This document shows, one piece after another, positions 1 through 34,701 of a DNA stretch of 34,701 nt. Position numbers and translations under genes: made by a program. Below the pieces are notes generated by a model. That model worked only from the letters and a program-made list of their open reading frames with translations, was not told where the DNA came from and made no database searches. How positions within the stretch are numbered: the first letter of the stretch is position 1; every line of letters begins with the position of its first letter. The DNA comes from Tsukamurella sp. M9C (lineage in GTDB: Bacteria; Actinomycetota; Actinomycetes; Mycobacteriales; Mycobacteriaceae). The stretch covers positions 1-34,701 of the forward strand of contig NZ_JAIULG010000054.1 in assembly GCF_020169415.1 (NCBI RefSeq), given 5' to 3'.

Positions 1-58
1 ACCGAGCACCCGACCGCCCCCCGTCCCCCGCGGCACGGCGGGCGGTCGGGTGCTCGGT
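1..58. terminator. Perfect 18-bp inverted repeat, probable terminator of an upstream gene
   Basis: Bases 1-18 (ACCGAGCACCCGACCGCC) are the exact reverse complement of bases 41-58, with a 22-base loop between them. There is no T-run on either side, which is usual for actinobacterial terminators. The element precedes the aidB-like promoter and probably ends transcription of whatever lies to the left of the window. Confidence 0.6.
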
Positions 59-80
59 TGGGCCGCCCACCACGAGTTCA

Positions 81-114
81 TTGCATATCTGGTGCGACTG
101 TCGCTGATATGCAA
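81..114 (+). promoter_or_regulatory. Inverted repeat in the aidB-like promoter, candidate operator
   Basis: TTGCATATC (81-89) and GATATGCAA (106-114) form a perfect 9-bp inverted repeat with a 16-base spacer. TTGCAT can serve as a -35 and TGATAT (105-110) as a -10 with an 18-base spacer, so the arms would cover both promoter elements. A second small inverted repeat, GCGAC-T-GTCGC (94-104), sits inside. An operator is the inference; no regulator is identified. Confidence 0.4.
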
Positions 115-166
115 CACTGGGGTGACGGCCCGGACGGGCCGCGCACCGTCGAACGAAGGAGCAGGC

Positions 167-1816
167 GTGCCGACCCATGACGTGACCAATCAGGCGCCGC
201 CGCTGATCGGCTTCAACACCGCCGAGACCCCGATGATCGACGATGCGCTGCGGCGCGCCCACGTCGACGCGGCGCAGCTGGACGCGATCCACGCGCTCGG
301 CGCGCTCGGCGGCACGGCCGAGGCCCTCGAATGGGGCGACCTGGCCGAGGCGCACCCGCCCGTCCTGAAGACGCACGACCGGTACGGCAACCGCATCGAC
401 GAGGTGGTCTACGACCCGGCCTACCACCAGCTCATGAAGGTCTCCGTCGAGCACGGCCTGCACGCCGCGCCGTGGGCCGAGGCCGACCCGAACGCGCACC
501 TGGTGCGCGCCGCCAAGTTCAGCGTCTGGGGTCACGTCGATGCCGGGCACGGTTGCCCGATCTCCATGACCTACGCCGTGGTGCCGGCCCTGCGCGCCAA
601 CGCCGAGCTCGCCGCGCAGTACGAGCCGCTGCTCACCGCGAAGGAGTACGACTTCGGCCTCCAGGCGCCGCTGGGCAAGCGCGGCCTCATCGCCGGCATG
701 TCGATGACGGAGAAGCAAGGAGGCTCGGACGTGCGCGCGAACACCACGCGCGCGATCCCGCAATCCGATGGGACGTACCGGATCACGGGCCACAAGTGGT
801 TCACGTCCGCGCCGATGTCGGACCTGTTCCTCACGCTCGCGCAGACCGAATCCGGCGTCTCCTGCTTCTTCATCCCGCGCGTGCTGCCCGACGGGACGCG
901 CAACGTCTTCGCCCTGCAACGGCTCAAGGACAAGCTGGGCAACCACTCCAACGCCAGCAGCGAGGTCGAGTACGACGACACCGTCGGCTGGCTCGTGGGC
1001 GAGGAGGGCCGCGGCGTCCGCACCATCGTCGAGATGGTCAACATGACCCGCCTCGACTGTGTGCTCGGCACCGCCACCGGCATGCGCGCCGGGCTCGCGC
1101 AGGCCACGCACCACGCCGCGCACCGGAAGGCCTTCGGCGCCGACCTCATCGACCAGCCGCTCATGCGCAACGTGCTGGCCGACCTCGCCGTCGAGGCCGA
1201 AGGCGCCACCACGGCCGGGCTCTGGCTCGCGGGCCTCACCGACCGGTCCGTCGCCGGAGACGAGGACGCCTCGCTGCTGCGCCGGATCGCCCTGGCCGTC
1301 ACCAAGTACCACGTGTGCAAGCGCGGCCCCATCCACGCCGCCGAGGCACTGGAGTGCCTGGGCGGCAACGGATACATCGAGGACTCGCGCATGCCGCGGC
1401 TGTACCGCGAGGCGCCGCTGCTCTCGGTCTGGGAGGGCTCCGGCAACGTCGCCGCCCTCGACGTGCTGCGCGCGATGGCCCGCGAGCCGCAGGCCGTCGC
1501 GGCCTTCTTCGCCGAGCTGGACGCCGCCACCGGCGCGGACACCGCGTACGACGAGGCCGTCGCGAAGCTCAAGGGCTCCTTCGGGGCGCTGGACCTCACC
1601 GACCAGGTCGCGATGCAGTTCGGCGCGCGCCGCCTCGTCGGCGACATGGCCGCCGCGCTGCAGGGCTCGCTCCTGGTGCGCTACGGGCACCCCGCCGTCG
1701 CGGATGCCTACACCCGCACCCGCCTCGCGGGCGACCGCGGCGACGTCTTCGGCACCCTCCCGCAGGGCGTCGACACCGCCGCGATCCTCGACCGCGCTAC
1801 GCCGAAGGTCGGCTGA
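167..1816 (+). CDS. aidB: AidB-like acyl-CoA dehydrogenase (DNA alkylation response family)
   Basis: This is a 549-residue flavoprotein of the acyl-CoA dehydrogenase superfamily, AidB subgroup (E. coli AidB is about 541 residues). Seen: the FAD/substrate motif TEKQGGSDVRANTT at about residues 181-194, GHKWFTSAP near 208-216, and the C-terminal ECLGGNGYIEDSRMPRLYRE block followed by VWEGSGN, all typical of AidB. The family binds FAD and DNA and is induced by alkylating agents in E. coli; the enzymatic substrate is unclear. The GTG at 167 is chosen as start because AAGGAG (156-161) lies five bases before it. An in-frame ATG at 50 would add 39 residues unlike the family and would start inside the terminator hairpin. 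The gene stands alone behind its own promoter; the family call is firm, the physiological role inferred. Confidence 0.88.
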   Translation: MPTHDVTNQAPPLIGFNTAETPMIDDALRRAHVDAAQLDAIHALGALGGTAEALEWGDLAEAHPPVLKTHDRYGNRIDEVVYDPAYHQLMKVSVEHGLHAAPWAEADPNAHLVRAAKFSVWGHVDAGHGCPISMTYAVVPALRANAELAAQYEPLLTAKEYDFGLQAPLGKRGLIAGMSMTEKQGGSDVRANTTRAIPQSDGTYRITGHKWFTSAPMSDLFLTLAQTESGVSCFFIPRVLPDGTRNVFALQRLKDKLGNHSNASSEVEYDDTVGWLVGEEGRGVRTIVEMVNMTRLDCVLGTATGMRAGLAQATHHAAHRKAFGADLIDQPLMRNVLADLAVEAEGATTAGLWLAGLTDRSVAGDEDASLLRRIALAVTKYHVCKRGPIHAAEALECLGGNGYIEDSRMPRLYREAPLLSVWEGSGNVAALDVLRAMAREPQAVAAFFAELDAATGADTAYDEAVAKLKGSFGALDLTDQVAMQFGARRLVGDMAAALQGSLLVRYGHPAVADAYTRTRLAGDRGDVFGTLPQGVDTAAILDRATPKVG

Positions 1817-1831
1817 AGGCTCCGGTGGGAT

Positions 1832-1878
1832 CGACCGTCGCGCGCCCCGACCGATCGACGGTCGTGCGACCGGGCACG
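1832..1878 (+). terminator. Probable terminator hairpins after the aidB-like gene
   Basis: CGACCGTCG (1832-1840) pairs with CGACGGTCG (1856-1864) across a 15-base loop. A second, mutually exclusive hairpin is CGTGC (1863-1867) with GCACG (1874-1878). No T-run follows. A rho-independent terminator of the actinobacterial type is likely but unproven. Confidence 0.4.
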
Positions 1879-1929
1879 GCTCCCGGGTCCGTCGAACGGG
1901 GGACGACAACGCCGGCGAGACCCGCTTCA

Positions 1930-2163
1930 ATGCGAAGCATGGAGAATTCCGCACCACGGCAACCGGATACGACGCACGGCCGTCGTTCGCCTGCATCGCA
2001 ACTCCACCGATCACTGGGGCCCGCGTTGATCCTCGTCGGAGCCGTGCTCGCGGTGGCGTTCCCCGATCTCAGATTTCTGTGGTTCCAGGGGCGACCACTG
2101 GGGCTTCTGCTCGTGATCATCGGTCTGTGGGAGACCGTTTCGACGTTCCGAGCGTCGCGCTGA
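1930..2163 (+). CDS. Small two-helix membrane protein (hypothetical)
   Basis: A 77-residue reading frame with a hydrophilic N-terminus rich in Pro, His and Arg. Two hydrophobic stretches follow, ALILVGAVLAVAFP and GRPLGLLLVIIGLWETV, and it ends in FRASR. The stretches are linked by a short FLWFQGR turn, so a small membrane hairpin protein is plausible. Starts at 1930 or 1939 are both ATG and in frame, and neither has a convincing ribosome binding site. It ends ten bases from the stop of the convergent lipoprotein gene. I recognise no family. The hydrophobicity pattern and the lack of any better frame in this gap support it; otherwise it could be chance. Confidence 0.45.
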   Translation: MRSMENSAPRQPDTTHGRRSPASQLHRSLGPALILVGAVLAVAFPDLRFLWFQGRPLGLLLVIIGLWETVSTFRASR

Positions 2164-2173
2164 CGCTCCCGAG

Positions 2174-2962
2174 TCATGAGGTCAATATCGGCCACATCGC
2201 CGGAGCGATGACGTCCTTGAGCTCAGCCCACGGGACGGTGATCCCGCGGTAATCGCCTTCGGCGTGCGATACACCGGCGAACACGACGAGCCCGTCCGTG
2301 CCGGGGATCCAATCGGCCATGTCGCGCGCCGGGTCCGAGAGGAAGGGGACGGTCCCGACCGCGGCCGCGTGTTGCTTCACCAGCGCGGCGAGCCGTGCCA
2401 GCCCGGCGTCCGGGGTGGCGAACAGATCCGTGAGCAGCACGGGGCGCGCGGTCTCCGTCGCGATGACGACCGTGCCGATCAGGGTGGTCGGGTGGGCCCC
2501 GCGCGAGATGTAGGTGCTCGTCAGGAGTACGCCCGCGACCACGCCCGGCCCGAGGCGGGTGACACCGGAACGACGCCCGTCCGCCAGGCTCCCGTCCCGG
2601 ACAGTCATCGTCCCCTGGATCCGATCGGGGAGCTTCAGCTGTGGTTCGAGCGATGCTCGCATCGACGAGTTGAACCGCTCAGCGACCGCGGGCGACCCGC
2701 CGCTCACCGTCGGAATCCCGACGTCGAAGGTCACCGGGCCGTCCGTGCCGGTGCGCCGCTCCGTGCCCGCGGCGTACCCATCGCGGGCGGGCACGGTCGC
2801 CGCCGACGCGGGCGAGGTCGTCGACGGGCCGGCGGAGACCACCACGGAACCGGCGGAGGTACCGGTCGTGCCGGCGGGCTCGGCCGGGCGGTCGCCGCAC
2901 GCCGTCACCACGGTCACCGTCGCCGCGACGAGGAGACCGGTGGCGACCCGGCGTGCGTCCAT
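2174..2962 (-). CDS. Lipoprotein with RsiV/DUF3298-like C-terminal domain
   Basis: A 262-residue exported lipoprotein. The N-terminus has a basic start, a hydrophobic core and a lipobox VTAC with the acylated cysteine at residue 22. A Ser/Thr/Ala/Pro linker follows to about residue 60. The remainder has the pattern of DUF3298/RsiV-type extracellular domains, ending in the DGLVVFAGVSHAEGDYRGITVPWAELKDV block. The start ATG lies two bases after the ponA2 stop, so the two genes are almost certainly co-transcribed and translationally coupled. A role at the cell surface linked to peptidoglycan synthesis is inferred from this neighbour only. The domain assignment is from motif memory and moderately sure. 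Confidence 0.75.
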   Translation of the reverse strand: MDARRVATGLLVAATVTVVTACGDRPAEPAGTTGTSAGSVVVSAGPSTTSPASAATVPARDGYAAGTERRTGTDGPVTFDVGIPTVSGGSPAVAERFNSSMRASLEPQLKLPDRIQGTMTVRDGSLADGRRSGVTRLGPGVVAGVLLTSTYISRGAHPTTLIGTVVIATETARPVLLTDLFATPDAGLARLAALVKQHAAAVGTVPFLSDPARDMADWIPGTDGLVVFAGVSHAEGDYRGITVPWAELKDVIAPAMWPILTS

Positions 2963-2964
2963 CG

Positions 2965-5490
2965 TCAGTTGCCCGGGGGCTCCGGCGCCGGTGTCTCCAC
3001 CGGGCCGCCGCCGCGGCCGCCCGCGCCGGGGATGGTGAACTGGCCGAAGCCCGGGATGGTGATGGTGGTGCCGCCCGGCCCCGTCTGCACGCCCGGTGCC
3101 GACGGGTTCGACGGTGCCGGCGCGATCCCGTTCGACAGGTTCAGCGTGATCGTCGAGCCGGGCTGACTGAATCCCGACGGCGACGTGGATACGACGGTGC
3201 CGTTGGCCGCGGAGTTGTTGACCCACGCCACCGTGGTCTTGAAGCCCGCCGCCTCGACGCGGGACTTCGCCGCCGCCTGCGTGAGCCCGATGACGTTGGG
3301 GATCTTGCCGGGGCCGAAGCCGTCCTTGTACTTCGGATCCACCGGCGGCAGGGAGACCGGCCCGTAGATCGTCGAGATCGGCTTGAGCGCGGTGTACCAG
3401 GCCGTCGCCGGCTCGTTGCCGCCGTAGACGTTGCCGTCGCCGCACGGGCGCAGCGGGCTCGTGCAGATGGGCCCGGGGGAGTTGCCGTCGTTGTAGACGT
3501 AGCTGGCACCGGCGTACTGGTTCGTGTACGCGAGGAAGGCCGAGGAGCGGAAGGTCTCGGTGGTGCCCGTCTTGCCGGACAGCGGCAGCGTCCAGCCCGC
3601 GCGCGAGGCCGCACCGGCCGACGTGCCCGCGCCGCGGTCGTCGGCGCTGAGCGCGTTGGCGAGGGTGTTCGCGAGGCCCTTCTCGATGACCTGCTCGCAC
3701 TTCTCCGACTTGTAGGGCACCGGCGTGGTCTCCGGCTTCCCGTCGGGCCCGACGGTCTGGATGCCGTCACTGTTGCGCTTGGGCTGCGTGATCGACTGGA
3801 TCGGGTTCGCCGGGCACCAAACGCCGCCCGAGGCCAGCGTGGCCGAGACGTTGGTCAGCTCCAGCGCGCTCACCGCGGTCGGGCCGAGCGTGAACGACGC
3901 GAGGTTCTGCTTCTTGAACATGTCGGCGAGGCTGTCGTTGCCGAAGCCCGAGCTGCCGGGCTGGGTGTACGAGCGCAGGCCGAGCTTGACCGCCATGTCG
4001 ACGACCGGGGTCACGCCCACCTGCTCGATCAGCTTGATGAACGGGGTGTTCGGCGACGTGGCGAGGGCCTGCGTCAGCGACATCGAGTACGGATAGGGCC
4101 CGGCGTTCTTCACGCAGTAGGAGTCCGACGGACAACCGGCGTAGCCACCGTGGCCCATGCCCTTGACCTGCACCGTGGACGGGACCGTCACGTTGGTGTC
4201 CAGGCCCATGCCCTTCTCCATCGCCGCCGCGACGGTGAAGATCTTGAAGGTCGAGCCCGCGCCGTCGCCGACCTGGGCGAAGGGCTCGGGCTGGACGGTC
4301 TGCCGCTTGCCCACGTCCAGGCCGTAGACCCGCGAGGAGTTCATCGCGACGATGTCGTGCGAGGTCTCGCCCGGCTTGATCACGTTCATGACCTGCGCGA
4401 CGTTCGACAGGGTCGGGCTGGCGGTGGCGTTGAGCGCGGCCTGCACCGAGTCCTGCACTCGCGGGTCGAGCGTGGTGCGGATCGTGTAGCCGCCGCGCAT
4501 CACCGTCTCCTTGGGGATGCCCGCCTCGGAGAGGTACTGCAGCACGTAGTCGCAGAAGTAGCCGCGGTTCGCGACCGCGGAGATGCAGCCGCCCGGGAGG
4601 GTGTTGGGGCGCGGCAGCACGCCGAGCGGCGTCCGCTTCGCGGCCTCGTACTCCGCCGCCTTGTCCGGGAAGTTCGCGACGAGGGTGTCGAGCACCGTGT
4701 TGCGCCGCTCGATCACGCCCTGCGCGTTGGCGTACGGGTTGAGCGACGAGCTCGACTGCACCATCCCGGCGAGCATCGCCGACTCCTGGATGTTCAGCTG
4801 CGAGGCGCGCTTGCCGAAGTAGGTTTGCGCGGCCACCTCGATGCCGTAGGCGCCGTTGCCGAAGGGGACCAGGTTGAGGTATCGCGCCAGGATCTGCTCC
4901 TTGGCGATCACCTTGGCCTTGGCGTCGTCGACCCCGTGCTCCTGCTTGGCGCGCTCGGTGAGCGTGCGCTCGAGGGTGAGCGCCATCCGCACCTCGCGGA
5001 GCTTGCGGGCCGGGGTGGTGGCGACCGCCGCGCGTCGGTCCGCGTCCGACTTCGCGAGGACGAGCAGCTGGTAGTTCTTGATGTACTGCTGGTCCAGGGT
5101 GGACGCGCCCTGCTGCACCTCGCCCGCGGATTGGTTCTTGAGGAAGGCGCGCACGGTGCCCTGGTAGTCGACGCCGTCGTGCTCCATGAAGCGCTTGTCC
5201 TCGATCGAGATGATCGAGCGCACCATGTCGGGCGAGATCTGATCGAACGGGACCTGCACGCGGCGCTGGTCGTACAGGTAGGCCATGGGCGCGCCGGTCG
5301 AGTCGGCGACCGTCGTGACCTCCGGGACCTGGCCCTCCAGCAGCTCGGAGCTGATGTTGTCGACGGTGTCCGCGGCGCGGTTCGAGATCAGGCCGAGCCC
5401 GCCGACGTAGGGGAACAGGACGCCGGCGACCAGCAGTCCGGCCAGCAGGACGCAGCCGGCCAGCTTCGCGATCACTCCGGGTTTCGACAC
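2965..5490 (-). CDS. ponA2: Bifunctional penicillin-binding protein with PASTA domain (PonA2)
   Basis: A class A penicillin-binding protein that polymerises glycan strands and cross-links peptides outside the membrane. In numbering from the upstream GTG at 5496 (843 residues): a membrane anchor at about 10-35, the glycosyltransferase motif with catalytic Glu in SIEDKRFMEHDGVDY (Glu99), GAYGIEVAAQTYFGK (215-229), the transpeptidase motifs STFK (415-418), SPN (481-483) and KTGT (642-645), one PASTA domain at about 740-795, and a Pro/Gly tail. The GTG at 5490 is preferred (841 residues) because TATCCT lies seven bases before it, fitting a leaderless transcript. It is divergent from whiB4, as in mycobacteria, and is followed after two bases by the lipoprotein gene. 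Confidence 0.93.
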   Translation of the reverse strand: MSKPGVIAKLAGCVLLAGLLVAGVLFPYVGGLGLISNRAADTVDNISSELLEGQVPEVTTVADSTGAPMAYLYDQRRVQVPFDQISPDMVRSIISIEDKRFMEHDGVDYQGTVRAFLKNQSAGEVQQGASTLDQQYIKNYQLLVLAKSDADRRAAVATTPARKLREVRMALTLERTLTERAKQEHGVDDAKAKVIAKEQILARYLNLVPFGNGAYGIEVAAQTYFGKRASQLNIQESAMLAGMVQSSSSLNPYANAQGVIERRNTVLDTLVANFPDKAAEYEAAKRTPLGVLPRPNTLPGGCISAVANRGYFCDYVLQYLSEAGIPKETVMRGGYTIRTTLDPRVQDSVQAALNATASPTLSNVAQVMNVIKPGETSHDIVAMNSSRVYGLDVGKRQTVQPEPFAQVGDGAGSTFKIFTVAAAMEKGMGLDTNVTVPSTVQVKGMGHGGYAGCPSDSYCVKNAGPYPYSMSLTQALATSPNTPFIKLIEQVGVTPVVDMAVKLGLRSYTQPGSSGFGNDSLADMFKKQNLASFTLGPTAVSALELTNVSATLASGGVWCPANPIQSITQPKRNSDGIQTVGPDGKPETTPVPYKSEKCEQVIEKGLANTLANALSADDRGAGTSAGAASRAGWTLPLSGKTGTTETFRSSAFLAYTNQYAGASYVYNDGNSPGPICTSPLRPCGDGNVYGGNEPATAWYTALKPISTIYGPVSLPPVDPKYKDGFGPGKIPNVIGLTQAAAKSRVEAAGFKTTVAWVNNSAANGTVVSTSPSGFSQPGSTITLNLSNGIAPAPSNPSAPGVQTGPGGTTITIPGFGQFTIPGAGGRGGGPVETPAPEPPGN

Positions 5491-5497
5491 GGTCACC

Positions 5498-5503
5498 AGG
5501 ATA
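5498..5503 (-). promoter_or_regulatory. -10 element of ponA2, leaderless start
   Basis: On the minus strand TATCCT (5503-5498) is followed by seven bases and the GTG at 5490. No ribosome binding site is visible before either GTG (5496 or 5490), so a transcript beginning at or next to the 5490 GTG is the simplest reading. Confidence 0.5.
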
Positions 5504-5607
5504 CGTGCCGACCCGCCGTGAACCCCGGTCCCGACGCGCCGACCAGGCGATCGGTACGGGCGTGCTGGATTTCTTGGACCACTGTTCGATTTCCCTCGGC
5601 CCTCGAC

Positions 5608-5636
5608 TTGTGTCCGTCGTGTGATTCAGGTAACAC
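5608..5636 (+). promoter_or_regulatory. Candidate whiB4 promoter
   Basis: TTGTGT (5608-5613) and TAACAC (5631-5636) are separated by 17 bases, a reasonable housekeeping-type promoter. It would give a leader of about 93 bases before whiB4. The -10 is imperfect, so this is a candidate only. Confidence 0.35.
5620..5635. promoter_or_regulatory. CRP-like operator in the ponA2-whiB4 divergent region
   Basis: TGTGA-TTCAGG-TAACA matches the CRP consensus TGTGA-N6-TCACA at nine of ten conserved positions. It overlaps the spacer and -10 of the candidate whiB4 promoter, so binding there would be expected to repress. The crp gene is in this window. Confidence 0.4.
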
Positions 5637-5735
5637 TATTGCAGACGATGTGGCGAGCACCTCGATCGGCCCCCCGCACACCTCCGGGATGGGCCGTCAC
5701 CGGGTCCGGGCCGCACCACGCGAAAGGGGAGTCAC

Positions 5736-6050
5736 ATGACAAGTGCACGCGTTCTGGTCGACGACGAAGACCGCCTGGTTTGGGTTTCCAAGGCCAAGTG
5801 TCGCGAGGTCGATCCCGACGAGTTGTTCGTCCGCGGCGCCGCGCAGCGCAAGGTCGCCACCATTTGTCGTCACTGCCCCGTCCAGCTCGAGTGCGGCGCC
5901 GATGCGCTCGACAGCCGCGTCGAGTTCGGCGTCTGGGGCGGCATGACCGAGCGTCAGCGCCGCGCCCTCCTCCGCCAGCACCCCGAGGTCACCAGCTGGC
6001 GCTCCTTCTTCGAAGCTCAGCGCGACCGCAAGCGCGTCGCCGCGGGCTGA
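5736..6050 (+). CDS. whiB4: WhiB-family iron-sulfur redox regulator (WhiB4-like)
   Basis: A 104-residue WhiB protein, an actinobacterial 4Fe-4S transcription factor that senses oxidants or NO. The four cluster cysteines are Cys22, Cys44, Cys47 and Cys53 (C-x21-C-x2-C-x5-C), followed by the GVWGG turn (65-69) and a basic C-terminal DNA-binding tail (RQRRALLRQ, RDRKR). The ATG at 5736 has a strong AAAGGGGAG ribosome binding site at 5723-5731. Assignment to WhiB4 rather than another WhiB rests on its position between ponA2 and the bagB/bagA pair, matching Rv3681c-Rv3682 in M. tuberculosis. WhiB4 there links redox state to antioxidant and beta-lactam responses; the same role here is inferred. Confidence 0.92.
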   Translation: MTSARVLVDDEDRLVWVSKAKCREVDPDELFVRGAAQRKVATICRHCPVQLECGADALDSRVEFGVWGGMTERQRRALLRQHPEVTSWRSFFEAQRDRKRVAAG

Positions 6051-6058
6051 TTCCCCGG

Positions 6059-6118
6059 CTCCCGTCCGGGAGTGACCAGGGCCTCGTACCGTTCGACGGT
6101 GCGGGGCCCTTTCGTTTG
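6059..6118. terminator. Bidirectional terminator between whiB4 and bagB
   Basis: A small hairpin CTCCCG-TC-CGGGAG (6059-6072) is followed by a strong one. Its arms are 6078-6092 and 6096-6110: fifteen paired bases with two G-U wobbles and a three-base loop. The plus strand continues TTCGTTTG, a weak T-rich tail. It sits between the convergent stops of whiB4 (6050) and the ArsA-like gene (6156), so it can serve both. Confidence 0.75.
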
Positions 6119-6155
6119 TCCAGCTACCTTTTTCGTCGTGCGAGCCGACCGGGGC

Positions 6156-7256
6156 TCAGGACCCGACGATCTGCTCGGCGACGGCCTGCAGCGCCTCGAG
6201 GTTCGCCACCTCGAACGGGAGCGAGGGCACCCCGACCACCGGCACCGTCGGGCAGCGGCCGACGAAGGCGCCGAGCATCTGGACCTCCCGCGCCGCGATC
6301 TCCGCGCGCCAGGCGTGCACCCGCAGCAGACCCTCCGCGGTGCGCGCGGCACCGTCGGGCCCGAGGCGGCTCGCGGCCTCCCGGGCCTGCTCCGCGCCGA
6401 TCGCCGCAAGCCCCGGATGGGTGCGGTTGACGATGAGCCCGGCCAGCGGCATCGACTCGCCGGCGAGTCGTTCCACGAAGTAGGTGGCCTCGCGGAGCGT
6501 GTCCTCCTCGGGCGAGGCGACCACCACGAACCGGGTGCTGGGGCGGGCGAGGAGTGCGTAGGTCTGGTCGGCCCGCTCCTGGAAGCCGCCGATCAGGGAA
6601 TCCATCTGCGAGACGAACGTCGAAGCGTCCGAGAGCATCTGGCTGCCCACGATGGTGGACACGAGCTTCAGTGCGATGCCCATGCCGCCGGAGACGAGCC
6701 GGCCGATGCCGCGGGTGGGCCCCGCGATCAGGCCCATCAGGCGCGAGTCCAGCATCGAGCCGAAGCGCTTCGGGGCGTCCAGGAAGTCGAGGGCGTTGCG
6801 CGACGGCGGGGTGTCGACCACCACGAGGTCCCAGCGGTCGTCGGCGGTGAGCTGGCCCAGCTTCTCCATCGCCATGTACTCCTGCGTGCCGGAGAAAGAC
6901 GAGGCCACCGTCTGGTAGAACGGGTTCGCCAGGATCTCCTGCGCCCGAACGGGATCGGCGTTGGAGGTGACCATCTCGTCGAAGGTCCGCTTCATGTCGA
7001 GCATCATCGCGTGCAGCGTCCCGTCGCCCGGGACGGTCACGGCCTGCGGCTCGTTCGTCAGGTCCGCGACGCCCAGCGCCTGCGCCAGCCGGCGCGCGGG
7101 GTCGATCGTCAGCACCACGACCCGTCGGCCGTGCTCCGCCGCCCACAGCGCCATCGCCGCGGCCGTCGTCGTCTTGCCCACGCCGCCGCTGCCGCAGCAC
7201 ACGACGACGCGCGTGCCCGGATCCAGGAGCTGCGGGCCGAGTTTCAGGTCGATCAT
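6156..7256 (-). CDS. bagB: ArsA/Get3-like P-loop ATPase, second of a pair (BagB-like)
   Basis: A 366-residue ATPase of the ArsA/Get3 branch of the SIMIBI P-loop class. Seen: nucleotide-binding loop [10 protein letters not shown] near residues 21-30, switch-type [16 protein letters not shown], and the [16 protein letters not shown] strand-helix typical of the family. The usual signature lysine of the deviant Walker A (KGGxGK) is replaced by serine. The ATG at 7256 overlaps the upstream partner's TGA by four bases, so the two are translationally coupled. In M. tuberculosis the Rv3679-Rv3680 proteins were described as Get3 homologues (BagA/BagB) acting as a complex; the same pairing is inferred here. 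The client is unknown, and arsenite transport is unlikely. Confidence 0.85.
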
Positions 7257-8293
7257 CGGACTCCCGCCTCGACCAGCGCGCCCGACAGCTCGCGGACGCC
7301 GTTCAGGTCCACGCCGCCGGTGAGCAGCGGCAGTTCCAGCCGGCCGGGAGCGTCGATCGCGTCCAGGTCCTCGCGCGCCTCGTCCTGCCCGCGCACCGTC
7401 CGCGCGAACTGGATGGTCTCGGTGAGCAGCCCGGCCAGGTCGTCGTCGGAGAGCGGCAGCCCGGCACCGTCGAGCGCGGCCCGCACGGCCGGACCGTCCA
7501 CGGTCCCGTCGGCGGCGGCGTCGAGCTCCGCGTCGGAGAGCAGCTGCGGCAGCGAGCGGTTCACGATCACGGCACCGACCTTGAGGTCCAGCGCGTGCAG
7601 CTCCTTCACGGCCTCCGCGGTCTCCTGGAGGGGAAGGGATTCGAGCAGCGTCACCAGGTGCACGACGGTGTCGGGGGAGTGCAGCAGGCGCACCACGCGG
7701 TCGGCCTGGCCCGCGATCGGCCCGGCCTTCGCGATCTCCTTCATCGCCCGCGTGACGTCGAGGAACTTCCCGATCCGGCCCGTGGGCGGGGCGTCCACCA
7801 CGATCGCGTCGTAGGTGTAGCGCCCGTCGCGCGCGCGGCGCTGCGTGCACTCCATGATCTTGCCGGTGATGAGGATGTCCTTGAGGCCCGGCGCCAGCGT
7901 CGTCGCGAACTCGATGGCGCCGATCGACTTGAGCGCCCGCGCCGCCAGGCCCATGCCGTAATTGGTCTTGAGGTAGTCGAGGAACGTGGCCTCGACGTCC
8001 ATCGCCAGCGCGTGGATCTCCCCGCCGCCGTCGGCCGTCGCGATCTTCGTCTCGGTCGGGGGCAGCTCGTCCACCTCGAAGGTCGGGGCGATGCCGCCGC
8101 GGCCCTCCACCTCGATGAGGAGGACCTTCTTGCCGCCGGAGGCGAGGGCCAGGGCGAGTGCCGCGGCCACCGTCGACTTGCCGGTGCCGCCCTTGCCCGA
8201 CACGAAGTGCAGCCGGGACTCCCGCAGCCCTTCCGGCCAGGTCGTCCCCGCGTCCTGCGCGACCCCGCCGGGGTCCGCCTCACTCACCACCAC
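7253..8293 (-). CDS. bagA: ArsA/Get3-like P-loop ATPase, first of a pair (BagA-like)
   Basis: A 346-residue ATPase homologous to Rv3679. The deviant Walker A loop [13 protein letters not shown] is intact, including the signature lysine, at about residues 29-41. Other blocks include [24 protein letters not shown] and [14 protein letters not shown]. Three consecutive in-frame GTG codons (8293, 8290, 8287) could start it. The first is chosen because TATGCT lies six bases upstream, giving a leaderless transcript; no usable ribosome binding site serves any of them. It is divergent from the DUF4177-RidA operon across 139 bases and overlaps bagB by four bases. A cytosolic heteromeric ATPase complex with BagB is inferred from M. 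tuberculosis work on this pair. Confidence 0.87.
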
Positions 8294-8299
8294 GTTCGG

Positions 8300-8305
8300 A
8301 GCATA
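8300..8305 (-). promoter_or_regulatory. -10 element of bagA, leaderless start
   Basis: TATGCT on the minus strand (8305-8300) is followed by six bases and the GTG at 8293. This puts the transcription start at or beside the first base of the coding sequence. Confidence 0.55.
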
Positions 8306-8363
8306 TCCATACCTCCGTACACGGCCGGGCCGTTAACGTGAACCTTCCCCGGCAATGCGACCG

Positions 8364-8375
8364 AGAACACGTTCT
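8364..8375. promoter_or_regulatory. Short inverted repeat in the bagA-DUF4177 divergent region
   Basis: AGAAC-AC-GTTCT is a 5+2+5 inverted repeat about 63 bases upstream of the DUF4177 start. Its two-base centre does not fit the actinobacterial LexA box, which needs a four-base centre. An 8-bp palindrome CGTTAACG lies nearby at 8331-8338. A regulator site is possible but weakly supported. Confidence 0.22.
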
Positions 8376-8420
8376 GCGCGGGCGTAGGGATCGCGCCTGT
8401 CGCGCCGCGCCCGCGGTGGA

Positions 8421-8426
8421 TAGGGT
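8421..8426 (+). promoter_or_regulatory. -10 element of the DUF4177-RidA operon, leaderless start
   Basis: TAGGGT at 8421-8426 is followed by six bases and the ATG at 8433, placing the transcription start on the A of the start codon. No -35 is recognisable. Confidence 0.5.
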
Positions 8427-8432
8427 GATGCC

Positions 8433-8597
8433 ATGAGCGAGAAGACCACCTGGGAGTACTCCACCATCCCGCTGCTGACCCACGCCACCAAGCAGATCCT
8501 CGACACCTGGGGTGCCGACGGCTGGGAGCTCGTCACCGTGCTCCCCGGCCCGACCGGCGAGCAGCACGTGGCGTACATGAAGCGGGCCACGTCGTGA
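8433..8597 (+). CDS. DUF4177-like small protein (Rv3678A-type)
   Basis: A 54-residue protein beginning MSEKTTWEYST and containing the ILDTWGADGWELVTV block. That block is characteristic of the DUF4177 family of short proteins of unknown function. M. tuberculosis has a matching small gene (Rv3678A) at the same place. The ATG is preceded by TAGGGT at leaderless spacing. The stop overlaps the GTG start of RidA as GTGA, so it is the first gene of a coupled operon with RidA, the metallo-hydrolase and the PrpF-like isomerase. The function is unknown. Confidence 0.8.
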   Translation: MSEKTTWEYSTIPLLTHATKQILDTWGADGWELVTVLPGPTGEQHVAYMKRATS

Positions 8598-9058
8598 CCG
8601 CCTCCGCGCGCCTCGCCGAGCTGGGCATCGTCCTGCCCGACGTGGTGCCCCCGCTGGCCGCGTACGTCCCCGCGACGCAGGTCGGCGACTTCGTCTACAC
8701 CTCCGGCCAGCTGCCGATGCGCGACGGCGAGCTCGTGGCGCAGGGCAAGGTCAGCGAGAACCGCGAGGGCATCGTCCACCTCGAGGACGCGCAGTTCGCG
8801 GCCCGGCAGTGCGCGCTGAACGCGCTCGCGGCGATCCACTCCCTCGTCGGCATCGACTCGGTCAAGCGGATCGTCAAGGTCACCGGCTACGTCGCCTCGG
8901 CGCCCGGCTTCTCCAACCAGGCGCAGGTGCTCAACGGCGCGTCGCTGCTGCTCGGCGAGATCTTCGGCGACGCGGGCGTGCACGTCCGGTCGGCCGTCGG
9001 GGTCGCGGAGCTGCCGCTGGGTGCGCCCGTCGAGGTCGAGCTCACGGTCCAGGTATGA
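8594..9058 (+). CDS. RidA/YjgF-family protein
   Basis: A 154-residue member of the RidA (YjgF/YER057c/UK114) superfamily, homologous to Rv3678c. Family members hydrolyse reactive enamine/imine intermediates from PLP enzymes. Seen: FVYTSGQLP near residues 33-41 and the C-terminal RSAVGVAELPLGAPVEVEL, in which Arg132 sits where the substrate-carboxylate-binding arginine of active RidA enzymes lies. The GTG start overlaps the DUF4177 stop (GTGA), and its own stop overlaps the next ATG (ATGA). It belongs to the longer actinobacterial subgroup rather than the roughly 128-residue archetype, so the exact substrate is open. Confidence 0.88.
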   Translation: MTASARLAELGIVLPDVVPPLAAYVPATQVGDFVYTSGQLPMRDGELVAQGKVSENREGIVHLEDAQFAARQCALNALAAIHSLVGIDSVKRIVKVTGYVASAPGFSNQAQVLNGASLLLGEIFGDAGVHVRSAVGVAELPLGAPVEVELTVQV

Positions 9059-9870
9059 CCGAGCACCCGGCGCCGGGGAAGCTGCGGCAGGTCACGCCCT
9101 ACGCGGCGGTGCTGCTCTGCGACAACCCGTCGGTGATGACGCTCGAGGGCACCAACACCTGGATCCTGCGCGCCCCGGGGCGCGAGGAGGCCGTCGTCGT
9201 CGACCCCGGGCCCAAGGGCGACAAGAAGCACCTCAAGCGGGTCGCCAAGGCGGCGGGCACGGTCGCGCTCACCCTGGTGACCCACCGCCACGCCGACCAC
9301 ACCGGCGGCCTCAAGCGCTGGGAGGAGCTCACCCGCAGCCCCATCCGCGCCTTCTCCCCGACGTACTGCATCAACACCGCGACACCGCTCACCGGTGGCG
9401 AGGTGATCGAGGTCGCGGGTCTGCGGATCACGGTGCTGCACACGCCCGGGCACACCGCGGACTCGCTGAGCTTCCTGGTCGACGGTGCCGAGGGCGAGCC
9501 CGGCGCACTGGTCTCGGGTGACACCATCCTGGGGCGTGGCACCACGGTGCTCGACGCGACCGACGGCACCCTCGCCGACTACCTCGGCTCGCTGGAGTCG
9601 TTGTCGACGGTGGCCGCCGGCCGCGTCCTGCTGCCCGGCCACGGCCCCGACCTGCCCGATGCGGCGCCCGTCGTCGCCGCGTACGCGGCGCACCGTCAGG
9701 ACCGGCTGCAGCAGGTCCGCGACGCGCTCACGGAGATGGGCGTCAGCGCAGCCGACGCCAAGCCCATGAAGGTCGTCAAGCACGTCTACCGCGACGTGGA
9801 CAAGAAGGCCTGGCCCGCGGCGAAGATGTCCGTGAAGGTCCAGCTGCAGTACCTCGCCGAGCACGGCTGA
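9055..9870 (+). CDS. Metallo-beta-lactamase-fold hydrolase (Rv3677c-type)
   Basis: A 271-residue metallo-hydrolase. The zinc ligands are visible in order: THRHADHTGG (H-x-H-x-D-H), HTPGHT, SGDTILG and LPGHGPD. The C-terminal helical part (QDRLQQVRDALTEMG to VKVQLQYLAEHG) resembles the winged-helix tail of LACTB2-like proteins, which are nucleases or thioesterase-like hydrolases rather than antibiotic-resistance enzymes. The ATG overlaps the RidA stop by four bases. The homologue Rv3677c sits in the same place. The substrate is unknown; cytosolic, since no signal peptide is present. Confidence 0.88.
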   Translation: MTEHPAPGKLRQVTPYAAVLLCDNPSVMTLEGTNTWILRAPGREEAVVVDPGPKGDKKHLKRVAKAAGTVALTLVTHRHADHTGGLKRWEELTRSPIRAFSPTYCINTATPLTGGEVIEVAGLRITVLHTPGHTADSLSFLVDGAEGEPGALVSGDTILGRGTTVLDATDGTLADYLGSLESLSTVAAGRVLLPGHGPDLPDAAPVVAAYAAHRQDRLQQVRDALTEMGVSAADAKPMKVVKHVYRDVDKKAWPAAKMSVKVQLQYLAEHG

Positions 9871-9879
9871 CGAACGCTC

Positions 9880-11007
9880 ATGGCGCAGCGCTGGATCGAC
9901 GCCGCCTTCCTCCGGGGCGGCACCAGCAAGGGCCTGTTCTTCCGCGAGGGCGACCTTCCGCCCGCCAGCCCCGAGAGGGACGCGCTGTTCCTGCGTGCGC
10001 TCGGATCGCCCGACCCGTTCGGGCGCCAGCTCGACGGCATGGGCGGCGGGCTGTCGTCGCTGTCGAAGATCGTCGTCGTGCGCGCATCGGACCGGCCCGG
10101 CGTCGACCTGGAGTACACGTTCGGGCAGGCCGCCATCCGCGAGCCGGTGATGGACTACTCCGGCAACTGCGGGAACCTCTCCGCCGCCGTGGTCCCGTTC
10201 GCCTTGGGCGCGGGACTGATCGCACTCGACGACGGTGCCCGCACCGTCGCCGTGCACAACACCAACACGGACAAGTCGATCCGCGTGCGGCTGGCCGTCG
10301 AGGACGGCGCCGCCGCGACCGAGGGGCCGCTCGCGATCCCCGGCGTCGCCGGGACTGGCGCGCCCATCGAGCTCGAGTACCTCGAACCGGGCGGCGCCCG
10401 GACCGGAGCCCTCTTGCCCGCCGGTGATGTGCGGACCGCGCTGCGCCATGACGGCCGCGAGTACGCGGCCTCGCTCGTCGACGCCGCGACGCCGATGGTC
10501 CTCGTCGAGGCCCGCGAACTGGGCGTCACCGGCATGGAGAGTCCCGACGAGCTCGACGCCGACACGGGCCTTCAGTCGCTGCTGGACGGGCTGCGCCGCG
10601 CCGGGGCCGTCGCGATGGGTTTGGCGGACCGCCCGGAAGAGGCGCCGCTCGCGGTACCCAAGATCGCCGTCGTCGCCGGGCCGCGGGCGGCGCGCACGAT
10701 CGACGGGGCGGAGCTGCCGGCGGACGCGGCGGACGTGGTGCTGCGCGTGATCTCGATGGGGCAGACGCACCGGGCGATCCCCGGCACCGCCGCGCTGGCC
10801 GTCGCGGTCGCCGCGCGCCTGCCCGGCTCGGTGGTCGCGGAGGCGGCGGGCGCCGGGGGCGACGTGCGCATCGCCACCCCGTCGGGCGTGGTCACGGCCC
10901 GGGCCGTGGTGGCCCTACGGCCCGGCGGGCCGCACGCCGTCAGCGCCTCGCTACTGCGGACGGCCCGGCCCCTCATGCGCGGTCAGGTCGCCGTTCCCGA
11001 CGTGTGA
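9880..11007 (+). CDS. PrpF-family isomerase (methylaconitate / oxalomesaconate type)
   Basis: A 375-residue protein of the PrpF family, a diaminopimelate-epimerase-like fold whose members isomerise 2-methyl-trans-aconitate or tautomerise 4-oxalomesaconate. Seen: FLRGGTSKGLFF near the N-terminus (residues 10-21), GMGGGLSSLSK, DYSGNCGNLS near 94-103, and SMGQTHRAIPGT toward the C-terminus, all family hallmarks. It begins nine bases after the metallo-hydrolase stop, so it is likely the last gene of that operon. No methylcitrate-cycle genes (prpC/prpD/acnD) are nearby, so the substrate cannot be deduced from context. I do not recall a PrpF gene at this spot in M. tuberculosis, so it appears to be an insertion. 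Confidence 0.85.
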   Translation: MAQRWIDAAFLRGGTSKGLFFREGDLPPASPERDALFLRALGSPDPFGRQLDGMGGGLSSLSKIVVVRASDRPGVDLEYTFGQAAIREPVMDYSGNCGNLSAAVVPFALGAGLIALDDGARTVAVHNTNTDKSIRVRLAVEDGAAATEGPLAIPGVAGTGAPIELEYLEPGGARTGALLPAGDVRTALRHDGREYAASLVDAATPMVLVEARELGVTGMESPDELDADTGLQSLLDGLRRAGAVAMGLADRPEEAPLAVPKIAVVAGPRAARTIDGAELPADAADVVLRVISMGQTHRAIPGTAALAVAVAARLPGSVVAEAAGAGGDVRIATPSGVVTARAVVALRPGGPHAVSASLLRTARPLMRGQVAVPDV

Positions 11008-11033
11008 TCCCGCGACTACCGGTCCCACTGACG

Positions 11034-11081
11034 AAAAGTCCGGTCATTCGTCTCAACGATCGTGAGAACGAATGACCGGAC
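11034..11081. terminator. Strong terminator hairpin between the PrpF-like gene and crp
   Basis: GTCCGGTCATTCGT (11038-11051) pairs perfectly with 11068-11081, extended by CTCA/TGAG with a single bulged A, around a seven-base loop. On the minus strand the hairpin is followed by TTTTCG (11037-11032), so it is a canonical terminator for crp. It also faces the PrpF-like gene. Confidence 0.85.
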
Positions 11082-11104
11082 ACTCTCGGGTCCAGTGCGC
11101 GGCG

Positions 11105-11779
11105 CTAGCGGGCGCGGCGCGCCAGACGCTCGGAGTCGGTGATCACCACGGACTTGCCCTCGAGGCGCAGCCAGCCGCGGTGCGCGAAGTCGGCCAGCGC
11201 CTTGTTCACGGTCTCGCGGGAGGCGCCGACGAGCTGCGCGATCTCCTCCTGCGTGAGGTCGTGCGTCACCCGAAGTGCGCCGTTCTCGTGCGTGCCGAAG
11301 CGCTGCGCGAGCTGCAGCAGCTGCTTGGCGACGCGGCCGGGGACGTCGGTGAAGATGAGGTCGGCCAGGTTGTTGTTGGTGCGGCGCAGGCGGCGGGCCA
11401 GCACGCGCAGCAGCTGCTCGGCGATCTCGGGCCGGTCCCGGATCCACGCGCGCAGGGCCTCGCGGTCCATCGTCATCGCGCGGACCTCGGTGATGCAGGT
11501 CGCGCTCGACGTGCGGGGGCCGGGGTCGAAGATCGACATCTCACCGAACATGTCCGACGGGCCCATCACGGACAGCAGGTTCTCGCGGCCGTCCGGGGAG
11601 CGACGGCCGAGCTTCACCTTGCCGGACAGGATGATGTACAGCCGGTCGCCGGGCTCGCCCTCGTTGAAGATGACGTGGCCACGGGGGTAGTCGACCTCGT
11701 GCAGATCCTTGGTGAGCGCATCGACCGCGCCCGGCTCGACACCCTGAAAAATGCCGGCCCGCGCCAGGACCTCGTCCAC
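11105..11779 (-). CDS. crp: cAMP-receptor-type transcription regulator (Crp/GlxR)
   Basis: A 224-residue CRP/FNR-family regulator, the same length as M. tuberculosis CRP (Rv3676). The N-terminal cyclic-nucleotide domain carries the phosphate-binding cassette [16 protein letters not shown], with Gly79, Glu80, Arg89, Thr90 and Ser91. Thr134 and Asn135 lie in the long C-helix. The winged helix-turn-helix [21 protein letters not shown] covers about 175-195. The GTG start at 11779 has GAGG six bases upstream. Family knowledge: a global regulator of carbon metabolism, respiration and resuscitation genes that binds TGTGA-N6-TCACA. A CRP-like site overlaps its own promoter, and three further candidate sites lie in this window. 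Confidence 0.95.
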
Positions 11780-11841
11780 GGGGTACCTCGTTCCTTGATC
11801 GACGACCGTCGCAGGCGGACATCGCCGCGACCTGAAGTGTG

Positions 11842-11847
11842 AGTTTA
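11842..11847 (-). promoter_or_regulatory. -10 element of crp
   Basis: TAAACT on the minus strand (11847-11842) fits TANNNT and would give a leader of roughly 56 bases, consistent with the visible ribosome binding site before the GTG. Confidence 0.4.
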
Positions 11848-11865
11848 TGCAGCGTTCCGTGCAGA

Positions 11866-11881
11866 TGTGGGAAATCGCACA
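11866..11881. promoter_or_regulatory. CRP-like operator upstream of crp
   Basis: TGTGG-GAAATC-GCACA keeps the outer TGTG and CACA of the CRP consensus with correct spacing; the fifth base of each half differs. Its centre lies about 38 bases upstream of the start predicted from the crp -10. This suggests autoregulation. Confidence 0.4.
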
Positions 11882-11974
11882 GACGACTACTGGAAAGGTT
11901 ACCCGTTCACATGTCGAAGGGCACGACGGCGTTCCGCATTCGGGCCGCTCGGGCCCCGACCGTACTCCTCCAGA

Positions 11975-12190
11975 TCAGCTGGCGCGGCGCTCCGCTCCAC
12001 CGTCGAGGTCGAGGCTGTCCACGGCCTTGGGGAGGCCGATGCGCGCCAGCGTCTCGACGTCGGGCGCCTCGTCGTCGCCGGTCGCGGGGGGCGCGACGGG
12101 CTCGGCGGTCACCCGCGTCTCGATCCGCTCCATGGACAGGGCGAAGAGCATGAGTACCACCGGGAACAGCAACCCGAGCAATCCTTGCAT
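11975..12190 (-). CDS. Small membrane protein (Rv3675-type)
   Basis: A 71-residue protein with one N-terminal hydrophobic helix (GLLGLLFPVVLMLFAL) followed by an acidic, Pro/Ala-rich cytosolic or periplasmic tail (TAEPVAPPATGDDEAPDVETLARIGLPKAVDSLD). A small membrane protein gene occupies the same place between crp and nth in M. tuberculosis (Rv3675), which is longer. TACTGT lies five bases before the ATG, so translation may be near-leaderless. It is divergent from nth across 75 bases. The function is unknown. Confidence 0.65.
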   Translation of the reverse strand: MQGLLGLLFPVVLMLFALSMERIETRVTAEPVAPPATGDDEAPDVETLARIGLPKAVDSLDLDGGAERRAS

Positions 12191-12195
12191 GCCGG

Positions 12196-12201
12196 ACAGT
12201 A
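12196..12201 (-). promoter_or_regulatory. -10 element of the small membrane protein gene
   Basis: TACTGT on the minus strand (12201-12196) is five bases before the ATG at 12190. The spacing is slightly short for a fully leaderless start. Confidence 0.35.
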
Positions 12202-12251
12202 AACACAGCCAAGGTCTCGATACGGCAACGAACGAGCCACGGCACCGTCGT

Positions 12252-12257
12252 TAGAAT
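12252..12257 (+). promoter_or_regulatory. -10 element of nth
   Basis: TAGAAT at 12252-12257 is eight bases before the ATG at 12266, consistent with a leaderless or near-leaderless transcript. No ribosome binding site is seen. Confidence 0.5.
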
Positions 12258-12265
12258 CGGTTCCC

Positions 12266-13036
12266 ATGCCCCCGGAGCCGGAAACCCACCTCGGACTGGT
12301 GCGCCGTGCCCGGCGGATGAATCGGACACTCGCCACCGCTTTCCCCCACGTGTACTGCGAACTCGACTTCACCGATCCGCTCGAGCTCTCGGTGGCCACG
12401 ATCCTGTCCGCGCAATGCACCGACGTGCGCGTGAATCAAGTCACACCGGCGTTGTTCGCGCGCTACCGGACGGCCGCCGACTACGCCGGGGCGAACCGGG
12501 CGGAGCTGGAGGAGTACATCCGCTCGACCGGCTTCTACCGCAACAAGGCCACGTCGATCATGGGGCTCGGGCAGGCGCTCGTGGACCGCTTCGACGGCGA
12601 GGTGCCGCGCACCATGAAGGAGCTGGTGACGCTGCCCGGCTTCGGCCGCAAGACCGCCAACGTGATCCTCGGCAACGCCTTCGACGTCCCCGGCATCACC
12701 GTCGACACGCACTTCTCGCGGCTCGTGCACCGCTGGGAGTGGACCGAGGAGAACGACCCGGTGAAGATCGAGCACGCCGTCGGCGAGCTGATCCCGCGCA
12801 AGGAGTGGACCCTGCTGAGCCACCGCGTGATCTTCCACGGCCGCCGCGTCTGCCACGCCCGCAAGCCCGCGTGCGGCGTCTGCGTGCTCGCCAAGGACTG
12901 CCCCTCGTTCGGGACCGGGCCGATCGACCCCGCCGAGGCCGCGGACCTCGTCAAGGGCCCCGAACGCGACCACCTGCTCGAGATCGCGCCGCCCCCGCCC
13001 CGTCGGCGCCGCGTCCAGCCGGGGGCCACCCGGTGA
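12266..13036 (+). CDS. nth: Endonuclease III, base-excision repair glycosylase/lyase
   Basis: A 256-residue endonuclease III that removes oxidised pyrimidines and cuts the abasic site. Seen: helix-hairpin-helix [17 protein letters not shown] with the catalytic lysine in GRKTAN, catalytic Asp in [11 protein letters not shown], and the 4Fe-4S cluster ligands in [17 protein letters not shown] (C-x6-C-x2-C-x5-C). The C-terminal Pro/Arg-rich tail is longer than in E. coli Nth (211 residues). It is the first gene of a coupled operon; the TlpA-like GTG overlaps its stop (GTGA). Rv3674c is the positional homologue. Confidence 0.95.
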
Positions 13037-13725
13037 CCGAGCCCGAGAAGCCCGACGCCGGGCGTGAGCCCGCGCCCCTGCTGCCCGGCGAGCGGAGCCG
13101 CATCCCCGCCGGCGTGCGGTGGATCATCGTCTGCGCGATCGTCGCCGTCGCCCTGGCCGTGGCCATCTGGCCCCGCGGGAACGACGGCGCCGCGGCCCCG
13201 ACGACGCCGGCGGCGGCACCGTCGACCAGTGCGAGCCCCGGCCAGCTCGCGGCCGCGCGCACCCGGGCCGCGCTGCCGCCATGCCCGGCGGGCATCGGCG
13301 CGACCGCCCTCGCCGGCAGGAACCTCACCTGCCTCGGCGACGGCGCGCCCGTCGACCTGGCGGTCCCGGGGAACAAGCCCGTCCTGCTCAACATCTGGGC
13401 CTGGTGGTGCGGGCCGTGCCGCGTCGAGCTACCCGTGCTCGCCGACGTCGCGGCGCGCGCCGGCGACCGGCTGACGGTGCTCGGCGTGCACGCCGACCCC
13501 AACGCGGTCGCGGGGCTGGACCTGCTGGCCGAGCTCAAGGTCGCGCTGCCCACCGTGCAGGACCCGCAGGGCGTCGTCGCGACGGCCCTCGGCGCGCCGC
13601 GGGCCTACCCCGTGACCGTTCTGTTGCGTTCCGATGGCACTGTGGCCGGTGTGCACGCCCAACCCTTCACGTCCGTCGACGAGGTGGCCGCCCTGCTGCG
13701 GACCGAGCTCGGAGTCACCCTGTGA
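13033..13725 (+). CDS. Membrane-anchored TlpA-like thioredoxin
   Basis: A 230-residue extracytoplasmic thiol-disulfide protein. A single N-terminal membrane anchor ([20 protein letters not shown], about 28-47) is followed by an Ala/Pro/Thr-rich linker. The TlpA/ResA-type domain has the redox motif WCGPC at 125-129 in [15 protein letters not shown]. Extra cysteines at 84 and 100 precede the domain. The cis-proline block is near [11 protein letters not shown]. Overlapping start and stop codons join it to nth upstream and the NUDIX gene downstream. The homologue is Rv3673c. A role in reducing or forming disulfides in exported proteins is inferred; MarP, encoded two genes on, carries a cysteine pair. 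Confidence 0.88.
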
Positions 13726-14432
13726 GCGCGCCGCGGTGGCTGGACCCGCTGCTCGGCAACCTGGGCGACGTGGCGAGCGAGATCGAGCAGCGCGGCGGCG
13801 CCGTCGCAGCCCTGCAGCGCGTGCGGAACCCGCGCCGCGCGTCCGTGCTCATCCTGTTCGACGGTGACCCGTCCGCGTCCGGGGCGACGCCGCCCGACGA
13901 CGCGACGGTGCTGCTCACCCAGCGCGCCTCCGCGATGCGGCAGCACGCGGGGCAGGTCGCCTTCCCCGGCGGCGCCCGCGATCCCGAGGACGCCGACGAC
14001 GTGGCCGTCGCGCTGCGCGAGGCGTGGGAGGAGACCGGTCTCGACCCCGAATCGGTCGAGATCGTCGCCGAACTGGACCCGATCGAAGTGCCCGTCTCGG
14101 GCTTCCGCGTGGTCCCGGTCATCGGCTACGCGGCGAGCCCGCCCGAGGTCCGCGCCGTCGACCCCGCCGAGACGGCGCTGGTCCGGCGCGTGCCGCTGGC
14201 CGAGCTCATCGACCCCGCGCACCGGTTCATGGTGCGCAAGTCCTTCTACCGCGGCCCGGCCTTCGCGGCCGGCCCGATGCTGGTGTGGGGCTTCACCGGC
14301 GGCCTGGTGAACGCGCTGATCGGCGCGGCGGGCTGGGAGCAGCCCTGGGACACCGACGACGTGCGGCCGCTCACCGACGAGGTGCGCGCCGCGGCCGCCC
14401 GCGCCCTGACCTGGCAGGAGAGCGCTCGATGA
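13722..14432 (+). CDS. NUDIX hydrolase, CoA-diphosphatase type
   Basis: A 236-residue NUDIX hydrolase. The box FPGGARDPEDADDVAVALREAWEETGL spans about residues 81-107. It carries the RE-x2-EE-x-G core and the preceding VLLTQRA...HAGQVAFPGG segment typical of CoA pyrophosphatases (NUDT8/YeaB-like), which cleave CoA to phosphopantetheine and 3',5'-ADP. The GTG start overlaps the TlpA stop as GTGA, and the stop overlaps the marP ATG as ATGA. The homologue is Rv3672c. The substrate is inferred from the subgroup motif. Confidence 0.87.
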   Translation: MSAPRWLDPLLGNLGDVASEIEQRGGAVAALQRVRNPRRASVLILFDGDPSASGATPPDDATVLLTQRASAMRQHAGQVAFPGGARDPEDADDVAVALREAWEETGLDPESVEIVAELDPIEVPVSGFRVVPVIGYAASPPEVRAVDPAETALVRRVPLAELIDPAHRFMVRKSFYRGPAFAAGPMLVWGFTGGLVNALIGAAGWEQPWDTDDVRPLTDEVRAAAARALTWQESAR

Positions 14433-15628
14433 CCGGTTCGACCTGGGTCGACGTGATCGTCGTCGTCCTCATGATCCTGGCCGCGATCTCCGGCTACCGG
14501 CAGGGCGCCGCCGCGTCCGTGCTCGCCTTCATCGGCGTGGTGCTCGGCGCCGCCGCCGGCGTCCTGCTCGCCCCGCACGTCCTCGGCTCGGTCGACGATG
14601 CCAAGGGCCGCCTCATCCTCGGCGTCGGCCTGTTGGCCGGCCTGGTGATCATCGGCGAGCTCTCCGGCATGGTGCTCGGGCGCGCGGTGCGCAGCTCGAT
14701 CCGCAGCACGGGCCTGCGCACCGTCGACTCCGGCGTCGGTGCCGTGGTGCAGGTCGGCGCGCTGCTGGTGGCGGCCTGGCTGGTCGCGATCCCGCTCACC
14801 TCGGCCGCCGCGCCGCAGGTCTCGCGGTCGGTCAACGGCTCGGCGGTGCTCGGCGCCGTCAACGACTTCGCGAAGGTCGTCGGCGCCGACGGCCTGCCGC
14901 AGAAGTTCTCCGCGATCATCGACGACTCCGGGCTGCCGCAGGCGCTCGGCCCGTTCGTGAACACCCCGGTGGTCAGCGTGGAGACGCCCGACCGGGTCGA
15001 CTTCACCGACCCGGCTGTGCAGCGCGTCCGCTCGTCCGTGGTCCGCATCGACGGCCAGGCGCCGTCGTGCAGCCGCGCGCTCGAGGGCTCGGGCTTCGTG
15101 GCGACGCCGGGCCGGGTGGTCACCAACGCGCACGTCGTCGCGGGCACCCGCAGCGTGCAGGTCACCGTCGACGGGACGAAGAAGTACAGCGCGCAGGTCG
15201 TCTACTTCGACGCGCAGACCGACGTCGCGGTGCTGAACGTGCCGGGGCTGCAGGCCAAGCCGCTGCGGATCGTCTTCAACGGCGCCAAGCCCGGCGATCC
15301 CGGCTTCGTGCTCGGCTACCCCGGCGGCGGCCCGCTGACGCTGTCGTCGTCGCGGGTGCGCAGCCAGCAGACCCTCGAGGGACGCAACATCTACCGCGAC
15401 GCGCAGGTCCGCCGCGACGTCTACCTGCTCCGCGGGCAGGTCCGCCCCGGCAACTCGGGCGGCCCCGTCTTCGACCGCGAGGGCAACGTGGTCGGCGTGA
15501 TCTTCGGCGTGGCCGTCGACGACGCCGACACCGCCTTCGCGCTCACCGCCAAGCAGGTCGAGCCCGCGCTGCAGGCGGGGACCACCGCCACCGCCGGTGT
15601 CTCGACGGGGGCCTGCGTCAACCGCTAG
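14429..15628 (+). CDS. marP: Membrane-embedded serine protease MarP
   Basis: A 399-residue protein with four N-terminal membrane helices of the CvpA type (residues about 5-125). A chymotrypsin-fold protease domain follows outside the membrane. The catalytic triad is His235 (VVTNAHVV), Asp265 (DAQTDVAVL) and Ser343 (RPGNSGGPV), almost the same numbering as I recall for the M. tuberculosis enzyme (His235, Asp264, Ser343). Cys214 and Cys396 match the disulfide that holds that protease active. Known role in mycobacteria: acid resistance and cleavage of the peptidoglycan hydrolase RipA. It ends the nth-tlpA-nudix-marP operon and faces the alpha/beta hydrolase gene. Confidence 0.93.
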   Translation: MTGSTWVDVIVVVLMILAAISGYRQGAAASVLAFIGVVLGAAAGVLLAPHVLGSVDDAKGRLILGVGLLAGLVIIGELSGMVLGRAVRSSIRSTGLRTVDSGVGAVVQVGALLVAAWLVAIPLTSAAAPQVSRSVNGSAVLGAVNDFAKVVGADGLPQKFSAIIDDSGLPQALGPFVNTPVVSVETPDRVDFTDPAVQRVRSSVVRIDGQAPSCSRALEGSGFVATPGRVVTNAHVVAGTRSVQVTVDGTKKYSAQVVYFDAQTDVAVLNVPGLQAKPLRIVFNGAKPGDPGFVLGYPGGGPLTLSSSRVRSQQTLEGRNIYRDAQVRRDVYLLRGQVRPGNSGGPVFDREGNVVGVIFGVAVDDADTAFALTAKQVEPALQAGTTATAGVSTGACVNR

Positions 15629-15671
15629 GCCGCGCCGGGCGCGGGCCGGCGGCACCGTCGGACACGGGAGG

Positions 15672-16637
15672 TCAGGGGAGCAGGCGGGGCCCGGGCAGGC
15701 CCGCCAGGAAGTCCACGAGCTGCGGCCCGACGGTGCCGGGCGCCTCCTCGTGCGCGTAGTGCCCGGCGTTCTCGACGGCGCGGACGCGGTAGTCGGTCGC
15801 CCAGTCGTGGCTGGAGTAGACGGGCTGCGGCAGCACGTACGGGTCGACCTCGCCGCGGAAGGCGAGCACGGGGATGTGCAGCCGCTGGTTCATGCTGCTG
15901 AGGAACCGTGCCCCGTCGGGCCGGAACTGACTGCGCCAGGCCCAGCGGGCGTACTCGAGGGCGCTGTGCGCGGTGCCGGGGATCTGGATGGCGCTGCGGT
16001 AGCGGGGCAGGGCCTCGGCGTAGTCGGCGCTGCGCCGCCACGTCGCGCCGCTGCGGGCGGCGTACACGGCGCCGATCTCGGCACCGTCGTCGCGGACCAT
16101 GCGGTCCTCCGCGACGCGGGGGAGCTGCGCGAAGGTGATGGGGCCGAGCATCGCCGAGCGCTGTTCCTTGTTCCGGAGAGCGGACCGCTTGAGCGCGATG
16201 GGATGCGGGGACGAGATGACCGCGATCGCGGAGACCACGCGCGGGTGCAGGGTGGCGGTGGCCCAGCAGCCGAGGCCGCCCTCGCCGTGCCCGACGAGCG
16301 CCGCCGACGTGTGGCCGAGCGCGCGGACGAGCCCTGCGACGTCGCCGGACAGGGTCCAGCCGTCGTAGCCGCGCGGCGGCTTATCGCTGTCACCGTAGCC
16401 GCGCAGGTCGAAGGCGACGGCCCGGTAGCCGGCCTCGTGCAGCTGCGGCAGCACGTGCCGCCAGCTCCACCAGAAGCCGCCGAAACCGTGCAGCAGCACC
16501 ACGAGTGGCCGGTCCGGGGCGGGATCGGCGCCCTCGGGCCGGTGCTCGACGGCGTGCAGCCGGATGCCGTTGGCGCGCACGTCGAGGTGCTCCCACGGGC
16601 CGGGGAACCGGACGCTCGACGGATCGGGACTGGTCAC
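15672..16637 (-). CDS. Alpha/beta hydrolase (EphE-like) lacking the usual nucleophile
   Basis: A 321-residue alpha/beta hydrolase in the position of EphE (Rv3670). Seen: the oxyanion-hole HGFGG (50-54), DLRGYGDSDKP (77-87) typical of epoxide hydrolases and haloalkane dehalogenases, an acid candidate in RGEVDPYVLP, and the catalytic-histidine block AGHYAHEE near the C-terminus. The nucleophile elbow reads VGHGEGG (115-121), so glycine stands where Asp (epoxide hydrolases) or Ser (esterases) is expected. It may be a non-catalytic member or use another residue. The GTG start has only a weak GAGG nine bases upstream. The holin-like gene ends 24 bases before it, so they are probably co-transcribed. 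Confidence 0.82.
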   Translation of the reverse strand: MTSPDPSSVRFPGPWEHLDVRANGIRLHAVEHRPEGADPAPDRPLVVLLHGFGGFWWSWRHVLPQLHEAGYRAVAFDLRGYGDSDKPPRGYDGWTLSGDVAGLVRALGHTSAALVGHGEGGLGCWATATLHPRVVSAIAVISSPHPIALKRSALRNKEQRSAMLGPITFAQLPRVAEDRMVRDDGAEIGAVYAARSGATWRRSADYAEALPRYRSAIQIPGTAHSALEYARWAWRSQFRPDGARFLSSMNQRLHIPVLAFRGEVDPYVLPQPVYSSHDWATDYRVRAVENAGHYAHEEAPGTVGPQLVDFLAGLPGPRLLP

Positions 16638-16661
16638 CGGTGGTGCCTCAGGGTCGTGCCG

Positions 16662-17156
16662 TCAGCGTCGCGCGACGGTCGACGGTGCGCCCGCCGCATC
16701 GCGCTCGCCGGCCGAGAGCAGCGACTGCGACTCCTTGAGCGAGGCGATCGTCTTCTGCGGGCCCTTGATGCGCTTGACCTTGAGGTAGCCGAGGAACGCC
16801 GCGACACCGGCCACGACCAGCATGAGGATGAAGACGATGAGCGAGGCCGCCCACATCGGCAGCCACACGTTGAGCAGCCAGGTGAGGAAGAAGAAGAAGA
16901 AGAACGACGAGTACAGGGCCACGACGCCCGCGACGGCGAAGAAGGCCGAGCCGGTGGCCGCCTTCTTGACGTCCCGCATGGTCTCGGCCTTGGCGAGCTC
17001 GACCTCGGCGCGAACCAGCGAGGAGACCTGCGTCGAGGCGTCCCGGACGAGGCTGCCGATCGTCGGATCGCCGGAGGCGGTCACGTTGGGATCGGTGAGC
17101 GGGATCGCCGAAAGCGTCCGCGGGGTCCCGCCGGTGGGTGTGCTGTCCAAGCTCAC
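16662..17156 (-). CDS. Phage-holin-family (DUF1469-like) membrane protein
   Basis: A 164-residue protein with the arrangement of the actinobacterial holin-like/DUF1469 family. There is a soluble N-terminus, an amphipathic helix (SLVRDASTQVSSLVRAEVELAKAE), and two membrane helices (about 70-92 and 97-122) separated by a short loop. The tail is basic (LKVKRIKGPQKT). Six consecutive phenylalanines lie in the first helix. The GTG start at 17156 has a strong GAGGAGG five bases upstream. The family has no proven lytic role and is not evidence of a prophage; Rv3669 is the positional homologue. It lies 97 bases after nhaA and 24 bases before the hydrolase gene. Confidence 0.8.
   Translation of the reverse strand: MSLDSTPTGGTPRTLSAIPLTDPNVTASGDPTIGSLVRDASTQVSSLVRAEVELAKAETMRDVKKAATGSAFFAVAGVVALYSSFFFFFFLTWLLNVWLPMWAASLIVFILMLVVAGVAAFLGYLKVKRIKGPQKTIASLKESQSLLSAGERDAAGAPSTVARR
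16887..16904. repeat. (GAA)6 trinucleotide repeat inside the holin-like gene
   Basis: Six perfect GAA units on the plus strand encode six phenylalanines (TTC) on the minus strand, in the first membrane helix. Changes in unit number would keep the frame and alter helix length. Confidence 0.85.
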
Positions 17157-17253
17157 TTGGTCCTCCTCTAGTTATCAGTCATCGTGCCAGAGGTCACCCC
17201 GGCGTGTCCGCGCGACCACGACGTGTCGACCTCCGCGCCGCGCGCCCGGCCCG

Positions 17254-18468
17254 TCACCGGGCCTCGTGCACCCTCCCACGCCGCATGAGCAACAGCGCCC
17301 CGATCACCGACGCCGCGACCGACGTGAGCAGCACCGCCGCCTTGGCGAGATCGGCCTCGCCCTCGGGCAGCGCGAGCTCCGCGACGAGCAGGCTGACCGT
17401 GAAGCCGATCGCGCCGAGCACGCTGAGCGCCAGGATGTCCCGGTTGTCGAGGCCCTCGGGTCGTTCCGCCAGCCGCAGCTTCACCGCGATCACGCTGGCG
17501 CCCGAGATGCCGATGATCTTGCCGAAGAACAGGCCGATCATGATGCCCAGGGCGAGCTCGTCGGTGAACAGCTCGCGGAAGACCTCGCCGTTCACGGCGA
17601 CGCCGGAGGCGAAGAAGGCGAAGACCGGCACGCAGAACAGGGCCGAGACCGGCTGGATCCGGTGCTCGAGTCGTTCCGCGGGCGATTCGCGCTCGCCCCG
17701 GTCCGGCTTCACGCGGGTCAGCAGGCCCAGCGCCACGCCCGCGATCGTGGCGTGCACACCCGACTGGAGCATCGCCACCCACACGACGATCGCGATGGGC
17801 ACGTAATAGAGGGGCGTGGTGATCCGACGGTGCTGCCCGAACCAGTAGAGCGCGCAGCCGACGGCGGCGACGGCCAGCCACCCGACCTTGAGGTCGCCCG
17901 CGAAGAGCACGGCGATCACCGCGATGGCGATGAGGTCGTCGACCACCGCCAGCCCGAGCAGGAAGACCCGCGCCCCCGACGGCAGGCGGGAGCCGATGAG
18001 CGAGAGGATGCCGAGCGCGAAGGCGATGTCGGTGGCGATGGGGACGGCCCAGGCGCTGCCGATGTACGGGTTGTCGCGGGCGATGCCGAACGCGATGATC
18101 GCGGGCACCACCACGCCGCCGACCGCGCACAACACGGGCAGCGCGGCGCCGCGCACCGTCGACAGTTCGCCGACGACGAGCTCGCGTTTGAGCTCCAGGC
18201 CGGCGACGAAGAAGAAGATCGCGAGGAGCCCGTCCTTGGCCCAGTCGGCGAGCGTCAGCCGGAGGTGGAGGGACTGCCCGAAGATCGTCCAGTCGTCGCT
18301 GCCGATCTTGATCTCGGCGAGGTGGGCGTAGCTCTCCGACCAGGAGGAGTTGGCCCACAGGAGCGCGATCGCCGCCGCGACGAGAAGGGCTGTGCCGCCG
18401 ACGGTCTCGGTGCGGAGGAAGCGGATCAACGCCCGTGAGGCCCGGAACCGGGGCGGTGCGTCGTTCAT
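17254..18468 (-). CDS. nhaA: Na+/H+ antiporter NhaA
   Basis: A 404-residue NhaA-type sodium/proton antiporter with about twelve membrane helices. Key residues are present: Asp147 in ATDIAFALG (E. coli Asp133), the ion-binding pair Asp177-Asp178 in AVVDDLIAI (Asp163-Asp164), and Lys317 in FFGKIIGI (Lys300). The unwound helix motif GVHATIAGVALGL is also present. The start at 18468 is chosen because MNDAPPRFRA begins the conserved region and TACGGT lies six bases before the ATG. A GTG further upstream would run through the divergent promoter. It faces the MHS transporter across 79 bases with a perfect palindrome in between. Confidence 0.93.
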   Translation of the reverse strand: MNDAPPRFRASRALIRFLRTETVGGTALLVAAAIALLWANSSWSESYAHLAEIKIGSDDWTIFGQSLHLRLTLADWAKDGLLAIFFFVAGLELKRELVVGELSTVRGAALPVLCAVGGVVVPAIIAFGIARDNPYIGSAWAVPIATDIAFALGILSLIGSRLPSGARVFLLGLAVVDDLIAIAVIAVLFAGDLKVGWLAVAAVGCALYWFGQHRRITTPLYYVPIAIVVWVAMLQSGVHATIAGVALGLLTRVKPDRGERESPAERLEHRIQPVSALFCVPVFAFFASGVAVNGEVFRELFTDELALGIMIGLFFGKIIGISGASVIAVKLRLAERPEGLDNRDILALSVLGAIGFTVSLLVAELALPEGEADLAKAAVLLTSVAASVIGALLLMRRGRVHEAR

Positions 18469-18474
18469 CGGTCG

Positions 18475-18480
18475 ACCGTA
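18475..18480 (-). promoter_or_regulatory. -10 element of nhaA, leaderless start
   Basis: TACGGT on the minus strand (18480-18475) is followed by six bases and the ATG at 18468. Confidence 0.5.
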
Positions 18481-18493
18481 CCGCAGGTGTCCA

Positions 18494-18511
18494 CGGTGAC
18501 CCGGGTCACCG
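18494..18511. promoter_or_regulatory. Perfect 18-bp palindrome, CRP-like operator between nhaA and the transporter
   Basis: CGGTGACCCGGGTCACCG is its own reverse complement. Its core GTGA-N6-TCAC matches the inner part of the CRP consensus. Its centre is about 45 bases upstream of the inferred transporter start and 34 upstream of the nhaA start. A dimeric regulator, possibly CRP, probably binds here. Confidence 0.55.
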
Positions 18512-18534
18512 CATCCTGCCGGTGCCGCTCCGCG

Positions 18535-18540
18535 TAATCT
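18535..18540 (+). promoter_or_regulatory. -10 element of the MHS transporter gene, leaderless start
   Basis: TAATCT at 18535-18540 is followed by seven bases and the ATG at 18548; no ribosome binding site is present. Confidence 0.55.
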
Positions 18541-18547
18541 CCTGCCA

Positions 18548-19867
18548 ATGAATCGCAGGCGAATCGTCGTCGCCTCCATGGTGGGCACCACCATCGAGTT
18601 CTTCGACTTCTACATCTACGCGACCGCAGCAGTGCTGGTCTTCCCCACCCTGTTCTTCCCCAAGGGGGACGACACCGCGGCGCTGCTCGCCTCGTTCGCG
18701 ACCTTCGGCCTCGCCTTCGCGGCCCGGCCCCTCGGCTCGATCCTGTTCGGCCACTTCGGCGACCGGGTGGGCCGCAAGGCGACCCTGGTGGGCTCGCTGC
18801 TCACCATGGGCGTCGCGACCTTCCTCATCGGCGTGCTCCCCACCTTCGACCAGGTCGGCTACTGGGCCCCGGCGCTGCTCGCGCTGATGCGCTTCGCGCA
18901 GGGCCTGGGCCTGGGCGGCGAGTGGTCGGGCGCGGCGCTGCTGGCGACGGAGACGGCCGCTCCCGGTAAGCGCGCCTGGGCGGCGATGTGGCCGCAGCTG
19001 GGCGCCCCCTTCGGCTTCTTCCTGGCCAACGGCACCTTCCTCGTGATCATGCAGCTGATGGACTTCGACTCGAAGACCTCCACCTCGAACCACGCGTTCA
19101 TGACCTGGGGCTGGCGCATCCCGTTCCTCGCCTCGGCCGTTATGGTGATCGTGGGCCTGTACGTCCGTCTCAAGCTGACCGAGACGCCGGTCTTCGCGAA
19201 GGCCGTCAAGGACGGAAAGAAGGTCAAGGCGCCGCTGGGCGAGGTGCTCCGCACCGCGTGGCGGCCGCTCATCATCGGCACTTTCGTCATGGTCGCCACC
19301 TACACGCTGTTCTACCTGGTGACCACGTGGATCGTCTCGTACGGCACGGGCAAGGTGGTCGACAAGTCGGGCATCAAGCTCGGCATCTCGTACATCGACT
19401 TCCTCGAGATGCAGCTCATCGCGGTGCTCTTCTTCGCGGTCTTCGTCGCCGTGTCCGGCCACTTCGCCGACCGGATCGGCCGCCGCAAGCTGCTCATCGG
19501 CGTGACGATCGCGATCATCGTCTACGGCCTCTCGTTCAAGTGGATCCTCGACCCGGCCACCACCACGCAGGGCACGATGCTCGCCGTCCTCATCGCGGGC
19601 CTCACGCTCATGGGTCTCACCTTCGGCCCGATGAGCGCCGTGCTGCCGGAGCTGTTCGCCACCAACGTCCGCTACACGGGCAGCGGCATCTCGTACAACT
19701 TCGCGTCGATCCTCGGCGCCGCCATCGCGCCGTTCATCGCCACCTGGCTGGTCAGCTCGTACGGCGTCGGCTGGGTGGGCGTCTACCTCGCGCTCGCCGG
19801 CGGCGCCACGCTCATCGCCCTCCTCGTGATGCACGAGACGCGCGACGTGGAACTCGACAAGGTGTAG
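18548..19867 (+). CDS. MFS transporter, metabolite:H+ symporter (MHS) type
   Basis: A 439-residue major-facilitator protein with twelve predicted helices. The N-terminus MVGTTIEFFDFYIYATAA is the hallmark of the MHS family (KgtP, ProP and ShiA relatives). The cytoplasmic loop GHFGDRVGRKATL and its second-half copy GHFADRIGRRKLL carry the RxGRR/K motif. RFAQGLGLGGEWSGA is another family block. MHS proteins import small acids or zwitterions with protons; the substrate here is not evident. It is followed after three bases by a ketopantoate-reductase-like gene, so the pair may import and reduce a keto- or hydroxy-acid. Confidence 0.9.
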   Translation: MNRRRIVVASMVGTTIEFFDFYIYATAAVLVFPTLFFPKGDDTAALLASFATFGLAFAARPLGSILFGHFGDRVGRKATLVGSLLTMGVATFLIGVLPTFDQVGYWAPALLALMRFAQGLGLGGEWSGAALLATETAAPGKRAWAAMWPQLGAPFGFFLANGTFLVIMQLMDFDSKTSTSNHAFMTWGWRIPFLASAVMVIVGLYVRLKLTETPVFAKAVKDGKKVKAPLGEVLRTAWRPLIIGTFVMVATYTLFYLVTTWIVSYGTGKVVDKSGIKLGISYIDFLEMQLIAVLFFAVFVAVSGHFADRIGRRKLLIGVTIAIIVYGLSFKWILDPATTTQGTMLAVLIAGLTLMGLTFGPMSAVLPELFATNVRYTGSGISYNFASILGAAIAPFIATWLVSSYGVGWVGVYLALAGGATLIALLVMHETRDVELDKV

Positions 19868-19870
19868 GTC

Positions 19871-20767
19871 GTGCGGATCCTCATCGTGGGTGCGGGCGCG
19901 ACGGGCGGGGCCTTCGGCTCCCGCCTGATCGAGGCGGGCCGGGACGTGACCTTCCTGGTTCGCCCGGCCCGAGCCGCGGCCCTGCGCCGCGACGGGCTCC
20001 GGTTCACCGATCCGGCCGGCACCCGCACGCTCGACGTCGCCGCGCTCACGGCCGACGAGCTCGCGGCCGCGCCGCAGGTCTTCGACCTGGTGATCCTCAC
20101 GGTCAAGGCCCCGGCGCTCGACGCGGCGATCGCCGATCTGCGCCCCGCGGTGGGGGAGGGCACCGTCGTCCTGCCGATCCTCAACGGCATGGCACACATG
20201 GACCGGCTCGAGGCTGCGTTCGGGCCGCGCGTGCTGGGCGCGCTCGCGATGATCGTCGCCACGCTGGACGACGGGGCGGTGGTCCAGATGACCGACTGGT
20301 CGGCCCTCACCATCGGCGACGGTGCGCCCGACGTCGCGCGGGCGCTCGACGTGCCCGGCATCCGGCTCACCGTGAGCGACGACGTCACCGGGGCGCTGTG
20401 GGCGAAGTGGGCGTTCATCGCGGCCACCGGCATCCTCTGCTGCCTGTTCCGCAGCCCCGTCGGGCCGGTCATCGCCGCGGGCGGGGAGCCGCACGTGCGG
20501 GCGATCATCGCGGAGACCGAGGCGGTCGCGGCCGCCGCCGGCCACCCGGTGCCCGCGGAATCCGACGAGCGGACCGCCACGACCCTACTGGACCCGGAGT
20601 CGGCGATGACCTCGTCGCTCTACCGGGACCTGGTGGCAGGCCTGCCGAACGAGGCCGAGCACATCCTCGGCGACCTCGCGGCGCGCGCCCGCGAGCTGGG
20701 CGTCGCGACGCCGTTGCTCGACCTCACGCTGGTGCAGGTCCGGGCGGACGCGCTGCAGCGAGGGTGA
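19871..20767 (+). CDS. Ketopantoate-reductase-family (ApbA/PanE) dehydrogenase
   Basis: A 298-residue NAD(P)-dependent 2-ketoacid reductase family member. Seen: the N-terminal Rossmann loop GAGATGGAFG (7-16), PILNGMAHMD with the conserved asparagine, ALWAKWAF with the conserved lysine, and MTSSLYRDL in the C-terminal domain. The GTG start lies three bases after the transporter stop, implying co-transcription. It could be PanE of pantothenate synthesis or one of the many paralogues acting on other keto-acids; pairing with a transporter favours a catabolic paralogue. Its last 44 bases overlap the 3' end of the convergent glycosylase gene. Confidence 0.85.
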   Translation: MRILIVGAGATGGAFGSRLIEAGRDVTFLVRPARAAALRRDGLRFTDPAGTRTLDVAALTADELAAAPQVFDLVILTVKAPALDAAIADLRPAVGEGTVVLPILNGMAHMDRLEAAFGPRVLGALAMIVATLDDGAVVQMTDWSALTIGDGAPDVARALDVPGIRLTVSDDVTGALWAKWAFIAATGILCCLFRSPVGPVIAAGGEPHVRAIIAETEAVAAAAGHPVPAESDERTATTLLDPESAMTSSLYRDLVAGLPNEAEHILGDLAARARELGVATPLLDLTLVQVRADALQRG

Positions 20768-21323
20768 TCCCCGCCGCCTCGGCGGCCCGACGGTACGCCG
20801 CCGCGAGCGTCGGCACGGTCTCGTGGGCGTTGAGCCCGCTCGGATTGGGCAGCACCCACACCTGCGTCTCGCCGATGGTGCGCTCCTGCGGGCCGGGAAC
20901 GGCCTTCGGTTCGTGGAAAGCGGTGCGGTAGGCGGTGATTCCGAGGACCGCGAGGATGCGTGGCGCCACCTGCAGCACCCGCTCGACCAGCGCCTCGCCG
21001 CCTTCCCGGAGCTCCTCCGCGGTGAGCTCGCTGGCCTTCGCCGTCGCCCTCGGCGCGACGTTGGTGATGCCGATCCCCGCGTCCACCAGCGAGTTCCGGT
21101 CGGCGAAGCTCATCCCGTCGGCGGCGTCGATGACGAGGTCGACGATGCCCGCCTCGTACAGCGCCGGATAGAAGCGATTGCCGGGCCGGGCGAAGTGCGC
21201 GCCCGTCGCCGCGGTCCACAGCCCGGGGTTGATGCCGGAGAACAGCAGCCGGCAGCCGGGACCGAGGAGGTCGGGCACCGTCGTATCCGAGTAGGCGAGC
21301 AGCTGCTCGCGGGTGAAACCCAT
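20724..21323 (-). CDS. Mug-type mismatch-specific uracil/thymine DNA glycosylase
   Basis: A 199-residue family-2 uracil-DNA glycosylase. Both active-site loops are visible: GINPGLWTA (30-38), with the asparagine that positions water in Mug/TDG enzymes, and NPSGLN (160-165), which inserts into DNA. E. coli Mug is 168 residues; the difference is mostly N- and C-terminal extension. It removes uracil or ethenocytosine from mismatched DNA. TAGGCA lies six bases before the ATG and may be a leaderless -10, though its last base is non-consensus. It is divergent from the SnoaL-like gene across 43 bases and overlaps the reductase gene tail to tail. Confidence 0.9.
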   Translation of the reverse strand: MGFTREQLLAYSDTTVPDLLGPGCRLLFSGINPGLWTAATGAHFARPGNRFYPALYEAGIVDLVIDAADGMSFADRNSLVDAGIGITNVAPRATAKASELTAEELREGGEALVERVLQVAPRILAVLGITAYRTAFHEPKAVPGPQERTIGETQVWVLPNPSGLNAHETVPTLAAAYRRAAEAAGITLAAARPPGPAPA

Positions 21324-21366
21324 GGATACTGCCTACCGGTTCACGCCCCCGTGGTCCACTGGCGCT

Positions 21367-21891
21367 ATGACGGTCGACGAACTCCTGGCCCGGCGCGAGA
21401 TCGAGGACGTGGTGCTGCGGTACTGCCGCGGCATCGATCGCCTCGACCCGGAGGCGGTGCGCGCCTGCTACCACCCGGGCGCCGTCGATCACCACACCGG
21501 CTTCGACGGCCCCGTCGAGGAGTACGTGCCCTGGGTGCGCGGGCAGCTGGAGTCGCTCGGCGGCACGCACCACCAGATCGGCAACCACCTGTCCGAGATC
21601 GCGGGCGACGTCGCGGTGGTCGAGACCTACTGCACCGCAACGCACTGGTCCGCGCCGGACGCCGAGCTGCAGGCCTACCTGACCCTGGGCCTGCGGTACG
21701 TCGACCGGTTCGAGCGGCGGGACGGGCGGTGGGCGATCGCCGAGCGGTGGGCGGTCACCGACTGGACGCGGTGGGAGAAGGACCTCACGGGGCCGCTCGG
21801 GGTCCCCGAGGCCGGTCCGCCGCCCGCGCGCGGCGGCGGCGATCCGCTGGACGTGCTGCGGGCTCAGGTGTTCGGGCGCGAGCGCTCGTAG
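21367..21891 (+). CDS. SnoaL-like (NTF2-fold) protein
   Basis: A 174-residue protein of the SnoaL/nuclear-transport-factor-2 fold. Seen: MTVDELLARREIEDVVLRYCRGIDRLD at the N-terminus, a typical opening of SnoaL_4 proteins, with YHPGAVDHHTGFDG and GGTHHQIGNHLSEIAGDVAVVETYC next. These carry the His/Asp residues often found in the conical pocket. Members include isomerases, dehydratases and ring-hydroxylating dioxygenase small subunits; the reaction here is unknown. An upstream in-frame ATG at 21313 would overlap the glycosylase start and is less likely. The last 28 bases overlap the 3' end of the ABC ATPase gene. Confidence 0.75.
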   Translation: MTVDELLARREIEDVVLRYCRGIDRLDPEAVRACYHPGAVDHHTGFDGPVEEYVPWVRGQLESLGGTHHQIGNHLSEIAGDVAVVETYCTATHWSAPDAELQAYLTLGLRYVDRFERRDGRWAIAERWAVTDWTRWEKDLTGPLGVPEAGPPPARGGGDPLDVLRAQVFGRERS

Positions 21892-22823
21892 AGCCGCCGC
21901 ACCACGTCCTCGATGTCGGGCTCGTCGACGGTGAGGTCGCGCACCGTCGCCCGCTCGGCGACGGCCGCGAGCACCTGGGGCAGCGGCGCGCTCAGCTCAA
22001 GCCGCTGGCGCAGGCCCCCGCCCTCACTGGCGAGGTGCCGCGCACCGTCGACCTCGAGATCCGGTGTGGGCCGGTCCAGGTCGAGCACCAGCACGCGCGG
22101 CGCTCCGACGGTGCCGACGAGGCCGTCGAGCGTGCCGTCGAACGCGGTGCGCCCGTGGTCGACGACGAGGATCCGCTCGCACAGCCGCTCCACGTCGCCC
22201 ATGTCGTGCGTGGTGAGCAGCAGGGTGAGGCCGCGCTCGGCGCGCTCGGCGATGAGGAACTCGCGCAGCCGCTGCTTGCTGAGCACGTCGAGGCCGATGG
22301 TGGGCTCGTCGAGGATCAGCAGCTCCGGCGAATGCATCAGCGACGCCGCGACTTCCGCCCGCATCCGCTCGCCCAGGCTGAGCTGGCGCACCGGCCGGTC
22401 GAGGTAGGCGCCCAGCTCCAGCTGCTCGATCAGCCGGTCCGAACGCTCCTTCGCCACTGTGTCGGGGAGACGGTGCACGGCGGCCAGGATCTCCAGCGAC
22501 CTGCCGGTGGGCAGGTCCCACCACAGCTGCGAGCGCTGCCCGAAGACGACGCCCACCCGCCGGGCCACGTCGCGCCGCCGGGCCAGGGGATCGAGCCCGA
22601 CGGTGCGCACCGTCCCCGACGTGGGCACCAGGATGCCCATGAGCATCTTGATCGTGGTCGACTTGCCGGCGCCGTTCGCGCCGATGTAGCCGACGGATTC
22701 GCCCGGCGCGATCCGCAGGTCGAGGTGGTCGACGGCCGTGGTGACCGTCCTGGTACGGCCGTTCCAGCCCCGCTTGACGAAGGTGCGCGTCAGGCCGGTC
22801 GTCTCGATGATGTGCTCGGTCAT
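21864..22823 (-). CDS. ABC exporter ATP-binding protein
   Basis: A 319-residue ATPase. Walker A GANGAGKS (48-55), signature LSLGERMRAEVA, Walker B LLILDEPTIGLD and a switch TTHDMGDVERLC are all intact. The N-terminal GWNGRTRTVTTAVDHLDL and the extended C-terminus match the COG4586 subgroup, which works with two ABC-2-type permeases. The ATG overlaps the upstream permease stop (ATGA). Together with the two following entries it forms a complete exporter; related systems move drugs, lipids or glycans. The substrate is unknown. Confidence 0.9.
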   Translation of the reverse strand: MTEHIIETTGLTRTFVKRGWNGRTRTVTTAVDHLDLRIAPGESVGYIGANGAGKSTTIKMLMGILVPTSGTVRTVGLDPLARRRDVARRVGVVFGQRSQLWWDLPTGRSLEILAAVHRLPDTVAKERSDRLIEQLELGAYLDRPVRQLSLGERMRAEVAASLMHSPELLILDEPTIGLDVLSKQRLREFLIAERAERGLTLLLTTHDMGDVERLCERILVVDHGRTAFDGTLDGLVGTVGAPRVLVLDLDRPTPDLEVDGARHLASEGGGLRQRLELSAPLPQVLAAVAERATVRDLTVDEPDIEDVVRRLYERSRPNT

Positions 22824-23647
22824 CCGCCCGCTCCCCGGTAGTGCCGCAGTCCCCAGCGCCACGTCGCGCCCGCCAGGAGCACGACCCACGCGGTGGCCAA
22901 CGGTAGCGCCCACGCGAGTTCCGGCCGGAAGATCCCGTCGCCGGGCAGGCCCAGGATGTACAGGGCCGGAAGGTAGCCGGTGAAGGCGAGCGGCAGGACG
23001 AAGCCGAAGGTCACCTTGATCGCGCCCGGCCACACCGACGCCGGCTGCGAGGCCGCGTAGCGGCCGCCGTAGACGAAGGAGCTGGTGAACTCCGCGCCGT
23101 TGACGAGGACGAACTGGAGCCCGGCGGCGATCACGAAGACCGCCGAGTAGATGATCGGGCCGCAGACCAGCGCGATGATGAGCATGCCGACGGTGCCCGG
23201 GCCCCAGGCGATCGCGTTGTGCGTGAGCGCGTAGCCGAGCGCGAACAGGCTGACCGCCGGCCGGGTGAGCCGGTGGATGCGGATGTCGCTGGTCATGAGC
23301 TGCAGCAGGATCGGTTGCGGGCGCAGGTAGAAGACGTCGATGGTCCCGGCCCGTACGTACCGGGGCAGCTTGTCGAGGTGCCCGAAGAGGATGTCGGCGG
23401 CGCAGAAGGAGAGGTCGGCGAGCGCGAAGACCAGGAGCACGGCGGAGAAGGTGAGGCCGCCGATGACCTTCGCATTGTGGAACAGCAGCCACACCTCCGC
23501 GAGCTCGACGAGGCCGAGCAGCAGCGCGGCGAACAGGTCCATCGCGAGCGAGGCGCGGTAGCTCACCTGCGCCTGCACGCGCGAGGTCAGCACCGCGCGG
23601 TACGGCGCGAGCGGACCGGGCCGGGCCTCGGCAGCGGTGTCAGCCAC
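22820..23647 (-). CDS. ABC-2-type exporter permease (COG3694-like)
   Basis: A 275-residue membrane protein with about six helices. FGHLDKLPRYVRAGTIDVFYLRPQPILLQL is the conserved block of this permease group, along with FVLPLAFTGYLPALYILG. The GTG start lies inside the end of the upstream permease (eight-base overlap), and its stop overlaps the ATPase ATG. It is predicted to form the channel with its paralogue encoded immediately upstream. Confidence 0.87.
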   Translation of the reverse strand: MADTAAEARPGPLAPYRAVLTSRVQAQVSYRASLAMDLFAALLLGLVELAEVWLLFHNAKVIGGLTFSAVLLVFALADLSFCAADILFGHLDKLPRYVRAGTIDVFYLRPQPILLQLMTSDIRIHRLTRPAVSLFALGYALTHNAIAWGPGTVGMLIIALVCGPIIYSAVFVIAAGLQFVLVNGAEFTSSFVYGGRYAASQPASVWPGAIKVTFGFVLPLAFTGYLPALYILGLPGDGIFRPELAWALPLATAWVVLLAGATWRWGLRHYRGAGG

Positions 23648-24500
23648 CCTGCACCTCCAACCGGCGGCGGCCCGCCGCCGTGAGCAGCGCGCCGACCGCG
23701 AGCACGGCCACCGTCCACCCCGCCTGGATCCCCACGGCGGCCAGGCCCGCCGCGGCGTCGATGCGGCCGGAGAGGATGTCGCACGGCGGCATGAGGATCC
23801 ACCCGAAGGGCGTGACCTCCGCGATCGTGGCCAGCCAGCCGGGGAACAGGCCCACCGGCACGAACATGCCCATGAGGAACGTGCCCGCGACGACGTAGAA
23901 CATCTGGATGCCGCGCGTGTCCACGACCCAGAAGCCGAGGATCTGCACGCAGTAGAGCAGCGCTTGCGCCAGGACGATCGACAGCAGGACGCTGACGGCG
24001 GCCAGCGGGTAGGCGGCGGGCTCGCTCGCCCACGCCATCATCGAGGTCGCGGCGCCGATCGCCGCGAGGGGCAGGGCCCGCGGGATCAGGGAGTAGACCG
24101 CGCCGCCGTGCACCGTCGCCAGCGTGGCGAACTGCACATCGAGCGGACGGAGGAAGTCGACGGCGATGTCGCCCGAGCGGATCCGCTCGGCGAGGGACCC
24201 GTCGCCGCCGAAGGCACCGATCGCCGTGAGCATGCCCTGCGACAGGAAGATGTAGCTGACCATGAGCTCCGGCGTGTACCCGCCGGCGACGCCGCCCGCG
24301 CCGGCGAGCGTCGCGAGCAGGATCGCCATCTTGACGAAGCCGAAGACGGCGTTGGTGAACACGCCGGCGGCCGCCGCGCCGAGATACGTGGACTGCTGGC
24401 GGAATCCGGCCACCGTCAGGCGGACGTAGGGCCGGAGGGCGGTGCGGACAGCGAGGAGGGCGGCACGCCCGGGGACTGCGGCCGCGGTTGGCGACGACAC
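23640..24500 (-). CDS. ABC-2-type exporter permease (COG4587-like)
   Basis: A 286-residue membrane protein with about six helices, paralogous to the downstream permease. SLAERIRSGDIAVDFLRPLDVQFATLA mirrors the block in its partner, and GTFLMGMFVPVGLFPGWLATIAEVTPF resembles ABC-2 permeases. The GTG start is nine bases after TAACGT. It follows acsA by 35 bases on the same strand, so read-through from acsA is possible as well as its own promoter. Confidence 0.86.
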   Translation of the reverse strand: MSSPTAAAVPGRAALLAVRTALRPYVRLTVAGFRQQSTYLGAAAAGVFTNAVFGFVKMAILLATLAGAGGVAGGYTPELMVSYIFLSQGMLTAIGAFGGDGSLAERIRSGDIAVDFLRPLDVQFATLATVHGGAVYSLIPRALPLAAIGAATSMMAWASEPAAYPLAAVSVLLSIVLAQALLYCVQILGFWVVDTRGIQMFYVVAGTFLMGMFVPVGLFPGWLATIAEVTPFGWILMPPCDILSGRIDAAAGLAAVGIQAGWTVAVLAVGALLTAAGRRRLEVQGG

Positions 24501-24509
24501 AGCTACCGG

Positions 24510-24515
24510 ACGTTA
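24510..24515 (-). promoter_or_regulatory. Candidate -10 of the ABC exporter operon
   Basis: TAACGT on the minus strand (24515-24510) lies nine bases before the GTG at 24500, leaving at most a two- or three-base leader. Confidence 0.35.
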
Positions 24516-24535
24516 CCGCCCTCGTCGGTGGGCTG

Positions 24536-26482
<1,947 letters not shown>

Positions 26483-26488
26483 GGGTTG

Positions 26489-26494
26489 ATCGTA
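26489..26494 (-). promoter_or_regulatory. -10 element of acsA, leaderless start
   Basis: TACGAT on the minus strand (26494-26489) is followed by six bases and the ATG at 26482, so the transcription start coincides with the start codon. Confidence 0.6.
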
Positions 26495-26662
26495 GGGATC
26501 TCGCCGCGGTCCGAACAGAGCTTTCCCGAATCTGGGGCACGCCGAAGCGGGGTTGCACGGGGTTGCCCTTCACTTATACCCCGAGACGAGGATGTTCGGG
26601 CCGGACTCGCCCCGAGCGGGCCCGACGGCGTGGATTGCCGGGACAGAGTAGTGAGGGGCGCT

Positions 26663-26678
26663 TAAAGTGCTGAGCACT
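26663..26678 (+). promoter_or_regulatory. Candidate promoter and operator of the dipeptide importer operon
   Basis: TAAAGT (26663-26668) fits a -10. It is overlapped by the inverted repeat AGTGC-TGA-GCACT (26666-26678), which would cover -10 to about +4, a typical repressor position. A GGAGG ribosome binding site follows at 26697-26701. The regulator is unknown. Confidence 0.4.
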
Positions 26679-26706
26679 GAACTGACCAACTCCGGCGGAG
26701 GTAGTT

Positions 26707-28338
26707 GTGAGAATACGAAGTAAGCGGTGGTCGACGACGCGGGCGATCCTCGCCGTCGCCGTCGCCGCGAGCCTGGCGGTGTCCGGGTGCAGCATGGACG
26801 GCGCGCGGTCGCAGAACACCGTCGGGCCCGATGCGATCGTGCGCGTGAACGGCGGCGAGCCCCAGAGCGGTCTGGTTCCATCGGACACCAACGAGAACAT
26901 GGGAGGTCGCGTCGTCGACTCCCTGTTCACCGGGCTGTACAGCTATCAAGCGGACGGGACGCCCGAGCTGGCGAACGCGGAAGCGGTCGAGACCACGGAT
27001 AACAAACACTTCGTGGTCAAGCTGAAGCGTGACTGGACGTTCACCGACGGTACGCCCGTGAAGGCGCAGAACTATGTGCGCGCGTGGAACTTCGGCGCGG
27101 CGATCGGCAACCTGCAGAAGCAGCAGAGCTTCTACGCCCCGATCGCCGGCTTCGAGGAAGTGGCCTCGAAGGGGTCCACCAAGACCGAGATGAGCGGGCT
27201 GAAGGTGGTCGACGATTTCACTTTCACCATCGATCTCACGGCTCCGAACATCGACTTCAAGCTGGCGCTCGGCTTCACTCCGTTCGTGCCGCTGCCCGAC
27301 GTCTTCTTCACCGAGGGGAAGGAGAAGTTCGGCCAGAACCCGGTGGGCAACGGACCGTACAAGCTCAAGCAGTGGCGGCACAACGTGCAGCTCGACGTGG
27401 TCCGATACGAGGGCTTCAAGGGGCCGAAGCCGAAGAACGGCGGGCTCACGTTCGTGATGTACGAGTCGTACGATCCGGCGTACACCGATCTGACGTCGGG
27501 CAACCTCGACGCGCTCGACACCATCCCGAACAGTGCGCTGCGCTCGTTCAAGAAGACGCTCGGTAAGAAGGCGATCACCAAGCCGACCGCGCAGACCCAG
27601 TCGTTCGTGATTCCCGAGTTCCTCGAGCACTTCGGTCCGGACGAAGAGGGGCGTTTGCGACGTCAGGCGATCTCGATGTCGATCGACCGCCAGCAGATCA
27701 TCGACGTGGTCTTCCAGGGGTTCCGCAACCCGGCGCTCGAGTTCACCGCTCGCTCGATCCCCGGGTGGAGCGGTGATCTCCCGGGCAACGAGACCGTCAA
27801 GCACAACCCGGAACTGGCGAAGCAGCGTTGGGCGCAGGCGAACGCGATCAAGCCGTGGACCGGTGCGTTCACCATCGCTTACAACTCCGACGGTGACCAC
27901 AAGCAGTGGATCGACGCGGTGACGAACCAGATCAAGAACACGCTGGGGATCGAGGCCGAGGGCAAGCCCTACGCCACCTTCAAGCAGATCCGCGACGAAT
28001 TGACGAAGCGCACCCTGAAGTCAGCCGGCCGCAACGGCTGGCAGGGCGACTACCCGACGCAGCTGAACTTCCTCGAGTCGAACTACGTCACCGGTGGTGG
28101 CTCGAACGACGGCGACTACAGCAATCCGGCGTTCGACCGGAAGATCGCAGAGGGCCAGCAGGCCCTGGATCCGGCGCAGTCGACCAGGCTGATCAACGAG
28201 GCGCAGTCGATCCTTCTGGCAGATCTGCCGGTCGTCCCGCTCTGGGACTACAACGCCGCGGCCGGCGTCGGCGACGGCGTTCAGGGACAGCTCACCTGGA
28301 ACGGCCGCTTCGACTTCACGAACATCACGAAGGAGTGA
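26707..28338 (+). CDS. dppA: Peptide ABC importer substrate-binding lipoprotein (DppA/OppA-like)
   Basis: A 543-residue family-5 extracytoplasmic solute-binding protein. The signal peptide ends in lipobox AVSGC with the lipidated cysteine at residue 28. Typical blocks are VVDSLFTGLYSYQADG, VKLKRDWTFTDGTPVKAQNYVRAWNF and NPVGNGPYKLKQWRHN, with the DLPVVPLWDYNAAAGVG tail. GTG at 26707 has GGAGG five bases upstream. It is the first of four genes in the dpp operon, with the permease ATG four bases after its stop. In M. tuberculosis the Rv3666c-Rv3663c system imports dipeptides and has been linked to haem uptake. Substrate here is presumed to be short peptides. Confidence 0.93.
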   Translation: MRIRSKRWSTTRAILAVAVAASLAVSGCSMDGARSQNTVGPDAIVRVNGGEPQSGLVPSDTNENMGGRVVDSLFTGLYSYQADGTPELANAEAVETTDNKHFVVKLKRDWTFTDGTPVKAQNYVRAWNFGAAIGNLQKQQSFYAPIAGFEEVASKGSTKTEMSGLKVVDDFTFTIDLTAPNIDFKLALGFTPFVPLPDVFFTEGKEKFGQNPVGNGPYKLKQWRHNVQLDVVRYEGFKGPKPKNGGLTFVMYESYDPAYTDLTSGNLDALDTIPNSALRSFKKTLGKKAITKPTAQTQSFVIPEFLEHFGPDEEGRLRRQAISMSIDRQQIIDVVFQGFRNPALEFTARSIPGWSGDLPGNETVKHNPELAKQRWAQANAIKPWTGAFTIAYNSDGDHKQWIDAVTNQIKNTLGIEAEGKPYATFKQIRDELTKRTLKSAGRNGWQGDYPTQLNFLESNYVTGGGSNDGDYSNPAFDRKIAEGQQALDPAQSTRLINEAQSILLADLPVVPLWDYNAAAGVGDGVQGQLTWNGRFDFTNITKE

Positions 28339-28342
28339 TGGC

Positions 28343-29269
28343 ATGACCAGATATCTCCTGAGCAGGCTCGGGCAGTTGGTGATCGTGTTCTTCGGCGCCA
28401 CGCTGCTCATCTACGCGCTCGTCTTCCTCGTGCCCGCGGATCCGATCGCCGCCCTCGGCGGTGACCGCACGCTGCCCCCCGAGGTGGTGGAGGGCCTGCG
28501 GGCGCAGTACCACCTCGACCAGCCCTTCCTCGTGCAGTACTGGTACTACATCAAGGGCGTCTTCTCGCTCGACTTCGGCACCTCCTTCTCCGGACAGCCG
28601 GTGTGGGACGTGATGAAGCGAGCCTTCCCGGTCACGGTGAACCTCGCGCTCATCGCGCTCGCGGTCGAGACGATCCTGGGCATCTTCTTCGGTGTGATCG
28701 CCGGCCTGAAGAAGGGCAAGCTCTTCGACACGTCGATCCTGTTCGTCTCGCTGATCATCATCGCGGTGCCGATCTTCGTGCTGGGCTTCATCGCCCAGTT
28801 CGTCTTCGGTGTGAAGCTGGGCTGGTTCCCGGTCACCGTCGGCGGCAACCTGGACTTCTATCACCTGCTGCTGCCGGGCATCGTGCTCGGCTTGGTGTCG
28901 TTCGCGTACGTCGTGCGGCTCACCCGCTCGCAGGTCTCGCAGAACCTCACCGCGGACTACGTGCGGACCGCGACGGCCAAGGGGCTGCCGCGCTCGCGCG
29001 TCGTGCTGGTGCACGTGCTCCGGAACTCGCTGATCCCGGTGGTCACCTTCCTGGGCGCCGACATCGGCGCGCTCATGGGCGGTGCGCTCGTCACGGAGGG
29101 CATCTTCAACATCCCCGGCGTGGGCGGCACCATCTACCAGGCGATCATCCGCGGTGAGGCCACCACGGTGGTCTCCTTCGTGACGGTGCTCATCGTCATC
29201 TACCTCATCTGCAACGTGGTGGTGGACCTGCTCTACGCCGCCCTCGACCCGAGGATCCGCTATGCATGA
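28343..29269 (+). CDS. dppB: Dipeptide ABC importer permease DppB-like
   Basis: A 308-residue membrane permease with six helices. It has the DppB/OppB opening MTRYLLSRLGQLVIVFFGATLLIYALVFLVPADP. The cytoplasmic EAA loop is DYVRTATAKGLPRSRVVLVHVLRNSLIPVVTF, which docks onto the ATPase. Its last eight bases overlap the start of dppC. Confidence 0.94.
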   Translation: MTRYLLSRLGQLVIVFFGATLLIYALVFLVPADPIAALGGDRTLPPEVVEGLRAQYHLDQPFLVQYWYYIKGVFSLDFGTSFSGQPVWDVMKRAFPVTVNLALIALAVETILGIFFGVIAGLKKGKLFDTSILFVSLIIIAVPIFVLGFIAQFVFGVKLGWFPVTVGGNLDFYHLLLPGIVLGLVSFAYVVRLTRSQVSQNLTADYVRTATAKGLPRSRVVLVHVLRNSLIPVVTFLGADIGALMGGALVTEGIFNIPGVGGTIYQAIIRGEATTVVSFVTVLIVIYLICNVVVDLLYAALDPRIRYA

Positions 29270-30211
29270 CAAGCACACCTACCCCGGACAGGAACGGTTC
29301 GTCGCCGCGGCCGACGACGTCGTGGTCGGCGCGGTCGACGCCGTCGCCAAGGACGTGGAGCCCGCTGGCTTCTGGAAGACGGCGTGGTTGCAGCTGAAGG
29401 TCAAGCCGTTGTTCTGGGTCTGCGTCGCGCTACTCGCGTTGATCCTGCTCGTAGTGCTGTTCCCGTCGGTGTTCGCCTTCGGAAGGGATCCGCACGAGGC
29501 ATCGCTCGACCGATCGCTCCTTCCGCCCAGCGGTGAGCACTGGTTCGGGACGGATCTGCAGGGCTATGACATCTACGCGCGGACCATCTACGGTGCTCGC
29601 GCGTCGGTGCTCGTCGGCGTACTCACCACCCTCGCCGTGGTGGTGGTCGGCGGCATTCTGGGCGCCACGGCGGGGTTCTACGGCGGTTGGTTGGACTCCT
29701 TGATCGCCCGCCTCTCGGACATCTTCTTCGGCGTCCCGCTCATGCTGGCGGCCGTCGTGGTCATGCAGATGGTCAGCTCGCGCACCGTCTACTCGGTGGT
29801 GCTGGTGCTCGCGATCTTCAGTTGGCCGCAGATCGCGCGCATCGCGCGGTCGGCGGCGATCTCGATCCGCAACGAGGAGTTCATCGACGCCTCGAAGTCG
29901 TTGGGCTCCTCCAAGGTCCGGACGCTGTTCACCCACGTGATCCCGAACTGCCTCGGGCCGGTCATCGTCGTCGCCACCGTGGCGCTGGGCATCTACATCG
30001 TCACTGAGGCCACGCTGTCATACCTGGGGATCGGGCTTCCGGCCAGTGAGGTCTCCTGGGGCATGGACATCTCGGACGGACAGACCCTCCTCCGCGAGGG
30101 CACCCCGATCCTGTTCTTCCCCGCGACCGCACTGGCGATCACCGTGCTCACGTTCATGATGCTCGGTGACGTCCTGAGCGACGCACTCGATCCGAAGGCG
30201 AGGAAGCGCTG

Positions 30212-30212
<1 letters not shown>
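29262..30212 (+). CDS. dppC: Dipeptide ABC importer permease DppC-like
   Basis: A 316-residue permease with an N-terminal soluble extension and six helices. GTDLQGYDIYARTIYGARASVLVG is characteristic of DppC/OppC (usually GTDxxGRDxxSR). The EAA loop is EEFIDASKSLGSSKVRTLFTHVIPNCLGPVIV. The dppB stop lies inside its start region, and its own stop TGA shares one base with the dppD ATG. Confidence 0.94.
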
Positions 30213-31990
<1,778 letters not shown>

Positions 31991-32016
31991 CCCGCAGGGA
32001 CGGGTGACGAGCGGGC

Positions 32017-32022
32017 TAGGGT
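32017..32022 (+). promoter_or_regulatory. -10 element of the Fic-like gene, leaderless start
   Basis: TAGGGT at 32017-32022 is followed by seven bases and the GTG at 32030. This supports 32030 over an in-frame GTG at 32021, which overlaps the -10 itself. Confidence 0.5.
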
Positions 32023-32029
32023 GGGTCGT

Positions 32030-32767
32030 GTGAACGACCCGCTGAGCCCGCTCGTCGCCGTCCCCGCCGTCGCGGAGGCGGCAGCCGCCGCCCGGGAGGC
32101 GCTCGCCACGGTGCACCGTCATCCCGCGAACCGCCGGGAGTGGCGGGCCACCGCGACGGAGTCGTCGCTCCGAGGCGCCCGCGCCTCGGCCGCCCTCGAC
32201 GGTGCGGCCGTCGCGCTGAGCCGGGACGAGCTGATCAATGATCCGGTGCTCGCCGGGGCGATGCGCGCCTATCAGGCGATCGACGGCGACCTGCTGGACG
32301 CCTCGGTCGGGGTGTGGCGGCGCGCGCCGCTGCAGGTGCTCGCGAGGCTGCACACGCTCGCGGCGGCGGACCTCGTCGACGGCGACGACTCCCGGCTCGG
32401 CCGGCCGCGCGCCGGCGCGGGGGAGCGACTCGGACTGCTGGCGCAGCTCGTGACCGGCGGCACGGAGGCGCCCGCGCCGGTGGTGGCCGCGATCGTGCAC
32501 GGGGAACTGCTCTCGCTCCGGCCCTTCGAGGTGGCCGACGGGACTGTCGCCCGCGCCGCGTCGCGGCTGGTGACGGTGGCGTCGGGTCTCGACCCGCACG
32601 CGCTCGGCATTCCCGAGACCACGTGGTTGAAGTTCGCGCCCAGCTACGCCGACGCCGCGGACGCGTTCGGGATGGGCGACCCCGACGGCGTGGTGGCCTG
32701 GGTGGTGCTGTGCTGTCAGGCACTGGAGGCCGGCGGTAGGGAGGCGTTGGCGCTCGCGGAGCGCTGA
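32030..32767 (+). CDS. Fic-fold protein with degenerate active site (Rv3662c-type)
   Basis: A 245-residue soluble protein in the position of Rv3662c. The segment AAIVHGELLSLRPFEVADGTVAR (about 153-175) follows the helix-loop of Fic AMP-transferases, whose motif is HPFxxGNGRxxR. Here the catalytic His is Arg164, and the Asp, Asn and central Arg are also lost, while Pro165, Phe166, Gly171 and Arg175 remain. Upstream, RASAALDGAAVAL (51-63) resembles the N-terminal SSxIEGN segment of Fic proteins. A catalytically dead Fic-fold protein is therefore the best reading; it may be a binding or regulatory protein. The start at 32030 is fixed by the -10. Next to it lies the Ms1-like RNA. Confidence 0.7.
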   Translation: MNDPLSPLVAVPAVAEAAAAAREALATVHRHPANRREWRATATESSLRGARASAALDGAAVALSRDELINDPVLAGAMRAYQAIDGDLLDASVGVWRRAPLQVLARLHTLAAADLVDGDDSRLGRPRAGAGERLGLLAQLVTGGTEAPAPVVAAIVHGELLSLRPFEVADGTVARAASRLVTVASGLDPHALGIPETTWLKFAPSYADAADAFGMGDPDGVVAWVVLCCQALEAGGREALALAER

Positions 32768-32805
32768 CAGGGAAATCCGCTGCGGCGGTCCGGTATTCGG
32801 TCGAA

Positions 32806-32894
32806 CGGACCCGGACATGCGCAACGGCGACCCGGCCTGAGCTGAGGAAGGGGCACTCAAGGTGCTTTCCTCAGAACGGGTCCGAATCGCCGTT
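32806..32894. other. Interleaved inverted repeats around a hairpin (possible pseudoknot)
   Basis: Four perfect 8-base arms are interleaved. A is CGGACCCG (32806-32813) with A' CGGGTCCG (32877-32884). B is AACGGCGA (32823-32830) with B' TCGCCGTT (32887-32894). They enclose the hairpin whose arms are CTGAGGAA (32842-32849) and TTCCTCAG (32867-32874), with an inner GCAC/GTGC stem. The A-B-hairpin-A'-B' order allows either two exclusive folds or a pseudoknot. Confidence 0.55.
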
Positions 32895-33147
32895 CGCTAG
32901 CACGGATCCCGGTTACCAAGCGTGCGTGAGGGTGGGCTGTATTACGGCCTCGGCGTCTACCGGTGGAGAGATCCACTATCCGCGGATCTTGTGCTGACCA
33001 CTGATTCCCCGGCGACGCAGGCTCACAGCGCTTTCCGCCATAGGTGGCGAGCTCCGCGTGGGTGCCTGGTGTCCGTGCTGGGAGCCTTGACGCTCAGGAA
33101 TCCCCGACCTTCTCTTCCGGTGAGGATTTAGCTTTGCGCCGCTCCGT
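32842..33147 (-). ncRNA. Ms1/MTS2823-like RNA polymerase-binding small RNA (candidate)
   Basis: The 459 bases between the Fic-like gene (ends 32767) and the HAD gene (ends 33227) hold no convincing protein gene. In mycobacteria the same gap (Rv3661-Rv3662c) encodes Ms1/MTS2823, an abundant stationary-phase RNA of about 300 bases that binds core RNA polymerase without sigma factor. Here a minus-strand promoter (33182-33154) predicts a start near 33147. A strong hairpin CTGAGGAA...TTCCTCAG ends about 305 bases later at 32842, the expected length. Internal self-complementary segments include ATCCGCGGAT (32978-32987) and a GTGGA/TCCAC stem (32963-32976). Identity rests on position, size and structure, not on sequence comparison. 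The exact ends are estimates, and the RNA could extend to 32806 through the interleaved repeats. Confidence 0.65.
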
Positions 33148-33153
33148 GACTCC

Positions 33154-33182
33154 TTTCTACCCTGTGAGCGCCATCACATCAA
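33154..33182 (-). promoter_or_regulatory. Promoter of the Ms1-like RNA
   Basis: On the minus strand TTGATG (33182-33177) and TAGAAA (33159-33154) are separated by 17 bases. This is one of the few clear -35/-10 pairs in the window, which suits a strongly expressed RNA. The predicted start is near 33147. Confidence 0.55.
33163..33178. promoter_or_regulatory. Perfect CRP operator in the Ms1-like promoter
   Basis: TGTGA-GCGCCA-TCACA matches the CRP consensus TGTGA-N6-TCACA at all ten conserved bases and overlaps the -35 and spacer of the minus-strand promoter. The centre is about 23 bases upstream of the predicted start, a position that usually gives repression. Confidence 0.7.
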
Positions 33183-33193
33183 GAGGTAGGGCG

Positions 33194-33222
33194 GAAAAAT
33201 CTCGGATCAGTTGCTACTGATC
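33194..33222 (-). terminator. Terminator of the HAD-family gene
   Basis: GATCAGT (33205-33211) and ACTGATC (33216-33222) form a perfect seven-base stem with a four-base loop, directly after the HAD stop codon. On the minus strand it is followed by a T5 run (33199-33195), a classic intrinsic terminator. It separates the HAD gene from the Ms1-like transcription unit. Confidence 0.75.
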
Positions 33223-33226
33223 GGTA

Positions 33227-34048
33227 TCAGTGCTTCTTGCGGTGCAGCACAAGGTAAGTCGCGACGCCAGCTCCCGCGGCCACCACGCCGAGGCCGGCGC
33301 TCGCGAGGACCGAATTCCGCGACGGTGTGGGTATCCGGTCGCGCAACGGTGTGGGGTTCGAGAAGGAGACCACGGGCCAGCCGCGCTCCGCGGCCTCCTT
33401 GCGCAGGCCGCGATCGGGGTTGACTGCGGTGGGATGCCCGACTGCAGCGAGCATCGGAACGTCGGTGATCGAGTCCGAGTAGGCGAAGCACTGCTCGAGG
33501 TCGTAGCCGTGCTCGGCCGCGAGCGCCTCCATCGCGACGACCTTGTTCTCGCCGTAGCAGTAGAACTCGACCTCGCCCGCGTACTTGCCGTCCTCGACCT
33601 TCATCTTCGACGCGACGGAGTAGTCGGCGCCCAGCATCTCGGCGATGGGGCTCACCATCTCCTCGCCGGAGGCCGAGACGATGACCACGTCGTGCCCGCG
33701 GGCGTGGTGGCCGGCGATCAGCTCGGAGGCCTCGGCGAAGACGAGCGGGTTCACGACGTCGTGCAGGGCCTCGCGCACGATGGACGTGACCTGCTCCACG
33801 TTCCAGCCCTCGCACATCTGCGTGAGGTGGTCGCGCATGCGCTCCATCTGGTCGTGGTCGGCCGCCGTCAGCATCATCAGGAACTGCGCGTAGCTCGACT
33901 TGAGCACGGCACGGCGGTTGAGCAGCCCCTCGTCGAAGAAGGGACGCGAGAAGGCCAGCGCGGACGATTTCGCGATGATCGTCTTGTCCAGGTCGAAGAA
34001 GGCGGCGACCCGGCGCACCGGGGCCTCGTCGGGCGCGGTAGGGCTCAC
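33227..34048 (-). CDS. HAD-IB family phosphatase with C-terminal membrane anchor
   Basis: A 273-residue haloacid-dehalogenase superfamily hydrolase, subfamily IB (SerB-like), homologous to Rv3661. Motif I FFDLDKTIIAKS holds nucleophile Asp19 and Asp21, motif II is VVIVSASGEEMV, and motif III/IV is YSDSITDVPMLAAVGHP. A C-terminal hydrophobic helix (about 243-264, LASAGLGVVAAGAGVATYLVL) ends in basic residues, suggesting a tail anchor with the enzyme in the cytosol. The GTG at 34048 is chosen because TAGGCT lies seven bases upstream; an in-frame start at 34090 would cross that promoter. The substrate may be phosphoserine, a lysophospholipid head group or another monophosphate. It is divergent from ssd. 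Confidence 0.88.
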   Translation of the reverse strand: MSPTAPDEAPVRRVAAFFDLDKTIIAKSSALAFSRPFFDEGLLNRRAVLKSSYAQFLMMLTAADHDQMERMRDHLTQMCEGWNVEQVTSIVREALHDVVNPLVFAEASELIAGHHARGHDVVIVSASGEEMVSPIAEMLGADYSVASKMKVEDGKYAGEVEFYCYGENKVVAMEALAAEHGYDLEQCFAYSDSITDVPMLAAVGHPTAVNPDRGLRKEAAERGWPVVSFSNPTPLRDRIPTPSRNSVLASAGLGVVAAGAGVATYLVLHRKKH

Positions 34049-34055
34049 GGGAATC

Positions 34056-34061
34056 AGCCTA
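34056..34061 (-). promoter_or_regulatory. -10 element of the HAD-family gene, leaderless start
   Basis: TAGGCT on the minus strand (34061-34056) is followed by seven bases and the GTG at 34048. Confidence 0.5.
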
Positions 34062-34106
34062 CCGGTGCGGTGGCGCTGCGCACCCCGCAAGAGCGGAGAC
34101 CGGATT

Positions 34107-34152
34107 CCTCCACAACTTTCCCGAATCGGACAGGTTCATCCACAGGTGGAGG
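34107..34152. repeat. Inverted repeat in the HAD-ssd divergent region
   Basis: CCTCCAC (34107-34113) pairs with GTGGAGG (34146-34152), while TCCAC (34139-34143) can pair with the same right arm as a tight hairpin. It lies upstream of both the HAD gene and ssd. The function is unknown. Confidence 0.3.
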
Positions 34153-34196
34153 CGGGATCGGGCGAACCGGACAGGCTCCGGGGTGACGCTGTGCCC

Positions 34197-34701
34197 ATGC
34201 GGGGGATCGAGATCGGGATGGCGGTGGCGGACGGGGCACTGGCCGACGACGTGCGGCGGGCCGCGGCGGCGGCCGCGCGGTCGGTCACGGACATCGACCG
34301 GGGCAGGCCCCGCGCGTGCTGGGCATCGGCCGCCGGGCTGGTGCTGGACCTCGCGGCCGCGACGGCGATGGCGGAGGCCGCGCGCGCCGGCGGTCTGCCG
34401 CGCCGGGAGGGCGTCGCCCTGGTCGCGGTCGAGGCGGGGATGCCGGAACTGGCGGCGGCCGTCGAGGTGGGGGCGGCGCAGGTCTTCGTGCTGCCCGGGC
34501 AGGTGCGTGACCTGGCACGCTTCCTCGCCGCCCGGGAGCAGGACGACGGTGCGCGCTCCCGCGTCGTCGCCGTCGTCGGCGGGCACGGCGGCGCCGGCGC
34601 CTCGGTCCTGGCGGCCGCCGTCGCGGTGACGGCCCCGGGCCGCGGGATCACCGCCCTGGCCGTCGACGCGGACCCGTGGGGCGGCGGCCTGGACCTCCTG
34701 C
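34197..34701 (+). CDS. ssd: Septum-site-determining/CpaE-like protein Ssd, 5' part (cut by window end)
   Basis: The first 168 codons of an open frame that runs off the window. It opens MRGIEIGMAVADGALADD, with a receiver-like N-terminal region, and then has SRVVAVVGGHGGAGASVLAAAVAV near residue 120. That is a divergent nucleotide-binding loop without the lysines of the MinD/ParA Walker A. It continues into TALAVDADPWGGGLDLL, the strand and D-x-D that follow in CpaE/MinD-type proteins. This pattern and its position opposite the HAD gene match Rv3660c (Ssd), a CpaE-like protein that affects septum formation and usually precedes tight-adherence pilus genes. An in-frame GTG at 34191 is an alternative start. 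Confidence 0.8.
   Translation, partial: MRGIEIGMAVADGALADDVRRAAAAAARSVTDIDRGRPRACWASAAGLVLDLAAATAMAEAARAGGLPRREGVALVAVEAGMPELAAAVEVGAAQVFVLPGQVRDLARFLAAREQDDGARSRVVAVVGGHGGAGASVLAAAVAVTAPGRGITALAVDADPWGGGLDLL

Follow-up and report, generated by a model that had tools for sequence, protein, structure and literature searches.

What does the gap at 32768–33226 in Tsukamurella sp. M9C encode, between the stop codon of a convergent gene (32767) and that of a HAD gene (33227), and what might control it? An initial annotation of the window (the whole stretch of 34,701 nucleotides that was analyzed) had taken this gap as the positional equivalent of the mycobacterial Rv3661–Rv3662c gap and placed the RNA polymerase-binding RNA Ms1 (MTS2823) on its minus strand. 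MTS2823 is reported to sit between Rv3661 and Rv3662c (PMC3207917), and mycobacterial Ms1 is a structured RNA of ∼300 nt that binds the RNA polymerase core (PMC4191392) and stores polymerase in stationary phase.

Both strands of 32500–33500 were searched with covariance models under an E-value threshold, the check that had been suggested for Ms1. The minus strand at 33147–32856 matched Rfam family RF02566 over its full length (model positions 1–304 of 304; 94.6 bits; E = 6.3e-24), the single match to this family in the 4.73-Mb genome; three further Rfam matches in the searched interval (two miRNA families and EBER1; E 3.4–7.4) were at chance level and were discarded. At Rfam gathering cut-offs the window gave zero matches, the gathering score of RF02566 being 162. 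The last helix of the model is poorly filled and the central arm is shortened in this sequence, both of which lower the score. All 16 genus genomes searched contained a match (86–125 bits, none above 162), as compared to none of 14 control genomes. Under stricter filters, with which some weak matches were lost, matches were found in 138 of 151 family genomes and in 25 of 101 order genomes, 12 of the latter from the family. The 13 family genomes with no match comprise all 10 of genus g3 (2.2–3.0 Mb; putatively Corynebacterium, which would be consistent with PMC9130861) and one each of g4, g9, and g18. Only 24 of the 138 matched family genomes pass the gathering score (127 of the 151 fall below it, including the 13 with no match); the cut-off therefore reflects the database and does not mark a border of the family, and it hides many Ms1 genes from routine annotation. 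A published survey likewise states that Rfam yields only candidates close to mycobacteria (PMC9130861).

The neighboring genes agree with this assignment, and the gap does correspond in position to the mycobacterial one (Table 1). The upstream protein is a HAD-IB family hydrolase (TIGR01490, 215 bits, above cut-off; PF12710 also matched), whose open frame extends to 34090. Among its best 80 loci, it shares 97% identity with Tsukamurella asaccharolytica, 86% and 75% with two other Tsukamurella, and at most 72% with the next genera (Williamsia, Rhodococcus, Mycobacterium, Nocardia, and others). The convergent gene had been called Fic-like; the gene is present and its product was matched by tblastn in 92 of 95 loci, but it has zero Pfam and zero NCBIfam family matches and is labeled oxidoreductase in the annotation of T. 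tyrosinosolvens, where the gene order is the same. The same label is used for Ms1 synteny in PMC9130861, so that HAD hydrolase gene, Ms1, and convergent oxidoreductase- or Fic-annotated gene follow one another here as at other Ms1 loci. The Ms1 stretch of T. tyrosinosolvens carries no listed feature, in a gene table that omits RNA genes. As to a mobile origin, a search of the phage collection gave no match, and the HAD protein was without relatives in viral contigs. Two records of the plasmid collection matched, T. tyrosinosolvens “plasmid 27” and, in part, a 2.66-Mb Nocardia farcinica record. The gene order of “plasmid 27” (NZ_LR134469.1) is that of the window (ssd, HAD-IB, Ms1 stretch, oxidoreductase, and ABC transporter), and with these usual neighbors the record is therefore probably a chromosomal contig. 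6C RNA, reported to lie one gene from Ms1 in mycobacteria and in Streptomyces coelicolor (PMC6582537), was found neither in the window at 33900–34700 (E ≤ 5) nor in the whole genome (E ≤ 0.001), by loss or strong divergence.

Table 1. Features of the Ms1 locus and its candidate regulator (window coordinates)
Feature	Position	Strand	Basis or remark
crp gene (candidate Ms1 regulator)	11105..11779	-	same window, 21 kb from Ms1
Convergent neighbor, conserved protein of unknown family (“oxidoreductase”/“Fic-like”)	32021..32767	+	tblastn match
Ms1 RNA gene	32815..33147	-	Rfam RF02566 match; 5′ end predicted (33147), 3′ end inferred
Expanded 3′ terminal hairpin	32821..32897	-	25-pair helix plus 3-pair inner stem, no U-tract
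−10 hexamer TAGAAA	33154..33159	-	read from sequence; genus conservation
CRP/GlxR-type palindrome TGTGATGGCGCTCACA	33163..33178	-	pattern match; −31 to −16, overlaps −35
−35 hexamer TTGATG (TTGMTG in genus)	33177..33182	-	read from sequence; genus conservation
Terminator-like hairpin and T-run behind HAD gene	33205..33222	-	hairpin scan
HAD-IB family hydrolase gene	33227..34048	-	upstream, same strand as Ms1; GTG start taken at 34048

On the full-length match, the synteny, and the promoter and covariation described below, the minus strand from about 33147 to 32815 is almost certainly the Tsukamurella ortholog of Ms1 (MTS2823). The gene does not extend Ms1 to a new lineage, as had been supposed: MTS2823-related sRNAs including one of Tsukamurella paurometabola were reported in 2011 (PMC3207917), and Tsukamurella is included in Table 4 of a 2022 survey with Ms1 candidates in 824 species (PMC9130861). 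Ms1 is thus already reported for the genus, and the gene itself is therefore ordinary.

The RNA has a sigma-A-like promoter of its own. TTGATG is followed by 17 nt, TAGAAA, 6 nt, and the predicted adenine start (+1), and all 16 genus genomes retain CTTG[AC]TG, GGTA[CG]AAA, and ACGGA. A sigma-70 promoter scan found none, because its rule requires T at position 6 of the −10 element; the hexamers were recognized by eye. Upstream of them, the HAD gene is followed by a minus-strand stem and T-run resembling a terminator (one found, 0.4 expected in shuffles), and both the terminator and the independent promoter just after it had been anticipated by the initial annotation. Ms1 would accordingly be transcribed as its own unit. 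For M. smegmatis Ms1, 5′ RACE is reported to place the start at an adenine, with upstream sequences that resemble sigma-A hexamers (PMC4191392; promoter elements summarized in PMC8628891).

Between the promoter hexamers lies the palindrome TGTGATGGCGCTCACA, centered at about −23.5. TGTGA-N6-TCACA is the CRP/GlxR consensus. This pattern occurs once in the window (0.01 expected) and at nine places in the 4.7-Mb genome, as compared to zero for a reversed control pattern. Within the genus, the palindrome is perfect in 14 of 16 genomes and has one changed base, in one arm, in the other two (L083 and L086); the arms are otherwise invariant, while five of the six inner positions vary. In other genera of the family, each represented by one genome with an Ms1 match, 18 of 29 have at most two mismatches, as compared to 0.31 of 29 for base-shuffled promoters (two perfect, 12 with one mismatch, four with two, one with three, and 10 with four or more). 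A palindrome at the Ms1 promoter is thus commoner than chance.

A second sample of 80 named relatives was scored on the best candidate promoter frame per locus, 78 of which could be parsed (L064 and L066 were left out). In this sample, which was drawn by HAD similarity, includes many close relatives, and shares three Tsukamurella with the genus set, the count of mismatches is at most one at 41 loci, two at 15, and three or more at 22; L048 was scored as mismatched solely for a one-base spacer shift and otherwise has none. The bulk of the group with three or more mismatches is Mycobacterium, where 18 of 21 parsed loci have 4–6 (L028, despite its title Mycobacterium sp. UM_WGJ, is grouped here with Mycolicibacter). 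In genus g28, the palindrome is absent (5–6 mismatches) in six of six loci, five of five among the 30 best-scoring family loci (L130, L131, L134, L137, and L139) and a sixth from the 29-genera set (L173), and CTTGC and the −10 element are kept, pointing to a separate loss of the operator. Genus g30 is mixed, with one mismatch in five of its nine loci among the same 30. At L140, also one of the loci scored in that set, a perfect palindrome is visible a few bases upstream of the scored position, so that its count of four mismatches does not hold. Given its absence from most parsed Mycobacterium loci, from 10 of 29 genera, and from g28, Ms1 as such does not require the palindrome. Beyond the family, 13 loci were compared, which come from six genera only and of which five are near-identical; 10 of these 13 have two mismatches (0.10 loci expected with at most two). 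Four of them show a joint replacement of the two outer bases that gives AGTGA…TCACT, again a perfect palindrome, and Amycolatopsis bartoniae (L079) has the same form; binding by a dimeric protein would be expected to impose such a symmetric change of the arms.

A cognate CRP is encoded in the genome, in the same window. The crp product aligns over its full length (∼430 bits) with the Crp/Fnr-family chains 3H3U, 3MZH, 3D0S, and 3I54, which we take to be M. tuberculosis CRP (Rv3676), and among the genome's 12 HTH_Crp_2 matches it ranks first, at 67 bits as compared to 32 for the next. With this candidate regulator at hand, the palindrome is probably a true CRP-family operator. That it is instead a feature of the promoter, or the target of another Crp/Fnr-type dimer, we consider unlikely. 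The left arm overlaps the −35 element and part of it may therefore be kept for sigma, the 11 weaker HTH_Crp_2 matches offer other candidates, and some clades lack the palindrome. However, the right arm (−20 to −16) corresponds to no promoter element and is conserved nonetheless, beside inner positions of which most vary; the paired change of outer bases beyond the family is that of a dimer target; and exact palindromes are as rare in the genome as given above.

A CRP dimer bound near −23.5 would be in a repressor position, where sigma must sit. CRP on the palindrome would thus repress Ms1, because the bound dimer would block sigma, and the cAMP/CRP signal would therefore gate the amount of polymerase stored, provided that the Tsukamurella RNA is made and bound to core RNA polymerase as its studied relatives are. 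As a whole, the locus is best explained, with a probability of roughly 95%, as an Ms1 ortholog with its own transcription unit, putatively repressed by CRP. Direct cAMP-CRP control through an operator between −35 and −10 is more likely than not to be ancestral in Mycobacteriales and in nearby Pseudonocardiaceae-like families, with independent losses in most of the Mycobacterium species examined and in other clades.

The conserved CRP-type palindrome in the Ms1 promoter is new as far as the literature could be searched; no report of such a site was found in the searchable literature on Ms1/MTS2823/ncRv13661/scr3559, although an earlier mention may exist. In the text available from each source, the words CRP and cAMP are absent from PMC9130861 and PMC11077062, the word CRP is absent from PMC4191392 and PMC8628891, and CRP control of Ms1 is not stated in PMC8044303, PMC5360333, PMC11656743, PMC11464796, PMC8172932, or PMC10719064; CRP appears solely as a sigma-A partner in the corresponding text of PMC12709188. 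The nearest precedent is C. glutamicum 6C RNA (not Ms1), described as tied to the GlxR network (PMC6582537). The factor behind the stationary-phase rise of Ms1, including the sigma factor needed, was described as unclear in 2014 (PMC4191392). A CRP-type operator that many genera retain and others have lost supplies a definite candidate for the regulator, and the clades with and without it form a natural experiment; if the proposal is true, polymerase storage is coupled to the cAMP signal of the cell and has been rewired in the lineage with M. tuberculosis-like species.

The RNA itself is predicted to be structured. The minus-strand fold of 32800–33147 gave z = −4.9 (0 of 100 shuffles as good), that of 32830–33147 gave z = −3.1 (1 of 100), and that of the Rfam extent, 32856–33147, gave z = −2.4 (2 of 200), as compared to z = −1.2 (9 of 100) for the plus strand of 32830–33147. 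Over the 16 genus sequences, 97.7% of cells are paired at 104 predicted pairs, and the two helices on the outer side of the central bubble hardly change, with 19 of 20 pairs constant. Two-sided changes occur at 18 pairs, whereas shuffles gave 7.9 (none of 500 reached 18) and slid controls 2–5; further pair types, one of five measures, were not above shuffles (37 versus 35.5; 135 of 500). One alignment served both to derive the structure and to score it, a procedure in its favor, and these counts are of sequences rather than of independent events. The base-paired structure is thus conserved, with compensatory changes, as in Ms1.

A strong hairpin had been noted ∼305 nt downstream of the promoter, matching an RNA of about 300 bases. 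The hairpin is real and forms the tip of a larger 3′ helix, whose 88-nt fold gave z = −5.7; conservation suggests that the RNA probably runs beyond the first hairpin to about 32815, giving ∼333 nt. In the genus, 99.2% of cells of the 3′ hairpin are paired, the outer helix is nearly invariant, and five of 25 pairs carry compensatory changes. Five genomes (L083, L084, L086, L087, and L090) share two-sided changes at four pairs of the inner stem, perhaps the outcome of one event within a single clade. In other genera, the RNA mostly ends in a smaller GC-rich hairpin of the type GCGGGCGG…CCGCCCGC, with a T-rich stretch after several, as compared over 28 loci, two of them Tsukamurella and four with no anchor motif; some loci of other genera (e.g., L020, L039, L042, and L079) also have no clear T-run. 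The end of the RNA thus looks like a genus-specific expanded hairpin, and this covarying 3′ hairpin with no U-tract is, as far as could be searched, new to the literature.

A true 6S RNA, which would bind the sigma-A holoenzyme and serve as template for pRNA, is very improbable. Ms1 and 6S RNA are described as having related structures, and Ms1 first came to light when 6S RNA was being sought (PMC9130861, PMC4191392), but RF00013 had no match in the genome at E ≤ 0.001 (five of 14 control genomes match), and the family matched here is one whose studied members are reported to bind core polymerase with no primary sigma factor (PMC4191392, PMC9130861). The initial label of a 6S-like RNA needs one correction: Ms1 binds core RNA polymerase and is, strictly speaking, no 6S RNA (PMC4191392). 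There is equally little to recommend reading the gap as merely the 3′ untranslated tails and terminators of the HAD and convergent genes, with no separate RNA. Convergent genes would be expected to have paired terminators, and a terminator-like hairpin does lie behind the HAD gene; a match along all 304 positions of a covariance model, an invariant RNA start and a promoter conserved in all 16 genus genomes, and covariation inside the RNA would not be expected of such tails. A plus-strand gene for a small protein (32922–33131, 69 amino acids) can be dismissed, since the frame, although open in Tsukamurella sp. M9C and, at 73–120 amino acids, in six of 15 genus relatives, and although tblastn found similar stretches in 24 of 95 loci (15 in the genus), which overlap with a conserved RNA would equally give, is cut to 14–56 amino acids with frame-changing indels in the other nine relatives and has no Pfam match. 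The earlier view that no protein gene is supported in the gap is thereby upheld. Of the two ORFs of at least 60 amino acids that start inside the Ms1 RNA, this plus-strand frame is one; the other, a long minus-strand frame (29993–32860) that runs antisense through both neighbors, looks like a shadow frame of G+C-rich DNA.

As an Ms1 RNA, the Tsukamurella sequence resembles Ms1 of M. smegmatis and MTS2823 of M. tuberculosis in its full-length RF02566 match and its neighbors, and shares with M. smegmatis Ms1 the adenine start, the sigma-A-like promoter (PMC4191392 for M. smegmatis), and a long hairpin with a central bubble. It differs from the mycobacterial RNAs in its shorter central arm, its expanded 3′ hairpin with no U-tract, its score below the Rfam cut-off, and the perfect CRP-type palindrome of its promoter, which 18 of the 21 parsed Mycobacterium loci lack. 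This palindrome shares its consensus with the CRP/GlxR operators of Actinobacteria, and the crp gene is present here. The S. coelicolor ortholog scr3559, compared by description, likewise lies beside a HAD gene and is reported to bind core polymerase in vivo (PMC9130861). The general plan, a long hairpin with a bubble in an RNA abundant in stationary phase, is reminiscent of 6S RNA (RF00013), which in contrast binds the holoenzyme with the primary sigma factor and is unmatched in this genome. CoRP RNA of Corynebacterium, in the same order, is likewise an abundant structured RNA on RNA polymerase but is ∼500 nt long and is described as having close homologs only in Corynebacterium (PMC11077062). 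In stationary phase, MTS2823 is reported to rise about ten-fold (PMC3207917) and Ms1 about 130-fold (PMC4191392), and in stationary M. smegmatis Ms1 is reported to account for more than 60% of the reads of polymerase-bound RNA (PMC11077062). Core polymerase binding is described for M. smegmatis and S. coelicolor, and in M. tuberculosis the RNA is found on RNA polymerase (PMC4191392, PMC9130861, PMC11077062).

Extra Ms1 copies have been reported in M. nebraskense, M. celatum, Rhodococcus jostii RHA1, and a Rhodococcus plasmid (PMC9569102). Among the genomes searched here, two second matches (L149 and L150; 29.1 and 27.6 bits) lacked the core motifs on inspection and look like chance. Second, shorter Ms1-like copies (∼250 nt; L144–L148) were seen in five genomes of three genera that also have a longer Ms1. 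One further genome (G026) has two copies (L151 and L152), both short and both with a CRP-like promoter palindrome that, as judged by eye, carries one mismatch.
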